Below are positions 1 to 64,000 of a stretch of DNA of 64,000 nt, piece after piece (the stretch's first letter is position 1; every line of letters starts with the position of its first letter). The notes beneath the pieces are model-generated. The model made no database searches. It was given only the letters and a program-made list of their open reading frames with translations, and was not told the origin of the DNA. A program made the translations under genes and the position numbers. The DNA is from Sphingomonas parva (ex Maeng et al. 2020) (lineage in GTDB: Bacteria > Pseudomonadota > Alphaproteobacteria > Sphingomonadales > Sphingomonadaceae), in the NCBI RefSeq assembly GCF_004564275.1, contig NZ_SPDV01000035.1, positions 1-64,000 of the forward strand, in the 5' to 3' direction.

Positions 1-1
1 G

Positions 2-169
2 GCCGAGGCGCTCCTCGACCGGACCAGCATGCGCGAGGACGGCTATTTCGACCCGGCGATCGTCCACCGCCGCTGGGAGGATCATCTGAGCGGGCGGCGG
101 GACTCCACGCCTGCCCTCTGGGCCGTCCTGATGTTCCAGGCCTGGCTGCGGGACGCCAAGCAAAGCTGA
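2..169 (+). CDS. Asparagine synthase-like amidotransferase, C-terminal end (partial)
   Basis: Only the last 55 residues lie in the window; the 5' part is cut off by the window edge. The tail has the pattern typical of the glutamine-hydrolysing asparagine synthase C-terminus: a Gly-Tyr-Phe-Asp segment, a Trp-Glu-Asp-His segment, then Leu-Trp-Ala-Val-Leu-Met-Phe-Gln-Ala-Trp-Leu before the stop. Members of this family are common in exopolysaccharide clusters, where they are thought to amidate sugars or glycan precursors. The genes that follow (GDP-mannose synthesis, priming transferase) fit that role. A lasso-peptide cyclase is a related alternative, but the tail looks like the exopolysaccharide type. 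Confidence 0.72.
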   Translation, partial: AEALLDRTSMREDGYFDPAIVHRRWEDHLSGRRDSTPALWAVLMFQAWLRDAKQS

Positions 170-268
170 CGCTGCTCCCTCCTCCACGGCCCGCTGCCGG
201 ACCGCGCCCGGCGCCTTGCTGCCGCCTGCGACTGCCCCTAAGCCGCGAGATCACGAACGGAGGGATTG

Positions 269-1351
269 ATGAGCAGCGCCGCTGACCGGACCGACCGCCG
301 GGTGACGCCGGTGATCCTCTCGGGCGGATCGGGGACGCGCTTGTGGCCGCTGTCGCGGGCGGATCGCCCCAAGCAGATGTTGCCGCTGCTCGGAGACCGG
401 CCGATGCTGCGGATGACGCTCGACCGCGTCGCCGACGACGCCTTGTTCTCGACGCCGGTCGTCGTGGCGAGCGAAAGCCAGGTGGAGCAGATCGCGGAGC
501 AGATCGGCGATGCCGACGCCGGCACCTACCGCCTCATCCTCGAGCCGGCAGCCCGGAACACGGCGCCGGCGATCACATTGGCGGCGATGGCGGCGGCGCC
601 CGACGACCTGCTGCTCGTCATGCCCAGCGACCATCTGATCGGCGATCCCGCCGCCTTCACGGCCACGGTGCGCAAGGGCATCGACCTCGCCGAACGCGGA
701 GCGCTCGTGACCTTCGGGATCAGACCGACGCGCCCGGAGACCGGCTACGGCTACATCCGACAGGGCGCGCCGCTGGGCGATGGCGCGTTCAGGGTGGAAC
801 GCTTCGTCGAGAAGCCGGACGCCGAACGCGCGGCCGCCTATCTTGCCGCCGGCGATTATCACTGGAACGCCGGCATCTTCCTCTTTCGCGCGGAAACCTT
901 CCTGCAGGCGGTTCGCAGCCATGCGCCCGCGGTCGCCGAGGCCTGCGCGGCCGCCTTGGCAGGGATTGGTGAGGAGGCACGCGTGCAGCCGGATCCCGCA
1001 TGCTTCGCCGCCGCGCCCAGCATCTCGATCGATTATGCCGTGATGGAACATGCCGACAATATCGCCGTCGTGCCGATGAGCGTCCCCTGGTCGGATGTCG
1101 GAAGCTGGCAGTCACTCTACGAGGTCAGCCCCTCCGACGAATCAGGCAATTCCATCGCCGGGGATTGCATGATGATCCGTTCCACCGGATGCCTCGCTCG
1201 CAGCGACGGGCCGCTCGTCGTGGCCATCGGGGTCACGGATCTGGCGATCATCGCCACCCCGGACGCCGTCCTGATCGTTCCGCGCGAGAACAGCCAGGAC
1301 GTCAAGGACGCCATCGACCTGCTGAAGAGTCGCGACGACCCGCGACTTTAG
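269..1351 (+). CDS. Mannose-1-phosphate guanylyltransferase
   Basis: This 360-residue enzyme should make GDP-mannose from GTP and mannose-1-phosphate for glycan synthesis in the cytoplasm. The nucleotidyltransferase signature GGSGTRLWPLSR lies at about residues 19-30 and is followed by Pro-Lys-Gln at 34-36. A Phe-Val-Glu-Lys-Pro motif and a Trp-Asn-Ala-Gly-Ile-Phe segment come later, as in ManC/CpsB. It lacks the C-terminal cupin (phosphomannose isomerase) domain of two-domain ManC proteins, so it is the short, guanylyltransferase-only form. The ATG at 269 is preferred over the in-frame TTG at 266 because a GGAGGG ribosome site lies just upstream at about 258-264. Confidence 0.9.
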   Translation: MSSAADRTDRRVTPVILSGGSGTRLWPLSRADRPKQMLPLLGDRPMLRMTLDRVADDALFSTPVVVASESQVEQIAEQIGDADAGTYRLILEPAARNTAPAITLAAMAAAPDDLLLVMPSDHLIGDPAAFTATVRKGIDLAERGALVTFGIRPTRPETGYGYIRQGAPLGDGAFRVERFVEKPDAERAAAYLAAGDYHWNAGIFLFRAETFLQAVRSHAPAVAEACAAALAGIGEEARVQPDPACFAAAPSISIDYAVMEHADNIAVVPMSVPWSDVGSWQSLYEVSPSDESGNSIAGDCMMIRSTGCLARSDGPLVVAIGVTDLAIIATPDAVLIVPRENSQDVKDAIDLLKSRDDPRL

Positions 1352-1388
1352 GCCCGCTGGGTTTCCACGTCCGCCAATCGCCGCCGCT

Positions 1389-2615
1389 CTAACGGGCGCC
1401 AGAGCCCGTCATCACCGTCTTCACGGTTCCGGCGATGATCAGCACGTCGAGCCAGAACGAGAAGTTCTTGATGTAGTAAAAGTCGTACTGGAGCTTCCAC
1501 AGCACGTCGCTCACCTCGGCGACATGCCCCTGCCGCACCTGCGCCCAGCCGGTAATGCCCGGCCGCACGATGTGCCTGTAGCGATAGAAGGGCAACTCCG
1601 CCTCATACCAGTGGGACAGCGGCACCGCTTCGGGGCGCGGGCCGATCCAGCTCATGTCGCCGCGGATGATGTTGACGATCTGCGGCAGCTCGTCGATCCG
1701 GCTACGCCGAAGGAAACGGCCAACGCGCGTGACGCGATCGTCGCCGTCTCTGGTCATCGCCGCCTGCCGGGCGTCGACGGCGTCCGACCCGTGACGCATG
1801 GTCCGAAACTTGTACATGTTGAACGGATGACCGCGATATCCCATCCGCTGTTGCCGGAAGAGCACCGGGCCGGGAGAATCCCACCGGATCGCGAGCGCGA
1901 CGAGCAGCAGAAAGGGCAGGAGCAGCGGCAGCGCCACGATGGCGAGGCCGAGATCCCACGCCCTTTTCACCTTGGCGTAGACGATGCCGGGGATCAGCGA
2001 GCCGAGGTTGTTCTCCGACAGATGATCGATCGCGACCCGGCCGGTCAGCGATTCCTCCATCTGCTTGACGTGCATGACGAGCGTGCCGTCGAGCGCCCGG
2101 TCGGCAAGGAAGCGCTCCCATTCGTCGGGGATGTCGGCACGCAGATCGGCGACGATGGCATCGTAGCGCTCGTCGATGTCGGCCTTGTCGCTCAGGTCCA
2201 CCCAGGCGACATCGGGGAGCGCGAGCAGATGCTCGACCTGTCCTGCGGGCACGATCCCGATCCGCAAGCGCTGCTGACGCTGCAGCTTGAAATAGACCAC
2301 GTAATACCAGCCGATGCAGAGCAGGAAGCTGGCGAGGAAGTGAAGGCGGCTGTAGTCGAGGCGAAGGAAGAAAAAGACCGTCAGGATGATCGCATAGGCT
2401 GCGGCGAAGGACGGCAGGATGTTGTACGACGCGCGGACACCCGGATAATGGGAGACGCGGCGGAAGCCGTAATAGCCGGCCACCAGCGCGACGATCGTCC
2501 CCACGAGCGAGTTCTGCAGACTGTCGATATCGGCACTGCGCACCTCGTAGCGGAAGCGCACCGCCCACGGCAGGAGCACGGCAAGCAGCAGCCCGATCCC
2601 GAGCTGGAAGCGCAT
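1389..2615 (-). CDS. Exopolysaccharide priming sugar transferase (polyprenyl-phosphate glycosylphosphotransferase)
   Basis: This integral membrane enzyme should transfer a sugar-1-phosphate to undecaprenyl phosphate, the first step of repeat-unit assembly. Four hydrophobic helices fill roughly the first 140 residues, followed by a soluble central region. The C-terminal catalytic domain opens with a membrane helix after Lys-Arg-Ala-Trp-Asp and carries the family signatures Lys-Phe-Arg-Thr-Met-Arg, Asp-Glu-Leu-Pro-Gln and Gly-Pro-Arg-Pro. The open frame extends to 2822, but the extra 69 residues are rich in Arg, Pro and Ser and do not look membrane-like. I therefore start at the ATG at 2615, which gives 408 residues. 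It runs convergent to the guanylyltransferase. The sugar used cannot be read from sequence. Confidence 0.88.
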   Translation of the reverse strand: MRFQLGIGLLLAVLLPWAVRFRYEVRSADIDSLQNSLVGTIVALVAGYYGFRRVSHYPGVRASYNILPSFAAAYAIILTVFFFLRLDYSRLHFLASFLLCIGWYYVVYFKLQRQQRLRIGIVPAGQVEHLLALPDVAWVDLSDKADIDERYDAIVADLRADIPDEWERFLADRALDGTLVMHVKQMEESLTGRVAIDHLSENNLGSLIPGIVYAKVKRAWDLGLAIVALPLLLPFLLLVALAIRWDSPGPVLFRQQRMGYRGHPFNMYKFRTMRHGSDAVDARQAAMTRDGDDRVTRVGRFLRRSRIDELPQIVNIIRGDMSWIGPRPEAVPLSHWYEAELPFYRYRHIVRPGITGWAQVRQGHVAEVSDVLWKLQYDFYYIKNFSFWLDVLIIAGTVKTVMTGSGAR

Positions 2616-3025
2616 CCGATGCCATAGCGTCCTGCGGACACTGGCGATTTTGGCGGGCTGAAGAGACACGAAAGAGAGAGCTCTGGTGCTGAAGAGGGAC
2701 TGCGGAGTTTCCGCGGTTCGATAGAGGCAAAAGGCGCTGCAAGTCCACAGAGATACGTCTGGGGCGCGTGGCCGGAGGCTGCTCGGCGATCTCGGCGCCC
2801 GGCACCGCGGTGCGCAAGGCACCCGTGCCCCTCTGCCGATGCTTTGGTTTCAATCGGAAATGATCTTTCGGCAGATGAAAGTATCCTCAAGAACACGCAG
2901 GGTCCACGAACGACTCTGCCACGACAAAGTCCGCAGAGCCATTTCCCTCCCGTTGAAACGAGAGTAGCTTTTCACCCAGTTGCGTTGCGTTCCCGCGTCG
3001 GTGACCTGCACAGGGAGCAACAATC
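2616..3025. other. Intergenic region between divergent sugar transferase and autotransporter genes
   Basis: About 410 bases separate the two divergent starts. The part nearest the sugar transferase keeps its frame open to 2822 and could be coding if an upstream start is used. The part nearest 3026 should hold the autotransporter promoter; an AGGGAG ribosome site lies at about 3013-3018. I see no convincing promoter hexamers, RNA gene or repeat. Confidence 0.5.
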
Positions 3026-5251
3026 ATGAACAAGACGAGGATTCTGATCGGCGTTGCCATCGGCGCCGTGGCAGCGGCCTTGAGCCCGACTCCGGCGTCG
3101 GCCCAGTGCACCGCCGGTGCGGCCGCCGGAAGCACGGAGTGCGACGCGCCCGGCGCGCCGGCAACGGCGAGCGGTGTCAATTCGACAGCCAGCGGCAATG
3201 GCGCGGTCGCCTCCCAGCCAGCGGCGACTGCAATGGGCTTCGGAGCCACCGCCGGGGGCGGCAGCACCGGCGAGGCCGCGAGCGCTTATGGTGAGCGTGC
3301 CTTCGCCACGGGGAATTTCTCGACCGCCATCGGCACCTTGTCGGGCGCGACCGGGACATCGTCTGTGGCCGTCGGCGACGTCTCCACCGCGACGGCGGCC
3401 AACGCCACCGCCGTCGGCCGCAACGCCAATGCGAACGCCGCACAAGCCACAGCTTTCGGTTTCAATTCGGTCGCGACGGGCACGAACGCCAGCGCGCTCG
3501 GCCCCACGACGACCGCGACCGGCGCATCGGCCCTGGCGGCCGGCCACGGAGCCTCCGCGACGGCTGCGGACGCGTCCGCCGTCGGCCACGACGCCGCCGG
3601 CACGGGCGCGCAAAGCGCGGCGTTCGGATTCGACGCCGTCTCGAGCGGACTCGCCTCGACCGCTCTCGGTCAGAGCGCAGAGGCTGCCGGCGACGTCGCG
3701 ACCGCTACCGGATCGGGAGCGCGGGCGCTGAGCCTGGGCGGCACGGCGATCGGCGCCAGCGCCTATACCGACGCGAATTTCGGCGTGGCGATCGGCCGCT
3801 CGGCGAGCGCAACCGGGGTCTCGTCCATCGCCATCGGTGACAGCCCGACGACGACGGGCGCCAATTCGGTCGCGATCGGTCGCAGCACCGTCGCCACCAA
3901 CCAGAGCACGACTGCCCTCGGCAACGCGGCGAACGCCGGCGGGGTGACCAGTGTGGCCGTGGGCAACGCCGCCCGGGCCGCCGACGAGGATGGCGTCGCT
4001 ATCGGCGACTTGGCGGGAGCGACGGGGTTCCACGCCACCGCGGTCGGCGGCGAGTCGACCGCCTCGGGACGGGGGGCGCAGGCTTTCGGCTGGCAGGCGC
4101 GCGCGACCGGCAATCTGTCGCTGGCGAGCGGCCATCAGGCGACCGCCGCTGGGAACCAGTCGACGGCAGTAGGCAAGAGCGCCTCGAGCGCGGGCGCCAA
4201 CGCAACCGCCCTCGGCTTCTCCGCCTCGGCCGGCGGGCCTTCCTCCACCGCCCTCGGGGACACCGCCGCCGCCGCAGGGACGAACGGCACCGCGGTGGGC
4301 GTTCTCGCAAGCGCCGGCGGCACCTCGTCTGCCGCATTCGGCGCCGCCGCAAATGCCTCCGCACTGACCAGCGTCGCCGTGGGCAACGGCGCACAGGCGA
4401 CCGACGAGGATAGCGTTGCCGTCGGCGATCTCGCGACCGCCACCGGCTTCCATTCGACCGCGGTGGGCGGAGAATCGGTCGCTTCCGGGCGCGGCGCCCA
4501 GGCTTTCGGCTGGCAGGCGCAGGCCAGCGGCAACCTCTCTCTGGCGAGCGGCCATCAAGCGGTCGCCGGCGGGGTCCAGGCGACGGCGGTGGGCAAGAAC
4601 GCGGCGGCGGCGGGGACCAGCGCGACCGCGCTCGGCTTCGGCGCGTCGGCTGCGGCAGCCAACTCCAGCGCGCTCGGCACCGGGGCGACGGTCGCCGCCG
4701 CGCATACCAACTCGACCGCGCTGGGCAATGGCGCCGCGACCACGGCGGCAAACCAGGTAACGATCGGGGGCGCCGGCTCGGCAGTGCGGCTGGGGGGTTA
4801 CACGACGCCCGGCGTGCTGGTGAACGACGCCAGCGGCAACGTCACCAGCAACACGACTCTGCTGGGCAACGTGTCGACGCTTCAAACGACGGTGGCGACG
4901 CAGGGGAGCTCGATCGCGGCGCTGCAGACGTCGGTCGGCAGTCAGGCGAGCGCGATCGCGGCGCTCGAGGGGCAGACCACCACCCTGTTCGATCTGGCCG
5001 ACATCAACCGGCGCGACATCCGCAAGGCGAACGAGGGTGTCGCAATGGCTCTTGCGATGGAAAGCCCGGGGGTGCCCGCCGGCGCCAGTTTCGCGGTGTC
5101 GGGCGGCTTCGGCTATTATCAGAATCGGGTAGCCGGAACGGCGGCTTTCTCGGCGCGGATCGGCCAGATGTCGTCCTTCTCCGCTGGGCTGGGCGTCGGC
5201 CTCAACAGCGGCGAGGTCGGCGCGCGTGCCGGCTTCCAGGCAGCGTGGTGA
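3026..5251 (+). CDS. YadA-type trimeric autotransporter adhesin
   Basis: This 741-residue protein should form a trimeric surface adhesin that anchors itself in the outer membrane. A signal peptide ends near residue 26 (Ala-Ser-Ala/Gln). Residues of about 60-600 are almost entirely degenerate 14-residue head repeats of the YadA type, with recurring Thr/Ser-Ala-Val/Leu-Gly and Ala-Ser-Gly steps. A short heptad-rich stretch (about 615-660) acts as the stalk, followed by the conserved Asn-Arg-Arg-Asp-Ile neck. A four-strand beta anchor ends in the aromatic Trp. The stalk is very short relative to the head. A near-exact 140-residue block occurs twice in tandem. It sits inside glycan genes, which suggests a joint role in surface attachment or biofilm. 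Confidence 0.9.
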   Translation: MNKTRILIGVAIGAVAAALSPTPASAQCTAGAAAGSTECDAPGAPATASGVNSTASGNGAVASQPAATAMGFGATAGGGSTGEAASAYGERAFATGNFSTAIGTLSGATGTSSVAVGDVSTATAANATAVGRNANANAAQATAFGFNSVATGTNASALGPTTTATGASALAAGHGASATAADASAVGHDAAGTGAQSAAFGFDAVSSGLASTALGQSAEAAGDVATATGSGARALSLGGTAIGASAYTDANFGVAIGRSASATGVSSIAIGDSPTTTGANSVAIGRSTVATNQSTTALGNAANAGGVTSVAVGNAARAADEDGVAIGDLAGATGFHATAVGGESTASGRGAQAFGWQARATGNLSLASGHQATAAGNQSTAVGKSASSAGANATALGFSASAGGPSSTALGDTAAAAGTNGTAVGVLASAGGTSSAAFGAAANASALTSVAVGNGAQATDEDSVAVGDLATATGFHSTAVGGESVASGRGAQAFGWQAQASGNLSLASGHQAVAGGVQATAVGKNAAAAGTSATALGFGASAAAANSSALGTGATVAAAHTNSTALGNGAATTAANQVTIGGAGSAVRLGGYTTPGVLVNDASGNVTSNTTLLGNVSTLQTTVATQGSSIAALQTSVGSQASAIAALEGQTTTLFDLADINRRDIRKANEGVAMALAMESPGVPAGASFAVSGGFGYYQNRVAGTAAFSARIGQMSSFSAGLGVGLNSGEVGARAGFQAAW
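3947..4690 (+). repeat. 420-bp in-frame tandem duplication inside the autotransporter head
   Basis: Two blocks, starting at 3947 and 4367, align at an exact offset of 420 bases, which is 140 residues or ten 14-residue head repeats. Both contain the same Gly-Ala-Gln-Ala-Phe-Gly-Trp-Gln-Ala and Ser-Leu-Ala-Ser-Gly-His-Gln-Ala segments. At 4081 and 4501 the first 20 bases are identical. Similarity fades after roughly 4690. The preceding head region does not align at the same offset. Confidence 0.85.
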
Positions 5252-5793
5252 GCGGCAGCGCCCGCCGCGTCGATGCGCCGGGGCGTCCCGCCCCGGCGCG
5301 TCTGGCGATAGCCGCCTGGCTCGCCTTCGCTCCGGTTCCGGCGGTTGGGCAATCCGCTGCCGAACCGGGGCGGAGCATGGCGGCGGCCTCGCAGGCATTG
5401 CTCCCGGACGAGCTCGTCGTCATGAAGCTCGTCTGGTCTTCCCTCATCGCGCTGGACCAGGCGAACCAGACCGGCAATTATTCCGTTCTGCGGGATCTCG
5501 CCGCTCCGACGTTCCAGAGCCGCAATTCGGCTGCGACCCTGGCGGGCATTTTCCAGGCGTTGCGCAACCAGCGCGTCGATCTCGGCAACGCGCTGCTCGT
5601 CACCCCCACGTTCGATTTCGCACCTGCGCTCGTCGAGGGCGGGCTGCTTCGGGTGCGCGGGCGCTTCCCCTTGCGGCCGACCGCGATCGCCTTCGATCTC
5701 CTTTATCAGCCTGTCGATGGACAATGGCGACTGTTCGGCATCGCCGCAGTGCCGGTTGCAAACGGATCGCCGGCGCCACCATCACGGCGCTGA
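5245..5793 (+). CDS. Exported hypothetical protein
   Basis: This 182-residue protein begins with a GTG that overlaps the stop of the autotransporter gene, so the two are probably co-translated. A basic N-terminus with a hydrophobic run to about residue 35 (Val-Gly-Gln) looks like a signal peptide. The remainder is a single alpha+beta domain with Asn-Tyr-Ser-Val-Leu-Arg-Asp-Leu and a C-terminal Asp-Gly-Gln-Trp-Arg-Leu-Phe-Gly-Ile strand. That layout resembles NTF2-like folds, but I do not recognise the family. Position suggests a periplasmic helper for the autotransporter; this is inference. A second GTG at 5248 is an equally possible start. Confidence 0.62.
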   Translation: MVSGSARRVDAPGRPAPARLAIAAWLAFAPVPAVGQSAAEPGRSMAAASQALLPDELVVMKLVWSSLIALDQANQTGNYSVLRDLAAPTFQSRNSAATLAGIFQALRNQRVDLGNALLVTPTFDFAPALVEGGLLRVRGRFPLRPTAIAFDLLYQPVDGQWRLFGIAAVPVANGSPAPPSRR

Positions 5794-5839
5794 AGCCCCT
5801 GGGCTCCCGTCGGCGCTTCGCCTCGGCTAGGGTCGGCCG

Positions 5840-6760
5840 ATGGCGCGCCATGACTATACCCTTTTCGGCCTCCGCATTCGATCGGAACTGCTCCTCCCCG
5901 AGCTCCCTCCGGACGCGGGGGACGCGCGGCCCGACGTGGCGGTGCGGATCGGCCCGGTCTCGGAAGAGGGCCCGGAGTCCGGTTACGCACCGACGGCCGC
6001 AGGCTTACTGCTCTCGGCGCCGGGGATCGGCCGTTATCTGATCGTCGATGGCCGTGAGATCGTGATCGATCCCGCGCCGGGTGCGTCCGAGCGCAACCTT
6101 CGCCTGTATCTGCTCGGCTCCGCCTTCGGGGCGCTCCTCCATCAGCGCGGCATGATGCCCCTGCACGCCAACGCGATCGCCGTCGACGGACGTGCGATCG
6201 CCTTCTGCGGCCATTCCGGCGCCGGCAAGTCCACCCTCGCCGCCTGGTTCAACGATCGGGGCCACGAGGTGCTCGCCGACGATGTCTGCGTCATCGGCTT
6301 CGATGGCGGCGGAACCCCGGTCGCCAAGCCCGGCCTGCGCCGCCTTCGCTTGTGGATCGACGCTCTCGCCGCGACGGGCCGGACTGCGTCGGATTATGAG
6401 CGCTCCTTCGACGGACTGAGGGATGTGCGCGAAAAGTATGACGTCCCGATCGCGAGGCCGGAGCATGTCGCGGAGATCCCGCTCGGCGCGATCTACCTGC
6501 TCGACCGTGCTCCGGAAGGAAGCACAGAAGGCCGTATCGTACCGCTTTCCGGCGTCGACAGGATCGATGCGATCGTCGCCAATACCTACCGCGGCGGCCT
6601 GCTCCCGACGCTCGGCGGAACCGCCGAGCATCTCGCAACGTGCCTGCGCATCGCGGCGCGTGTGCCCGTCTTCAGGGCTGAGCGGCTTTGGGGGCACGAG
6701 TCGTTGGACATCGAGGCCAGCAGGATGGCCGCCCATGCGCGATCGATCCTCGACCCCTGA
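5840..6760 (+). CDS. HPr kinase-like (HprK-related) protein
   Basis: This 306-residue protein carries the core of the HPr kinase/phosphorylase fold. His109, in Leu-His-Ala-Asn-Ala, lies where HprK has its catalytic His. The Walker A loop GHSGAGKS is at 124-131, and Leu-Ala-Asp-Asp-Val at about 145-149 matches the Asp-Asp of HprK. The N-terminal 90 residues are unrelated to the classical HprK N-domain. No HPr or other phosphotransferase gene is nearby. HprK-related kinases of this type are known next to exopolysaccharide genes and peptide-modification genes in proteobacteria, with uncertain substrates. It runs convergent to the ABC exporter, leaving only 12 bases between them. Confidence 0.82.
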   Translation: MARHDYTLFGLRIRSELLLPELPPDAGDARPDVAVRIGPVSEEGPESGYAPTAAGLLLSAPGIGRYLIVDGREIVIDPAPGASERNLRLYLLGSAFGALLHQRGMMPLHANAIAVDGRAIAFCGHSGAGKSTLAAWFNDRGHEVLADDVCVIGFDGGGTPVAKPGLRRLRLWIDALAATGRTASDYERSFDGLRDVREKYDVPIARPEHVAEIPLGAIYLLDRAPEGSTEGRIVPLSGVDRIDAIVANTYRGGLLPTLGGTAEHLATCLRIAARVPVFRAERLWGHESLDIEASRMAAHARSILDP

Positions 6761-6772
6761 GTTCCTCGGCGC

Positions 6773-8587
6773 TCACGCCCGCCCCCTTTCGGTCGAGGGT
6801 GCCGCGACCAGCTCTTCGTAAGAGCCCTCTGCAACGATCCGGCCGCCCACCAGGCGGACCAGCCGATCGCAATTGGCGAGGGTGCTGAGCCGGTGCGCGA
6901 CCACCAGGACGGTGCGTCCGGCCGTTCCCTTCGAAAGGGCGGTCATCACCGCCCGCTCGGTCGCATCGTCGAGCGCGCTCGTGGCTTCGTCCAGAACCAG
7001 CACCGCGGCCTGCTTGTAGAGAGCCCGGGCGATCCCGAGCCTCTGCCTCTGCCCCCCGCTCAGCCGGATGCCTCTCTCGCCGATCGACGCCTGGTAGCCG
7101 CCGGGCAAGCCCTCTATGAAGTCGGCGATCTGCGCCTGCTCCGCTGCGGCGCGGACGCGCGCCATGTCGCGCTCCTCGGCCGACACGCCGAAGGCGATGT
7201 TCGCTGCGAACGAGGTGTCGGCGAGATAGATCGACTGGGGAACGTGGGCGATCTGCCTCTGCCACCGCCGTCGCGTCGCATCCCGGAGCGGCGCGCCGTC
7301 GATCAGGATCTCGCCGGCCGTCGGCTCGAGCAGCCCCATGATCAGATCGAGCAGGGTGCTCTTCCCGCTCCCCGTCTCGCCGATGAAGCCAACCCGCTCG
7401 CCGGCGGCGATGTGCAGATCGACCCCGGTCACCGCGCCACGGCTCGAATCGGGATAGGTGAAGGAGACGCCCCTAAGCTCGATCGCCCCGGTCGCCGGCA
7501 GGGGTGGCTCGTCCAGCGGGACGTCGATCGTGGAGGCTCGGGCGAGCCGCGCCAGCTCGTGGATCGTATGGACCGAACCCGCGGTCCGCGTAAGCGCGAC
7601 ATAGACCAGCTGCAGCAGGGGCAGCAGCCGTTGCGCGCCCAGGGCAAAGGCGCCGAGCAGCGGTATCGCCGCGGGCAAGCCGCCGGACTGCCGGCTCATG
7701 TAAAGCGCGAGCACGGCGACGAGGATGATCACCGCCGATTCGATCACCACCCGGGGAACCGTGGCGATATAGGTCACGAGCAGCTGGCTGCGCCGCAGAC
7801 GGCCGTCGAGCTCGGCGAAGCTGCGCTCGAAGATCGGCTGGGAGCGATCGAGCAGGATGTCGCGAATGCCGCCCAGGCCTTCCTGCACCTGGCGCATGCG
7901 CTCGGTCTGCGCGTCGTTGATCAGTCGGGAGCCGTGGTGGAGCTTGCCTCGGGTCACCGCCCCGACACCCGTGTAGAGCAAGCCGACCGCCGCAGCGGAG
8001 AGCAGCGCGATCACCGGCTGGAGCGCGATCAGCAGCGCCATGATGCAGAGCGCGAGAACGGCGGCGACCAGCCCCTGGATCACGGGCAGCAGGACACCGA
8101 TCACCGAATATTGCACCTTCTCCAGCGCCGCCAGCCCTTCGCTGCTGTTTCGCTGCGTGTGGTACAGGTACGGCTGGCGCAGCAGTCCGCTGTAGATCCG
8201 CACGCCGAGCTCGTGGCCGAAGCTGAACACGAAAGCGTGCGATACCCAGGTGAGCAGCAGCCGGATCGCGGCCGCGACCGCCGCCGCCCCGCAGAGCAGC
8301 AGGGTTGCCGGGAGAATCGCTTCGGAGCCGCTCCGCCAGCCGAACGCCGCGAAGACGGCTGGCGCATGGGGGATGCGGCCGAGGCCCTCCGGATCGGAAA
8401 TGAGGGCAAGGAACGGAAGCACGGCGCCGATCGTGAACAGCTCCGCCGCGGCGCCGGCGAACATCACCAGGAAGCAGAGTTGGAGATGACGCCGGCGGCG
8501 TGGGCTCAACAGCCGGTAGAGCGCCGCCAGCGCGGACACCACGCCGGCCGATCCCGGCCTCTCGCAACCCTGCTCCTGCGGCATCAT
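6773..8587 (-). CDS. ABC transporter, fused permease/ATPase (PglK/MsbA-like exporter)
   Basis: This half-transporter of about 604 residues has five to six membrane helices followed by an ATPase domain. The ATPase shows Walker A Gly-Glu-Thr-Gly-Ser-Gly-Lys-Ser-Thr, signature Leu-Ser-Gly-Gly-Gln-Arg-Gln-Arg and Walker B Val-Leu-Val-Leu-Asp-Glu-Ala-Thr, with His in the final switch region (Val-Ala-His-Arg). The N-terminal membrane segment (an acidic/Thr-Ile-Gly-Ala-Val-Leu-Pro-Phe pattern) resembles PglK-like lipid-linked oligosaccharide flippases. No C39 peptidase domain is present, so peptide-processing export is unlikely. The ATG pair at 8582-8587 was chosen; the open frame goes on to 8677. 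Within this locus the likely cargo is a lipid-linked glycan. Confidence 0.85.
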   Translation of the reverse strand: MMPQEQGCERPGSAGVVSALAALYRLLSPRRRRHLQLCFLVMFAGAAAELFTIGAVLPFLALISDPEGLGRIPHAPAVFAAFGWRSGSEAILPATLLLCGAAAVAAAIRLLLTWVSHAFVFSFGHELGVRIYSGLLRQPYLYHTQRNSSEGLAALEKVQYSVIGVLLPVIQGLVAAVLALCIMALLIALQPVIALLSAAAVGLLYTGVGAVTRGKLHHGSRLINDAQTERMRQVQEGLGGIRDILLDRSQPIFERSFAELDGRLRRSQLLVTYIATVPRVVIESAVIILVAVLALYMSRQSGGLPAAIPLLGAFALGAQRLLPLLQLVYVALTRTAGSVHTIHELARLARASTIDVPLDEPPLPATGAIELRGVSFTYPDSSRGAVTGVDLHIAAGERVGFIGETGSGKSTLLDLIMGLLEPTAGEILIDGAPLRDATRRRWQRQIAHVPQSIYLADTSFAANIAFGVSAEERDMARVRAAAEQAQIADFIEGLPGGYQASIGERGIRLSGGQRQRLGIARALYKQAAVLVLDEATSALDDATERAVMTALSKGTAGRTVLVVAHRLSTLANCDRLVRLVGGRIVAEGSYEELVAAPSTERGRA

Positions 8588-8690
8588 CAAGGTGCTACGG
8601 GCAAAGGGGATCGCGAGTCCACATGCCGATTGAGTTGGCGCCGCGCATTTGCTTAAGGGTCCGCTCCTCGGAACCATTCAGGCAGGATCG

Positions 8691-9686
8691 ATGACCACTC
8701 TCGTGACCGGCGGCGCCGGCTTCATTGGCTTTCACGTGAGCGAGCGGCTGCTGGCGCGCGGCGAGGAGGTGATCGGCCTCGACAACGTCAATGATTATTA
8801 CAGCACGAAGCTGAAGCGTGATCGCGTCGCGCTGCTGAAGGAGCGACACGAGCGCTACGAGTTCATCGAGGCCGATTTCGCCGACAACGCCGCCCTCCAG
8901 CAGGCGACCGCAGGCAAGAGGTTCGACAAGATCGTCCACCTCGGCGCCCAGGCCGGTGTCCGCTACTCGATCGAGAATCCTTATGCCTATGTGCAGTCGA
9001 ACCTGGTCGGGCATCTCAACATGCTCGAGCTTGCGCGCCACCGCGAGCTCGGCAACTTCGTCTACGCGTCCTCCTCGTCCGTCTATGGCGGAAACGACAC
9101 CCTGCCGTTCCGGGTCGAGGATCGGGTGGACCACCCGCTCTCCCTCTACGCGGCGACGAAGAAGTCCGACGAGCTGATCAGCGAGACCTATTCTCACCTC
9201 TATCGGCTCCCCCAGACGGGCCTCCGCTTCTTCACGGTCTACGGCCCGTGGGGTCGGCCCGACATGGCCATGTGGCTCTTCACGCGGGCGATCTACGAAG
9301 GCAAGCCGATCCAGGTGTTCGGCGAAGGCAATATGCGCCGGGACTTCACCTATATCGACGACATCGTCAGCGGCATCGTCGCCTGCCACGACAATCCGCC
9401 GCCGGACGATGGTCAGGTCAAGGCGGGCGGCAGCCGCAGCCCGCATCGCCTCTACAACATCGGCAACAACCGCTCGGAGGAGCTCACGCGCATGATCTCG
9501 CTGATCGAGCAGGCGTGCGGCCGCGAGGCGGTGAAGGAGCTGATGCCGATGCAGCCCGGCGACGTGCGCGACACCTATGCCGACATCAGCGCCATCCAGC
9601 GCGATCTCGGCTACGCGCCCACCACCACGATCGACGTCGGCGTTCCGCGCTTCGTCGAATGGTACAGGACCTACCACGGCCTCTGA
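8691..9686 (+). CDS. UDP-uronate 4-epimerase (NAD-dependent epimerase/dehydratase)
   Basis: This 331-residue enzyme belongs to the short-chain sugar epimerases. The N-terminal Thr-Gly-Gly-Ala-Gly-Phe-Ile-Gly binds NAD. The catalytic Tyr-Ala-Ala-Thr-Lys (YxxxK) lies near residue 153, and Ser-Ser-Ser-Val-Tyr-Gly precedes it. Length and the Asn-Asp-Tyr-Tyr segment match the CapI/LspL group, which interconverts UDP-glucuronate and UDP-galacturonate. ATG 8691 follows an AGGA site; the longer frame from 8649 has no support. It is divergent from the ABC exporter and faces the nucleotide-sugar dehydrogenase that would supply a UDP-uronic acid. Confidence 0.9.
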   Translation: MTTLVTGGAGFIGFHVSERLLARGEEVIGLDNVNDYYSTKLKRDRVALLKERHERYEFIEADFADNAALQQATAGKRFDKIVHLGAQAGVRYSIENPYAYVQSNLVGHLNMLELARHRELGNFVYASSSSVYGGNDTLPFRVEDRVDHPLSLYAATKKSDELISETYSHLYRLPQTGLRFFTVYGPWGRPDMAMWLFTRAIYEGKPIQVFGEGNMRRDFTYIDDIVSGIVACHDNPPPDDGQVKAGGSRSPHRLYNIGNNRSEELTRMISLIEQACGREAVKELMPMQPGDVRDTYADISAIQRDLGYAPTTTIDVGVPRFVEWYRTYHGL

Positions 9687-9734
9687 GGCCACGGCAGGCT
9701 CGGGCGGCAGCCTCGGCCGCCGCCCGATCCTGCT

Positions 9735-11009
9735 TCAAAGGCTCCAGCGCCTCACCCCGGCGAGCGGCCGGCGCGCGTAAAGGTTCTTGAGGTCGGCAAG
9801 CAGGCCGCCTTCGCTCAGCAGCCCGGACAGCTGCTCGTCCGACAGGTCCGAGTAGCTTTCGTGCGGCACTGCGACGAGCACGAGATCATACGCGCCTTCC
9901 AGCCCGTCGGTGGCGAGCTCGATGCCATATTCGTGCTGGGCCTCGGCGGCATCGGCGAGCGGATCGTGCACGGTGATCGTATGGCCGAGCGCCTCGAGAC
10001 GGCGGATCACGTCGATCACGCGGCTGTTCCTGAGGTCCGGCACGTTCTCCTTGAACGCCAGCCCCATGATCAGCGCCTTGCCGGGCCGGCCGAGCTGCGC
10101 GTGCAATTGGTCCGCGACCCAGGCGCCCATGCCGTCGTTGATCGAACGCCCGGAGAGGATCACGTTCGGATCGAGACCGAGCTGCTGCGCACGGTGGCTG
10201 AGATAATAAGGATCGACGCCGATGCAGTGGCCGCCGACGAGTCCCGGCTGGAACTTCAGGAAGTTCCACTTGGTCCCGGCCGCCTCGAGCACGTCCCAGA
10301 TCGAAATGTCGAGCTTCGAGAAGATCTGCGTGATCTCGTTCATGAAGGCGATGTTGATGTCGCGCTGCGCATTCTCGATCACCTTCGCCGCTTCGGCCGC
10401 CTTGATCGAGCGGGCCCGGAACACGCCGGCGCTGGTGACGGCGCCATAGACGCCGGCGAGCCGCTCCGTGACCCGCTCGTTCTCGCCGGCGATCACCTTC
10501 ACGATCCGGTCGACCGTATGCTCCCGGTCGCCCGGGTTGATCCGCTCCGGCGAGTAGCCGAGGAAGAAGTCGCGACCGCGCACGAGACCCGATTCCTGCT
10601 CGATCAGCGGCCCGCAGATCTCGTCGGTGACGCCGGGATAGACGGTGCTCTCGTAGACGACGATCGGGCTCCGGCCGGCGTCCAGCAACTTGGCGAGCGT
10701 CTTGGTCGCGCCGATCACCGGGCCGAGGTCCGGCTGGTTCGAATCGTCGACGGGGGTGGGCACCGTGACGATGTAGATGTCCGCACCCGCGCACTCGGCC
10801 GGCTCGCTGGTCAGCTTCAGCGGCGAGGCCCTGAGCACGTCCGCCTCGATCTCGTTGGTCCGATCGTGGCCGTCCTCGAGCTCCGCGACGCGCCGGCGGT
10901 CGATGTCGAGGCCGATCACGTCGAAGCTCTTGGCGAGCGCAACCGCGAGCGGAAGCCCGACATAGCCGAGGCCGACGACGACGATCTTATCGTGAGTGGA
11001 CGCGTTCAT
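9735..11009 (-). CDS. UDP-N-acetylhexosamine/UDP-sugar 6-dehydrogenase (VipA/TviB type)
   Basis: This 424-residue enzyme should oxidise C6 of a UDP-sugar twice with NAD to give a UDP-uronic acid. The N-terminal Gly-Leu-Gly-Tyr-Val-Gly binds NAD. A Glu-Ser-Thr-Val-Tyr-Pro-Gly segment and the active-site Cys in Gly-Gly-His-Cys-Ile-Gly-Val-Asp-Pro-Tyr-Tyr match the TviB/WbpA branch, which acts on UDP-N-acetylhexosamines more often than on UDP-glucose. It is convergent with the epimerase. The two together would make a uronic acid or aminouronic acid precursor for the exopolysaccharide. Confidence 0.9.
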   Translation of the reverse strand: MNASTHDKIVVVGLGYVGLPLAVALAKSFDVIGLDIDRRRVAELEDGHDRTNEIEADVLRASPLKLTSEPAECAGADIYIVTVPTPVDDSNQPDLGPVIGATKTLAKLLDAGRSPIVVYESTVYPGVTDEICGPLIEQESGLVRGRDFFLGYSPERINPGDREHTVDRIVKVIAGENERVTERLAGVYGAVTSAGVFRARSIKAAEAAKVIENAQRDINIAFMNEITQIFSKLDISIWDVLEAAGTKWNFLKFQPGLVGGHCIGVDPYYLSHRAQQLGLDPNVILSGRSINDGMGAWVADQLHAQLGRPGKALIMGLAFKENVPDLRNSRVIDVIRRLEALGHTITVHDPLADAAEAQHEYGIELATDGLEGAYDLVLVAVPHESYSDLSDEQLSGLLSEGGLLADLKNLYARRPLAGVRRWSL

Positions 11010-11104
11010 GCGGCCTCATTGCTTGGAGAAATGGACTGGAATGGAGAACCCCGGCGACGCGCTAACGGCAAAGGCCGCAGGGATGTCAAGCCGCTGCTTG
11101 ATCC

Positions 11105-11668
11105 TCAGGGCGCGTGCGTGCGGTGGAACGTGCCGCCACGCGCCGCGATCAATGTGCGGTTCGCTTCGGTGATCGCTTCCAGGAAGGAACGCGGCTTTTT
11201 CATCAGGCCCTTGCGCGGGGCGCCGTCCATTCCGATCGCCGAGGCGATCTCGCCGACGAAGTGAATGCAGTTCGCCTTGTCGAGGCTGTAGGAGGGCTGT
11301 CGCGCTGTGCGCCAGCGCTCGATCACCGCCATGACCCGATCATATTCCTCGTCGGAAAGCGTCACGGTGAAATGCTTGTCGCTCCCCTTCACGTACGAAT
11401 CGGTGTGATCCGAAATCACCTCGCCCTTCACCGCTCCGAACAGGATCGCCGGAGTGACCGCTTTGGCGGTGAAGCCGTAATCCTCCTCGATTCGGCTCCC
11501 GTCGCGATCCAGCTGGCCCTTCATGATCACGAAAGCGTGCGGGAACGAGGAGCCGAGCTCCTTCGAATAGAAGGTGATGTCGACCGCCGCCGCCGGCGCG
11601 GCACCGAGGACCAGCGCCAGCAGCATGAGGAGGGCGGCAAGGCGCGAACGTACGAAAGCAAAAGGCAC
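11105..11668 (-). CDS. Exported protein with permuted papain/NlpC-like features
   Basis: The 187-residue protein starts with a signal peptide ending near Ala-Ala-Ala. A conserved His in Pro-His-Ala-Phe-Val early in the mature part and a Cys in Ala-Asn-Cys-Ile-His-Phe-Val late in the chain follow the His-first, Cys-late order of circularly permuted papain-fold proteins such as DUF4105-like families. A thiol hydrolase in the periplasm is therefore possible but unproven. The GTG at 11668 is preferred because a strong GGGGGAGG site lies five bases upstream; the longer frame to 11728 would put 20 extra residues before the signal peptide. It is transcribed away from the small membrane-protein gene at 11972. 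Confidence 0.65.
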   Translation of the reverse strand: MPFAFVRSRLAALLMLLALVLGAAPAAAVDITFYSKELGSSFPHAFVIMKGQLDRDGSRIEEDYGFTAKAVTPAILFGAVKGEVISDHTDSYVKGSDKHFTVTLSDEEYDRVMAVIERWRTARQPSYSLDKANCIHFVGEIASAIGMDGAPRKGLMKKPRSFLEAITEANRTLIAARGGTFHRTHAP

Positions 11669-11971
11669 GCAGGCCTCCCCCGTGGTGAACTCTGCGAAGC
11701 TTCTGAAAGAAATATGCTTTTCCTGCAACTCGCTTCGCCTCGGGAGCGCCGCTGTCGCAGCTTTGCAACAGTCCGGGACAGAACCGCCGGATGCTGAACC
11801 TTTTGGAACCGGCGGCGTTTCGCGCTTCAGTCTTCGTAAACTTCCAGGAGTTTAGGGGGCGCTTCCCAGTTTGGATGCTGACACGTTTCGGGGTAGACAC
11901 GCGAGTATGCCTCGGATAGTTAAGGCGGGAAATCGAGAAGATCAGGCTTGAGTACGAAGGGAGAAGCTGAC
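11669..11971. other. Divergent promoter region
   Basis: About 300 bases separate two divergent genes and should carry both promoters. A 7-bp inverted repeat (CCGCCGG at 11784-11790 with CCGGCGG at 11809-11815) could form a hairpin in either transcript. The sequence near 11957-11965 supplies an AAGGGAGAA ribosome site for the next gene. I see no RNA gene or coding signal. Confidence 0.45.
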
Positions 11972-12202
11972 GTGGGTTTCAAGGGACTAATTGCTGCGAC
12001 CGCTGCGGTTGCGTTGATGACGGCGCCGACCGTTGCCGCTGCGCAGAGCGCGGCTGAGGTCGCTCCGGCAAGCGAGTCGGTCGATGGCGGCAGCGAGCTG
12101 CGCGGCGGCTTCATCATCCCGCTGATCGCCATTGTCGCTGTCGTGCTCGGCATTCTCGCCGCGACCAACGACGACGACGACGATCTGCCGACCACCCCGT
12201 AA
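11972..12202 (+). CDS. Small exported/membrane-anchored protein with acidic tail
   Basis: The 76-residue protein has a signal peptide (hydrophobic run ending Ala-Ala-Ala-Gln), a short Ala/Glu/Ser linker, a second hydrophobic helix (Phe-Ile-Ile-Pro-Leu-Ile-Ala-Ile-Val-Ala-Val-Val-Leu-Gly) and a tail with five consecutive Asp. The GTG at 11972 follows the AAGGGAGAA site; the TTG at 11948 has none. A strong terminator 24 bases after the stop makes it a separate transcription unit. I do not recognise the family. Small proteins of this shape are frequent in sphingomonads, and its place at the edge of the glycan region hints at an envelope role. Confidence 0.65.
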   Translation: MGFKGLIAATAAVALMTAPTVAAAQSAAEVAPASESVDGGSELRGGFIIPLIAIVAVVLGILAATNDDDDDLPTTP

Positions 12203-12225
12203 TCGGGCGTCGCAGAGCGAATTCA

Positions 12226-12260
12226 GGCCGGTTGGGGCAGCGCCCCAGCCGGCCTTTTTT
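12226..12260 (+). terminator. Intrinsic terminator
   Basis: A 13-bp stem with one G-T pair (12226-12238 with 12242-12254), a three-base loop and six T follow directly. It ends the transcript of the small gene at 11972. Confidence 0.92.
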
Positions 12261-12338
12261 ATGTGCGCTGCCTGTGCACCGGCCCGGGACGCGGATAAGC
12301 TGTTGCGGCGCCTCGACTTTGCGCCCTACGGTTCGGCC

Positions 12339-13373
12339 GTGACGCGCCTCCTCCTCCGATCGTGCATCCCGCTCCTCCTGTTTGCCGCACTGCCGGCAGG
12401 GGCAGCAGGGAATGCGCCGTCCAGTCCATTCGCGGCGTCCACGTTGCGAACCGAGGATGCCCGCGTCGCGGCGGTCGCCTACCGCCTGGCGCTCGCCGGA
12501 GAGACGCTGTGCCCCGAGCCCTCTCCGCTCACCGGAATGCTGTTCCATCACCTCGCCGAATATCTCCCGGCCGATCGGCTGCTGATGATCGAGCGCTACG
12601 GCCTCGACCGCGGTCCAGGAGTGCTCACCGTGCTGGCGGGCTCGCCGGCCGAGCAGGCGGGGCTCGTCGCAGGCGACGTGCTGCTGAAGGTCAACGGGCG
12701 GCCGCTTCCCACCGGCGCGAGCATCGCCGCCGATCCCGAGCGAAAGAGCTGGCGCAGGCGAATCGAGGCCACCGAAGCGCAACTCGAGGCTGAGCTCCGC
12801 AAGGGCGCGGCGGACATCGTTGCGCTGCGGGAAGGGCGCGAGCTGCGGCTGACCCTCGGCTCTCGTCCCGGCTGTCCGGCCCGGGTCCGGCTGGCCCGAT
12901 CTCCCCTTCCCCAGGCGAAGGATGGCAGCGCCCCCCCGACGGATCGGCTCGAGCGCCTCCGCCTCGCCCGCGATAAGGATGTCAACGCCTTCGTCACCGA
13001 CGGGCGCGTGACGATCACGACGGCGATGCTCGACTTCATCGAGAATGACGACGAGCTGGCCCTGATCCTGGCCCACGAGATGGGGCATCTCATCCTCAAG
13101 CACCCGCCGATGCACGAGGGCGACAAGCTGCTCGCCTCGATCGGCATCCGCTCCGGCACCTTCTGGAAACGCGAAGAGGCGGCCGACCGGCTGGGCATCC
13201 GGCTGCTTGCCGCAGCCGGCTACGACGTCGAGGCGGTGATCCCGTTCTGGCGCCGCTTCCTGCGCGCCTACGATACGCCGCAGATCTTCCGCTATCATCC
13301 CAGCCTCGGCGCCCGCGAGCGGATCGCACGCGAGGAGATCCAGGCGATCCGGGCTGCGCGGCCGTCGCTTTAG
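12339..13373 (+). CDS. Exported M48-family metalloprotease with PDZ domain
   Basis: This 344-residue protein has a signal peptide (to about residue 24, Ala-Gly-Ala-Ala-Gly). A PDZ-like domain around residues 90-180 contains Gly-Ser-Pro-Ala-Glu-Gln-Ala-Gly-Leu and Gly-Asp-Val-Leu-Leu-Lys-Val-Asn-Gly. The C-terminal zinc protease core has His-Glu-Met-Gly-His (HExxH) near residue 246 and a downstream Glu-Glu-Ala-Asp for the third ligand. It should degrade misfolded proteins in the periplasm. The frame is open upstream to 12132, but the GTG at 12339 starts directly before the signal peptide; the ATG at 12261, just after the terminator, is the alternative. Confidence 0.8.
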   Translation: MTRLLLRSCIPLLLFAALPAGAAGNAPSSPFAASTLRTEDARVAAVAYRLALAGETLCPEPSPLTGMLFHHLAEYLPADRLLMIERYGLDRGPGVLTVLAGSPAEQAGLVAGDVLLKVNGRPLPTGASIAADPERKSWRRRIEATEAQLEAELRKGAADIVALREGRELRLTLGSRPGCPARVRLARSPLPQAKDGSAPPTDRLERLRLARDKDVNAFVTDGRVTITTAMLDFIENDDELALILAHEMGHLILKHPPMHEGDKLLASIGIRSGTFWKREEAADRLGIRLLAAAGYDVEAVIPFWRRFLRAYDTPQIFRYHPSLGARERIAREEIQAIRAARPSL

Positions 13374-13385
13374 ACCTGGATTGCG

Positions 13386-14183
13386 TCAGATCCGCGTGCG
13401 GAGTGACCAGAGTTCCGGGAAGGCGCGCTTGCCGATCGTCGACTGGAGATAGGCGACGCCGGCGGTGCCGCCGGTCCCGCGCTTGGCTCCGATGATCCGC
13501 TCGACCGTCACCACGTGCTTGTGGCGCCAGGTCGCAAGCGAATCGTCAATGTCGACCAGCTTCTCGGCCAGCTGGTAGAGCGGCCACCAGCGCTCCGGCT
13601 CGCGATAGACCTCGGCCCAGGCCTCCTCGACCTTCTCGTGGGGCCGGTAGGGCTCGCTCCAGTCGCGGGCCAGTGCTTCCAGAGGTAGATCGAAGCCGGC
13701 GCGCGCGAGCGCCGCATTGGCCTCGTCCCACAGGCTCGGGCTGCGCAACGCCGCGACGAGCGCCTCACGCGCGGCCGAGCCTTCTTGCTGGAAGCGCACG
13801 TGCGACCCGTCCTTCAGCCCGAGCCGGTATTCGAAGGTCCGGAACTGCCAGGACTGGAAGCCGGAGCTCGATCCGAGCACGTCCCGGAAGCTCGAATAGT
13901 CCGACGGGGTCATCGTCGCGAGCACGTCCCAGCTCAGGGTCATCACCGCCTGGATCCGCGACACTCGGGAGAGGCTCTTGTGCACCTGGATCAGCGAATC
14001 CGCTCGGATGAGCTCGGACGAGAGCTCGATCTCCCGCAGGATCTGCTTCAGCCACAGCTCCTTGGTCTGGTGGATGACGATGAAAAGCAGCTCGTCATGC
14101 TGCTCGGAGATCGGGTGCTGCGCGGAAAGGATCGGCTCCAGCGACAGATAGTCGCCATAGGTCATGGCGCGGGCTTCGCTCAT
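13386..14183 (-). CDS. kynA: Tryptophan 2,3-dioxygenase
   Basis: This 265-residue haem enzyme opens the indole ring of tryptophan to N-formylkynurenine, the first step of the kynurenine pathway. Recognisable features are Thr-Tyr-Gly-Asp-Tyr-Leu at the start, Glu-Leu-Leu-Phe-Ile-Val-Ile-His-Gln-Thr-Lys-Glu-Leu-Trp, the C-terminal Trp-Arg-His-Lys-His with the proximal haem His, and Gly-Thr-Gly-Gly-Thr. Length fits the family. It starts four bases after the stop of the DUF411 gene, so the two are likely co-transcribed. No kynureninase or formamidase is in the window. Confidence 0.93.
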   Translation of the reverse strand: MSEARAMTYGDYLSLEPILSAQHPISEQHDELLFIVIHQTKELWLKQILREIELSSELIRADSLIQVHKSLSRVSRIQAVMTLSWDVLATMTPSDYSSFRDVLGSSSGFQSWQFRTFEYRLGLKDGSHVRFQQEGSAAREALVAALRSPSLWDEANAALARAGFDLPLEALARDWSEPYRPHEKVEEAWAEVYREPERWWPLYQLAEKLVDIDDSLATWRHKHVVTVERIIGAKRGTGGTAGVAYLQSTIGKRAFPELWSLRTRI

Positions 14184-14187
14184 CGCC

Positions 14188-14658
14188 TCAGCCGTGGGTC
14201 GCGAAGACGGAGCGTTTGCCCCCCGCCGAGAATGCGAAGACCTGGTAACGCTGCCGGTGGTCGTGCCCGACGTCCATGCCGGGGCTTCCCGCCGGCATTC
14301 CGGGGACGGCGAGGCCGCGGACCCCGGCGGGGCGGCGCGCGATCAACGCCTTCACGTCCTCCGGCGGCACATGCCCCTCGACCACGACGCCATCGACCAG
14401 CGCGGTGTGGCACGAGCGCAGGTCGTCCGGCACGCCCTGGGCCTGCTTCACCGCCGGCATGTTGGGCGCATCGACGATGCGCAGCGGCCGGCGGAAGGCT
14501 GCTTCCATCCGCTTGGCCCACTCGGTGCAACAGCCGCAGCCGGGATCGCGCCACATCGTGATCGGCGCCGGCGCCGCGGCCGCGGGGCGTGCGAGCGCCG
14601 GGAAGGCGGCGGACGCGCCGAGGAGCGCGAGAAGGGCGCGGCGATCGAGGCTGGTCAT
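14188..14658 (-). CDS. Exported DUF411 metal-binding protein
   Basis: This 156-residue protein has an Arg-Arg-containing N-terminus and a hydrophobic signal ending near Ala-Ala-Ala. The DUF411 core shows Asp-Pro-Gly-Cys-Gly-Cys-Cys, a thiol cluster suited to copper or another soft metal, and a later Cys-His pair (Ser-Cys-His-Thr-Ala). The twin Arg could mark Tat export but the context is weak. DUF411 proteins usually occur with copper resistance genes, yet here the neighbour is kynA, so the role stays open. Confidence 0.85.
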   Translation of the reverse strand: MTSLDRRALLALLGASAAFPALARPAAAAPAPITMWRDPGCGCCTEWAKRMEAAFRRPLRIVDAPNMPAVKQAQGVPDDLRSCHTALVDGVVVEGHVPPEDVKALIARRPAGVRGLAVPGMPAGSPGMDVGHDHRQRYQVFAFSAGGKRSVFATHG

Positions 14659-14668
14659 GCGTCCTCTC

Positions 14669-16792
14669 TTACAGGCGTTCGGCGCTGGCCACCACTTCGG
14701 TGGCGCGCAGCGCGGCGATGATCCGCATCAGATGCTGCACGTCGTGCACCTCGATGTCGAAATGAAAGGTGTGGAAGCTTCCGTCGCGGCTGACCTGGTC
14801 CATGCTGACGATGTTGGCGCCATGGCTTCCGAGAATGCCGGCCACCACGGCCAGCGAGCCGGGCTCGTTGCGGATGACGATGCACAATTGAGCGGCGCCG
14901 CCGTCCGATTCGTCACCCCAGGCGAGATCGACCCAGTCCGCATCGATGCCGTCGGCCAGGCGCTCGCAGCCGATCATGTGCACCTCGATCTCCGCGCCTT
15001 CGCGGCGAAGGCCGACGATCCGGTCTCCGGGAATCGGGTGGCAGCAGGGCGCGAGCTGGAAGGCGACGCCCGGGGTGAGCCCCTTGATCGAGATCGCCGT
15101 GCGCTGCGGCGGAGGCTTCACGCCGGCATTGCTGGTGGATCCCGGCATCAGCGCTTCCATTACGGCAACGTCGGAAATTCGCTTCAGCGCGATCGCCTCC
15201 ATCAGGGCGTCGTCGTCATGGATGTTGAGCCGCTTCATGGCCTCCGCGATCGCCTCCCAGCCGAGCGCATTGGGCAGGCGCTGCACGATCTCGTCGAAGA
15301 TCTTGCGGCCGAGCGCCACCGTCTCCTCGCGCTCCTTCGATTTGACGAAGCGGCGGATCTTCGCCCGCGCCTTGCCGGTGACGACGAAGCTCAGCCAGCC
15401 GGGCTGCGGATGCTGGGCCTTGGACACCAGGATCTCGACCTGGTCGCCGTTCTCCAGCGGCGTGCGCAGCGGCATGACCCGGCCGTTGATCTTCGCGCCG
15501 ACCGTCTGGTCGCCGAGATCGGTATGGACCGCATAGGCGAAATCGACCGGCGTGGCCCCCTTGGGCAGCTGGATCAGCTCGCCCTTCGGGGTGAAGGCGA
15601 AGATCCGGTCCTGGTACATCGCCATGCGGGTGTGCTCGAGCAGCTCCTCGGCGCTCGCCGCATGTTCGAGGATCTCGATCAGGTCGCTGATCCAGGGGTG
15701 CTGGGTCGATGCCGCGGCCTTGCCTTCCTTGTAGGCCCAATGCGCGGCGAGACCGTGCTCGGCCCGGGCGTGCATCTCCCGATCGCGAATCTGGATCTCG
15801 ATCCGCATCTGCTCGTCATGGATGATGGTCGTGTGCAACGACTGGTAGCCATTGCGCTTGGGCGTGGAAATGAAGTCCTTGAACCGCCCGGGCACCATCG
15901 GCCAGCGCCGGTGGACGAGCCCGAGGGTGCGGTAGCATTCCTCCTGGCTGGAGACGATCGCGCGGAACGCCATCACATCCGAGAGCTGCTCGAAGCTGAC
16001 GTGGCGCTCGGCCATCTTCCGCCAGATCGAATAAGGGTGCTTCTCGCGTCCCTGGACCTCCGCTTCGACGCCATTGGCCTCGAGATGCGCCTTGATGCCG
16101 CGTGCGATGCGCTCGATCAGATCGCCTTCGCCGCGGTGGAGCTGCTCGAGCCGCCGGGAAATCGAGGCATAGGCGTCCGGCTCGATCTCGCGAAAGGCGA
16201 GCGTCTGCATCTCGGTCATGAACTCGTACATGCCGATTCGCTCCGCGAGCGGCGCATAGATGTCCATCGTCTCGCGGGCGATCCGCTTGCGCTTCTCCGG
16301 ATTGGCGATGAAGTGGAGCGTGCGCATGTTGTGGAGCCGGTCCGCGAGCTTGACCAGCAGCACCCGAATGTCGCCGGACATGGCGAGCAGGAACTTCCTG
16401 AGGTTCTCGGCGGCGCGCTGGCTCTCGCTCTGCGCCTCGATCTTCGAGAGCTTGGTGACGCCATCGACCAGCCTGGCGACGCTGGGGCCGAAAAGCCGCT
16501 CGATCTCCTCGTGGGTCGCGACCGTGTCCTCGATCGTGTCGTGCAGGATGGCGGTGACGATCGTCTCGTCGTCGAGATGGAGGTCGGTGAGGATTCCGGC
16601 CACCTCGATCGGGTGGCTGTAATAAGGATCGCCCGACGCCCTCTTCTGGCTGCCATGCGCCTTCATCGAGAAAACGTAGGCGCGGTTGATCATCGCCTCG
16701 TCGGCGTCCGGGTCGTAGCCCCTTACCTTTTCGAGAAGTTCATATTGCCTCAGCACCGGATCGACATTGGGTGTGTCGTTGCCGCGTTGCAA
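14669..16792 (-). CDS. rel: Bifunctional (p)ppGpp synthase/hydrolase
   Basis: This 707-residue protein makes and breaks the stringent-response alarmone. In order it has the HD hydrolase domain (His-Asp-Thr-Ile-Glu-Asp-Thr near residue 88), the synthetase domain with Arg-Phe-Lys-Asp and Tyr-Gln-Ser-Leu-His-Thr-Thr, the TGS domain near residues 395-455 and a C-terminal ACT domain. The Arg-X-Lys-Asp form and intact HD motif mark a bifunctional enzyme rather than a RelA-type synthase. The start is uncertain: the listed one is TTG, and a GTG 12 codons inside is the alternative. It is divergent from the HxlR regulator. Confidence 0.95.
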   Translation of the reverse strand: MQRGNDTPNVDPVLRQYELLEKVRGYDPDADEAMINRAYVFSMKAHGSQKRASGDPYYSHPIEVAGILTDLHLDDETIVTAILHDTIEDTVATHEEIERLFGPSVARLVDGVTKLSKIEAQSESQRAAENLRKFLLAMSGDIRVLLVKLADRLHNMRTLHFIANPEKRKRIARETMDIYAPLAERIGMYEFMTEMQTLAFREIEPDAYASISRRLEQLHRGEGDLIERIARGIKAHLEANGVEAEVQGREKHPYSIWRKMAERHVSFEQLSDVMAFRAIVSSQEECYRTLGLVHRRWPMVPGRFKDFISTPKRNGYQSLHTTIIHDEQMRIEIQIRDREMHARAEHGLAAHWAYKEGKAAASTQHPWISDLIEILEHAASAEELLEHTRMAMYQDRIFAFTPKGELIQLPKGATPVDFAYAVHTDLGDQTVGAKINGRVMPLRTPLENGDQVEILVSKAQHPQPGWLSFVVTGKARAKIRRFVKSKEREETVALGRKIFDEIVQRLPNALGWEAIAEAMKRLNIHDDDALMEAIALKRISDVAVMEALMPGSTSNAGVKPPPQRTAISIKGLTPGVAFQLAPCCHPIPGDRIVGLRREGAEIEVHMIGCERLADGIDADWVDLAWGDESDGGAAQLCIVIRNEPGSLAVVAGILGSHGANIVSMDQVSRDGSFHTFHFDIEVHDVQHLMRIIAALRATEVVASAERL

Positions 16793-16933
16793 CCCCGTAG
16801 AGGCCCGTGCGGTCGGGCCGGCCGCTGTTCCATTTCGTTCGCACCGGCGTCGCGGACCGGCCGTAAGCCCGTGACAAAGCCGAAAAAAGGTCTAGGCTCG
16901 GAGTTGGACGAGCCCAGCGGAGGCAATAGTCGC

Positions 16934-17407
16934 ATGACCCGAGCGGAGCATTTGAAGGCGCTGTTCACCGGATGCGGGATCGCCGCGGCGCTTGAGGTGG
17001 TCGGGGAGCGATGGTCGTTCCTGATCCTGCGCGGGGCGTTCAACGGCCTCGAGCATTTCGAGGAATTCCAGTCGACACTCGGGATCGCCCGCAACATCCT
17101 CTCGAACCGCCTGGTTCGGCTGGTCGAACATGGCATCCTCGCCCGGGAGCCGGACCCCTCCGACCGGCGGCGCGTCGCTTACAAGCTCACCGAGAAGGGC
17201 GCCGAGCTGATGCCGGTGCTGATCGCGCTCCGGCAGTGGGGCGAAAGGTGGATCTGTCACCAGCCGGGCAATCTCGTCCTGGTGGACAAGAGAACGAGAA
17301 TGCCGATCCCGCCGATGACGGTACGCGCGACCGACGGCAGGATCCTTGCTCCCAACGATCTGGAATGGGTGGAGCGGGCGCACACGCCCGAGGAAGACGC
17401 CGCCTGA
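16934..17407 (+). CDS. HxlR-family winged-helix transcriptional regulator
   Basis: This 157-residue regulator has the HxlR layout: a Cys near the N-terminus (Thr-Gly-Cys-Gly-Ile-Ala-Ala-Ala-Leu), Gly-Glu-Arg-Trp-Ser-Phe-Leu-Ile-Leu-Arg, and the recognition helix in Ile-Leu-Ser-Asn-Arg-Leu, then Tyr-Lys-Leu-Thr-Glu-Lys-Gly in the wing. The C-terminal 40 residues go beyond the HTH. The ATG at 16934 follows a GGAGG site. It is unlinked to an obvious target; an oxidoreductase or stress gene is typical for the family. Confidence 0.9.
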   Translation: MTRAEHLKALFTGCGIAAALEVVGERWSFLILRGAFNGLEHFEEFQSTLGIARNILSNRLVRLVEHGILAREPDPSDRRRVAYKLTEKGAELMPVLIALRQWGERWICHQPGNLVLVDKRTRMPIPPMTVRATDGRILAPNDLEWVERAHTPEEDAA

Positions 17408-17458
17408 ACCGCCGCGGTCGGGCAGGCGCTCGGAGGTCTCGCCGAGCCTGCAAAGCGA

Positions 17459-17484
17459 AAGGGCCGACGTCACCGCCGGCCCTT
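17459..17484 (-). terminator. Stem-loop between convergent HxlR and rpoZ genes
   Basis: An 8-bp stem (17459-17466 with 17477-17484) and a 10-base loop follow the rpoZ stop at six bases. On the minus strand it is followed by a moderately T-rich run. It may act for both convergent genes. Confidence 0.6.
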
Positions 17485-17489
17485 CCTGC

Positions 17490-17831
17490 TTATTCGTAGT
17501 CGCCGCCGGCGTTGTTGTTACGGGGCGGCGCCGCTGCGGTCAGGCGCAGCGCCTCGGCCGAGGCGCTGAGCGAGCCGACCTCGTCCGGAGCCTCGTCATC
17601 GTCGATCTGAACGCGCTGCAGGTTGCCGACGAGCGCGTCGGCGAGCTGCTTCGGCTTCACCGTCTCCTCGGCGATCTCGCGCAGGGCGACGACGGGGTTC
17701 TTGTCGCGATCGCGGTCGATCGTCAGGTCGGCCCCGCCCGAAATCTGGCGCGCCCGCTGGGCGGCAAGGAGGACGAGATCGAAGCGGTTCGAAATCTTGT
17801 CGACGCAATCTTCGACGGTAACGCGTGCCAT
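17490..17831 (-). CDS. rpoZ: DNA-directed RNA polymerase omega subunit
   Basis: This 113-residue subunit helps fold the beta-prime subunit and assemble RNA polymerase, and in many bacteria helps form the ppGpp site. It begins Met-Ala-Arg-Val-Thr-Val-Glu-Asp-Cys and has [14 protein letters not shown], the family signature, then Ala-Leu-Arg-Glu-Ile-Ala. The C-terminal extension is acidic and ends in an Asn/Gly-rich tail, common in alphaproteobacteria. rel lies about 700 bases away, separated by the HxlR gene. Confidence 0.95.
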
Positions 17832-17949
17832 GGAGCAGCTCCGCTCAAACGTGAGGCTTTAGGAGAAAGGGGCAGCTAATCACGAGAGGCGCGATTGTCA
17901 ATTGCGGCAGGGGGTTGCGCTTGCCCCGGCGGACCCGCATGTGCCGGCC

Positions 17950-19113
17950 ATGGCCGACGCCGCGCCCAACGAAGCCGCACCGACGCTGATGACGGAGGTC
18001 GACGGAAACCGGCTGACGCTGCTGCCGGACGGACCCCAGCGGCTCGAGGCGCTGATCGCCCTCATCGAGGGCGCGAGCGAAAGCCTGCGTTTTCTCTATT
18101 ACATGTTCCTCGACGATGCTGCGGGGACGCGGGTACGCGACGCCTTGATCGCCGCCGCCAACCGCGGCGTGAAGGTCTGGCTGCTGGTCGACGGCTTCGG
18201 CTCGACTGCCAATGCCGACTTCTTCCGGCCGCTCGCCGAAAGCCCCGCCTCCTTCTGCACCTTCATCCCGAAATGGGGACGGCGCTACCTGCTGCGCAAC
18301 CATCAGAAGCTCGCCCTTGCCGACGGACGCAAGGTGATCATCGGCGGCTTCAACATCTCCGACGATTATTTCGGTACGCTCGAATCCGGTGCCTGGCGCG
18401 ATCTGGGGCTCCAGGTGGAGGGCGGCGGCGTCTCCTGTCTCGGCCGCTATTTCGACGATCTCTTCGCCTGGGCGCAACGCCCCGCCGGGCGCATCCGCGA
18501 CCTCCGGCGGATGCTTCAGCAGCACAGCGTCACCGACGGGCCGCTGGACTGGCTGTTTGGCGGGCCCACCCGCCGGCTCTCGCCCTGGGCGCGTGCGGTG
18601 CGGCGCGACATGAAGGGCGCCCGGCGGCTGGATATCGTCGCCGCCTATTTCGCGCCCAGCTTCGGCATGCTCCGCCGCATCGCGCGGGTGGCCCGTGGCG
18701 GCCGGGCGCGCCTGGTCACGGCCGCGAAATCGGACAACAAGGCGACGATCGCCGCCGCGCGGAGCACCTATTGGTGGCTGCTGAAGCGCGGCGTCGAGAT
18801 CTACGAATACCAGCCGGCCAAGCTGCACACGAAATTGTTCGTCGTCGACGACGCCGTCCACATCGGCTCGGCAAATTTCGACATGCGCAGCCTGTTCCTG
18901 AATCTCGAGATGATGCTCCGGGTCCAGGATGCGGGCTTTGCAGCCGACATGCGCCGGTTCGTCGACGGCGAAATCGCGCGCAGCCGCCACGTGACGATGG
19001 AGAGCCACAGCCGGGAGCGGCGGCTGTTCACCCGCTTGCGCTGGGCGCTGGGCTATTTCCTGGTGGCCGTCGCCGATTATCGAATCGCGCGACGGCTCAA
19101 CTTCCGGCGCTGA
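17950..19113 (+). CDS. Phospholipase D-family protein (cardiolipin synthase-like)
   Basis: This 387-residue protein has two HKD motifs of the phospholipase D superfamily: His-Gln-Lys-Leu-Ala-Leu-Ala-Asp near residue 118 and His-Thr-Lys-Leu-Phe-Val-Val-Asp near residue 293. Both are followed by the Gly-Gly/Gly-Ser-Ala-Asn-Phe-(Asn/Asp) segment. It probably forms cardiolipin or a related phospholipid at the inner membrane, although it lacks the usual N-terminal membrane helices; only the C-terminal Ala-Leu-Gly-Tyr-Phe-Leu-Val-Ala-Val-Ala is hydrophobic. ATG 17950 has a weak ribosome site; the frame is open to TTG 17902. It neighbours a lipid methyltransferase on the other strand. Confidence 0.83.
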   Translation: MADAAPNEAAPTLMTEVDGNRLTLLPDGPQRLEALIALIEGASESLRFLYYMFLDDAAGTRVRDALIAAANRGVKVWLLVDGFGSTANADFFRPLAESPASFCTFIPKWGRRYLLRNHQKLALADGRKVIIGGFNISDDYFGTLESGAWRDLGLQVEGGGVSCLGRYFDDLFAWAQRPAGRIRDLRRMLQQHSVTDGPLDWLFGGPTRRLSPWARAVRRDMKGARRLDIVAAYFAPSFGMLRRIARVARGGRARLVTAAKSDNKATIAAARSTYWWLLKRGVEIYEYQPAKLHTKLFVVDDAVHIGSANFDMRSLFLNLEMMLRVQDAGFAADMRRFVDGEIARSRHVTMESHSRERRLFTRLRWALGYFLVAVADYRIARRLNFRR

Positions 19114-19140
19114 CCGCGCCGGATCCCCGGCAGGCTCCGG

Positions 19141-19758
19141 TCAGTCCTTCCAGCACCAGAAGAGCTGGGCCGGCGGCACGTTCACCCATTCCATCGCCCG
19201 ATCGATCCGCTCGAAATTCGGGCGAAGGAAATCGAGAACCTTGGGCGAGAACTGATAGACCAGGAACGCACCGCCGGGCCGGAGCGCGTCCGCAGTCGCC
19301 GCGGCAATCGCCGGGCCGACACCGGCCGGAAGGGTCGAGAAGGGCAGACCCGAAAGGATGTAGTCCGCTTCGTCGAAGCCCACGTCGGCCATGATGCGGC
19401 GGACGTCCGCGGCGGAGCCGGTGACGGCGCGCAGCCGGGAATCCCGGAACTTCGCGTTGAGATAGGCGGTGAAATCGGGATTGGTGTCGATCGTCAGCAG
19501 AACGGCATCCGGCGCCATGCGGTCGAGGATGTGCTGGGTGAAGGTGCCGACCCCCGGCCCGTACTCGACGAACAGCTTGCAATTGGCCCAATCGACCGGC
19601 TTCAGCATCCTGTCGATCAGCGTCTTCGAGGAGGGGATGATCGATCCGACCATCACCGGATGTTTCAGAAAACCTCGCAGGAAGTGCCAGAGTGGGTTGC
19701 CGGAGCCATGCCGCGCGAACGCGCGGGTTCTCTGCACCTGTTCGCCGGGAAAAGTCAT
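19141..19758 (-). CDS. SAM-dependent methyltransferase, phospholipid N-methyltransferase-like
   Basis: This 205-residue protein has methyltransferase motif I in Phe-Val-Glu-Tyr-Gly-Pro-Gly-Val-Gly-Thr-Phe-Thr near residue 64 and an acidic residue after the next strand (Leu-Leu-Thr-Ile-Asp-Thr-Asn). The N-terminal Phe-Leu-Arg-Gly-Phe-Leu-Lys-His-Pro-Val-Met-Val-Gly-Ser-Ile-Ile-Pro-Ser-Ser matches the membrane-contact segment of PmtA/rRNA dimethylase-like lipid methyltransferases. Likely substrate is phosphatidylethanolamine. Its tail-to-tail placement with the cardiolipin-synthase-like gene supports a lipid role. An rRNA adenine dimethylase is less likely because of the short length. Confidence 0.72.
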   Translation of the reverse strand: MTFPGEQVQRTRAFARHGSGNPLWHFLRGFLKHPVMVGSIIPSSKTLIDRMLKPVDWANCKLFVEYGPGVGTFTQHILDRMAPDAVLLTIDTNPDFTAYLNAKFRDSRLRAVTGSAADVRRIMADVGFDEADYILSGLPFSTLPAGVGPAIAAATADALRPGGAFLVYQFSPKVLDFLRPNFERIDRAMEWVNVPPAQLFWCWKD

Positions 19759-19887
19759 GCCGCGTCCTGTAAAGGTCTGCTTTGAGAGTGCGTTGGCAAA
19801 TCAACGCGCCGATGGCAAGGGCGAGGCGCCCCCGGCCGGCATTTACCACGGTTTCGGGACAGGCCGCACCTTTTCCGGGACCTTTCC

Positions 19888-21165
19888 ATGATGGCGACCG
19901 CCTCCGGCCTTTCGAAGGAACGATTTTCGCTGTTGTTCGGGGTCATGCTGGTTGCCGCGTCGGGCAACACGGCCCTGCAGTCGCTGATGCCGTCGATCGG
20001 CAGGGTATTGGGCATTCCGGACGTCTGGGTGGCGGTAGCGTTCAGCCTTTCGGCGGTGATCTGGGTGCTGACGGCGCCGCATTGGGCGCGCCGCGCCGAC
20101 CAGCGCGGTCGCCGTGCGCTGATGCGACTCGGCCTCTACGGCTTCGTCGGATCGATGCTCGTCTGCGGAGGCGTGCTCGCGGCGGGCCTTGCCGGCGCGC
20201 TCGCGCCGACCGCTGTGTTCGTAATCTTCATCTTCGGGCGCACCATCTACGGCGCCTGGGGCTCGGCTTCACCGCCCGCGGTGCAGGCCTACATCGCCGC
20301 GCGGACCGATGGCAGCGAGCGGACCCGCTACCTTGCTTCGATCGCCTCCTCCTTTGGCCTCGGGACGATCATCGGCCCGGCCATCGCCCCTTTGTTCATC
20401 TTCGCGCCTCTCCGCCTGTCGGGCCCGCTGATCGTCTTTGCCCTGATCGGCCTGATCGTGCTCGCGGCCATCGTCCTGCGGCTGCCCGACGATACGCCGC
20501 GCAACCCCGCGCGCGGCCGGATCGCTGATTTCCCGGCGGTCGGCGCGCCGAGCGCGGACGGCGTGCGCGACGACAGGGAGACTGCGCCGCTGCGCTGGCG
20601 CGACCCGCGGGTCCTACCCTGGCACCTGATCGGCGTGGTGGGCGGGCATGGCCATGCGGCCCTGCTCGGCGTGATCGGATTCCTGGTGATCGACCGGCTC
20701 CGGCTCGATCCCGCCGATGCGCAGCATTCGATCGCGATCGTGCTGATGGGCGGCGCGGCCGCCACCCTGCTCGCGCAATGGGGGCTGATCCCGCGGCTCG
20801 ATCTGACGCCGCGGCAGCTCGTGATGTGGGGGGCGACCCTCGCGGCGGCGGGGGCCTGGGTGACCGGCTTCTCGGCGACCATGTACGGCATCACCATCGG
20901 CTTCGCCCTTGCCTCGCTCGGCTTCGGCTTCTTCCGGCCGGGCTTCACCAGCGGTGCCTCACTGGCGGTCAGCCCGGCCGAGCAGAATACGGTCGCCGGC
21001 ATGGTGACGTCGGTGAACGGCGTCGCCTACATCGCCGCGCCCGCGGCCGGCGTCGCGCTCTACGGGGAGGGCCGGTTGCTGCCGTTCCTCACCATCACCG
21101 CGCTGATGGTGCTTCTGGCTCTCGGCGTCGCCTTCCGCTTCAACCCTTCGGACCGCGCGGGGTAA
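19888..21165 (+). CDS. MFS transporter
   Basis: This 425-residue inner-membrane protein shows about twelve hydrophobic helices and the major facilitator loop 2-3 motif variant (Ala-Arg-Arg-Ala-Asp-Gln-Arg-Gly-Arg-Arg). An Ile-Gly-Pro-Ala-Ile-Ala-Pro segment in helix 5 resembles the drug:proton antiporter motif C of TetA-like efflux carriers. The substrate cannot be told. Two ATGs at 19888 and 19891 can start it. Its 3' end overlaps the end of the opposite-strand CDC48 gene by 26 bases. Confidence 0.85.
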   Translation: MMATASGLSKERFSLLFGVMLVAASGNTALQSLMPSIGRVLGIPDVWVAVAFSLSAVIWVLTAPHWARRADQRGRRALMRLGLYGFVGSMLVCGGVLAAGLAGALAPTAVFVIFIFGRTIYGAWGSASPPAVQAYIAARTDGSERTRYLASIASSFGLGTIIGPAIAPLFIFAPLRLSGPLIVFALIGLIVLAAIVLRLPDDTPRNPARGRIADFPAVGAPSADGVRDDRETAPLRWRDPRVLPWHLIGVVGGHGHAALLGVIGFLVIDRLRLDPADAQHSIAIVLMGGAAATLLAQWGLIPRLDLTPRQLVMWGATLAAAGAWVTGFSATMYGITIGFALASLGFGFFRPGFTSGASLAVSPAEQNTVAGMVTSVNGVAYIAAPAAGVALYGEGRLLPFLTITALMVLLALGVAFRFNPSDRAG

Positions 21166-23440
21166 GCATGCCGGGCGCGATGAAGCCGATCCCGCCGGCG
21201 CCCGAGCTCATCGCGTCCTGCTTCAGGCTCTGCTGGATCTTCTCGTAATCCTTCTCCATCTCCGGCGTGACGGAGGCGCGCGTCTCCTCCAGCGCTTTCT
21301 CGAAGTCCGCCGCAGTGACCGTGCTGGCGTCGAGCGAGTTGCGCAGCGCGAACAGACCGGCCCGGCGGACGAGATCCTCGAGGTCGGCGCCGGTGAAGCG
21401 CTCCGTCCGCGCCGCCAGCGACTCGAGATCGACGTCGTCGGCCAGCGGCATTTTCGCGGTATGGATGGAGAGGATGTGACGCCGTCCGTCCTTGTCGGGC
21501 ACGGCGACGTAGATCAGCTCGTCGAAGCGCCCCGGACGAAGCAGGGCCGGGTCGATCAGGTTCGGCCGGTTCGTGGCGCCGATCACGACCACCGAGCCGA
21601 GCTCCTCGAGACCGTCCATCTCGGCGAGAATGGTGTTCACCACCCGCTCCGTCACCTGCGGCTCGCCGAGGCCGCCGCCGCGCGCGGGCACCAGGCTGTC
21701 GAGCTCGTCGATGAAGATGACGGTGGGCGCCACCTGGCGCGCCCGGGCGAACAGCCGTGCGATCTGCTGCTCGCTCTCGCCGTACCATTTCGACAGCAGG
21801 TCCGAGGATTTGGTGGCAATGAAGTTCGCCTCCGCCTCGCGCGCGGTAGCCTTGGCCAGCAGGGTCTTGCCCGGTCCCGGCGGTCCGTAGAGCAGGAAGC
21901 CCTTGGCGGGACGGATGCCCATCCGCTTGAACGCCTCGGGGTTCTTCAGCGGCAGCTCGACGCCCTCGCGGAGCCTCTCCCGCGACTCGTCGACGCCGCC
22001 GATGTCGTCCCAGCCGATCGTCGGCGCCTGGACCATCACCTCGCGCATCGCGGACGGCTGGACCCGCTTCAGCGCCTCTTCGAAATCGCGGCCCTGGACG
22101 GAGAGATTCTCGAGCACCTCGGGCGGGATGGTGCCCTCCTCGAGATTGATCTTCGGCATGATCCGGCGAACCGCCTCGATCGCCGCCTCGCGGGTCAGCG
22201 CGGCGAGGTCCGCGCCGACGAAGCCGTAGGTCCGCCGGGCAAGCTCGGGCAGGTTGACGCCGCCGTCGAGCGGCATGCCGCGGGTATGGATCGCCAGGAT
22301 TTCGCGCCGGCCGCGCTCGTCCGGCACGCCGATCACGATCTCGCGGTCGAAGCGGCCGGGGCGTCGGAGCGCCTCGTCGATCGCCTCCGGGCGATTGGTC
22401 GCGGCGATGACGATCAGATTCTGGCGGGGCTCGAGGCCGTCGAGCAGGGTCAGGAGCTGGGCGACCAGCCGCTTCTCGGTCTCGCCCTGCACCTGGCCGC
22501 GTTTGGGCGCGATCGAATCGATCTCGTCGATGAAGATGATCGCCGGGGACGCCTTGGCGGCCTCCTCGAACACCTCGCGGAGCCGCCGCTCGCTCTCGCC
22601 ATAGGCCGATCCCATGATCTCGGGGCCGGCGATGTGGAAGAAGGTCGCGTCGCTCTCGTTCGCCACGGCGCGGGCGAGGCGGGTCTTGCCAGTACCGGGC
22701 GGGCCGTAGAGAAGCACCCCCTTCGGCGGATCGACGCCCAGCCGCTCGAAAATCTCGGGATAGCGCAGCGGCAGCTCGACCATCTCGCGGATCTGGTCGA
22801 CGGTCGCGCCGATGCCACCGAGATCGTCATAGGTCACGTCCGCGCGGCGCGCCTCGCTTGCCTCGGTGAACTCGGGCAGGAGCTCGACTTCGGTGTTCGC
22901 GTCGATATGGACGATGCCCTTCGGCACCGTGGACACCACGGTGAGGCGGATCTCCTGCAGCGCATAGGCCGGTGCGTAGAGCATCTGGCGAAGCTCGGGC
23001 GGAATGTCGCCGCGCTGGACCTGCTGCTGGCCGGTGGTCGCGACGACGTCGCCGGCGGTGAGCGGCTTCAGGCCGAAGCTGCGCTTCAACGCCTGGGCCG
23101 AGCCGTGGAGACGCAAATTCTTCTGGGCCGGCGCGAAGACGACGCGCTGTGCCGCCTTGCTCTCGGTCTTGCGGATCTGGACGAAATCACCGGAGCCGAT
23201 TTCGGCGTTGGCGCGCTGCAGGCCGTCCAGACGAATGATGTCGAGACCTTCATCCTCGGGATAGGGGCCGACGGCGCGGGCCGGCGTCGCCCGCTTGCCG
23301 GTGACTTCGATCACGTCGCCTTCGGCGAGCTCAAGGGCCGACATCAACCGCCGCGGCAACCGTGCAAGGCCGCGGCCGCTGTCCTCGGGCCGCATCGTCG
23401 CAACTTGCAGGCGCGTCGGCTGCTTTTCCTCATCGGCCAT
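21140..23440 (-). CDS. CDC48/VAT-type AAA+ ATPase
   Basis: This 766-residue protein has the full p97 layout: an N-domain (about 8-190), then two AAA+ modules. Module D1 has GPPGTGKT at 246-253, Phe-Ile-Asp-Glu-Ile-Asp at about 303-308 and an Ala-Thr-Asn-Arg-Pro sensor 1. Module D2 has GPPGPGKT at 519-526, with Pro523 in place of the usual Thr, and Phe-Ile-Asp-Glu-Leu-Asp. Homologues unfold or remodel proteins using ATP; in bacteria the client is unknown. ATG 23440 follows a GAAGGAGAG site, and the 45 residues upstream in frame look non-coding. No ubiquitin-like or adaptor gene is adjacent. Confidence 0.92.
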   Translation of the reverse strand: MADEEKQPTRLQVATMRPEDSGRGLARLPRRLMSALELAEGDVIEVTGKRATPARAVGPYPEDEGLDIIRLDGLQRANAEIGSGDFVQIRKTESKAAQRVVFAPAQKNLRLHGSAQALKRSFGLKPLTAGDVVATTGQQQVQRGDIPPELRQMLYAPAYALQEIRLTVVSTVPKGIVHIDANTEVELLPEFTEASEARRADVTYDDLGGIGATVDQIREMVELPLRYPEIFERLGVDPPKGVLLYGPPGTGKTRLARAVANESDATFFHIAGPEIMGSAYGESERRLREVFEEAAKASPAIIFIDEIDSIAPKRGQVQGETEKRLVAQLLTLLDGLEPRQNLIVIAATNRPEAIDEALRRPGRFDREIVIGVPDERGRREILAIHTRGMPLDGGVNLPELARRTYGFVGADLAALTREAAIEAVRRIMPKINLEEGTIPPEVLENLSVQGRDFEEALKRVQPSAMREVMVQAPTIGWDDIGGVDESRERLREGVELPLKNPEAFKRMGIRPAKGFLLYGPPGPGKTLLAKATAREAEANFIATKSSDLLSKWYGESEQQIARLFARARQVAPTVIFIDELDSLVPARGGGLGEPQVTERVVNTILAEMDGLEELGSVVVIGATNRPNLIDPALLRPGRFDELIYVAVPDKDGRRHILSIHTAKMPLADDVDLESLAARTERFTGADLEDLVRRAGLFALRNSLDASTVTAADFEKALEETRASVTPEMEKDYEKIQQSLKQDAMSSGAGGIGFIAPGMLTPRGPKG

Positions 23441-23588
23441 CGGGTCGGCTCTCCTTCTTCGTGTCTGCCGGAAGATAGGAAGCGACAACGGCAGCGCCAG
23501 CCGGGAGGTCCACGGCGTCTGAAAAAGCGCATCGCATCCGCGCGCAGCGCTCGTCGACTCGGCGCCGCAAGGCACTGGCGCCGCAGCG

Positions 23589-23619
23589 AAAAAAAAGGCC
23601 GATCGCGAACGACCGGCCT
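23589..23619 (-). terminator. Terminator-like hairpin upstream of the CDC48-like gene
   Basis: A stem of six plus three base pairs (23596-23605 with 23610-23619, one mismatch) with a four-base loop is followed on the minus strand by eight T. There is no known minus-strand gene ending here, so it would stop read-through or an unannotated short transcript from the 23620-23800 region. Confidence 0.6.
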
Positions 23620-23737
23620 GAAAGTTTTTAGGAGAGGATGCCTGAAAGGCCCCACCTTTCTGACCTTTGTGAGATTATTGTGCAAGTGCGAAGAAAGATG
23701 CTACAAGTGCATATGTTGCATCCACCGCCTCGGAGGT

Positions 23738-23751
23738 GGTAACCGGTTACC
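23738..23751. promoter_or_regulatory. 14-bp perfect palindrome, LacI-family-like operator
   Basis: GGTAACCGGTTACC is self-complementary with a central CG step, the form of many LacI/GalR-family operators. It lies 53 bases before the LysR ATG. No LacI-family gene is in the window. A second palindrome (GTGCAGTGCAC, 23771-23781) lies between it and the gene. Confidence 0.55.
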
Positions 23752-23803
23752 GACACGCGCCGCGTCGGATGTGCAGTGCACAAAAATGAGAGGATGAACG
23801 ATC

Positions 23804-24709
23804 ATGCGCAGGCTGCCGCCGCTGACGGCGATCGAAGCATTCGTGCAGGTAGCGCGGCTCGGCTCCGTCAAGGAGGCCGCCGCCGCTTTGTCCCTCTCCT
23901 CCCCAGCCCTCAGCCGGCGCATCCAGGCGCTGGAGCGCCATCTCGGCCATCCCTTGTTCGAGCGCCGGCACCAGAGCGTGCACCTCAATTCCGACGGCGA
24001 GCGGCTTCTCTCCGAGATCGGGCCCTCGATCGACGCTCTGTCGCTGGCGATGGAGCGTGCGGTGGGTAATCGCGAGATGATGCGTCTGCGCTTGGCGGTG
24101 CCCTCCTTGTTCGCGATGCAGCGGCTGATGCCCTATCTGCCGAGCCTCCGGGAGCTCCATCCGGATCTCCACATCGATCTCGACACCGGCGCCAATCGAA
24201 TCGCGCGGCTCGACGAAGGACTGGACGCGGCGATCGCGATCACCACCGAGGTCGATCCCTCGCTCTATGCTCGCCGGATCGACAGCAACCGCGTGATCGC
24301 GATCGGATCGCGCGCCATTCAGGATGGCCCCAATGCGATCACCGATCCGGCGCAGATCGCGAACACCACGATCTTCCTGCACCGGGACATGCCCGAGACC
24401 TTCTCGTACTGGCGGGAAGCGGTCGGCATGCCGCAGCTCGAGCCCGCTGCGATCGATCATTTCGACGCGGGCCAGCTGATCCTGGACGCGGCGGCGCAGG
24501 GCCTCGGCGTCGCGTTCATGCTGGAAAGCCATCTCTCCGCCTCGCGCGACCCACGCCTCGTCCGCCTGTTCGACCATCAGGTGGAGAGCCCGTACAGCTA
24601 TTGGTTCGCCTGCCGGCGCTCGTCGCTGACGCGGCGGCCGGTCCGGATCTTCCACGACTGGCTGTTCGACAGCCTGCTGAACGACAGCGGCGAGGCGGTC
24701 GCCGCCTAG
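23804..24709 (+). CDS. LysR-family transcriptional regulator
   Basis: This 301-residue regulator begins with the LysR winged helix: Leu-Thr-Ala-Ile-Glu-Ala-Phe-Val-Gln-Val-Ala, Ser-Val-Lys-Glu-Ala-Ala-Ala-Ala-Leu, Ser-Pro-Ala-Leu-Ser-Arg-Arg-Ile-Gln-Ala-Leu-Glu. The rest is a substrate-binding domain like that of GcvA/AmpR-type members. ATG 23804 has an AGAGGA site upstream. Upstream palindromes may be its own or another regulator's operator. The divergent neighbour is the CDC48-like gene, so control of that gene is possible but not shown. Confidence 0.92.
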   Translation: MRRLPPLTAIEAFVQVARLGSVKEAAAALSLSSPALSRRIQALERHLGHPLFERRHQSVHLNSDGERLLSEIGPSIDALSLAMERAVGNREMMRLRLAVPSLFAMQRLMPYLPSLRELHPDLHIDLDTGANRIARLDEGLDAAIAITTEVDPSLYARRIDSNRVIAIGSRAIQDGPNAITDPAQIANTTIFLHRDMPETFSYWREAVGMPQLEPAAIDHFDAGQLILDAAAQGLGVAFMLESHLSASRDPRLVRLFDHQVESPYSYWFACRRSSLTRRPVRIFHDWLFDSLLNDSGEAVAA

Positions 24710-25461
24710 ATCTTCAAGCGGGCGACGATCCGGCGCATCGCGGCACGCGGCATCGCCCGGCTCGACTGGGCGGTGATCTTGTTCATCACCCCGGGAACGA
24801 CCACGGCCTTGTTCCGCTCGAGGCCCGCAAGGCCCGCGGCGACCACGGTCCGCGCGTCGGCCGAGAAGCGATCGAAGCGCGGCCCGGTCACGCCTGCGAC
24901 CGCGCCGAACTCGGTTGCCGTTGGCCCGGGGCACAGCGCGGTGACCCGGATATTCTGCGCGCGCATTTCCTGGTGCAGCGCTTCGCTGAACGAGAGAACG
25001 AAGGCTTTGGACGCGAAATAGACGCCCATCCCAGGACCTGCCTGGAAGGCCGCGGTGGACGCGACGTTGAGGATTCCGCCCTCGCCGCGCGCGATCATCG
25101 CGGGGAGCGCGAGGTGGCAGAGCGCCACCAGGCTGGAGACGTTGAGATCGATCATCTGCCGCTGTCGCGCGAGGGGCAGCGCCGCGAAACGGCCGGCCAG
25201 GCCGAAGCCGGCATTGTTGATCAGCCGGCCGATGCCGAGGCCGAGCGCCTCGACCTCGGCGACGAGCCGTTCCGGCGCGGCCGGCTCTGAGAGATCGGCG
25301 GCGATGATATGGGCGCGGCCGAGCTCCGCCGCCAGCGCCTCGAGGCGGTCGCGCCGCCGGGCGACGAGCACGAGCTCGTCGCCACGGGCGGCGCATTGTC
25401 GGGCGAATTCCGCGCCCAGGCCTGCGGACGCGCCGGTGATCAGCGTGACCGTCCGCGTCAC
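24706..25461 (-). CDS. SDR-family NAD(P)-dependent oxidoreductase
   Basis: This 251-residue short-chain dehydrogenase has the cofactor motif Thr-Gly-Ala-Ser-Ala-Gly-Leu-Gly near residue 9, Asn-Asn-Ala-Gly near 87, a catalytic Ser in Val-Ala-Ser-Thr-Ala and Tyr-Phe-Ala-Ser-Lys (YxxxK) near 149. The Arg-Arg-Arg after the second strand suggests NADP. The substrate is unknown; members of the DltE/YqjQ-like group act on lipids or small ketones. It starts one base after the cyclophilin stop, so they form an operon, and its stop overlaps the LysR stop. Confidence 0.88.
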   Translation of the reverse strand: MTRTVTLITGASAGLGAEFARQCAARGDELVLVARRRDRLEALAAELGRAHIIAADLSEPAAPERLVAEVEALGLGIGRLINNAGFGLAGRFAALPLARQRQMIDLNVSSLVALCHLALPAMIARGEGGILNVASTAAFQAGPGMGVYFASKAFVLSFSEALHQEMRAQNIRVTALCPGPTATEFGAVAGVTGPRFDRFSADARTVVAAGLAGLERNKAVVVPGVMNKITAQSSRAMPRAAMRRIVARLKI

Positions 25462-25462
25462 C

Positions 25463-25924
25463 TCAGGGTTTGAGGCTGGCTTTCACGATCTTCCCCGGGT
25501 TGCGCGGCGGCTCGCCGGTGGGCAGCGCATCGACATGCTCCATGCCCTCGGTCACCTCGCCCCAAACGGTATATTGGCCGTCGAGGAAGGTGGCGTCGTC
25601 GAAGACGATGAAGAACTGGCTGTTCGCGCTGTGCGGATAGTTGGTTCGCGCCATCGAGACCGCACCGCGGACGTGCGGGGCCTGGGAGAATTCGGCCTGG
25701 AGGTCCGGCTTGTCCGATCCACCGGTGCCGGTGCCGGTCGGGTCGCCGCCCTGTGCCATGAAGCCCGGAATCACGCGATGGAACACGACGCCGTCGTAGA
25801 AACCCTCGCTCACCAGCTCCTTGATACGCGCCACGTGGCCCGGCGCCAGGTCCGGCCGCAGCCGGATCACGACATCGCCGCCGCTGTCGAGATTGAGAAC
25901 CAGGGTGTTGAGTTCGTTGGCCAT
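25463..25924 (-). CDS. Cyclophilin-type peptidyl-prolyl cis-trans isomerase
   Basis: This 153-residue protein is a complete single-domain cyclophilin without a signal peptide, so it is cytosolic. The active-site stretch Val-Phe-His-Arg-Val-Ile-Pro-Gly-Phe-Met-Ala-Gln-Gly-Gly-Asp is intact, as are Ser-Met-Ala-Arg and Ser-Gln-Phe-Phe-Ile. It speeds proline isomerisation during folding. ATG 25922-25924 follows an AGGAAAGG site; the upstream 37 codons in frame have no support. Confidence 0.93.
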   Translation of the reverse strand: MANELNTLVLNLDSGGDVVIRLRPDLAPGHVARIKELVSEGFYDGVVFHRVIPGFMAQGGDPTGTGTGGSDKPDLQAEFSQAPHVRGAVSMARTNYPHSANSQFFIVFDDATFLDGQYTVWGEVTEGMEHVDALPTGEPPRNPGKIVKASLKP

Positions 25925-26133
25925 GTCGTGCCTTTCCTGCAGGATATCTGCCGAGCACTTAGGCGCGGCGACAGGCGTTCGCCACCCCTTTGCAGGCGAT
26001 CGGACAAGATCGCTGCGCGCTCCCCTCCCTTCCAAGGCGCGCCACCCCCGGCTCCGATCACGCGCTATGTCGACACGCTGGAAAGTGCGGCTTAGGAAGC
26101 GGCCATTCCGAAATGTCCGCAGAAGAGGGTGGG

Positions 26134-27549
26134 ATGAGCGAGAGCGATATCGATCTTCCCCCCGGTGCCGCGCCCGCCGAGGCCGATCGCCTGCACGATG
26201 CCGACGATCGGCTCCGCCCGGAATATGTGCGGCGGGTGATGGCGCACGTCGAGGCGGGCGAGACCGAGTCGGCCCGCGCCCTCGTCGAGCCGCTCCACCC
26301 CGCCGACATCGCCGATCTGTTCGAGCTGGTCGATTCCGACGAGCGCCGCGCGCTCGCGGCCGCGCTCGAGGAGGTGCTCGGCGGCGAGGTGCTCGCCGAG
26401 ATGAACGAGCACGTGCGCGACGAACTGATCGACACGTTCGAGCCGCACGAGGTCGCCGAGGTCGCCGGCGAGATGGAGACGGACGACGCCGTCGCCATGA
26501 TCGAGGACATGGAGGAGGATGAGCAGCGCGCCGTTCTCCGCGCCCTCGACCCGGACGATCGCGCCGCCATCGAGGAGGCGCTCACTTACCCGCTGGAGTC
26601 CGCCGGCCGCCTGATGCAGCGCGATCTGATCGCGGTGCCCGAGCATTGGACGATCGGCCAGGTGATCGACTATCTGCGCGCGGGGGCGGAGCTCACCACC
26701 GATTTCTGGGAAGTTTTCGTCGTCGACGGCCGGCACCACCCGGTCGGCACGTGCATGCTGAGCTGGATCCTGCGCACGCCGCGCCATGTCGCCGTCGCCG
26801 ATGTAATGAAGCGCGAGCAGACGCTCATCCCGGTCGACATGGACCAGGAGGAGGTCGCCCTCCGCTTCCAGAAATACGCCTTGATCTCCGCCGCCGTGGT
26901 CGACGGCAGCGGCCGACTGGTCGGCATGATCACGGTCGACGACATCGTCCACATCATCCAGGAGGAGGCCTCCGAGGACGTCCTCCTCCTGTCCGGTGCC
27001 GGCGAAGGCGACATCAACGAGCCGGTGCGCGAGAGCTACAAGAGCCGGGTGCGCTGGCTGATCGCCAATCTCGCAACGGCGCTCGTCGCCGCATCGATCA
27101 TCCACATGTTCGAGGACACGATCTCGCGGATGGTCGTGCTCGCCGCGCTGATGCCGATCGTCACCGGGGTCGGCGGCAATGCGGGGACCCAGACGCTGGC
27201 TGTCACGGTCAGAGCGCTCGCCACCAACCAGCTCACCCAGTCGAACACCTGGCGGGCGATCGCGCGCGAGATCCGGGTCGCCTGCCTGAACGGCCTGACG
27301 GTCGCGCTGCTGCTCGGCGTCGGGGTCGCCGTGTTTCTCGACAATTCGCTCCTCGGAATGGTCATCGCCGCGGCGATGCTGACCAACATCCTGATCGCCG
27401 GCCTCGCCGGCGTGATGGTCCCCCTCGCGCTCGACCGGGCGCGGGCGGATCCCGCCGTCGCCTCCTCGATCTTCGTGACCATGGTGACCGATTCGATCGG
27501 CTTCCTCCTTTTCCTCGGCCTCGCCACCGCCTCGGGGCTGGTCACCTGA
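26134..27549 (+). CDS. mgtE: Magnesium transporter MgtE
   Basis: This 471-residue inner-membrane channel takes up Mg2+ and gates itself by cytosolic Mg2+ sensing. The N-terminal helical domain (about 30-140, rich in Glu/Asp) and a CBS-domain pair (about 150-270) precede five membrane helices. The membrane part shows the MgtE signature around Pro-Ile-Val-Thr-Gly-Val-Gly-Gly-Asn-Ala-Gly-Thr-Gln-Thr. The second ATG at 26134 follows AGAGGGTGGG; an ATG at 26113 is also possible. M-box-like leader structure was looked for and not seen in the short upstream region. Confidence 0.94.
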   Translation: MSESDIDLPPGAAPAEADRLHDADDRLRPEYVRRVMAHVEAGETESARALVEPLHPADIADLFELVDSDERRALAAALEEVLGGEVLAEMNEHVRDELIDTFEPHEVAEVAGEMETDDAVAMIEDMEEDEQRAVLRALDPDDRAAIEEALTYPLESAGRLMQRDLIAVPEHWTIGQVIDYLRAGAELTTDFWEVFVVDGRHHPVGTCMLSWILRTPRHVAVADVMKREQTLIPVDMDQEEVALRFQKYALISAAVVDGSGRLVGMITVDDIVHIIQEEASEDVLLLSGAGEGDINEPVRESYKSRVRWLIANLATALVAASIIHMFEDTISRMVVLAALMPIVTGVGGNAGTQTLAVTVRALATNQLTQSNTWRAIAREIRVACLNGLTVALLLGVGVAVFLDNSLLGMVIAAAMLTNILIAGLAGVMVPLALDRARADPAVASSIFVTMVTDSIGFLLFLGLATASGLVT

Positions 27550-27577
27550 GCCGCACTACCGGGCGCTGATCTTCGCG

Positions 27578-27599
27578 CTGCGATCTGCTAGGATCGCAG
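27578..27599. promoter_or_regulatory. 8-bp inverted repeat upstream of the MAPEG gene
   Basis: CTGCGATC at 27578-27585 pairs perfectly with GATCGCAG at 27592-27599 across six bases. It lies 18 bases before the ATG, where it could act as an operator, a leader hairpin, or the mgtE terminator without a T-run. Confidence 0.45.
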
Positions 27600-27616
27600 G
27601 CGGAGAGGGCACGGCG

Positions 27617-28129
27617 ATGACTCGTGACCAGAAGATCGTGGCGACCGGTGCGGCGAGCGGCGTCGCCGCGATGGCCGTTCTTTTATGGCTCCTGTCGACC
27701 TGGCTGCCGACGCCACCCGGCGCGGATGCGCTCGATCGACGGATCGCCTACGCCCTGCGCTGGCAGGCGCTCGCTGCGCTACCCTTGTTCCTGATGGTGG
27801 TGGCGGTCGGCAACGCCCGCTTCGCCAGCGATGCGATCGATCCGACCGCCGGCGCAGAGGATCGTGCGATGATCATCAACGGACGCGTCGCGGACAACAC
27901 GCTGCAGCAGTTCGCCTTGTTCGTCGCAGGCTCGCTCGCCCTCGCCGCGAGCATTCCCCCCGATTACCTGCAGGTGATCGGCGCGGCGGCCATCGTCTTC
28001 GTGATCATGCGGCTGCTGTTCTGGATCGGCTATCGGATCGATCCGCTCTACCGCGCCTTCGGCTTCTCCTCGACGGCCTATATGAACCTTGGCCTGCTCG
28101 CCGCGGCGCTGTGGCTCGCAGCCGTGTGA
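27617..28129 (+). CDS. MAPEG-family membrane protein
   Basis: This 170-residue protein has four membrane helices and the MAPEG pattern Gly-Arg-Val-Ala-Asp-Asn-Thr-Leu-Gln-Gln-Phe between helices 1 and 2/3, followed by a Arg-Leu-Leu-Phe-Trp-Ile-Gly-Tyr-Arg segment. MAPEG proteins act in glutathione and lipid-mediator metabolism; bacterial members are mostly uncharacterised. ATG 27617 follows GGAGAGGG. Confidence 0.82.
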   Translation: MTRDQKIVATGAASGVAAMAVLLWLLSTWLPTPPGADALDRRIAYALRWQALAALPLFLMVVAVGNARFASDAIDPTAGAEDRAMIINGRVADNTLQQFALFVAGSLALAASIPPDYLQVIGAAAIVFVIMRLLFWIGYRIDPLYRAFGFSSTAYMNLGLLAAALWLAAV

Positions 28130-28239
28130 GAGCCGCGCGGATCGCCGCCTAACAGCGTGTAAACAGACGATTTTCCTGTTTAACTCCGGGCGCGGCTGGC
28201 GTAGGCGATGGCCAGCTCTCAATCATCCGGGACGAATTG

Positions 28240-28677
28240 GTGACCGCCTACGCGCATGAGTTCGAGGTCGCGGCTGCGCCGCTCCACATGAGCAAGGTCG
28301 CGGTCGGCTGCGCCAGCATCGCGGCGCTGGGCAAGCGCCAGCAGCTGCGGACAGTCGGCGGCGAGGTCCCGCTGGTGACTCGCTTCATGCCCAAGCGGGC
28401 GAGCGAGATGGTCGGCGGCTCGATCTACTGGATCGTCAAGCATCAGCTGGTCGCGCGGCAGCGGATCATCGGCTTCGCCGAGCGCGACGAGGACAAGAAG
28501 ACGATCGTCCGCCTCGATCCGCAGCTCGTCGCTGTCCGGCCCTTCCCCAAGCGGGCGCATCAGGGCTGGCGCTATCTCGCCGCGGCGGATGCGCCGCCCG
28601 ACCTCGGGGCTGCCGGCGAGGCCGAGACCCTTCCTTCGGAGCTGATGCGGCGGCTGATGGCGCTGGCCTTGATCTGA
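28240..28677 (+). CDS. DUF1489 family protein
   Basis: This cytosolic protein of about 145 residues has the DUF1489 start (Pro-Leu-His-Met-Ser-Lys-Val-Ala-Val-Gly), a middle Thr-Arg-Phe-Met-Pro-Lys-Arg with Gly-Gly-Ser-Ile-Tyr-Trp-Ile-Val-Lys, and a Arg-Pro-Phe-Pro-Lys-Arg-Ala-His-Gln-Gly-Trp-Arg-Tyr-Leu segment. The family is restricted mainly to alphaproteobacteria and has no known function. Family proteins usually start at the Leu-His, but no start codon lies there; GTG 28240 or the TTG before it are the only upstream options, and ATG 28288 would cut into the conserved part. Confidence 0.85.
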   Translation: MTAYAHEFEVAAAPLHMSKVAVGCASIAALGKRQQLRTVGGEVPLVTRFMPKRASEMVGGSIYWIVKHQLVARQRIIGFAERDEDKKTIVRLDPQLVAVRPFPKRAHQGWRYLAAADAPPDLGAAGEAETLPSELMRRLMALALI

Positions 28678-28948
28678 GAAGAAGCCGGACAGCCCTGTTT
28701 CAGCCGAGCCTCGAGCCTGCCAAGTCCTCGGTTCCCGCAGCCTCAAAGCCGGCCGGAGAAATTTTTTCGGCTGTGACATAATCGGCTCACCGACGCCGCG
28801 GAACGGCTCGTCGCGGCGGTTTTCCGCGACTTTTGCGCCGAAGAGGCGGGTCGGTTCGTCCCCGGATCGACCTCGTTCATCCTAAGGCCATGAAACTCTT
28901 CAGAGTCATCGCTCGTTGAGGCGGCAAGTGAGTAGAAAGGAGCCAAGT

Positions 28949-29215
28949 ATGGCGACGAGTATCCTTGAGGCCCGCGGCGGCTGTATTGTTCCGAAGGCGG
29001 AGACGCGTGGTTATCACATTGTCTATCGCGAGCATGAGACCAACTATTGCCCAGGTTGCGGGCGCACCCATTGGTACATCGGCCGTTCGATGGCCGAGTG
29101 CGCGTTCTGCACGACGGCGCTTCCACTGGAGAATGCCCCGATGATCGCGGGCGGACAGATCGTCCGAACCATTCGCCGGCCGGTGTTCGGCAACGAGCCC
29201 GCCTACGCGGCCTGA
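28949..29215 (+). CDS. Small zinc-ribbon protein
   Basis: This 88-residue protein contains Cys-Pro-Gly-Cys-Gly-Arg-Thr-His near residue 35 and Cys-Ala-Phe-Cys near residue 51, a CxxC-N-CxxC zinc ribbon. An extra Cys lies at residue 12. There is no signal peptide or membrane helix. A strong AAAGGAG site lies seven bases before ATG 28949. I do not know its function; the single ribbon could bind RNA, DNA or a protein. It is preceded by about 270 bases without a gene and followed by a C(UUCG)G hairpin. Confidence 0.75.
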   Translation: MATSILEARGGCIVPKAETRGYHIVYREHETNYCPGCGRTHWYIGRSMAECAFCTTALPLENAPMIAGGQIVRTIRRPVFGNEPAYAA

Positions 29216-29247
29216 GCCGGAACGGCTTCATCTGCTGTGCTGATCTG

Positions 29248-29274
29248 GGCGGCGCTTCCTTCGGGAGCGCCGCC
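29248..29274. terminator. Stem-loop with C(UUCG)G tetraloop between convergent genes
   Basis: An eight-bp GC stem (29248-29255 with 29267-29274) plus three more pairs closes a TTCG loop at 29260-29263. No T-run follows on the plus strand, so termination efficiency is doubtful. Confidence 0.55.
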
Positions 29275-29279
29275 GCCCC

Positions 29280-30230
29280 TCAGGCGGGACGCTTGCGTAC
29301 CGGCACCGGCACGTTGCAGACATCCACGCCACCGGCTGGCCGCTTGAAGAAGTCGCCGCCGCGGTTCGCACGACCGGTCACGTAGCGGCTGAACGCCTCG
29401 CTGTCGGACCGCAGCACCTCATAGGACGGCCGCTCGCCTTCGGGAATGTCCGAAGCGAGCCGCACGCGCGCGAAGGGCACATGGTCCTTCGCCTCCTTGT
29501 AGAAGCCGAGCGCTTCGGTGCCCCGCGGCCGTGCGGAGAGAAGTCCGATCCCCTCGATGACCCTGCCGATCAGGGCGATGTTGAGATCGAGGTGGCGCGG
29601 CGCGTGGCCGATGATCGCGTAGAGCTCGCCGCCGGTGCCGGTGTCGGGCGCCAGGTCGCGGCCGACTCCGACCATCGCATAGCAATGGGTGAGCCAGGCG
29701 CGCCCCTCCTCGGGATCGTAGCCGACGGGCCAGCTCTGCGCGTGCCCGACCATCGGCGCGTAGCTGTCCGGATAGCCGAGCGGACGCACCGCCAGGCCTT
29801 CCAGCGCGCGATGATATTCGTGCGGCGGCCGGCGCACCACGCCGGCAGGCAACGGGACCTCGGCGTCGCCATTACCCCATTGCGCTACATAATTGTCCTG
29901 CACGCGATAGACCGCGGCATTGTTCCACCAGCCGTTGCGCGCGAAGGCGCGGACGTTGGCGACGTGGACCGGCGCGAAATCCGGCGCCAGCTCGATCAGG
30001 ACGCGGCCCCCTTCCTTGAGCTCGACCACCAGCAAGTTCTGCGGATCGATCGCGCGCCAGGCCTCGGCCGGCGCCTCCTCCACCACCTTTGCAGGGTCGG
30101 GCGCCTCGACGACCGGCGCCGGTCGCCAGAAGGCGTAGCGGGCGCTCGGCTCGACCTCCTCCCCTTGCGGCGGCGCGCCCGCGCAGCCCGCGATCAGGGC
30201 CATGGTCGCTGGCAGTAGCAGGTGGCGCAT
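29280..30230 (-). CDS. Cyclophilin-like lipoprotein
   Basis: This 316-residue protein starts with a lipoprotein signal (Leu-Ile-Ala-Gly-Cys, lipobox Cys near residue 16), so it is lipid-anchored in the envelope. A cyclophilin-type domain follows (about 65-250). Its active site is altered: Tyr-Arg-Val-Gln-Asp-Asn-Tyr-Val-Ala-Gln-Trp-Gly keeps the key Arg and Gln but has Tyr-Val where cyclophilins have Phe-Met. A His/Trp-containing insertion is present in the middle. It may help fold outer-membrane or periplasmic proteins, or act as a scaffold. ATG 30228-30230 follows GAGGGGAACGG. Confidence 0.82.
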   Translation of the reverse strand: MRHLLLPATMALIAGCAGAPPQGEEVEPSARYAFWRPAPVVEAPDPAKVVEEAPAEAWRAIDPQNLLVVELKEGGRVLIELAPDFAPVHVANVRAFARNGWWNNAAVYRVQDNYVAQWGNGDAEVPLPAGVVRRPPHEYHRALEGLAVRPLGYPDSYAPMVGHAQSWPVGYDPEEGRAWLTHCYAMVGVGRDLAPDTGTGGELYAIIGHAPRHLDLNIALIGRVIEGIGLLSARPRGTEALGFYKEAKDHVPFARVRLASDIPEGERPSYEVLRSDSEAFSRYVTGRANRGGDFFKRPAGGVDVCNVPVPVRKRPA

Positions 30231-30334
30231 CGTCCGTTCCCCTCGTTTCGAGCTCGCCGGCTTATCGCCGGTCGTTACGGCGCCCGCAACCGCTGCCGCT
30301 TGCATCCAAGGCGAGGGAGGATCATTTCACCGCC

Positions 30335-31000
30335 ATGGATCCGATCGCGCCCCAGGACATGACCCTCGACGAGCTGCGGCTCGCCCTCGCCCCGCTCATC
30401 CCGGCGCACGCCGTGTTCGACGGCTGGGATGACGAGGCGCTGGCCATGGCGGCAGCGGAGATCGGCGTGCCCGCGCCTCGCGCGCGGCTCGCCTTCCCCG
30501 GCGGCGCGACCGACATGATCGATGCCTGGTTCGATTCGATCGACCGCGCGAGCGCGCTGGCCTTCCCGCTGGAGCGGATCGAGGCGATGAAGATCCGCGA
30601 TCGTATCCGGGGTCTGGTGATGCACCGGCTCGAGGTGATCCATCCGCACAAGGAAGCGCTTCGCCGCGCGCTGGCGATCCTCGCCTTGCCGCAGAACCTT
30701 CCGCTGGCGGCGCGACTCGCCTGGCGAGCGGCCGATCGGATGTGGCGCATCGCCGGAGACCAGGCCACCGACTTCAATCATTATTCGAAGCGGGCACTGC
30801 TCAGCGGTGTCTACGGATCGACCACCCTGGTCTATATCGACGACGACAGCGAGGGACTGGCGGCGACCCGCGCCTTCCTCGATCGTCGGATCGACGACGT
30901 GATGAAGATCGAGAAGGTGAAGGCGAACTGGCGCGGAAGCCGGGAGCGGATCCCGTCGCTCAGCCGCTTCCTCGGCCGGCTGCGCTACCCGGTGGTGTGA
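30335..31000 (+). CDS. COQ9 family protein
   Basis: This 221-residue protein should help ubiquinone biosynthesis by binding lipid and presenting substrate to hydroxylase COQ7, as in mitochondria. Family features seen are the TetR-like helical body, Met-Ile-Asp-Ala-Trp-Phe, Arg-Ala-Ala-Asp-Arg-Met-Trp, and Gly-Asp-Gln-Ala-Thr-Asp-Phe-Asn-His-Tyr-Ser-Lys-Arg, followed by Tyr-Gly-Ser-Thr-Thr-Leu. A GGGAGG site lies about 14 bases before the ATG. No other ubiquinone gene is adjacent. Confidence 0.92.
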   Translation: MDPIAPQDMTLDELRLALAPLIPAHAVFDGWDDEALAMAAAEIGVPAPRARLAFPGGATDMIDAWFDSIDRASALAFPLERIEAMKIRDRIRGLVMHRLEVIHPHKEALRRALAILALPQNLPLAARLAWRAADRMWRIAGDQATDFNHYSKRALLSGVYGSTTLVYIDDDSEGLAATRAFLDRRIDDVMKIEKVKANWRGSRERIPSLSRFLGRLRYPVV

Positions 31001-31001
31001 C

Positions 31002-31421
31002 GTGCCCGACGGAGCGACGGCGATCCGCAAGGTAGGAGAGATCGCCAGCTACCACGCGCACGTCTATTTCCGTCCCGACATCGACAAGGAGGCCGCTCTT
31101 TCCCTCCGCGAAGCGGTCGGCGCGCGCTTTCCGGTGCGCCTCGGCACCGTCTGGGACCGTCCCGTCGGTCCGCACAGCCGCGCCATGTTCCAGATCGCCT
31201 TCCCGCCGGCCGTGTTCGCCGGGCTGGTCCCCTGGCTGATGCTCAACCACGGCGGCCTCTCCATCCTCGTCCACCCGAACACGACCAATCCGCGCAGGGA
31301 CCATCTCAGCGACGCCGCCTGGATCGGCGAGCCGCTGCCGCTCTCGGGCGAAGTGCTGCCGGAGGCCCAGGAAGCGGATCTCGCCGGCCCGGCGAACACC
31401 CTCCCGAACGTGGAGCCTTGA
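31002..31421 (+). CDS. DOPA 4,5-dioxygenase family protein
   Basis: This 139-residue protein has Tyr-His-Ala-His-Val-Tyr-Phe near residue 17 and His-Pro-Asn-Thr-Thr-Asn with a following Arg-Arg-Asp-His, the expected metal-ligand pattern of the DOPA-dioxygenase-like family. In fungi relatives cleave catechol rings; in bacteria the substrate is unknown. It starts with GTG one base after the COQ9 stop, so the two are probably co-transcribed. Confidence 0.85.
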
Positions 31422-31444
31422 AGCGTCTATCTTTCGACTCCACT

Positions 31445-31465
31445 TATTGATAATAGTTCGCAATA
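31445..31465 (+). promoter_or_regulatory. Fur-box-like operator before feoA
   Basis: TATTGATAATAGTTCGCAATA is an imperfect palindrome (7 of 9 paired positions around a three-base centre) of the alphaproteobacterial Fur type. It ends only three bases before the feoA ATG. Position and gene function together support iron-dependent repression. Confidence 0.72.
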
Positions 31466-31468
31466 GAA

Positions 31469-31717
31469 ATGACGCTCCGCCTCGACCAGCTTCCGTTCCG
31501 CACGCCCGCCACCGTGACGGCGATCGACTGGGCGCGCCTCTCAGAGGTCGACGCCCGGCGCCTGCGCAACCTCGGATTCGACGAGGGCGTCGGCATCGAA
31601 TCGCTCCACGGCGCGCCCTTCGGGAGGGACCCGCTGGCCGTTCGGATCGGCCGAATGACCGTGGCCATGCGCCGCGCCCAGGCTCAGGCGATCACGGTCG
31701 AAAAGAACGCGGCATGA
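31469..31717 (+). CDS. feoA: Ferrous iron transport protein A
   Basis: This 82-residue SH3-like cytosolic protein is needed for FeoB activity. It shows Leu-Arg-Asn-Leu-Gly-Phe and a C-terminal Ala-Val-Arg-Ile-Gly strand as in other FeoA proteins. Its ATG lies directly after the Fur-like box with no ribosome site in between, so the mRNA may be leaderless. Its stop overlaps the feoB ATG (ATGA), showing translational coupling. Confidence 0.9.
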
Positions 31718-33564
31718 CCTCCATTCCTTTGGTGGCGGTGGTCGGCAATCCCAATGCCGGCAAGAGCGCCCTGTTCAACATGCTGACCGGCGCGCGCCAG
31801 AAGGTCGGCAATTATCCCGGCGTCACCGTCGAGCGGAAATCGGGCCGGGTGTTCCTGCCCGATGGCCGGCCGATCGAGCTGGTCGACCTTCCCGGCGCCT
31901 ACAGCCTCGATCCGTCGAGCCCGGACGAGGAAGTGACCCGCGACGTCGTCCTCGGCAAGCAGGAGGGGGAGAGACTTCCCGACGCGCTGCTTCTCGTCCT
32001 CGACGCGACCAACCTGGACAACCATCTTCGCTTCGCCCTGCAGCTGATCGCTTTGGGCCTGCCCACGGTCGTGGCGCTGAACATGGTGGATCTCGCCCGG
32101 CGCGACGGCCTGGAGATCGATCCCCAGGTCCTCGAGCGCGAGCTCGGCGTGCCGGTCGTCTCCACCGTGGCCGTGCGCCGGCGCGGGACGGACGAGCTGC
32201 GCGAGGCGATCAGCGAGGCGGTCACCGCGGCGCGGCTCGTCCGGCCCGGCACCGGTACGGCGGAGAGCTTCACGACGGTGCAGCGCCGGGCCCGCGAGAT
32301 CGCGCGGGCCGCGATCGTCGGGGAGACGGTGGTGCGCCGCACGACCCATCTTATCGATTCGGTCGCCCTCCATCCGGTCGCGGGTCCGATCATCTTCGGC
32401 CTGATCATGTTCTTCATGTTCCAGGCGGTGTTCGCCTGGTCGGCGGTCCCGGCCGACTGGATCGATGGGCGAGTCGGCGATCTCCAGGGCGCCATTGCCG
32501 CTGCGCTGCCCGAGGGGCTGCTGCGCTCGCTGCTGGTCGACGGGGTCGTCGCCGGGGTCGGCGCGGTGATCGTCTTCCTCCCGCAGATCCTGATCCTTTT
32601 CCTGTTCATCCTGCTGCTCGAGGCGACAGGGTACATGGTCCGTGCCGCCTTCCTGATGGACCGGCTGATGGCGCGGGTCGGACTCTCGGGTCACGCCTTC
32701 ATTCCCCTCCTCTCCTCCTTCGCCTGCGCCGTCCCGGGCATCATGGCGACGCGGACGATCGAGGATCCGAAGCACCGACTCACCACGATCCTGATCGCGC
32801 CTCTGATGACCTGCTCGGCGCGCCTACCCGTCTACGCGATCATCATCGGCGCGTTCATCCCGGAGCGGGCGGTCGCCGGCGCTTTCGGACTGCAGGGGCT
32901 GGTCCTGTTCGGCCTCTACGTGATCGGGATCATCGGTGCGCTGGTCGCCGCCCTGTTCCTCCGGTTGAGCGTCACCCGCGGCACGCACCGCGGCTTTCTC
33001 CTCGAGATGCCGAAATACCAGCTGCCCCAGCTGCGCGACATCGTCCTCGGCCTCTGGCAGCGCGCCCTGATCTTCCTGAAGCGGGCCGGCACGATCATCC
33101 TCGTCTCGACGATCCTGCTCTGGGTGCTGCTCTCCGTCCCGCAGCCCAGGCCGGGAGAGACGGCGCTGGAAAGCTCGATCGCCGGCAAGGTCGCGTCGGG
33201 TCTCGAGGTCGTCGTCAGGCCGATCGGCTTCAACCATGAGATCGCGCTCGCGCTCATTCCCGCCATGGCGGCGCGCGAGGTCGCCGTGTCCGCGCTCGCG
33301 ACCGCTTATGCGATCGACGCCGACGACGAGACCGCCGCCGAGCAACCGCTGAAGGAGCGCCTGCGCGGCCGCTGGTCGCTGCCCACCGCGCTCGCCTTCC
33401 TCGCCTGGTTCGTCTTCGCGCCGCAATGCTTATCCACAATTGCCGTCACCCGGCGCGAGACCAACGGGTGGAAATGGCCGGCCTTCATGCTAGGCTATCT
33501 CTTCACTCTCGCATGGCTGGCGGCAGGCGCGACCTATTGGACGGCGACCGCCCTCGGCCTCTAA
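31714..33564 (+). CDS. feoB: Ferrous iron transporter FeoB
   Basis: This 616-residue protein imports Fe2+ across the inner membrane. The N-terminal G domain has Gly-Asn-Pro-Asn-Ala-Gly-Lys-Ser (G1, about 11-18), Asp-Leu-Pro-Gly-Ala-Tyr-Ser-Leu (G3) and Asn-Met-Val-Asp (G4). A helical linker precedes two Gate motifs with [14 protein letters not shown] and Pro-Ala-Met-Ala-Ala-Arg-Glu. At 616 residues it is shorter than the E. coli protein (773), a form common in alphaproteobacteria. No feoC follows. Confidence 0.95.
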
Positions 33565-33577
33565 GGAAGGACTGAAC

Positions 33578-34123
33578 ATGGCGGGCGTCAACAAGGTGAT
33601 CCTGGTCGGCAATCTGGGAGACGATCCGGAGAGCCGCTCGCTGAACAACGGGGGCGAGGTCGTGAACCTGCGCGTCGCCACCTCCGAGACCTGGAAGGAC
33701 CGCGACGGCCAGCGCCAGGAGCGCACCGAATGGCACCGCGTGGTGATCTTCAACGAGAATCTGGGCCGGGTGGCGAAATCCTACCTCCGCAAGGGATCGA
33801 AGGTCTATCTCGAAGGCCAGCTGCAGACCCGCAAATGGACCGACAACAGCGGCCAGGACAAATATTCGACCGAGATCGTGCTCCAGCGCTTCCGCGGCGA
33901 GCTCGTCCTCCTCGACTCCCGCGGCGGCGGCGGTGGCGGCGGCGGCGGGTTCGGCGAGGATGCCGGCGGCTATGACAGCGGCTTCGGCGGCGGCGGTTTC
34001 GGCGGCGGCGGCGGCGGTGGCGGCGGCTTTGGTGGTGGCGGCGGCGGCGGCGGCGGAAATCGCCCGCAGTCGCGGCCGCAGCCGGCGTTCGACAGCGACC
34101 TCGACGACGACGTTCCGTTCTGA
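33578..34123 (+). CDS. ssb: Single-stranded DNA-binding protein
   Basis: This 181-residue protein coats single-stranded DNA in replication and repair. The OB fold spans residues 1-110 ([10 protein letters not shown], Glu-Trp-His-Arg-Val-Val). A glycine-rich linker of about 45 residues with four runs of Gly follows. The last six residues, Asp-Asp-Asp-Val-Pro-Phe, are the protein-interaction tip. The GGN repeats in the linker give the DNA at about 33920-34065 a strong sequence bias. ATG 33578 follows AAGGAAGGA. Confidence 0.96.
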
Positions 34124-34153
34124 GCGCGACGCGCGCTTAGCCGGCCGCAGCCA

Positions 34154-34594
34154 GTGGGCCCGTCCGCACCCTCGGTCAGGCGCCGCCAGCCGATCGGCTG
34201 GCGCGGGCTCCTGCTGCTGGGGGAGGCGGTGGTCGCTGTTGCGCTCGCCTCGCTGTCCGTGCGCCTGCTGCCGTTCCGCCGTGTCGTCGCGGACCGCGCG
34301 CCGCGGCCGGTGCGCGCTGCCGCAACCATCGACCTTCGCCGGCTGCGCTGGGCGGTAGACGCAGCTGCGCGCCGCGTGCCGTGGCGGGCCGTCTGTTTTC
34401 AGAGGGCCGTCGCGCTGCGCGCGATGTTGCGCCGCCGCGGCATCGCCTCCGTCCTCCATTACGGTATCGCGCATGAAGGCCCCGATCGGCTCAAGGCCCA
34501 CGTCTGGCTGAGCGTCGCGGGGCAGGTGGTGATCGGCGGGGAGGCGGCGGCGCGATTCGCCTGCGTCGGCAGCTTCCCCGATGGGGATGTTTGA
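34154..34594 (+). CDS. Lasso-peptide B2-like (transglutaminase-fold) protein
   Basis: This 146-residue protein resembles the B2 protease of lasso-peptide biosynthesis, which removes the leader peptide. It has an N-terminal hydrophobic helix (about 18-40), Cys81 in Ala-Val-Cys-Phe-Gln-Arg-Ala-Val-Ala-Leu-Arg, a following Leu-Arg-Arg-Arg-Gly-Ile and His116 in Lys-Ala-His-Val-Trp. The third catalytic residue (Asp) is not obvious in Val-Ala-Gly-Gln-Val-Val-Ile-Gly-Gly. No precursor, cyclase or PqqD-like B1 protein is next to it. GTG 34154 lies 30 bases after ssb. Its end overlaps the nucleotidyltransferase start. Confidence 0.75.
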   Translation: MGPSAPSVRRRQPIGWRGLLLLGEAVVAVALASLSVRLLPFRRVVADRAPRPVRAAATIDLRRLRWAVDAAARRVPWRAVCFQRAVALRAMLRRRGIASVLHYGIAHEGPDRLKAHVWLSVAGQVVIGGEAAARFACVGSFPDGDV

Positions 34595-35756
34595 GCCCGA
34601 ACGGCGGGACGCGCGGGGGAGAGCGAAGATCGGCAAGCTGGCGGGGGACGCGATCGATCGACAGGCGCCGGCCGAATTCCGCCTGCTGATCGCCTGCTGC
34701 CGCTGGCCGCTTCTGCCGGCGCAGGTCGCATCGCTCGCGTCGGCGGCTTCGATTGATTGGCCGCTGTTCGTCCGGATGGCGCAGCGGCACCGCGTCGAGG
34801 CGCTGGCGCGGCGCGCGCTGGAGAAGGCGGCGGTCGAGATCCCGTCGGAGGCGGCGGAGCCCCTCGATACGGCAAGCAGCCGCATTGCCGCCGAGAATCT
34901 GATCATTGCGGCCGAGACCGCCCGCCTGGTCGCCGCCCTTACCGAGGCGGACATCCCCTTCCTGTTCGTGAAGGGGCTGAGCCTCGGCGCGCTCGCCTAC
35001 GGCACGATCCTGGTGAAGGCAGGATGGGACATCGATCTGCTCGTTGCCCCCGAGGCGCTCGAGCCTGCGGCGGATCTCCTCCAGCGGCTCGGCTACCATC
35101 TCGCGGTTCCGCCGGGCGATGCCGCCCCGGCACGCCTGCACGCCTGGCATGCGCGGTCGAAGGAATCAGTCTGGCGCAATCCAGGACGCCGCGCGACCGT
35201 CGAGCTCCACACGGCGCTGACCGATCAGGCCGCCCTTCTCCCGACGCTGGACGTCGATGCGCCGCGCCAGATGGTGGCGATCACGCCGACCCTGGCCGTG
35301 CCGACGCTCGCGAGGGACGAGCTCTTCGCCTACCTCACCGTCCACGGCGCCTCGAGTGCCTGGTTTCGGCTGAAATGGCTCGCCGACGTTGCCGCGCTCC
35401 TTGCCGGAGAGGACGAAGCGGAGGTGGAGCGCCTCTATCGCCGCGCCCGGACGCTCGGCGCCGGACGCGCCGCCGCCGTCGCCCTGCTGCTCTGCCGGGA
35501 CTTGTTCGGCACCTGCGCGGGGCCGAGGCTGATAGCGGAGCTCCGCACCGACCGCGTCAACAGGTGGATGGCGAGGGGCGCATGGCAGAGTCTCGCCGGC
35601 CGCTCGATCGCGACCGAGGTGACGCGGCTGCGCGGCGGCACGCTCTGGATTCATCTCCTGCAATTCGGACTCGTGCCGGGGCTGCGCTACAAGCTCGGCG
35701 AGCTACGGCGTCAGCTCCGCACCTTGCGGCCCTTTCCGGAGCCGCCGCGCGCCTAG
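34581..35756 (+). CDS. Nucleotidyltransferase family protein (PF14907-like)
   Basis: This 391-residue protein has the nucleotidyltransferase core near residues 124-165: Leu-Phe-Val-Lys-Gly-Leu, then Asp150-Ile-Asp152-Leu-Leu-Val, the metal-binding Asp pair. Helical regions flank it on both sides. Uncharacterised members sit beside HprK-related kinases, PqqD-like proteins and B2-like proteins, especially in exosortase/exopolysaccharide clusters. The start overlaps the B2 gene by 14 bases; ATG 34587 is an alternative start. Its stop overlaps the tail of the opposite-strand DUF177 gene. Confidence 0.8.
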   Translation: MGMFEPERRDARGRAKIGKLAGDAIDRQAPAEFRLLIACCRWPLLPAQVASLASAASIDWPLFVRMAQRHRVEALARRALEKAAVEIPSEAAEPLDTASSRIAAENLIIAAETARLVAALTEADIPFLFVKGLSLGALAYGTILVKAGWDIDLLVAPEALEPAADLLQRLGYHLAVPPGDAAPARLHAWHARSKESVWRNPGRRATVELHTALTDQAALLPTLDVDAPRQMVAITPTLAVPTLARDELFAYLTVHGASSAWFRLKWLADVAALLAGEDEAEVERLYRRARTLGAGRAAAVALLLCRDLFGTCAGPRLIAELRTDRVNRWMARGAWQSLAGRSIATEVTRLRGGTLWIHLLQFGLVPGLRYKLGELRRQLRTLRPFPEPPRA

Positions 35757-36286
35757 CGCTTGTCGCCCTTCAGCGCGGCGAGCGCTGCGAACGGGCTCCT
35801 TTCGGCTCGCGCCTCCTCCTCGCTCTTCACGCCCGCAGCGCGCAGCGCCTCCTCGGCACGCGGCGAGCGCGGAAACGGGTTCAGCGCGAGCGACACCGTC
35901 TCGGCAACCGCCTCGCCGAGATCGATCGCCGCGGCGTCGTAGAAAACGACGTCCATCTCGCCCTCGCTGAGCTCGATTTCCTCCTCGCCGCCGGCGCTCT
36001 CCGGATGCGGCCGGAACTCGATCCGGAACTCTTCCTCGACCGCGTCCTCGACCGGCTCGCCCGTGGCGACGCAGCTCTGGGTCACCGCCGCAGTCACTGT
36101 CCCGCGCGCGGTGATCGTCTCGCCATTGCGCGAGAGCGTTGCCTCGGCGCCGAGCCGTGCGATTCCGACCAGGCCGAAGCGGGCCGCAAGCGCCGTCCGC
36201 TCCCCCTCGTCCGCGTCGATCGAGACCTGGCGGGGCGCCTGGCCGAGCGTATCGATCCGGTAGGTGCGGCTGAATTCCGGGCTCAT
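35753..36286 (-). CDS. DUF177/YceD family protein
   Basis: This 177-residue protein matches the YceD/DUF177 family, which is linked to 23S rRNA accumulation in bacteria and plants. It has Ala-Val-Thr-Gln-Ser-Cys-Val-Ala-Thr-Gly-Glu-Pro-Val in the middle and a C-terminal Leu-Ala-Leu-Asn-Pro-Phe-Pro-Arg-Ser-Pro segment. It overlaps the start of the upstream chaperone gene (ATGA), as usual in this lineage. The plsX/rpmF neighbours seen elsewhere are absent. Confidence 0.9.
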   Translation of the reverse strand: MSPEFSRTYRIDTLGQAPRQVSIDADEGERTALAARFGLVGIARLGAEATLSRNGETITARGTVTAAVTQSCVATGEPVEDAVEEEFRIEFRPHPESAGGEEEIELSEGEMDVVFYDAAAIDLGEAVAETVSLALNPFPRSPRAEEALRAAGVKSEEEARAERSPFAALAALKGDKR

Positions 36287-36807
36287 CGGCCGATCTCCCC
36301 GGCGAGCACAGCGTCGGCGCGGCGCTCCGCGAGAGAGGCATGGAAGCGCTCCAGCCCCGCCGCGACGAACGCCACCGCCGCATCGGATGGCGCGGCATCC
36401 CGGAAGATGTTGCGACGCACCGCCTCCCGGAGATCGCCCTCTCCGGCAAAGGCGTCGCGAAACGCCCCCATTCGCCCTCCGAGGGCGCCCATGATCTTGC
36501 CGACTCTCTTGCCGACGACGAGGTCGCCGATGCCGAGCTGGCGCAGGCTTCCGTCCATGTCGTCGATGAAGATCTCGGTGAGCAGCACCGTCTCGCGCCG
36601 GCTTGCCTCGCCTTCGCGTTCGAGCCGGAGCAGGACGATCGAAAGCAGGGTGGAGAGCATGTCGAACCGTCCGTCGATCGTGTCGGGCACGCCGCCGTCG
36701 CGATACCAGGCCGGCTGACGCGCCTCGCGTACGACGGACTCGTAGAGCGGCCGCAGCGCCGCGCGCTCCTTGGCCGGGCGGCCGAAGATGCGGGAAAGGA
36801 AGGTCAA
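36283..36807 (-). CDS. Ubiquinol-cytochrome c chaperone (CBP3) family protein
   Basis: This 174-residue protein resembles CBP3/UQCC1, which assists assembly of cytochrome b in respiratory complex III. Family segments seen are Leu-Tyr-Glu-Ser-Val-Val-Arg-Glu-Ala-Arg-Gln-Pro near the start, Asp-Gly-Arg-Phe-Asp-Met-Leu and Phe-Ile-Asp-Asp-Met-Asp. It is divergent from bamE and overlaps the DUF177 gene downstream; this block is a conserved arrangement in alphaproteobacteria. Confidence 0.9.
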   Translation of the reverse strand: MTFLSRIFGRPAKERAALRPLYESVVREARQPAWYRDGGVPDTIDGRFDMLSTLLSIVLLRLEREGEASRRETVLLTEIFIDDMDGSLRQLGIGDLVVGKRVGKIMGALGGRMGAFRDAFAGEGDLREAVRRNIFRDAAPSDAAVAFVAAGLERFHASLAERRADAVLAGEIGR

Positions 36808-36941
36808 GGGCAGCTCCGCGCGAAGGGGCGCGTACTTGCGCCGTTCAGCTTTTGTCGGATATTGGGGGCTCGCACCGCTGCCGACAAGGCGGCGGCCGAC
36901 GCCGCGTACTTCGCGCCGGCCGTTTCGGGAGAAATTTCAAG

Positions 36942-37421
36942 ATGATCGTTGGGCACGGACGCACTTTTGCATTGGGTCTCGCTGCCGCCGGCGCCCTCCT
37001 CGCCAGCGGCTGCACGCGGATCAGGGACCATCAGGGCTATATCGCCGAGGAGACGCTGATCAGCGCCGTCCAGCCCGGCGTCGACAATCGCGATTCCGTT
37101 CTCTCGACGCTCGGCCGGCCGACCTTCGTCGGTCAGTTCAGCGAGAACGATTGGTATTACGTCTCGCGGAACACCCGTAACCTCGCCTTCAACATGCCGC
37201 GCCCCGACTCGCAGACCGTGCTGCGTGTCCGGTTCGATCAGGCCGGAAACGTCGCGTCGGTCGATCGCAAGGGCCTGGAGCAGGTCGTGTCGATCGATCC
37301 CAGCAACGACAAGACGCCGACGCTGGGCCGCGAGCGCGGTTTCATCGAGGAGCTGTTCGGCAACATCGGTGCGGTCGGCGCGACCGGTCAGAGCGGCGGC
37401 AGCGCCGACAATCCGAAGTAA
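36942..37421 (+). CDS. bamE: Outer membrane protein assembly factor BamE
   Basis: This 159-residue lipoprotein is part of the BAM complex that inserts beta-barrels in the outer membrane. The lipobox is Leu-Leu-Ala-Ser-Gly-Cys with Cys near residue 23. The SmpA/OmlA domain follows with Ser-Val-Leu-Ser-Thr-Leu-Gly-Arg-Pro-Thr and Trp-Tyr-Tyr-Val-Ser. A C-terminal Gly/Ser-rich tail ends the protein. The ATG at 36942 has a GGGAG site. A terminator follows. Confidence 0.92.
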   Translation: MIVGHGRTFALGLAAAGALLASGCTRIRDHQGYIAEETLISAVQPGVDNRDSVLSTLGRPTFVGQFSENDWYYVSRNTRNLAFNMPRPDSQTVLRVRFDQAGNVASVDRKGLEQVVSIDPSNDKTPTLGRERGFIEELFGNIGAVGATGQSGGSADNPK

Positions 37422-37447
37422 GCGGCCTTCCACCTCAACGAACCAGC

Positions 37448-37480
37448 AAGGGGCGCCCCGCGGGGCGCCCCTTTTCGTTT
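37448..37480 (+). terminator. Intrinsic terminator after bamE
   Basis: A perfect palindromic GC stem (37448-37459 with 37462-37473) closes with a two-base loop and runs into a T-rich tail. It sits between bamE and the convergent maeB gene and may serve both. Confidence 0.85.
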
Positions 37481-39738
37481 CAGCGGACGATGCCGCCCGC
37501 GCCGAGCACTGCGAGCGTGACGAGGTCCGAGGCGCTCGCCGTCATCGGCGCGATCTGGACCGGCTGCGCCATACCGACCAGCATCGGCCCGACCACCGCG
37601 TCTCCCCCGACCTCGGCGAGCAGCTTCGCCGAGAGATTGGCCGATTGCAGGCCCGGCATCACCAGCACGTTGGCAGGCCCGGTGAGGCGGCTGAACGGAT
37701 AGACGCTCTGCATCGCCGGGTTGAGCGCGACGTCCGGCGCCATCTCGCCTTCATATTCGAAATCGACGCCGCGGCCGTCGAGCAGCCGCACCGCGCCGCG
37801 CACGCCCTCGAGGAACGTGCCCTCGGGATTGCCGAAGTTCGAGTAGGACAGGAAGGCGACGCGCGGCTCGTGTCCCATCCGCCGCGCGACGGCGGCGGTC
37901 TGGATGGCGATCTCGGCAAGCTGCTCGGCGTCCGGCCGCTCGGTGACGGTGGTGTCCGCCATGAAGATCGTGTGGGTCTTGCCGACCAGCGTATGAATGC
38001 CGAACGGCGTGCAGCCGGCCTTGGGATCGAGCACGCGGCGGACCTGGCGCAGCGTCTGCGCATAAGGCCGGGTGACGCCGCTGATCAGCACGTCGCCTTC
38101 GCCGAGCGCGAGCAGCAAGGCGGCGAAGGTGTTGCGGTCCTGGTTCACCATCCGCTCCACCTCGCGATGCAGCCGGCCGCGGCGCTGCAGCCGCTTGTAG
38201 AGATAGTCGACCATCTCCGGCACCCGCTCATAGGTGCGGCTGTTGATCAGCTCGAAGCTCTCCGGCTTTTCGACGCCCAGGGCGCGGAGCCGGTCGTGCA
38301 CGTCGTCGCGGCCGACCAGCACCGGCACGCCGTAGCCGCCGTCGCGGAAGGCGATTGCGGCGCGCAGCACCACGTCCTCGTCGCCCTCGGCGAAGATCAC
38401 CCGCTTCGGATTGGCGCGGGCCGCTTCATAGGCCGCAGTCAGCACCGACGTGGTGGGATTGAGGCGGGAGCGCAGCGCAGTGCGGTAGGACGTCATGTCC
38501 TTGATCGGGAAGCGGGCGACGCCCGTATCCATCGCCGCCTGGGCAACGGCGGCGGGCACGACCTCCATCAGCCGCGGATCGAACGGCGCGGGGATGATGT
38601 AGTCGGGCCCGAAGCTGTGGGCGCGGCCGCCATAGGCCGCCGCAACTTCCTCGGGCACCTGCTGCCGGGCGAGCTCGGCGAGCGCCTGTGCCGCGGCGAT
38701 CTTCATCTCGTCGTTGATTCCGGTCGCCCGCACGTCGAGCGCACCGCGGAAGATGAACGGGAAGCCGAGGACGTTGTTCACCTGGTTCGGGAAGTCCGAG
38801 CGGCCGGTGGCGACGATCGCGTCCGGGCGCGCCGCCTTGGCGTCGGGCGGCATGATCTCCGGATCGGGATTGGCCATGGCGAAGATGATCGGCTGCGGCG
38901 CCATGTCCTTCACCATCTCCGGCTTCAGCGCGCCCGCGGCGGAGAGACCGAGGAACACGTCAGCCCCGACCAGGGCCTCGGCCAGCGTGCGCCGGTCGGT
39001 GGGCACGGCATGGGCGGACTTCCACTGGTCGAGGCCTTCGCGGCCGACCCAGATCACGCCCGAGCGATCGCACATCAGCACGTTGTCGTGGCGCACGCCC
39101 ATTGCCTTGATCAGTTCGGTGCAGGCGATCGCCGCCGCGCCGGCGCCGTTCACCACCACCTTGATGTCCTTGAGGTCGCGGCCGGTGAGATAGCAGGCGT
39201 TGATCAGGCCGGCCGCGGTGATGATCGCGGTGCCGTGCTGATCGTCGTGAAAGACCGGGATGTTCATCCGTTCCTTCAGCGTCTGCTCGATGATGAAGCA
39301 TTCCGGCGCGGCGATGTCCTCGAGGTTGATTCCGCCGAAGCTCGGCTCGAGCAGCGCGACCGCGTTGACGAAGGCGTCCGTATCCTCGGTCGCGACCTCG
39401 AGATCGATCGAATCCACGTCGGCGAAGCGCTTGAACAGCACCGCCTTGCCTTCCATCACCGGCTTGGAGGCGAGCGCGCCGAGATTGCCCAGGCCAAGGA
39501 TCGCGGTGCCGTTGGAGATGACCGCGACCAGATTGCCTTTGGCGGTGTAATCATAGGCCTTGCCCGGATCCTCGGCGATCGCGCGGACCGGCACCGCCAC
39601 GCCGGGCGAATAAGCGAGGCTGAGATCGCGCTGCGTCGCCATCGGCTTCGAAGCGATGATCTCGATCTTCCCCGGCCGGCCTTCGCCGTGGAAGTTCAGC
39701 GCTTCCTGCTCCGAGAATTTGACGTTGCTCTCGCTCAT
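37480..39738 (-). CDS. maeB: NADP-dependent malic enzyme (with phosphotransacetylase-like domain)
   Basis: This 752-residue enzyme decarboxylates malate to pyruvate with NADP. The malic domain (1-160) shows Ser-Pro-Gly-Val-Ala-Val-Pro-Val and Asp-Asp-Gln-His-Gly-Thr-Ala; the NAD-binding domain (165-400) follows, with Gly-Ala-Gly-Ala-Ala-Ala. The C-terminal third is the phosphotransacetylase-like regulatory domain typical of MaeB and needed for acetyl-CoA inhibition. It ends at the shared terminator with bamE. Confidence 0.95.
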
Positions 39739-39913
39739 CGTTCCGCCTTCTGCTGATTTTGGTCCCCTCTAGGACCTTGCGGCTGAACGGAGCAACCCGC
39801 CGAATGCTCCGCCTTGCCCGCGGACGCTACGGAAGCCGGCACCGGCGAAAAGCTGGGGACGAATGGCACGGACCCCGTTCCGCTTTGCCGCGCAAGCCTT
39901 TATCGCTCTTGGC

Positions 39914-42538
39914 ATGGCCACCAAGGCAAAGACCGAGCCCGGCGCCGTCGCGAGCGCTCCGACGCCGATGATGGCGCAATATCTCTCGCTCAAGGCCGAG
40001 GCGAGCGATTGTCTGCTCTTCTACCGGATGGGCGACTTCTTCGAATTGTTCTTCGACGATGCCAAGGCGGCGGCCCAGTGCCTCGACATCGCGCTGACCG
40101 CACGCGGCGAGCACGAGGGTGAGCCGATCCCGATGTGCGGCGTGCCGATCCATGCCGCCGAGGCCTATCTTGCGCGTTTGATCAAGGCCGGCCACCGGGT
40201 CGCCATCGCCGAGCAGACGGAGAGCCCGGCCGAAGCGAAGAAGCGCGGCTCCAAGTCGGTCGTCAACCGCGCCATCGTCCGCGTCGTCACCGCCGGAACG
40301 CTGACCGAGGAGGCGCTGCTCGATTCGCGTGCGGCGAACTGGCTGGTCGCCGTGGCGCGGGCGGGCGACCGCTTCGGCATCGCCGCCGCGGACATCTCGA
40401 CCGGCCGGTTCGAGCTCGGCTCGATCCCCGCTGCCGCGCTCGACGCCGAGCTCGCCCGGCTGGCGGCGGCCGAGATCATCGCCCCGGAGCCGATCGCTGG
40501 TGTCGAGGTGCAGGCGCGCCGCGCCGGCTTCGACAGCATCGGCGCCGAAAAGCGGCTTCGCGACCGCTTCGAGGTCGCGACGCTCGACGGCTTCGGAAGC
40601 TTCGACCGGGCGGCGCTCGCCGCCGCCGGCGGCCTGCTCACCTATCTCGACGAGGTCGCGCGCGACTCCGTTCCCTATCTGCGTCCGCCGGTGGTCCGCT
40701 CGTCCGGAGATCACATGATGATCGACGCCGCCACCCGCGAGAGTCTGGAGCTGGCCGTCTCCTCGACGGGCGGGCGGACCGGCAGTCTCCTCCACGCCGT
40801 CGATCGCACCGTCACCGGCGCCGGCGCGCGCCTGCTCGCTGCGGACATCGGGGCGCCGCTCCTCGACCGCGCGACGATTGAGGCCCGGCTCGATCTCGTC
40901 GCCTTGTTCGAGCGGGACGCCGGCACGCGCGACATGCTCCGCCGCCAGCTGAAGGCGCTGCCCGACATCGGCCGTGCGCTCGGCCGTCTGGTCGCCGGAC
41001 GCGGCTGCCCGCGCGATCTCGGCCAGTTGCGCGACGGGCTCAGCGAGGCCGGCAGGCTCCACGACCGGCTTGCCGCCCTCCCCGACCGGCCGGCGCTGCT
41101 CGACGCATTGCTCCCGGCCCTCACCGGCCATGGCGCCCTGGTCGATCTCCTCGCCCGCGCCCTGGTTCCGGCGCCGCCGATCGACGCCGCGCAGGGCGGC
41201 TATATCGCCGAAGGCTATGACGCCGCGCTCGACGATCTGCGCGCCACCGGCGGCGAGGGCCGCCGCGCGATCGCCTCGCTGGAGGCGCGCTATCGGCAGC
41301 AGACCGGCATCGCCGCCCTCAAGATCCGCCACAACGGCGTGCTCGGCTATCATATCGAGGTTCCGGCCCGGCACGCCGATCCGCTGATGACGCCGGACTC
41401 CGGCTTCACCCACCGCCAGACGCTTGCCGGCGTGGTGCGCTTCAACGCGCCCGAGCTCCACGAGCAGGCGATGCGGGTCGGCCAGGCCGGCGGCCATGCC
41501 CTCGCCGCCGAGGCCGCCCATCTCGAGACGCTGATCGGCGCCGCGCTCGGCCAGGCGGAGGCGATCGCGGCCGCCGCCGACGCCCTGGCCCGGTTCGACG
41601 TCGCCGCCGGGCTCGCCGAGCGCGCTGCGGAAGGTGGCTGGACCCGACCGCTGTTCGTCGCCCACAATTGCTTCGACATCCAGGGCGGCCGCCATCCCGT
41701 CGTCGAGGATGCGGTTCGCGCCGCCGGCGGGCGGTTCGTCGCCAACGACTGCGGCCTGTCGGAAGACGAGCGGCTGTGGCTGGTCACCGGCCCCAACATG
41801 GGCGGCAAGTCGACCTTTCTGCGTCAGAACGCCCTGATTGCCGTGCTCGCCCAGGCCGGCGCCTATGTGCCGGCCGCCCACGCCACTCTGGGGCTGGTCG
41901 ACCGCCTGTTCAGCCGCGTCGGCGCCTCGGACAACCTCGCCCGCGGCCGCTCGACCTTCATGGTCGAGATGGTCGAGACCGCCGCCATCCTCTCGCAGGC
42001 CACCGAACGCAGCTTCGTCATCCTCGACGAGGTCGGGCGGGGCACCTCCACGTACGACGGGCTCGCCATCGCCTGGGCCGTCGTGGAGGCGATCCATGAT
42101 CGCAATCGCTGCCGCTGCCTGTTCGCGACCCATTATCACGAGCTGACCCGGCTGGCGGAACGGCTCGACGCCCTCTCGCTCCATCATGTTCGGGCCCGCG
42201 AATGGAAAGGCGATCTCGTCCTCCTCCACGAGCTCGGTCGCGGGCCTGCCGACCGCAGCTACGGCCTCGCGGTCGCCAAGCTCGCGGGGCTGCCGGGCCC
42301 GGTCCTCGCCCGCGCCAAGTCGGTGCTCGCCAAGCTCGAGGAAGGAAAGTCGGCGACCGGCGGGATCGCCGCCGGCCTGGACGATCTGCCGCTCTTCGCC
42401 GCCGCCGCGCAGGCCGAGGAGGAGGCCGCGGACCCGCTTCACGCCGCGATCGCCGACGTCGACGTCGACGCGCTCAGCCCCCGCGAGGCGCTCGATCTCG
42501 TCTATCGGCTGAAGCGGATCGCCGCCGAAGCCGGCTGA
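39914..42538 (+). CDS. mutS: DNA mismatch repair protein MutS
   Basis: This 874-residue protein recognises mismatches. The N-terminal mismatch motif is Gly-Asp-Phe-Phe-Glu-Leu-Phe (Phe-X-Glu). The ATPase has Gly-Pro-Asn-Met-Gly-Gly-Lys-Ser-Thr (Walker A, about 630) and [11 protein letters not shown], and the Thr-His-Tyr-His-Glu signature. The start is uncertain; the ATG at 39863 adds 17 residues and has a GGGGA site, but homology begins near Thr-Pro-Met-Met-Ala-Gln-Tyr. Its stop overlaps the glnD start. Confidence 0.95.
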
Positions 42539-45297
42539 TGGCAAGCCGCTTCGCCCAGGTCCCGGCCAAGCGCGCGATCGTCGACCGCCGCGGCCTTGCC
42601 GACCGGCTCGGAGCGCTCCCCGGCGACGATGCGGCACGGCGGCTGGCGGCGACCTCGCTGCTCAAGGAAGCGCTGGCCGGCGGACGCGGCGAGATCGCGC
42701 GGCGGCTCGAGGAGCGGCCGTGGCAGGGCAGCGAGACCGCCGCGGCCTACGCCTTCCTGACCGATCAGATCCTGCGCCTCGCCTATGATTTCATCGTCAC
42801 CCGGCTCTACCCGCTGCACAACCCGACCGATGCCGAGCGGCTGCTGCTGATGGCGGTCGGCGGCTACGGCCGCGGCGAGATGGCGCTCCATTCCGACGTC
42901 GATATCGCCTTCGTCACGCCGTGGAAGCCGACGCCCTGGACGGAACAGGTCATCGAATCGATGCTCTACCTGCTCTGGGATCTCGGCTTGAAGGTCGGGC
43001 ATTCGAGCCGCTCGATGGCCGAGCTGGTCGCGGTCGCGAGCGCCGATCACACGGTCCGCACCGCGCTGGTCGAGGCGCGCTACCTCTGGGGCGACGAGAG
43101 CCTGTTCGAGGAGTTCGAGGGACGCTTCCGCAAGGAGGTCGTCGCCGGCAACGTGCGCGCCTTCGTGGTCGAGAAGCTCGAGGAGAGGAACGGCCGCCAC
43201 GAGAGGATGGGCGACAGCCGCTACGTCGTCGAGCCGAACGTCAAGGAAGGCAAGGGCGGGCTTCGCGATCTCCACACGCTCTTCTGGATCGGCAAGTTCG
43301 CCTATCAGGTCGGCAGCGTCGCCGAGCTGGTGGATGTCGGCCTGCTCACGCCCGACGAGCTTCGCCAGTTCCAGCGCGCCGAGCGCTTCCTCTGGGCGGT
43401 GCGCTGCCACCTTCATTTCGTCGCCGGCCGCGCCGAGGAGCGGCTGACGTTCGACTATCAGCGCGAGATCGCGGCGCGGATGAACTACGCGCAGCGGCCT
43501 GGCACCTCGCCAGTCGAGCGCTTCATGCGGCACTATTTCCTGCACGCGAAGATGGTGGGCGACCTCACCGGCGTCTTCCTCGCGCATCTCGACGAGAAGT
43601 TCGCCCGCCGCGGCCACCGCTTCGGCCTTCCCGCGCTCAGGCCCCGGCGTCGCAAGCTGGAAGGGTTCGTCCTCGATCGCGGCCGCCTCGCGCTTCCCAA
43701 CGACAATTTCTTCCACGAGGATCCGGTGCGGCTGCTCCAGATCTTCGCCTTTGCCGACCGCGACGGGCTCGAGATCCACCCGATGGCGATGCGCGCCGCC
43801 GCGCGGGACGCCAAGCTGATCGACCGCGCGGTGCGTGCCGATCCCCGCGCCAATGCGCTGTTCCTCGACGTTCTCACCTCGCCGCGGGACCCCGAGACGG
43901 TGCTCCGCTGGATGAACGAGGCAGGCGTCTTCGGGCGCTTCGTTCCCGAGTTCGGCCGGGTCGTCGCGCAGATGCAGTTCGACATGTACCATCACTACAC
44001 GGTCGACGAGCACACCATCCGCGCGATCGGTCTGCTCGCCCGCATCGAGCGCGGCGAGTTCAAGGAAGATCATCCGCTCTCGACCTCGCTGTTCCGCTCG
44101 ATCGGCTCGCGGCGCGCCCTCTACGTCGCGGTGCTGATGCACGACATCGCCAAGGGCCGCGGCGGCGATCACAGCGTGCTCGGAGAGGAGGTGGCGCGCA
44201 GCCTCGGTCCGCGGCTCGGCCTCACCGAGGCGGAGACCGACACCGTGGCCTGGCTGGTGCGCTGGCACCTCTTCATGTCGGCCACCGCGTTCAAGCGCGA
44301 CCTCTCCGATCCCAAGACGATCCAGGACTTCGCGGCCCATGTGAAGAGCCTGGAGCGGCTGCGGCTGCTGCTGATCCTCACCGTCGTCGACATTCGCGCG
44401 GTGGGCCCGGGGGTGTGGAACAGCTGGAAGCGTCAGCTGCTGCGCGAGCTGTTCGATTCGGCCGAGGAGGTGCTCCGCCTCGGCCACAAGGAGACCGGCC
44501 GAAAGGAGCGGATCGCGGCGACCCGGGAGGATCTCGCCGCCCGCCTGCGCTGGGATGCGAGCCGCTTCGAGCGGCTCGTCTGGCGGCTTCCCGAGAGCTA
44601 TTGGCTGGCCGAGCCGATCGCCGTGATCGAGGGCAATGCCCGGCTGATGGATGCCGCGGACCGGGATCCGGCACGCGCGAGTCCGCTCGTCACCTCGGTC
44701 CAGGCGGAGCGCGGCGCGACGCTGGTCAGCGTCTACACCCAGGACCAGCGCGGCCTGTTCTTCCGGCTCACCGGCGCAATCAGCCTCGCTGGCGGCAACA
44801 TCATCGACGCACGTATCCACACCACCAACGACGGCATGGCGGTCGACAATTTCCTGGTCCAGGATGCGGCCGGTGGCCCTTATGCCGACCGCCACCAGCT
44901 GAAGCGGCTGGAAGAGGCGGTGCTCCGCGCCGTCCAGGGCGCCGAGACGGAGATGGGTCGGCTCGAATCCAAGGCGTTGCCGCTCACCCGCGCCGAAGCC
45001 TTCACCGTTCACCCGGACGTCTTCATCGATAATAATGCATCGAGCCGCTACACCGTGGTCGAGGTCAACGCCCGCGACCGCGCGGCCCTGCTGAGCGGCC
45101 TCGCCCGCGCCCTGTTCGAAATGAAGGTGGCGGTCCATTCGGCGCACATCGCCACCTATGGCGAGCGCGCCGTCGACGTCTTCTATCTCACCGATCTGGC
45201 CGGCGAGAAGATCGTCGCGTCGGCCCGGATCAAGGCCCTTCGCGGCCGCCTGCTCAAGGCCGCGGAGGGCGGCGCGCCGGGCCGCAAGGCCGCCTGA
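42538..45297 (+). CDS. glnD: Bifunctional PII uridylyltransferase/uridylyl-removing enzyme
   Basis: This 919-residue enzyme senses glutamine and modifies PII proteins. Domains in order: nucleotidyltransferase (Gly-Gly-Tyr-Gly-Arg-Gly-Glu-Met and His-Ser-Asp-Val-Asp-Ile near residue 105), a GlnD_UR_UTase linker, an HD domain (Met-His-Asp-Ile-Ala-Lys-Gly-Arg-Gly-Gly-Asp-His-Ser near 535) and two ACT domains at the C-terminus. The nucleotidyltransferase Gly-Ser region is complete. The ATG overlaps the mutS stop by one base, so the two are coupled. Confidence 0.96.
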   Translation: MASRFAQVPAKRAIVDRRGLADRLGALPGDDAARRLAATSLLKEALAGGRGEIARRLEERPWQGSETAAAYAFLTDQILRLAYDFIVTRLYPLHNPTDAERLLLMAVGGYGRGEMALHSDVDIAFVTPWKPTPWTEQVIESMLYLLWDLGLKVGHSSRSMAELVAVASADHTVRTALVEARYLWGDESLFEEFEGRFRKEVVAGNVRAFVVEKLEERNGRHERMGDSRYVVEPNVKEGKGGLRDLHTLFWIGKFAYQVGSVAELVDVGLLTPDELRQFQRAERFLWAVRCHLHFVAGRAEERLTFDYQREIAARMNYAQRPGTSPVERFMRHYFLHAKMVGDLTGVFLAHLDEKFARRGHRFGLPALRPRRRKLEGFVLDRGRLALPNDNFFHEDPVRLLQIFAFADRDGLEIHPMAMRAAARDAKLIDRAVRADPRANALFLDVLTSPRDPETVLRWMNEAGVFGRFVPEFGRVVAQMQFDMYHHYTVDEHTIRAIGLLARIERGEFKEDHPLSTSLFRSIGSRRALYVAVLMHDIAKGRGGDHSVLGEEVARSLGPRLGLTEAETDTVAWLVRWHLFMSATAFKRDLSDPKTIQDFAAHVKSLERLRLLLILTVVDIRAVGPGVWNSWKRQLLRELFDSAEEVLRLGHKETGRKERIAATREDLAARLRWDASRFERLVWRLPESYWLAEPIAVIEGNARLMDAADRDPARASPLVTSVQAERGATLVSVYTQDQRGLFFRLTGAISLAGGNIIDARIHTTNDGMAVDNFLVQDAAGGPYADRHQLKRLEEAVLRAVQGAETEMGRLESKALPLTRAEAFTVHPDVFIDNNASSRYTVVEVNARDRAALLSGLARALFEMKVAVHSAHIATYGERAVDVFYLTDLAGEKIVASARIKALRGRLLKAAEGGAPGRKAA

Positions 45298-45320
45298 CGA
45301 GCCGCGGGATCGGCCACCTC

Positions 45321-45345
45321 CCTTTCGGCTGAGCCTGTCGAAAGG
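45321..45345. repeat. REP-like palindromic repeat
   Basis: CCTTTCG pairs with CGAAAGG around an 11-base loop containing GCTGAGCCTGT, the core of a dispersed palindrome common in proteobacterial and sphingomonad intergenic regions. In translation it gives the tell-tale Leu-Ser-Leu-Ser-Lys-Gly. It is 23 bases after glnD. Confidence 0.7.
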
Positions 45346-45409
45346 CCAGTCCGGCGATGCTTCGGCCGCCAGAGTTCGCTACGACGCCTCAGGCGCTCGC
45401 TGACACATG

Positions 45410-45440
45410 AAAAAGGGCCCCGGCTTGCGCCGAGGGCCCT
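45410..45440 (-). terminator. Intrinsic terminator for the TonB receptor gene
   Basis: An 11-bp stem with one bulged base (45414-45424 with 45429-45440) and a four-base loop is followed on the minus strand by five T. It lies 19 bases past the receptor stop. Confidence 0.82.
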
Positions 45441-45458
45441 CTCCCCCTGTTGTTTCGC

Positions 45459-48314
45459 TCAGAAGCGGAAGCGGCCGGTGATGCCGTAGGTCCGCGGCTC
45501 GGCCAGGAAGGCTCCGAACAACTGCGTTGCCGGCGTGCCGAAGGCCGCCGTCTGGGCATAAGAGGTGTTCGAGCCCTGCAGCGTCGCGTTGAACGCGACC
45601 TGCTTGTAATCGACGTCGAACAGATTCTGTGCCCAGAGCTCAAGGCTCCACGAGCGGTCGCTCGCTCCAATTCCGGCGCGCGCGTTTACCACCATGACTC
45701 CTTCTTGCACCTTTTCCGGGAAGAGATCGGAGCCGGTGTTGAACTCGGACTGGTAGCGGAAATCCGCGTACAGCAGCCCGCGAAGATTGGAGGAGACCTC
45801 GGGAGTCCAGGAGGCGGAGCCCGTCACCACATATTCGGGCGCGTTCGACAGACGGGAGCCCGGCAGCAGGAACAGCGCCGGGATCAGCGAATTGCCGTTC
45901 GCCGGCTGGTAGAAGGACGGCGTGCCGGCAAGGTCCCTGCGATACCTGGTGTCCGCCAAGGTGAATCCGGCCGAGACGGTGAAGTCCGGCGCGGGGTACA
46001 TGAACGCCTCGAGTTCGACGCCCCTCGAGACGACGCCCGAGCGAGTCTCGCTGCAGATGCTGTTCCCGAACGTGAGATCCTCGTCGGTCGTGCCGAGGTC
46101 GTTCTTGCAGCCCCGGATGTCGGTGACGAAGAAGTTCGTTCCGTCGAACGTGTTGAGCTGGAAGCTCTTGAACATCTGGTAGAAGGCGGCGACGTTGAGG
46201 TCGAAACGGCGACCATCGAACTTGGCGCCGATCTCGAATGCATCGACCTTCTCCGGGTCGAACTTGAGCACGTCCAGGTCGTTCGTGGAGGCCAGCGTAA
46301 CCGGGCTGAACAACGGCGCGCGGTCGAGGTTGAACCCGCCTGCCTTATAGCCCCGGGAGTAGCTGCCGTAGACGAGAAGGTCGTCGGTGGCCTTGTAGCT
46401 CAGCACCGCCGTTCCCGACCATTCGCTCTCCTTCTTGCGATCGGAGAAGCTGCCGTTGACGCTGTTGATCACGCACACCAGCGGCGCACCTGCCGAGTAG
46501 ATCCCGGTGCCCGGTGCAGCCAGCGCGCCGGCAAGACCGGCGATCGCCGCGTTCAGCCCGCCGTTGCCGCCCGGGTTGGCCGCTGCACCAGCGGCCAGAG
46601 CACGCAGGCGGTTGATGTTCGCGACGTAAGCCCCGCAGGACGACGTGCTGTTGAGTTCTGCGTCGAGAGACTTGCGCTCGCTGGTGAAGCGAGCACCGAG
46701 GGTCACCGACAGACGGTCTGTCACGTTGAAGATGTTGTGCGTGAACAGAGCGAAGTTGCGGCTCTTCTGCTCGTACAGGTCGTCGACCGCCGCCCCACTG
46801 AGGGGGACGTTCACAACCTGGCTGGCAATCGCGTTGACGACGAGCGGCCGCGCGAACGCCGGAACCGCGGCAAAGGCCGGGTTGGTGGCGAGCTGCGAAT
46901 TGACGAAGGCCTGGGTGAAACCGTTCAGGTTCTGGAAGCCGAACAGCGGGAAGGCGCCGAGAGCTGGGCTGAGCGCGGCTACGCGTGCCGCGGCGAACTG
47001 GTTGTAGTCGGCGCCATATTCGATGTTGTCGCCGACCTTCAGCGTCTCGTCGGCATAATAGCCGCCGACCAGCCAGTCGAGAACGCCGTCGAAGGCTGTG
47101 CCCTGAAGCCGCAGCTCCTGCGTGAAAGTCTTGAAATCGTTGAAGGAGTCCCCGTCACCTGCACGCGCAATGATGTCGAGATTGTTGAAGTCGCCGTCCA
47201 GACCCCGGGTAAGATGGTAGTCCCGATAGCCGGTGATCGACGTCAGCGTCGCGGGACCGAACTCGATGGTGGCCTCGGCCGAGAGGCCCCAGTCCTCGAC
47301 GTCGGAGCGGAAATCCCGGCCTGGAGTGATCGCGATGCGGCGCGCGAACGTATCATCGAGGATCTGGCCCTTGCCCGCACCGGGAACGACCGAAGTCAGG
47401 TTACGAATGATCGCAGCGGTGCTCGACGGAGCGAAGGTCAGCTGTCCGTTGGCATTCCGCACCGCGTCGCGCGCCGGCAGGTAGGTGGCGGCGCAGCACT
47501 CCTCGTCGCGCTTGGTATAATCGCCGGTGACGAGCAGCGAGACGTCGTCGCTCGGCTCGAACAGCAGCTTGCCGCGCACGAGGTAGCGGTCACGATTGTT
47601 CACGCGGCGGCCGGAGATCACGTCCTTCAGGAAGCCGTCGCGATGAAGGTAGATACCGTCCACCCGATAGGCGAGGCTTTCCGTCAGCGGCCCGGTGATG
47701 CCGGCGCCGAGCCGATAATAATCGAAATTGCCGTAACTCGCCTCTCCATATGCCTCCTGGTCGCGGCGAGGGCGGGCGGTCACGACGTTGATCAGGCCCG
47801 CCGATGCGTTGCGGCCGAACAGCGTCCCCTGCGGTCCTCTCAGGATCTCGACCCGCTCGACGGGGCCGAGCTCCGTCAGACCGATGCCCGCGCGGCTCCG
47901 GTAGACGCCGTCGATGAAGGTCGCGACCGAGCTCTCGAGGCCGGGATTGTCGCCCACGGTCCGGATGCCGCGGATACCGGCGCCGCCGGCGCCCGCTTCC
48001 GAGGAGGTGGACGAGACATAAAGCGACGGCGTTACCTGATTGAGCTGGCGCAGATCGCTGGCGCCGCTGTTCTGCATCGTCTCCGCGGTGACGGCGGAGA
48101 CCGCGACCGGGACGTCCGCCAGCGGGCTGGCGCGACGGGTCGCGGTGATGATGATCGCGCCGGTCTGGTCTTGCTCAGCCTCGGTGGTCGGTGCCGCCAG
48201 CGCGGTATCCGGCGTCTGCTCCTGACCTTCCGGCGTATTGTCCTGCGCATAAGCCGGCGATGCGGCCAGCGCAGCGATGCCGGCCGACATCAACCAAAAC
48301 GATCTCGCCATCAT
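45459..48314 (-). CDS. TonB-dependent outer membrane receptor
   Basis: This 951-residue protein has a signal peptide (Ala-Tyr-Ala/Gln near residue 23), a plug domain with Ile-Ile-Ile-Thr-Ala-Thr-Arg-Arg at about residues 54-61 and Val-Glu-Arg-Val-Glu-Ile-Leu-Arg-Gly-Pro-Gln-Gly-Thr-Leu-Phe-Gly, and a 22-strand barrel ending in Gly-Arg-Phe-Arg-Phe. Such receptors take up siderophores, metals, sugars or aromatics; loops here contain several Cys, including a Cys-Cys pair. No inner-membrane transporter, catabolic enzyme or regulator is adjacent. A strong GAGGGAGGGT site precedes two in-frame ATGs (48314, 48311). No Fur-like box was found before it. Confidence 0.93.
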   Translation of the reverse strand: MMARSFWLMSAGIAALAASPAYAQDNTPEGQEQTPDTALAAPTTEAEQDQTGAIIITATRRASPLADVPVAVSAVTAETMQNSGASDLRQLNQVTPSLYVSSTSSEAGAGGAGIRGIRTVGDNPGLESSVATFIDGVYRSRAGIGLTELGPVERVEILRGPQGTLFGRNASAGLINVVTARPRRDQEAYGEASYGNFDYYRLGAGITGPLTESLAYRVDGIYLHRDGFLKDVISGRRVNNRDRYLVRGKLLFEPSDDVSLLVTGDYTKRDEECCAATYLPARDAVRNANGQLTFAPSSTAAIIRNLTSVVPGAGKGQILDDTFARRIAITPGRDFRSDVEDWGLSAEATIEFGPATLTSITGYRDYHLTRGLDGDFNNLDIIARAGDGDSFNDFKTFTQELRLQGTAFDGVLDWLVGGYYADETLKVGDNIEYGADYNQFAAARVAALSPALGAFPLFGFQNLNGFTQAFVNSQLATNPAFAAVPAFARPLVVNAIASQVVNVPLSGAAVDDLYEQKSRNFALFTHNIFNVTDRLSVTLGARFTSERKSLDAELNSTSSCGAYVANINRLRALAAGAAANPGGNGGLNAAIAGLAGALAAPGTGIYSAGAPLVCVINSVNGSFSDRKKESEWSGTAVLSYKATDDLLVYGSYSRGYKAGGFNLDRAPLFSPVTLASTNDLDVLKFDPEKVDAFEIGAKFDGRRFDLNVAAFYQMFKSFQLNTFDGTNFFVTDIRGCKNDLGTTDEDLTFGNSICSETRSGVVSRGVELEAFMYPAPDFTVSAGFTLADTRYRRDLAGTPSFYQPANGNSLIPALFLLPGSRLSNAPEYVVTGSASWTPEVSSNLRGLLYADFRYQSEFNTGSDLFPEKVQEGVMVVNARAGIGASDRSWSLELWAQNLFDVDYKQVAFNATLQGSNTSYAQTAAFGTPATQLFGAFLAEPRTYGITGRFRF

Positions 48315-48491
48315 ACCCTCCCTCGGATTTCTATTTTGGGAGGAAGGCTAGTGAAACTTCGCGCGACGGAGAAGCCGAAAACCGCGCATTTCCGCCGATT
48401 CCGCGAATTTCATGGCGTTTACGCAACAATCCGGTAGCGAAACGAAACCGGGGCCGCGCCGCTTCCGTTACGGCATCCTTGCTTTGTCGCG

Positions 48492-48527
48492 AAAAGGCCC
48501 TCCCGCGCGGGACGCGGGAAGGCCTTT
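48492..48527 (-). terminator. Intrinsic terminator after infC
   Basis: On the minus strand an AAAGGCC/GGCCTTTT stem encloses a further GC stem (TCCCGCG with CGCGGGA). It is followed by TTTTCGC and lies 23 bases past the infC stop. Confidence 0.8.
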
Positions 48528-48549
48528 GAGATAATCCGTCAGGGCGGGA

Positions 48550-49080
48550 TCAGCGCGGCGAGAGCACCATCAGCATCTGCCGGCCTTCCATCCGAGGATG
48601 CTGCTCGACCTTGGCGATGTCGGCCACGCCTTCCTGGACCCGCTGCAGAAGCTGCATGCCGAGCTGGCCGTGGGCCAGCTCTCGGCCGCGGAAGCGCAAG
48701 GTGATCTTCACCTTGTCGCCTTCGTTGATGAAGTCGACGACCTTCTTCATCTTGGTGTCGTAATCGTGGTCGTCGATGTTCGGACGCATCTTGATCTCCT
48801 TGATCTCCTGCGTCTTCTGCGATTTCCGCGCCAGATTGGCCTTCTTCTGGGCCTCGTACTTGAACTTGCCGACGTCCAGGAACTTGCACACGGGGGGATC
48901 GGCGTTCGGCGATACCTCGACCAGGTCGAGGCCGACATCGGCAGCCTGCTCGATCGCTTCGGCCGTGAGCATCACGCCGATATTCTCGCCATTCTCATCG
49001 ATCACGCGCACGCGCGGCACGGAGATGAATTCGTTGAAGCGAGGGCCGTTCATCGGCGGGGCGACAGGGCGCCTCATCAT
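48550..49080 (-). CDS. infC: Translation initiation factor IF-3
   Basis: This 176-residue factor binds the 30S subunit and checks the initiator tRNA. The IF3-N domain begins after Asn-Gly-Pro-Arg-Phe-Asn-Glu-Phe-Ile and has [10 protein letters not shown]; the linker and IF3-C domain follow (Lys-Glu-Ile-Lys-Met-Arg-Pro-Asn-Ile). Two ATGs (49080, 49077) can start it, but no ribosome site lies just upstream. A GGAG at 49101-49104 is ideally placed, eight bases away, for an in-frame ATA at 49090-49092, so the real start may be a rare codon. It is downstream of thrS, as usual. Confidence 0.93.
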
Positions 49081-49137
49081 GGGCGGACGTATAGCAGTTT
49101 CTCCATCAAAGCCTTTAGAGGCGCACAAGTAGTCAAA

Positions 49138-49164
49138 GCCGCCCCGGAATAAAAGATGGGCGGC
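49138..49164 (-). other. Stem-loop in the infC leader
   Basis: A 7-bp stem (GCCGCCC at 49138-49144 with GGGCGGC at 49158-49164) with a 13-base loop lies in the space between thrS and infC, 46 bases before the AUA codon. Other GC stems are possible closer to thrS. It may shape infC translation. Confidence 0.55.
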
Positions 49165-49250
49165 GTTCAAGCCGTTGATTTTTCGTCCGGGCTGTTGCCC
49201 GCTCGCCGCGGCAGGCGGAGCGGGACAGCCGGCCGAACGATCTGGTCCCG

Positions 49251-51257
49251 TCAGCGCCCGCGAAGGTCGGGCGGGCTGGCGTCGGCAGCGAGCCGCGCGA
49301 CCAGCGCGTCGAGCGGCAGCACCTCCTGGCGCGCGTCGCTGCCCAGCGGACGCAGCGCCACCGTCCGCTCCTCCGCCTCGCGCTTGCCGAGGACGAGCAG
49401 GTTCGGGACCTTCTTCAGGCTGTGCTCGCGCACCTTGTAGTTGATCTTCTCGTTGCGAAGGTCGGCTTCGGCGCGGATGCCGGCCGCCTGCAGCGCCGCC
49501 ACCACCTCGCGGGCATAATCGTCGGCGTCGGACACGATCGTCGCGACCACCGCCTGCACTGGCGCGAGCCAGAGCGGAAAGCGACCGGCGTGATGCTCGA
49601 TCAGGATGCCGATGAAGCGCTCGAACGTGCCGAGGATCGCGCGATGCAGCATCACCGGCCTGTGGCGCTGCCCGTCCTCGGCCACGTAGGAGGCGTCGAG
49701 CCGCTCGGGCAGCACGGTGTCGGCCTGGATGGTGCCGACCTGCCAGGTCCGGCCGATCGCGTCGCGCAGGTGGAACTCCAGCTTGGGCGCGTAGAAGGCG
49801 CCTTCGCCGGGCAGCTCTTCCCAGCCGAACTCCGGCGTGTCGCGACCCGCGGCGTGGACGGCGTCCCGCAGGATCTGCTCGGCTCTGTCCCAATCGGCGT
49901 CGGAGCCGAAGCGCTGGTCGGGGCGGAGAGCGAGCTTGATCGCATAATCCTCGAAGCCGAGATCGCGATAGACGCTGTCGAGCAGATCGCAGAAGTCGCG
50001 GATTTCCTCGATCAGCTGGTCCTCGCGGCAGAAGATGTGCGCATCGTCCTGGGTGAACTGGCGCACGCGCATGATGCCGTGCAGCGCGCCGTGCGGTTCG
50101 TTGCGGTGGCAACAGCCGAACTCGGCCATGCGAATCGGCAGGTCGCGATACGATTTGATCCCCTGGCGGAAGATCAGCACGTGCGCCGGGCAGTTCATCG
50201 GCTTGAGCGCCATCAGGTCCGCGTCGCCGGAGAGCACCGGGCCCTCCTCCTCGGTGCTCGGGATCTCGTCGGGAACGACGAACATGTTCTCGCGATACTT
50301 GCCCCAGTGGCCGGACTGCTCCCACTGGCGGGCGTCCATCAGCTGCGGCGTCTTCACTTCCTCATAGCCTGCCGCGTCGAGGCGGCGACGCATATAGGCT
50401 TCGAGCGCGCGCCAGATCAGATAGCCCTTGGGGTGCCAGAACACCGATCCCTGCGCCTCGGACTGGAGATGGAACAGGTCCATCTCCTGGCCGATGCGGC
50501 GATGGTCGCGCTTGGCCGCCTCCTCGAGCCGGACGAGATGCGCGTCGAGCTGCTTCTTGTTGAGCCAGCCCGTGCCGTAGATGCGCGACAGCATCGCGTT
50601 CTTCTGGTCGCCGCGCCAATAGGCTCCGGAGACCCGGGTCAGCTTGAACGCATTGGGGTCGAGCTTCCCGGTGGAGGCGAGGTGCGGACCTCGGCAGAGA
50701 TCGACCCAGTCCCCCGAGCGGTACATGGTGATCGTCTCGTCGGCGGGCAGCTCCATCACCCACTCGGCCTTGAACGCCTCGCCCGTCTCCTCGAAATATT
50801 TGCGGACGTCGTCGCGCGTCCAGACCTCGCGAACCAGCGGCGCGTCCTTCGCGATCACCCGGCGCATCTCCGCCTCGATCGCCGGGAGGTCCTCGTCGGT
50901 GAACGGCCCCCGGTCGGACGCCGGCGCGAAGTCGTAATAGAAGCCGTCCTCGGTCGCCGGACCGAAGGTGATCTGGGTGCCGGGGAAGAGGTTCTGCACT
51001 GCCTCGGCGAGAACGTGGGCATAATCGTGGCGGACGAGCTCCAGCGCCTCCGCCTCGTCGCGGGCGGTGATCAGGGCGAGCTCGGCATCGCCTTCGAGCG
51101 GCCGGTTGAGGTCGCGGACCTCGCCGTTGACGCGGGCCGCCAGCGCGGCCTTGGCGAGGCCGGGCCCGATCGCTGCGGCGACGTCGCCGGGCGTGGTGCC
51201 CTCCTCGACCTCGCGGACGGAGCCATCGGGAAGGCGGATTCGGAAATGCTGCGTCAT
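49251..51257 (-). CDS. thrS: Threonyl-tRNA synthetase
   Basis: This 668-residue class II enzyme charges tRNA-Thr. TGS domain at 1-60, editing domain with His-Asp-Tyr-Ala-His near residue 78 and Cys-Arg-Gly-Pro-His, catalytic core with Met-Asn-Cys-Pro-Ala-His and [11 protein letters not shown] motif 2, and anticodon-binding domain at the end. The ATG at 51255-51257 matches the usual start. The ribosome site is weak. thrS-infC order matches other alphaproteobacteria; rpmI and rplT are not adjacent. Confidence 0.96.
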
Positions 51258-51429
51258 AGGCGCGTGCATGTAGCGACGCGCATCGCCTTCCTCCAGCCCC
51301 GCCCCGCGATTTCGTGCGGGCACGGCCCGCGGCAGGCGGCGAGGTGCGGCGATCCGAAGGACGCGTTGCGGCACCGCCACCCTGAGTGGCGCTCAGGACA
51401 CGATCTGGAACTTAATCCTTGCTCAACTC

Positions 51430-51457
51430 TTGAACGGCATTGTACAGATTGTACATT
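51430..51457 (+). promoter_or_regulatory. Promoter with TGTACA inverted-repeat operator
   Basis: TTGAAC (51430-51435) and TACATT (51452-51457), 16 bases apart, read as a sigma-70-type promoter. TGTACA occurs at 51441-51446 and 51450-51455 with three bases between, each self-complementary, overlapping the -10 element. This is a good place for antitoxin autorepression. Confidence 0.65.
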
Positions 51458-51511
51458 CCAGCGGCGTCTGATCCTCTTTGAATGCGGCGCACGTGCAACA
51501 GGAGCAAGTCG

Positions 51512-52045
51512 ATGGTGCTTCATACCGAGGAAGACCCTTTCGCCGGAGTCAGGAAGATCGACGCGACCGACGCCCGCCAGTCGTTCAGCGATCTTGTGAG
51601 CCAGGTCGCAGTCGGCCGCCGAACCTTGCTGATGCGGAACGGCAAGCCGGTATGTGCGATCGTCTCCCTACCGGACCTGCATCTGCTGCTCGCCCGCGAC
51701 GCCAGCCGCGACGAGGTCATGCGACAGTCGCCGCCGGCTGAGGGACGCGGACGATCGTTCAGCGAGATCCGCAAATCCGGCGCGGTCGCGGATGCGCTCG
51801 GCACTGCGAGTTCCTCTTCGACAGCGGTTCAGACAGCCGCGGCGGACGATGCGGCGACGGCCATCGCGCAGCTGGTCGAGGCAACCTCGCGCATTGTGAT
51901 CGAGCGCATGCGCGAACGCGGGCCCGCCGAGAGCGTCGAAGAGGAGAAGGCCGAGATTGCCGAGCTCGTTCTTGCCTCTCTGTCCGGCCAAGCGGTATAT
52001 TCGCAGGAACAGGCCGAGGAGCGGGAGGCTGCCGGGAGCTGGTGA
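51512..52045 (+). CDS. Phd/YefM-family antitoxin with C-terminal extension
   Basis: This 177-residue protein begins with a Phd/YefM DNA-binding fold (about 15-65): Ile-Asp-Ala-Thr-Asp-Ala-Arg-Gln-Ser-Phe-Ser-Asp-Leu-Val and Thr-Leu-Leu-Met-Arg-Asn-Gly-Lys-Pro-Val-Cys-Ala-Ile-Val. Typical members are about 80-90 residues; this one has about 100 more, Ala/Glu-rich and probably helical. AGGAG lies just upstream of ATG 51512. A palindromic operator precedes it, and a GTG-started ORF overlaps its stop. The order antitoxin-partner matches type II toxin-antitoxin operons. Confidence 0.82.
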   Translation: MVLHTEEDPFAGVRKIDATDARQSFSDLVSQVAVGRRTLLMRNGKPVCAIVSLPDLHLLLARDASRDEVMRQSPPAEGRGRSFSEIRKSGAVADALGTASSSSTAVQTAAADDAATAIAQLVEATSRIVIERMRERGPAESVEEEKAEIAELVLASLSGQAVYSQEQAEEREAAGSW

Positions 52046-52365
52046 GCGAGAGACGCATCCCGGTCGGACCGTACGAGCTGGTGGTTCCGGAGGAATGCGT
52101 TACGGCCTACCGAGTGAGCGTCTCGATCCTCGAGAAGCTCCATGTACCGTGGGAAGACTTCGATCTGGAGATCGACGGGCTGCTCGCCGAGTTCGATCAG
52201 GGCTACATCCCCGAAGACGCTGTCGCCGTCACGGGTGAGCCGGACACCTATGCCTTCACGCGCTGCGGCGTGAGGCTCCACATCAGGATCGACCAGGGGT
52301 TGATGGATCTGGTTGTCGTCCGCATTCAGCCTCCGTCGCAATGGATCTTGCCGAGGTCTTTCTGA
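52042..52365 (+). CDS. Unknown protein co-translated with the antitoxin
   Basis: This 107-residue ORF starts with GTG inside the antitoxin stop (GTGA) and has a GGGAG site. It has an Asp/Glu-rich middle (Val-Pro-Trp-Glu-Asp-Phe-Asp-Leu-Glu-Ile-Asp-Gly) and a C-terminal beta hairpin (Arg-Leu-His-Ile-Arg-Ile-Asp-Gln-Gly then Leu-Val-Val-Val-Arg-Ile-Gln-Pro). The hairpin is reminiscent of RelE/ParE-like toxins, but I cannot match a known toxin. Position is that of the toxin partner. Its 3' end overlaps the opposite-strand gene by 83 bases. Confidence 0.6.
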   Translation: MSERRIPVGPYELVVPEECVTAYRVSVSILEKLHVPWEDFDLEIDGLLAEFDQGYIPEDAVAVTGEPDTYAFTRCGVRLHIRIDQGLMDLVVVRIQPPSQWILPRSF

Positions 52366-53137
52366 CCGGCGCCGGTTGCGCGTCGATGACCACCGGGAGC
52401 GGCTCGATGGCGCGATCTGCGCGCAGCACCAGGACCCCCCGGGCTCCGGGCAGCCCCCACGTCTCCGCACGGACGCGAAAGCGAAGCCACGCCGCGAGCC
52501 GGCGCCCGATCACCGTGCGCACGGTGAGATTGACCAGCTCGCCCGCAGCGATCGCTCGCCCATGCTGCGGGCTGGCTTCCAAAGCTGGTCCGGCCGCGCC
52601 TCTGCGGACCCGCAACTCGCTGTGCAGCCCCCGGAACCAACCGGGCAGGCGGAGACGAGCGCCGGTCAGCTGGAGACTATGCTGGGGCTGGAGCGAGACA
52701 CGGGTTTGCACCAGCGAACCGTTCAGCAGCAGGTGGGCATCGCCCTCCGTGCGATCGTAGAGGAGCCGCCTTGCCCTGGTCTCGCGCAAAGCAACGAGGC
52801 CGTCTCCCAGCACGCATAGCGCCGCCAGGCCGAACCACAACCAGGGCGACACGGATTGGCTCAGGTCGATGACGACGTGCGCGAATCCCGCTTCGGTGCC
52901 GGCCGCGCCGACGGCGTCCGCACGCAACGAAAATCCCAGCGGCAGCGCCGAGGCGGCGACGATCAGGTGGAATCCGCGACGGTAGATCATCGCGGGATTT
53001 CGCGCGATCGACAGCACGAAATAGGCGAGAGCGGCGCCCACCCCCAGCTTCACCGGAATCCATTGCAGCCATGCCGCGAGCGTGACCAGCGTCCCGACGA
53101 AGGTGCTCGTCAGCATTGTCTGACCGAACCAGCTCAT
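52283..53137 (-). CDS. Membrane protein of unknown function
   Basis: This 284-residue protein has four likely membrane helices in the first 120 residues: Met-Leu-Thr-Ser-Thr-Phe-Val-Gly-Thr-Leu, Leu-Gly-Val-Gly-Ala-Ala-Leu-Ala-Tyr-Phe, Leu-Ile-Val-Ala-Ala-Ser-Ala-Leu, and Trp-Leu-Trp-Phe-Gly-Leu-Ala-Ala-Leu. The C-terminal 160 residues are Arg-rich and soluble, with beta-like content. I do not recognise a family. ATG 53135-53137 follows GAGG. Antiparallel overlap with the antitoxin partner ORF suggests possible cross-regulation or chance. Confidence 0.6.
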   Translation of the reverse strand: MSWFGQTMLTSTFVGTLVTLAAWLQWIPVKLGVGAALAYFVLSIARNPAMIYRRGFHLIVAASALPLGFSLRADAVGAAGTEAGFAHVVIDLSQSVSPWLWFGLAALCVLGDGLVALRETRARRLLYDRTEGDAHLLLNGSLVQTRVSLQPQHSLQLTGARLRLPGWFRGLHSELRVRRGAAGPALEASPQHGRAIAAGELVNLTVRTVIGRRLAAWLRFRVRAETWGLPGARGVLVLRADRAIEPLPVVIDAQPAPVRKTSARSIATEAECGRQPDPSTPGRS

Positions 53138-53299
53138 ATCGCCTCGCACTCCCGGCGCCGCCGAGCGCCCGATGTTACGCCCAACTTCGCAGTTGGGCCA
53201 AGGCGCAATGGCCTTGGCGGCGACGCGGCATGTCCGCGGCGCACCCCGGCGCACCCCGGCGCAGTGGGCTTCACAGGATCCCCCCGCTACACGGGAGCG

Positions 53300-54037
53300 A
53301 TGACCGAGATCCGCCACCTGTCCGCTCGGGGCCTGCGCCTCGCCTATCGCCATCGCCCCGGCCGTGGCCCGACCATCGTCTTTCTGCCCGGCTACATGTC
53401 GGACATGGAGGGCGGCAAGGCGAGCGCGCTCGACGGCTGGGCGGAGGCGCAGGGCCGGGCGATGCTGCGCTTCGATTACGGCGGCTGCGGCGTCAGCGAA
53501 GGAGACTTCGCGGCGCAGAGTCTCGCCAATTGGCGCGACGACGTGCTGGCGATGCTCGATTCGGTCGTCGAAGGGCCCGTGGTGCTGGTCGGCTCGTCGA
53601 TGGGCGGCTGGCTGATGCTGCTCGTCGCGCTCGCCCTGCCGGAGCGGGTGAAGGGCCTGATCGGCATCGCGGCCGCGCCGGATTTCACCTCCTGGGGATT
53701 TGGCGACGCCGACAAGGCCGCGATCCTCACCGCCGGCCGGCTGGAGGAGCCCTCGCCTTATTCGGACGCGCCCTACGTCACGACGCGCATCTTCTGGGAA
53801 AGCGGGGAATCGCTGAAGCTGCTCGACGGAGAGATCGGGATCGACTGCCCGGTCCGGCTGCTGCACGGCACCGCCGATGAGGACGTGCCCTGGCGCCTCT
53901 CGCTCGAGCTGATGGACAAGCTCCGTTCAGCGGACGTGCAGGCCCATCTGGTCAAGCAGGGCGATCATCGCCTCTCCCGCGACGAGGACATCGACCTTCT
54001 GATCGCGACCGTGGGCCGTCTCCTGGAGCACCTGTGA
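53300..54037 (+). CDS. Alpha/beta hydrolase (ABHD10-like)
   Basis: This 245-residue enzyme has the fold markers Phe-Leu-Pro-Gly-Tyr, the nucleophile elbow Gly-Ser-Ser-Met-Gly-Gly near residue 99, an Asp in Thr-Ala-Asp-Glu-Asp near 194 and His in Gly-Asp-His-Arg near 223. Phe-Asp-Tyr-Gly-Gly-Cys-Gly and the Met-Gly-Gly-Lys segment are like ABHD10-type thioesterases/esterases. The likely substrate is an acyl thioester or glucuronide ester; unproven. The start of the TPR gene overlaps its end (GTGA). Confidence 0.85.
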   Translation: MTEIRHLSARGLRLAYRHRPGRGPTIVFLPGYMSDMEGGKASALDGWAEAQGRAMLRFDYGGCGVSEGDFAAQSLANWRDDVLAMLDSVVEGPVVLVGSSMGGWLMLLVALALPERVKGLIGIAAAPDFTSWGFGDADKAAILTAGRLEEPSPYSDAPYVTTRIFWESGESLKLLDGEIGIDCPVRLLHGTADEDVPWRLSLELMDKLRSADVQAHLVKQGDHRLSRDEDIDLLIATVGRLLEHL

Positions 54038-54828
54038 CCGCATTGCTTCTTCTCGCCTTCGCCCTCCAGGCCGCGGCCGGCCCCGCCGGTCCCGCGGCGC
54101 CGACCAATGCTGCCGATTGCGCCGCGCTGGCCCGCAGGGCGCCGGACAGCGCGATCGCGGCGGCCGACGCCTGGCGGCTCAAGGGCGGCGGCCTTGATGC
54201 CCGCGCCTGCCTTGGCCTCGCTTATGCGGAGGCGGCGCGCTGGCCGGCGGCGGCGGCCGCGCTCGAGGCCGCGGCGCGCGAGGCGGAGAGCAGCAAGGAT
54301 CTGCGCAGCGCCGATCTCTGGGTGCAGTCGGGCAACGCCTGGCTGGCCGGCGGCGAAGGCGCCAGGGCGCGCCGCGCCTTCGAGGCGGCGCTGGCGACGC
54401 CGACGCTGGGCCGGGAGCTGCGCGGCGAAGCGCATCTCGATCGCGCCCGCGCTTCGGTCTCGCTCGGCGAGCTGGCGGCGGCGCGCGCCGACATCGACCA
54501 GGCGCTCGAGCTCGTCGCTGGCGATCCCTTCGCCTGGTACCTCTCGGCGGCGCTGGCCCGGCGGCAGGACGATCTGGCGCGGGCGCGGACGGACATCGCC
54601 AAAGCGGTCGAGCTCGCCCCTTCCGAGGCCTCGATCCTGCTCGAGGCGGGCAACATCGCCGGGCTCTCGGGCGAGGTCGACGCCGCCGCGGGTCTGTTCG
54701 CCCGCGCCCAGCGCGCCTCGCCCGACTCGGAGGCCGGGGGTGCCGCGGCGGCGGCACTCGCCGCCAACGCTTCGCCGGCCGCTCAGCCCGCGCAACCGCC
54801 CGCCGGCGCCGCGACCTCGCCGGACTGA
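54034..54828 (+). CDS. Exported tetratricopeptide-repeat protein
   Basis: This 264-residue protein starts with GTG overlapping the hydrolase stop. A short signal (Leu-Leu-Leu-Leu-Ala-Phe-Ala-Leu) is followed by Ala-rich TPR helices: Gly-Leu-Ala-Tyr-Ala-Glu-Ala-Ala-Arg-Trp-Pro-Ala-Ala, Gly-Asn-Ala-Trp-Leu-Ala-Gly-Gly, Ala-Arg-Ala-Asp-Ile-Asp-Gln-Ala-Leu-Glu-Leu and one or two more. The C-terminal 25 residues are Ala/Pro-rich and unstructured. It probably binds another protein in the envelope. Confidence 0.75.
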   Translation: MTALLLLAFALQAAAGPAGPAAPTNAADCAALARRAPDSAIAAADAWRLKGGGLDARACLGLAYAEAARWPAAAAALEAAAREAESSKDLRSADLWVQSGNAWLAGGEGARARRAFEAALATPTLGRELRGEAHLDRARASVSLGELAAARADIDQALELVAGDPFAWYLSAALARRQDDLARARTDIAKAVELAPSEASILLEAGNIAGLSGEVDAAAGLFARAQRASPDSEAGGAAAAALAANASPAAQPAQPPAGAATSPD

Positions 54829-54838
54829 GCCGGCGGCG

Positions 54839-55177
54839 TCACCGCCGCGGGGCTCCGTCGGGTGTCTCGAGGACACCGGCCGCGGCGGGTTCGCTGCGCA
54901 CCAGCCGGTTCAGCGCTTCGACATGGGCGGCGAAGGCGGCCCGACCCTTTCTCGTCAGACCCGCCCAGGTGCGCTGGCGCGACGCCACCGTCGCCTTTCG
55001 CAACGTGACATAGCCCGCATCCTCCAGCTGTTTGAGGTGCTTCGAGAGCACCGACTCGCTCACTCCCGTTTCGTCCCGGAGCAAGGCGAACTCGGCCTCG
55101 TCCGTCGCGGAGAGCATCGCGCAGATCTGCAGCCGCACCGGTGCGTGAATGACCGCGTCGAGTCCGTGCGGCGGCAT
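54839..55177 (-). CDS. Winged-helix transcriptional regulator (HTH_34-like)
   Basis: This 112-residue protein has a winged helix: Ala-Pro-Val-Arg-Leu-Gln-Ile-Cys-Ala-Met-Leu, Glu-Phe-Ala-Leu-Leu-Arg-Asp-Glu-Thr-Gly-Val-Ser-Glu-Ser-Val-Leu-Ser-Lys-His-Leu-Lys-Gln-Leu-Glu and a wing Gly-Tyr-Val-Thr-Leu. This is the ArsR/MarR-like HTH_34 type without a ligand domain. It overlaps the membrane-protein stop by one base (TGATG), so both form an operon with a palindrome-rich operator upstream. Confidence 0.85.
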   Translation of the reverse strand: MPPHGLDAVIHAPVRLQICAMLSATDEAEFALLRDETGVSESVLSKHLKQLEDAGYVTLRKATVASRQRTWAGLTRKGRAAFAAHVEALNRLVRSEPAAAGVLETPDGAPRR

Positions 55178-55623
55178 CAGAGCTGCTCCGTCATCTCGGC
55201 ACGCCAGAGCCTGTCCCACGCCGCGCTGGCGAAGGCGGCGACGATGGCGGCCACTGCCCCGCAGGCCAGAGGCACCCACGCCTTGCCCTCGTCACGGCCG
55301 AAATGGACGGCGACGAAAGCCAGACCGAGGATCACGGCGAGGAAGCCGAGGGTGAGCGGCAGCGTACGTCCGCGGCGATAGCCGTTGACGCTCAGGCCGG
55401 TCTTCGCCTTCCAGACCGAATAGAGCGCGGCGACGAACAACAGGCAGACGACCGATCCGGCTACGGGCCAGGGACCGGGCAGGCCAACGCTGGCGACGAT
55501 TCCGCCCGTCCCGAGGCCGTAGAGCGGCGCGTACCAACGCGGGGAAGCGGCGCGCGCGGCGAGTCTCTGTCGCGCGGCAGTGGCAGTGGCAAGGGCCTGG
55601 CGGGGTTCGAAATCGTCGGTCAT
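55177..55623 (-). CDS. Four-helix membrane protein paired with HTH regulator
   Basis: This 148-residue protein has four hydrophobic helices: Trp-Tyr-Ala-Pro-Leu-Tyr-Gly-Leu, Val-Ala-Gly-Ser-Val-Val-Cys-Leu-Leu-Phe-Val, Leu-Gly-Phe-Leu-Ala-Val-Ile-Leu-Gly-Leu, and Cys-Gly-Ala-Val-Ala-Ala-Ile-Val. Basic loops suggest both ends are cytosolic. Small membrane proteins next to HTH_34 regulators recur in many bacteria, with unknown function. Translation is coupled to the regulator downstream. Confidence 0.75.
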   Translation of the reverse strand: MTDDFEPRQALATATAARQRLAARAASPRWYAPLYGLGTGGIVASVGLPGPWPVAGSVVCLLFVAALYSVWKAKTGLSVNGYRRGRTLPLTLGFLAVILGLAFVAVHFGRDEGKAWVPLACGAVAAIVAAFASAAWDRLWRAEMTEQL

Positions 55624-55633
55624 GTTTCCTCAC

Positions 55634-55681
55634 TTTCCAAGTTGGAAACTAAAGTGACTTTCCAACTTGTCAAGTGACAAG
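55634..55681 (-). promoter_or_regulatory. Operator array before the HTH/membrane operon
   Basis: Two perfect palindromes lie within 48 bases: TTTCCAAGTTGGAAA (55634-55648) and CTTGTCAAGTGACAAG (55666-55681). ACTTTCCAA occurs as a direct repeat (55632, 55657), and AAGTGAC twice. They start 11 bases upstream of the membrane-protein ATG, so the regulator probably represses its own operon from here. Confidence 0.72.
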
Positions 55682-55717
55682 CACGGCCGTGCATTTCGTC
55701 GTGACGAACCGTGCCGC

Positions 55718-56746
55718 TCACTCCTCTCCCTGGAGCATTTTCGTCCGCTCGATCGTCAGCCAGGCGGCAAGGCTGTCGGAGGGAACGCCCGGCCACTTCA
55801 GCTTCGCGAAGGCGACAAATGCGTCACGATAGCGCAGCCAGGCGCGCTGCGCGTCGCGTATCCCCACCTGCGTGACGGCTCCGATCCCGCGCCCGGTGTC
55901 GGCTTCGCGTATCGCCTTGCGGTAAGCGGCGTTGAGCGCGGCGTCGGCGGCCCGATATTGGGCGCTGGTGTAGCGGGGCGCACGCCCGGTCGAGAGCCGC
56001 CGCAGCATCTCGGTAAAGGCTTCGCGCGCCGCCTCTTCGGCGCCGATCTGCATCGCCGCCCGCGCCGTCCCGCTCAGGTCCACCTCGCCGCCGCCGTGCG
56101 CGTCGACCCAGGCGTCACGAGCCTTCTGAAGCGGCGCGAACGCCTGGCGCTCGGCCGGAGTCCAGCCGCGCATGAGCACCGCCAGCGCGGCGGCCCGCCG
56201 CGCAGTATCGATCCGCTCGTGGTGACCGGCGCAATAGCCCATCGCCAGGCCGCTGGTCACGTCGTCGCAGAAGTGGAAGTCGCTGCCCGTCCAGCCCTCC
56301 ATTTTCGCCCCGGCGAGATGCCGGACCCGTCCGTCCGATTCGAACGGCGCGCCTTCGATGCCGCAGGCGAGATGCGTCGCCACGTCGAGGTCGCGCCTGG
56401 CGCCGACCCCATTGGCGTAGATCGTCATCAGCATGATGCTGCCGCCGAACACGCCGTCATCGCCCGCGTCCCGCTCGAGAAAGGCACATTGGCGGGCTTT
56501 CACCGGATCGGCCTTCATCCCGATGCCGTAATAGAGCGCCTCGGAATCGCAGCCCCTGAGCGCGGCCACGGCCTTGGCGTCGGGCCGATCGGCGCGCGGC
56601 GGCTCCTTGGCCTTCAACGCCCGGCAGATCGCCTTCGATTCCTCGAATCCTTGCGTGAACTCGCCAGTCGCCTCGGACCAGTCGTAGCTCTGTCCGGCGG
56701 CCGCTGCGCCGAGCAGCGCCGCCGCCGCAACCGCGATGAGCTTCAT
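55718..56746 (-). CDS. Exported DUF1311/LprI-domain protein
   Basis: This 342-residue protein has a signal peptide (Ala-Ala-Ala-Gly-Gln). The C-terminal 95 residues form a DUF1311 (lysozyme-inhibitor LprI-like) domain: Tyr-Arg-Ala-Ala-Asp-Ala-Ala-Leu-Asn-Ala-Ala-Tyr and Gly-Ile-Arg-Asp-Ala-Gln-Arg-Ala-Trp-Leu-Arg-Tyr-Arg-Asp. The middle has paired Cys and helical repeats like Sel1/TPR. A role in guarding the cell wall against host lysozyme is possible but this is inference. ATG 56744-56746 follows GGAGGGG. Confidence 0.78.
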   Translation of the reverse strand: MKLIAVAAAALLGAAAAGQSYDWSEATGEFTQGFEESKAICRALKAKEPPRADRPDAKAVAALRGCDSEALYYGIGMKADPVKARQCAFLERDAGDDGVFGGSIMLMTIYANGVGARRDLDVATHLACGIEGAPFESDGRVRHLAGAKMEGWTGSDFHFCDDVTSGLAMGYCAGHHERIDTARRAAALAVLMRGWTPAERQAFAPLQKARDAWVDAHGGGEVDLSGTARAAMQIGAEEAAREAFTEMLRRLSTGRAPRYTSAQYRAADAALNAAYRKAIREADTGRGIGAVTQVGIRDAQRAWLRYRDAFVAFAKLKWPGVPSDSLAAWLTIERTKMLQGEE

Positions 56747-56870
56747 CCGCCGTGCCCCTCCACAAAGCAGCGCGGAGGCTACGCTTCGCGCCCGTGGCGC
56801 GCAACGCCGCTGGATCCCAACATGAGTCAAGGCGTTGTCCCCGTCCGGCTTGTGTTTTCCGGAGAAGGCG

Positions 56871-57101
56871 ATGTCGCGTTTCTTCTTCCATCTGCGCGGT
56901 CAGGGGCTTTCCGTCCGCGACGAGATCGGAACCGAATGTCGCAATGCCGATGAGGCAAGGACCTTTGCCATCCGTGTGGCGGAGGATCTCAGGCGTGCCG
57001 ACTCCGGCAATTATCCGCTTTGTGCCCGGCTCGACGTGGAGGACGACGAATCGCGTCCCGTCTTCCTCGTGCCCCTGCGACTCAGCGTCTCCGAGCGCTG
57101 A
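56871..57101 (+). CDS. Small DUF6894-like protein
   Basis: This 76-residue cytosolic protein begins Met-Ser-Arg-Phe-Phe-Phe-His-Leu-Arg with Asp-Glu-Ile-Gly-Thr-Glu-Cys and Asp-Glu-Ala-Arg-Thr-Phe-Ala, a pattern common in small alphaproteobacterial DUF6894 proteins. The function is unknown. GGAGAAGG lies just upstream of ATG 56871. It may be its own transcription unit. Confidence 0.78.
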   Translation: MSRFFFHLRGQGLSVRDEIGTECRNADEARTFAIRVAEDLRRADSGNYPLCARLDVEDDESRPVFLVPLRLSVSER

Positions 57102-57167
57102 TCGGCGCGTCGCGCCGCTGGAACCGGCGGCGCCCCGCGGCCATATAGCCGGCGAAAGGACGCTGGC

Positions 57168-57584
57168 ATGAAATATCTCCACACGATGATCCGGGTCTCG
57201 GATCCAGAGGCGACGCTTCGCTTTTTCGAGCTGCTCGGGCTTCGCGAGCTGCGGCGGATGGACAATGAAAAGGGCCGCTTCACCCTGATCTTCCTCGCCG
57301 CGCCCGGAGACGAGCAGGCGCAGGTCGAGCTCACCCACAATTGGGACGAGCAAGGCTATGGCGAGGGCCGCAACTTCGGCCATCTCGCCTACCGGGTCGA
57401 CGATATCTACGAGACCTGCCGGCGGCTGATGGACAATGGCGTGACGATCAACCGCCCGCCTCGCGACGGCCACATGGCCTTCGTGCGGACGCCGGACAAC
57501 ATCTCGATCGAGCTGCTGCAGGCCGGCGACGCCAGGCCGCCGCAGGAGCCCTGGGCCTCGATGCCGAACACCGGGCACTGGTGA
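57168..57584 (+). CDS. gloA: Lactoylglutathione lyase (glyoxalase I)
   Basis: This 138-residue enzyme converts the methylglyoxal-glutathione adduct to S-lactoylglutathione. It has His5 in Tyr-Leu-His-Thr-Met-Ile-Arg-Val, Glu in Val-Glu-Leu-Thr-His-Asn, His in Phe-Gly-His-Leu-Ala-Tyr and Glu in Ser-Ile-Glu-Leu-Leu, the four metal ligands. Two vicinal-oxygen-chelate repeats are present. The next gene's ATG overlaps its stop. Confidence 0.95.
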   Translation: MKYLHTMIRVSDPEATLRFFELLGLRELRRMDNEKGRFTLIFLAAPGDEQAQVELTHNWDEQGYGEGRNFGHLAYRVDDIYETCRRLMDNGVTINRPPRDGHMAFVRTPDNISIELLQAGDARPPQEPWASMPNTGHW

Positions 57585-58660
57585 TGACGCCGGGGCGCTG
57601 GCCGGATCGACGCTTCGCGGCGTTGCTCGGCAGCCGGCTCCCCCTGGTCCAGGCTCCGATGGCGGGCGCCGGCGGAGTCGCGCTCGCCGTCGGCGCGATC
57701 GCCGGTGGCGCGGTCGGATCTCTGCCCTGCGCGATGTTGCGCGCGGACCAGGTGCGCACCGACGCGGCGGAAGTCCGCCGCCGCGCCGCGGGCCCGCTGG
57801 CGCTCAACTTCTTCTGTCACCGCATGCCCCGGTCGAGCGACGACGCGGCGTGGCGACGCCTTCTCCAGCCTTTCCACCGCGAATTGGACGTCGACCCGGA
57901 AACGAGCGGCGGCGCCGCACGCCGACCGTTCGACGAGGAGATGTGCGCGGCCGTGGAGGAGATACGCCCTGAGATCGTCAGCTTCCACTTCGGCTTGCCC
58001 GACCCGCCCTTGCTCGAGCGGGTACGCCGGACCGCAGCGAAGGTTCTCGGCAATGCGACGAGCGTGGCCGAGGCGCGGAGCCTCGCCGCCAGCGGCGTCG
58101 ACGCGATCATCGCCCAGGGCTGGGAGGCGGGAGGCCATATCGGACGCTTCCTGGACGCGCCCCACGAGCGCCAGCTCGGTCTCTTCGCCCTCCTGCCCCA
58201 GATCGTCGACGCGGTTCGGCTTCCCGTGATCGCGGCCGGGGGCATCGCGGACGGCCGCGGTGTCGCCGCGGCGATGATGCTCGGCGCCGCGGCCGTTCAG
58301 ATCGGCACCGCCTATCTGCGCTGCCCGGAGAGCCTGATCGCTCCGGCGCATCGGCAGGCGCTCGCCTCTCCGCTCGCGGAGCAGACGGAGTTCACCAATC
58401 TCTACAGCGGCGGGCTCGCGCGTGGCCTGCCGACCCGGCTGACCGAGGCGCTCGGCCCGATCCGCGACGAGGTGCCGTCATTTCCGCTCGCCTCCGCCGC
58501 GCTGGCGCCGCTGGCCGAGGCGGCGGAGCGGCGCGGCGAGAGCGGCTTCAGGCCGATGTGGGCCGGCCAGTCGGCGGCGCTCGCTCCGGTGCTGCCGGCG
58601 CGCGATCTTACCGAGCGGCTCGGCGCCGAGGCGCTGGCCTTGCTTGGGCGTGAGGACTAA
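57584..58660 (+). CDS. Nitronate monooxygenase family flavoprotein
   Basis: This 358-residue protein belongs to the nitronate monooxygenase/2-nitropropane dioxygenase family. It has Val-Gln-Ala-Pro-Met-Ala-Gly at the N-terminus, Ala-Gln-Gly-Trp-Glu-Ala-Gly-Gly-His near residue 180 and Ala-Ala-Gly-Gly-Ile-Ala-Asp-Gly-Arg-Gly near 220, all for FMN. The family oxidises nitronates or reduces quinones. It lies between the two glyoxalase genes and overlaps the gloA stop by one base, so it is part of the same operon. Confidence 0.9.
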   Translation: MTPGRWPDRRFAALLGSRLPLVQAPMAGAGGVALAVGAIAGGAVGSLPCAMLRADQVRTDAAEVRRRAAGPLALNFFCHRMPRSSDDAAWRRLLQPFHRELDVDPETSGGAARRPFDEEMCAAVEEIRPEIVSFHFGLPDPPLLERVRRTAAKVLGNATSVAEARSLAASGVDAIIAQGWEAGGHIGRFLDAPHERQLGLFALLPQIVDAVRLPVIAAGGIADGRGVAAAMMLGAAAVQIGTAYLRCPESLIAPAHRQALASPLAEQTEFTNLYSGGLARGLPTRLTEALGPIRDEVPSFPLASAALAPLAEAAERRGESGFRPMWAGQSAALAPVLPARDLTERLGAEALALLGRED

Positions 58661-58669
58661 TCTCGCAGG

Positions 58670-59398
58670 ATGATCGAGATCGTCCGCGTTCCCGCGCTCA
58701 GCGACAATTACATCTGGCTCGTGCACGAACCCGAGAGTGGCGAGACCGCAGTCGTCGATCCCGCCCAGGCGGAGCCGGTCCTGGCGGCCGCCGCGGCGCG
58801 CGGCTGGACGATAAGCCAGATCTGGAACACCCACTGGCACGGCGATCACACCGGCGGCAACGCGGCCATCAAGGCCGCGACCGGCTGCACGATCACGGGT
58901 CCCGCGGCCGAGGCCGCGCGCATCCCCACGCTCGACCGCGGCGTGCGCGAAGGTGATCTGGTCATGCTCGGCCCGGTGCGGGCGACGGTGATGGAGGTGC
59001 CGGCCCATACCGCCGGCCACATCGCTTATCATTTGCCTTCGGAGAGCGTCGCCTTCGTCGGCGACACATTGTTCGCGATGGGCTGCGGGCGGCTGTTCGA
59101 GGGCAATGCCGAGCAGATGCACGCCAATCTCCAGCGGCTCGCCGCGCTGCCGGCGGAAACCCAGGTCTATTGCGCGCACGAATACACCCTGTCCAACGGC
59201 CGCTTCGCCCTCGTCGCGGAGCCGGACAATGACGACATTCGCGCGCGGATGGTGCGGGTCGAGGCCGCCCGCGCCGTCAACGAAGCGACGGTGCCGACGA
59301 CCATCGCCCTGGAGCGCGCAACCAATCCGTTCATGCGCGCTGCTTCTGCGGCGCAGCTCGCCGAGCGCCGACTGGCGAAGGATAATTTCCGCGGCTGA
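58670..59398 (+). CDS. gloB: Hydroxyacylglutathione hydrolase (glyoxalase II)
   Basis: This 242-residue metallo-beta-lactamase-fold enzyme hydrolyses S-lactoylglutathione to D-lactate and glutathione. The zinc motif Thr-His-Trp-His-Gly-Asp-His-Thr-Gly-Gly is near residue 54, with further ligands in His-Thr-Ala-Gly-His and Phe-Val-Gly-Asp-Thr. It is shorter than typical (about 250-260) but has the HAGH C-terminal segment. Nine bases separate it from the monooxygenase. Confidence 0.95.
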   Translation: MIEIVRVPALSDNYIWLVHEPESGETAVVDPAQAEPVLAAAAARGWTISQIWNTHWHGDHTGGNAAIKAATGCTITGPAAEAARIPTLDRGVREGDLVMLGPVRATVMEVPAHTAGHIAYHLPSESVAFVGDTLFAMGCGRLFEGNAEQMHANLQRLAALPAETQVYCAHEYTLSNGRFALVAEPDNDDIRARMVRVEAARAVNEATVPTTIALERATNPFMRAASAAQLAERRLAKDNFRG

Positions 59399-59447
59399 AG
59401 GCGCGATTCCGTCACGCTCGCGTTGAGCAGATGAGGAGGATCGGACG

Positions 59448-59858
59448 ATGAAGGCATTTCTCGCTGTGTGCGCGCTGGGGCTGGTCGCCGGCTGCGCCGA
59501 TCAGGCTGCGCCCGAGCTGAGCGAATCGGACGAAGCCCGCCTGGGGGCGGAGCTCGCCAATTACGAGCAGGCCGGCCGCACGGTCGATTGCGTCAACAGC
59601 CGCGACCTGCGCGGCAACCGCAGCGCCGGTGAGGCCGCGATCATCTTCGATGGGCTCGGCCGCCGGGTCTGGGTCAATCGTCCCCCGGCCGGTTGCCCGA
59701 GCCTCGAGCACGGACGTGCGCTTCGCACCTCCACCCCCTCCACCCGACTCTGCCGCGGCGACATCGCCACGGTCTTCGATCCGGTGAGCGGCATCAGCTA
59801 CGGCAGCTGCGGCCTTGGCGCGTTCACGCCCTACGAGCGTCGGCCCAGCGCCGGCTGA
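59448..59858 (+). CDS. DUF6491-like lipoprotein
   Basis: This 136-residue protein has a lipobox (Leu-Val-Ala-Gly-Cys, Cys near residue 16). The mature part has Asp-Cys-Val-Asn-Ser, Ile-Ile-Phe-Asp-Gly, Trp-Val-Asn-Arg and a later Cys-Arg-Gly-Asp and Ser-Cys-Gly-Leu-Gly-Ala-Phe, matching a four-Cys exported DUF6491 pattern. Function is unknown. A GAGGAGGATC site lies upstream of ATG 59448. Confidence 0.75.
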   Translation: MKAFLAVCALGLVAGCADQAAPELSESDEARLGAELANYEQAGRTVDCVNSRDLRGNRSAGEAAIIFDGLGRRVWVNRPPAGCPSLEHGRALRTSTPSTRLCRGDIATVFDPVSGISYGSCGLGAFTPYERRPSAG

Positions 59859-60045
59859 GGCGCCGCGCCCGGGGCGCAGAACGGCCCGGCTGCGCAACGT
59901 CCCGTCCCGCCTCTGCCCGCCCGCCGGCCGATTATGGAGAAAGACTGCCCTTCGGGAGTTTCATCGTCACCGTCGCCGGCTTCGAGCCGCGACATGCGCG
60001 TGTCCGTCATACGGCACGCCCCGTTCTAACTAGGGAGACGATGTG

Positions 60046-60537
60046 ATGAGAGTAGCTGCATTTGCGATCACGCTGATGCTGGGCGGCGCGGCCATCGCCC
60101 AGACCACCACGACGACGACCACGGACCAGAGCACCGGCATGTCCACCGGCGTGAGCACCCAGGTCGGCACGACCGGCGTAGAAGCCGATGTCGACGTGAA
60201 TGCGCAGGCCACCACCAGCATGCCGAGCACCAGCACGACCACCACCACCCAGTCGAACACCAGCTGGAATACCGGCCAGACCACGATGGCCAGCAACATG
60301 ACCGGCCAGACGGTCCAGCCGAGCAACGCCAATCCGGAACGCGACGCGCGCGGCATCCGCGTGATCTCCGATCCGGCCGTTGCGCCGGCCGGCTATAACG
60401 GCACTGCCGGTACCGGAATGGGCGGCCCCGTGGCCGACACCAGCGCGATGGGCAGCGACTCCTCGGCTCCGGCCTGCTCGAAGACGGTGACGGACAATTG
60501 CGTCCAGACCTACGAGCGCGGCCGCTCGCCGCGCTGA
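60046..60537 (+). CDS. Exported Thr/Ser-rich protein
   Basis: This 163-residue protein has a signal peptide ending near Ala-Ile-Ala/Gln. About 90 residues follow that are nearly all Thr, Ser, Gly, Gln and Met, with runs of Thr. The end has two Cys (Pro-Ala-Cys-Ser and Asp-Asn-Cys-Val) that may form a disulfide. Low-complexity exported proteins of this type are frequent in sphingomonads and may be surface-associated. ATG 60046 follows AGGGAG by eight bases. No family recognised. Confidence 0.68.
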   Translation: MRVAAFAITLMLGGAAIAQTTTTTTTDQSTGMSTGVSTQVGTTGVEADVDVNAQATTSMPSTSTTTTTQSNTSWNTGQTTMASNMTGQTVQPSNANPERDARGIRVISDPAVAPAGYNGTAGTGMGGPVADTSAMGSDSSAPACSKTVTDNCVQTYERGRSPR

Positions 60538-60559
60538 GCAGCGACTGACCCAAGCCAGG

Positions 60560-60591
60560 AAGCCCTGGCCCGCACCAGCGGGTCAGGGCTT
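60560..60591. terminator. Bidirectional stem-loop between convergent genes
   Basis: A 14-bp stem (60560-60573 with 60578-60591, one G-T pair) closes on ACCA. It sits between the Thr-rich protein gene and the convergent acyl-CoA ligase. Neither side has a long T-run. Confidence 0.7.
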
Positions 60592-60633
60592 CATGCGTTT
60601 CAGGGTCGCTCGCCGAGCTCGGTCGAGCGCCGC

Positions 60634-62421
60634 CTATTTCTTGTACAGGGCGTCCAGCCGCTCGCCATACACCTCGCGGATGACGTGCCGGCGGATCTTG
60701 ATCGAGGGCGTGAGCTGCTGGTTCTCGACCGTGAACGCCTCGTCGGCGACGATGAAGCGCCGCACTTTCTCGATCACCGAGAGATCGGCGTTGACGCGGT
60801 CGAGCGCCTTGCCAAGGGCGCGGTGATAATCCGGGTCGTCGGCGAGCCCCGTCCGCGGTCTGCCGTTCGCCTTCGCCCATTCCGCCGTCCATTCCGGGTC
60901 GGGGACGATCACCGCGACCAGGTACGGCCGCCGGTCGCCGACGACCATCGCCTGCAGGATCTCGGGCTGGATGGTGAGCATGCCCTCCACCTTCTGCGGC
61001 GCGACGTTGTCGCCCTTGTCGTTGACGATCAGGTCCTTCTTGCGGTCGGTGATGACGAGCCGCCCGCGCGCGTCGAGATGGCCGATGTCGCCGGTGTGCA
61101 GCCAGCCGTCGATCACCGCCTTCGCGGTCTGCGCCGGATTGCGCCAATAGCCCTTCATCACCAGCGGGCCGCGCACAAGGATCTCGCCGTCCTCGGCGAT
61201 CCTGACTTCCGCATTCTTCAGCGGCGGACCGACAGTGTCCATCTTGATCCCGGCGCGCGGCCGGTTGCAGCTGATCACCGGGCCCGCCTCGGTCTGGCCA
61301 TAGCCCTGGAGCAGGGTAAGGCCGAGGGCGTGGAAGAAGATGCCGACGTCGGGGTTGAGCGGCGCGCCGCCGGAGACCATCGCCTTGATCCGCCCGCCGA
61401 AGCGGGCGCTGACCTTCGGCCGCAACGTGCGCGAGAGGATGAGGTCCATCGGCCGGTCCCACAGCGGAATCCCCCCGGCATAGTCCTTCGCGCCGATCGC
61501 GAGCGCCCGCTGCATCAGGTAGTTGGAGAGCCTGCCCTGCTTCTCGACGGACTTGAGGATGCGCTGCCGCAGCACCTCGAACAGGCGGGGCACGACCACC
61601 ATGATGGTCGGGCGTACCTCCTCGATGTTGGAGGCGAGCTTCTCCAGCCCTTCGGAATAATAGATCTGCGCGCCCAGGCCGATCGGGAAGAACTGACCGC
61701 CGCTATGCTCATAGGCGTGGCTGGCGGGCAGGAACGAGAGGAAGACCTCGTCGTCGATCCCGAAATCCTCGGAAATGACGGTAGTGCAGCCCTCGACATT
61801 GTGAAGGATCGCGCCGTGATGCTGCATCACGCCGCGCGGGGCGCCGCCGGTGCCGGACGTGTAGATCAGGCAGGCGAGGTCGTCGCGGCCGGTCTGCTCC
61901 GCCTCCGCCGTCAGGCCCGCGACGTCCGCAGCGCCGCTGTCGACCAGCGTCTGCCATTGATGGAAGGCGACATCGCCGGCCTGGCCTCCGGGCAGCGGCT
62001 CCATGCCGATCACATGCTCGCAGCTGTTCGATCGGATCGCCGCCGGCAGCAGCGGCTTCGCGAGCTTCGCCGTCGAGACGATCACGGCCCGCGCGCCGCT
62101 GTCGTTCAGGATGTGGGTGTGATCGCGCTCGGTGTTGGTGGTGTAGGTCGGCACCGTCACGCAGCCCGCGGCCATGATCGCCAGGTCGGACAGGCACCAT
62201 TCCGGCCGGTTCTCGGACACCAGCATGACCATGTCGCCCCTGGCCAGACCGATGGCGCGCAGCGACGCAGCCAGCGCCGCGACCTGGTGCGCCGCCTCCC
62301 GCCAGCTGATCGATTGCCAGCGGCCATCCTTCTTCGCCCAGAGGAACGGCGCATCGCCGCGCTCCGCCGCCCGTACGAAGAACATCGTCACCAGGTTCGG
62401 AAACGTCTCGACTGGCCGCAA
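60634..62421 (-). CDS. Long-chain fatty-acid-CoA ligase (AMP-forming)
   Basis: This 595-residue enzyme activates fatty acids to acyl-CoA for beta-oxidation or lipid synthesis. Motifs: Leu-Ile-Tyr-Thr-Ser-Gly-Thr-Gly-Gly-Ala-Pro-Arg-Gly (P-loop, with Ala for the usual Thr/Glu-Pro), Gly-Tyr-Gly-Gln-Thr-Glu and Trp-Leu-His-Thr-Gly-Asp, then Asp-Arg-Lys-Lys-Asp. It belongs to the long ACSL-type group. TTG at 62419-62421 is preferred as GGGGAGAGG lies directly before it; the TTG at 62436 would overlap that site. Confidence 0.88.
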   Translation of the reverse strand: MRPVETFPNLVTMFFVRAAERGDAPFLWAKKDGRWQSISWREAAHQVAALAASLRAIGLARGDMVMLVSENRPEWCLSDLAIMAAGCVTVPTYTTNTERDHTHILNDSGARAVIVSTAKLAKPLLPAAIRSNSCEHVIGMEPLPGGQAGDVAFHQWQTLVDSGAADVAGLTAEAEQTGRDDLACLIYTSGTGGAPRGVMQHHGAILHNVEGCTTVISEDFGIDDEVFLSFLPASHAYEHSGGQFFPIGLGAQIYYSEGLEKLASNIEEVRPTIMVVVPRLFEVLRQRILKSVEKQGRLSNYLMQRALAIGAKDYAGGIPLWDRPMDLILSRTLRPKVSARFGGRIKAMVSGGAPLNPDVGIFFHALGLTLLQGYGQTEAGPVISCNRPRAGIKMDTVGPPLKNAEVRIAEDGEILVRGPLVMKGYWRNPAQTAKAVIDGWLHTGDIGHLDARGRLVITDRKKDLIVNDKGDNVAPQKVEGMLTIQPEILQAMVVGDRRPYLVAVIVPDPEWTAEWAKANGRPRTGLADDPDYHRALGKALDRVNADLSVIEKVRRFIVADEAFTVENQQLTPSIKIRRHVIREVYGERLDALYKK

Positions 62422-62516
62422 CTGCCCTCTCCCCAAAGGCCTGGATCGCGCGAGGCTGAATCAGCCCCGGAGTCGAATCAAGGCCGTAACCAGCCGATCC
62501 CGGCCTGCTACCCTAT

Positions 62517-64000
62517 TTACTGGCTGACGGCCGCGCCTTCGCTGCGCGGATCGGCCGCACCGGCCCAGCGGCCGGCGGTCCACTCGATGGCGTTCGCCTT
62601 GTAGCCCGGCTCGACCAAAACGACCTCGTGCCCGAGGGCGCGCAGCGCCGGCGCCATTGCCTCGAGCCGGGTGCCGCGCTCGAGCCGCACCTGCTCGCCG
62701 AAGCCCATCAGCTGCGGCAGCGCGATTGCCTCCTGGGCGGTCAGCCCCCAATCGAGCACGCCGACCAGCGCCTTGGCGACCTGCGCGATGATCGTGGTGC
62801 CGCCGGCCGCGCCGATCGCGATCCGCACCTCGCCGTCAGGGCCGTAGACGATCGTCGGCGCCATCGAGCTCCGCGGTCGCTTGCCGCCCTCGACACGGTT
62901 CGCGGTCGGTTGGCCGTTCAGATCGGGCACGATGTTGAAGTCGGTGAGCTCGTTGTTGAGGAAGTAGCCGTTGACGGCGAGACCGGAGCCGAACGGACCC
63001 TCGATCGTCGAGGTATAGGAGGCGACGTTGCCGCCCCGGTCGACGGCGACGAAGTGCGACGTGGACGGCACCTCGCCGTCCTTTGCCGCGGCATAGGCCG
63101 GCGCGCCTGCCGGCTTGCCGGCGGCGACGTTGACGATCGCGCGGCCGGGCTGGATCAGCGCCGAGCGGCTGCGGAGATAGCCCTCGTCGATCAGGCCGGC
63201 GACCGGCACGCGGACGTGGTCGGCGTCGCCGAGATAGACTTCGCGGTCGGCGTAAGCGAGGCGCATCGACTCGGCGAGAAGATGCCAGGCGGCGGGATTG
63301 TCGGCGCCGAGCGCCGCCATGTCGAAACGCTCGAGCTGCTTCAGGATCTGGAAGACCGCGACGCCGCCGGAGGACGGCGGGGCCATGCCGCAAATCCGGT
63401 ACTGGCGGTACTTGCCGCAGACCGGCGCGCGCTCCTTGGCCTCATAGGCTGCCAGATCCTCGGTCTTCATCATCGACGGATTCTTGGCAGCTTCGTTGAC
63501 CGTGCGGACCAGCGCGGAGGCATTGGGGCCGGTATAGAAATAGCCGGCGCCGCGGCCGGCGAGCTCGGTAAGGAAATCGGCGAGCTGGGGGTTCGTGACG
63601 ATCGTGCCGACCGGCTTGGGCACGCCGGCGGCATCGTAGAAGGTCGCGCGGCCCCACGGCGTGGACGCCGCCAGCCGGGCATTGCTCTTCAGCGACGCAT
63701 GGAGCCGCGGAGTGATCGCATAGCCGTTGCGGGCGAGCCGGATCGCCGGCTGGAACAGATCGGACCAGGGCAGTTTGCCGTAACGCTCGTGCGCCTCCAG
63801 CATCAGCGCGACGTTGCCGGGGACGCCGACGCTGCGGCCGCCGGGGATCGCCTCGCGATAGGGGAGCGGCTCGCCGTTCGGCCCGAAGAACCACTTCGGT
63901 CCGGCCGCCGACGGCGCTTCCTCGCGCCCGTCGATCGTGCCCAGCCGATCGGTTTTCTCGTCATGGTAGACCAGGAAGCCGCCCCCGCCGATGCCGGACG
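62517..64000 (-). CDS. ggt: Gamma-glutamyltransferase (5' end beyond window)
   Basis: The visible 494 residues lack the N-terminus, which lies past the window edge. The chain shows Ser-Gly-Ile-Gly-Gly-Gly-Gly-Phe and Thr-Ile-Asp-Gly-Arg-Glu at the start, Pro-Ser-Thr-Ser-His-Phe with the Thr that becomes the new N-terminal nucleophile after self-cleavage, and a C-terminal Pro-Arg-Ser-Ser-Met-Ala-Pro and Gly-Ala-Ala-Gly-Gly-Thr. The enzyme splits glutathione in the periplasm. Adjacent glyoxalase genes also use glutathione. Confidence 0.93.
   Translation of the reverse strand, partial: SGIGGGGFLVYHDEKTDRLGTIDGREEAPSAAGPKWFFGPNGEPLPYREAIPGGRSVGVPGNVALMLEAHERYGKLPWSDLFQPAIRLARNGYAITPRLHASLKSNARLAASTPWGRATFYDAAGVPKPVGTIVTNPQLADFLTELAGRGAGYFYTGPNASALVRTVNEAAKNPSMMKTEDLAAYEAKERAPVCGKYRQYRICGMAPPSSGGVAVFQILKQLERFDMAALGADNPAAWHLLAESMRLAYADREVYLGDADHVRVPVAGLIDEGYLRSRSALIQPGRAIVNVAAGKPAGAPAYAAAKDGEVPSTSHFVAVDRGGNVASYTSTIEGPFGSGLAVNGYFLNNELTDFNIVPDLNGQPTANRVEGGKRPRSSMAPTIVYGPDGEVRIAIGAAGGTTIIAQVAKALVGVLDWGLTAQEAIALPQLMGFGEQVRLERGTRLEAMAPALRALGHEVVLVEPGYKANAIEWTAGRWAGAADPRSEGAAVSQ

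Follow-up and report, generated by a model that had tools for sequence, protein, structure and literature searches.

A candidate type II toxin-antitoxin cassette upstream of thrS in Sphingomonas parva combines a long Phd/YefM-type antitoxin with a partner of no recognisable family

Doc, PIN and RelE, together with a MazF-like family, are the partners given for Phd antitoxins in the available text of PMC2701414. In YefM-YoeB systems, paired TGTACA hexamers form the operator core (PMC7730913; PMC4803016), and altered spacing between them disrupts binding to the second repeat (PMC4803016). DNA binding by E. coli YefM requires R10 and R31, according to the same source. The locus described here has an antitoxin and an operator of this kind, and its second gene matches none of the Doc, PIN, RelE and MazF-like partners by the tests made.

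The window, that is, the whole stretch of DNA analysed, comprises bases 1-64000 of one contig of the S. parva genome (4.49 Mb, 111 contigs). The gene for a Phd/YefM-type antitoxin of 177 residues lies on the forward strand at 51512..52045, with an ATG start codon at 51512, a TGA stop at 52043-52045 and the ribosome-binding site AGGAG, read from the sequence, at 51500..51504. It is followed on the same strand (52042..52365) by a gene for a 107-residue partner, a probable toxin, which starts with GTG at 52042 and overlaps the antitoxin stop by four bases (GTGA). Both frames are intact, and on re-reading the coordinates given for the two genes in the initial annotation were correct. Two small, co-oriented, overlapping genes, of which the antitoxin carries a putative DNA-binding domain, correspond to the layout of a type II toxin-antitoxin (TA) operon. 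We estimate a probability of roughly two in three that the locus is a type II TA cassette in which an unclassified toxin would be neutralised by the helical C-terminal extension of the antitoxin and the operon would repress itself. At the level of sequence, the antitoxin family, the operator, the overlapping gene order, a coding partner and extra DNA at the site are established. The earlier reading of the locus as a TA operon is partly supported: the antitoxin family, gene order, overlap and type of operator agree with it, and the partner is a putative toxin.

Membership of the antitoxin in the Phd/YefM family is supported by PF02604 and by an independent profile. PF02604 matched residues 16-63 (E 1.6e-6, 28.3 bits, slightly under the curated cut-off of 29.8), and the NCBIfam model phd_fam matched at E 0.0021, below its cut-off. 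A profile of 34 relatives, from which the antitoxin itself was left out, recovered it at E 1.7e-5 in a search space of 4000. Apart from this gene, the only PF02604 match listed in the genome was one at E 0.38 within an 890-residue frame. The family claim of the initial annotation also agrees with an AlphaFold model, calculated from a 35-row alignment made with Phd proteins, which predicts a DNA-binding and dimerisation domain at residues 14-72 (51551..51727), with block pLDDT values of 94-97 for residues 11-60 and 86 for residues 61-70. With an E limit of 10, Foldseek comparison of the model with the PDB returned 342 matches, of which none fell below 0.001 and the best had E 5e-3 and a probability of 1.00. 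The best 50 of the 342 were all entries for Phd, YefM, other type II antitoxins or TA complexes, with matches to complexes counted by entry rather than by chain. In the model, the N-terminal domain thus has a Phd/YefM fold. Moreover, in the alignment with YefM-like relatives, R22 and R42 of the antitoxin stand at positions 10 and 31 and, assuming shared numbering, would be the equivalents of YefM R10 and R31.

The domain ends at about residue 72 in the predicted model, which leaves a tail of about 100 residues (51728..52042) that is likely the partner-binding part. Its predicted helices include residues 103-136, 142-158 and 165-175, with block pLDDT values of about 73-85. From the start of the domain to the stop codon the antitoxin has 162 residues, compared with 57-93 in the Phd loci of 37 relatives, a non-random sample of mostly best PF02604 hits with some loci picked for long open frames. 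The unusual length of the C-terminal extension, remarked on earlier from the sequence, is borne out by these figures. The codon evidence for the extension is weak, and weaker than that for the partner: it scored 0.17 bits per codon, 11 of 83 wrong-frame chunks did as well, and 1 of 41 true chunks scored lower. Since the neutralising elements of some antitoxins are described as exchangeable between antitoxin domains (PMC10440598, in the text available), the simplest origin of the extension would be such an exchange.

At E 0.001, none of 59 other genomes yielded a relative of the antitoxin, and pattern scans, which require an exact 8-residue match and miss distant relatives, found none in species genomes or viral contigs. 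Phages gave no match at E 0.1, and plasmids gave only domain matches, at E 0.3 and 0.7. At E up to 0.01, matches occurred in 19 of 362 other genomes of the family (20 places, 14 of them read), in a search that scored only nine first-look candidates per listed genome. When 19 fetched loci from this search (L144-L162) were examined with the Phd profile, a Phd domain was detected in L153 and L156 only. These two match the antitoxin in the domain alone; the other loci are other frames, and the partner had no match in any of the 19. L158 was rejected as a relative: it matches the antitoxin at 31% over 140 columns (E 3.6e-5 among the 19 loci, 0.002 at genome size), but in a frame without a Phd domain by the profile.

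A putative autorepression operator, TGTACA-N3-TGTACA with the spacer GAT, lies at the start of the operon (51441..51455). The pattern with at most two mismatches occurs at three sites in the window (one exact), against 0.08 expected. Across the genome, TGTACA-N(0-12)-TGTACA was found in two places, this operator and one without a spacer, and the backward control pattern was found once on each strand. Pairs of TGTACA are therefore rare yet possible by chance, and the position at the operon start carries the weight. By eye, weak promoter-like hexamers (TTGAAC-16-TACATT, 4/6 and 4/6) can be placed on the forward strand at 51430..51457, where a scan for consensus promoters reported none. On this by-eye promoter one TGTACA core lies within the spacer and the other overlaps part of the -10, similar to the placement of the cores in the spacer and on part of the -10 at the axe-txe promoter (PMC7730913, in the text available). 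The initial annotation had described this operator as covering the -10 of a promoter; the exact repeat at the operon start holds, but the promoter is weak and the -10 only partly covered. The spacing also differs, with the cores 9 bp apart from centre to centre here and 12 bp apart in the YefM-YoeB operator. In the 37 Phd loci, TGTACA was found within 200 bases upstream of the Phd domain in 7 of 12 loci with a partner that is YoeB-like by eye and in 0 of the 25 others; a 4-base gene overlap is common among the same loci. Two yefM-like genes with YoeB partners (L036 and L042) have TGTACA pairs at 12-bp spacing upstream and would be useful controls for the 9-bp spacing.

Codon usage marks the 107-residue partner as a real gene. 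With a codon model trained on six genes of the window, the first 80 codons of the partner scored 0.40 bits per codon, above all 83 stop-free wrong-frame chunks; 6 of 41 true chunks, which are the training genes themselves, scored as low. The window holds 212 open reading frames of at least 100 codons, many of them necessarily due to chance, and only one genome has the partner, as expected if the frame were open by chance in GC-rich DNA. Such an origin is highly improbable: none of the wrong-frame chunks reaches the score of the partner, and its start codon runs into the antitoxin stop in the style of TA operons. The partner is acidic, with a net charge of -9, and the antitoxin has a net charge of -8. 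The toxin is usually the basic member of a TA pair.

No above-chance match to the partner was found in Pfam, NCBIfam, PADLOC, PHROG or the PDB. Profiles of PIN, Doc/Fic and MazF/PemK from Pfam and NCBIfam gave no hit at E up to 10, a limit at which the HMMER filters still drop most matches above about E 0.1. The initial annotation had recognised no RelE, Doc or PIN motif in the partner, and no such motif emerged from these searches. The C-terminal third (G-V-R-L-H-I-R-I-D ... L-V-V-V-R-I) resembles, to our eye, the core of RelE, and the order of elements in the partner, which we take to be beta-alpha-alpha-beta-beta-beta, is presumably like that of the RelE core. Within the cassette reading, the partner might then be a very diverged RNase of the RelE/ParE/YoeB type in a pair like YefM-YoeB. 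Its length fits, and the operator core is that of YefM-YoeB (PMC7730913; PMC4803016, as far as available). However, no Pfam toxin hit was obtained at E up to 10, and comparison by hhalign gave a probability of 2.5% against a profile of 27 ParE/RelE sequences (11 columns at the N-terminus of the partner and not in the part that resembles RelE, with 3 of 100 shuffles as good), 0.3% against YoeB alone and 3.8% against the ParE/RelE profile with YoeB added (11 columns). In the last comparison the score exceeded all 100 shuffles. The resemblance seen by eye was not backed by these comparisons. Five YoeB controls scored 8-81% against the ParE/RelE profile. Because of these scores relative to the shuffles and controls, RelE membership is not supported by sequence profiles from Pfam, NCBIfam or hhalign, and the comparison with RelE/ParE leaves the partner unplaced. 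A structure predicted from the single sequence has a pLDDT of 48.7, too poor for use of the fold. With the acidic charge also against it, we regard a diverged RelE-type RNase as a doubtful identity for the partner.

Relatives of the partner were equally sought. None was found in 97 genomes or in 396 genomes of the family, and a pattern scan of 84,980 species found none. Hits at E up to 0.1 occurred in 11 of 384 other genomes of the class and 17 of 397 other genomes of the phylum (best E 0.0034), sets which overlap and in which 38-40 hits are nominally expected by chance. These hits were taken as chance, and none of the 25 fetched loci (L003-L027) carries a Phd gene beside the hit. Phages and viral contigs gave none; a single viral-contig hit (L164) contains a stop and overlaps another open reading frame, and was dismissed as chance. 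A tblastn search of plasmids gave only two matches, both at E 0.4, and in a plasmid DNA search no matching stretch exceeded 70 bases among the 20 records listed of 43. No full-length relative of either protein was found in any collection searched. No description of such a partner came up in the literature that was searched. TA cassettes known from a single occurrence are unusual. That no relative was found, and no catalytic motif recognised by eye, would suit a decaying cassette in which a Phd antitoxin is left with a degenerate or non-functional partner, although two intact frames, the strong codon bias of the partner and the perfect operator cores speak against decay, which we think quite improbable. 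The initial annotation had named a match of the partner to a non-toxin family, or its wide occurrence without the antitoxin, as refuting the TA reading; neither was seen.

The surroundings of the gene pair provide a further line of evidence. In relatives, thrS and a gene for an alpha/beta hydrolase (Pfam) are divergent neighbours; the names thrS, YoeB-like and PIN for genes of relatives were assigned by eye from translations. thrS was found in 52 of the 59 relatives searched, and 29 loci were fetched. The hydrolase gene was near thrS in 14 of these, of which L121 was dropped as a weak match and 13 were compared. The gap between the two genes measures 48-283 bp in 8 of the 13 and 484-1161 bp in 5. 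L116 and L117, the two whose thrS is most similar (90%), have gaps of 105 and 107 bp. In S. parva the gap is about 2.04 kb, taken from the gene starts at 51257 and 53300. Alignment of the flanks to L116 and L117 stops at 51313 or 51348 and restarts at 53286 or 53300, which delimits extra DNA of about 1.95 kb (51314..53299), with its left edge placed to within about 35 bp and its right edge to within about 14 bp. From these comparisons, the extra DNA probably arose by insertion rather than by loss elsewhere. In a congener (G008, locus L139), the same gap encodes a protein with a RES domain (1.4e-21) and an antitoxin of the Xre/MbcA/ParS type (3.8e-6), identified by family searches at 2314-3234 of that locus. 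A RES/Xre pair has been put forward as a TA system (PMC2701414, in the text available). The two occurrences suggest that the thrS-hydrolase gap is a cassette hotspot. The gaps upstream of thrS in L119, L120, L122 and L137 belong to the 484-1161 bp class, with variable content at the junctions; coding-like open reading frames were seen in those of L119 (GNAT-like by eye), L120 and L122.

The extra DNA also contains an orphan open reading frame of 284 codons on the reverse strand (52283..53137), convergent with the operon, with two hydrophobic stretches above threshold in its N-terminal half and no family. It had no Pfam match, no counterpart in the thrS loci of the 29 relatives, and no plasmid or viral relative. 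Among 25 congeners, a slightly longer stretch found a single weak match (E 4.5e-4), which is interrupted by stops, and the N-terminal part gave only a weak match to a TIR effector model of PADLOC (E 0.0015). This frame shares 83 bases at its 3' end with the partner gene; there the partner frame scores -0.14 and the third frame -1.14 bits per codon. Because of this difference the overlap looks more partner-like than like the third frame, though neither scores as coding. The convergent frame within the same extra DNA, together with the acidic charge and the lack of a toxin family, could indicate that the partner assists a Phd-type regulator as an accessory protein, be it a co-repressor, a chaperone or a sensor, and that the locus is an autoregulated switch, perhaps over the convergent membrane-protein gene. 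Order, overlap and operator are nevertheless those of TA operons, and the gap of the congener holds a TA pair, so an accessory role seems unlikely to us.

Under the preferred reading, the locus upstream of thrS is an inserted chromosomal TA cassette. The antitoxin would dimerise through its Phd/YefM domain, which would bind the paired TGTACA at the antitoxin's promoter and so repress the operon, while the long helical extension would wrap and block the 107-residue partner, which would be the toxin and probably a co-repressor as well. Loss of the labile antitoxin would then free the toxin. This TA-cassette reading is strengthened by the Phd/YefM domain, the exact operator at the operon start, R22 and R42, the coding partner, and the extra DNA at the place where G008 carries the RES/Xre pair. 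It is weakened by the lack of a relative, the acidity of the partner, the 9-bp spacing of the operator, the presence of the backward control pattern in the genome, the lack of a consensus promoter and the weak codon signal of the extension.

The partner may represent a new kind of toxin. More specifically, and only tentatively, it could be the first member of a toxin family unrelated to Doc, PIN, RelE and MazF-like proteins, with a new helical neutralising extension gained on a YefM-type DNA-binding domain. If the partner proves toxic, it would add a new class of toxin to those controlled by a well-studied antitoxin and operator, and would directly illustrate the recruitment of a Phd/YefM domain to a new neutralising tail; the thrS-hydrolase gap would be a compact site in which to search related genomes for further TA cassettes.

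Among the closest described systems, the SMa0917 family (PemK/MazF-like) likewise joins a small alphaproteobacterial toxin to a Phd antitoxin (PMC2701414, in the text available). In the plasmid tblastn search with the partner, whose collection includes pSymA, no match to SMa0917 was obtained; no annotated gene for SMa0917 itself was shown in pSymA, where a PemK/MazF-like open reading frame is present by eye. The RES-Xre pair of G008 shares the genomic site and the two-gene form of the cassette, but its protein families are unrelated. Pairs of the Phd-PIN and Phd-ParE-like types, with partners named by eye, have the same gene order, and several share an RNGKPV-like strand in the N-terminal domain, whereas their antitoxins have 57-97 residues and TGTACA is found upstream in none of the 25 non-YoeB loci. 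The YefM-YoeB and Axe-Txe systems differ in that the cores are 12 bp apart rather than 9, the antitoxin is about half as long and, by the sequence comparisons made, the 107-residue protein is not YoeB. As far as the available sources describe them, they share with the S. parva locus a Phd/YefM antitoxin gene in first place, an overlapping downstream gene (as seen in relatives) and paired TGTACA cores at the promoter.
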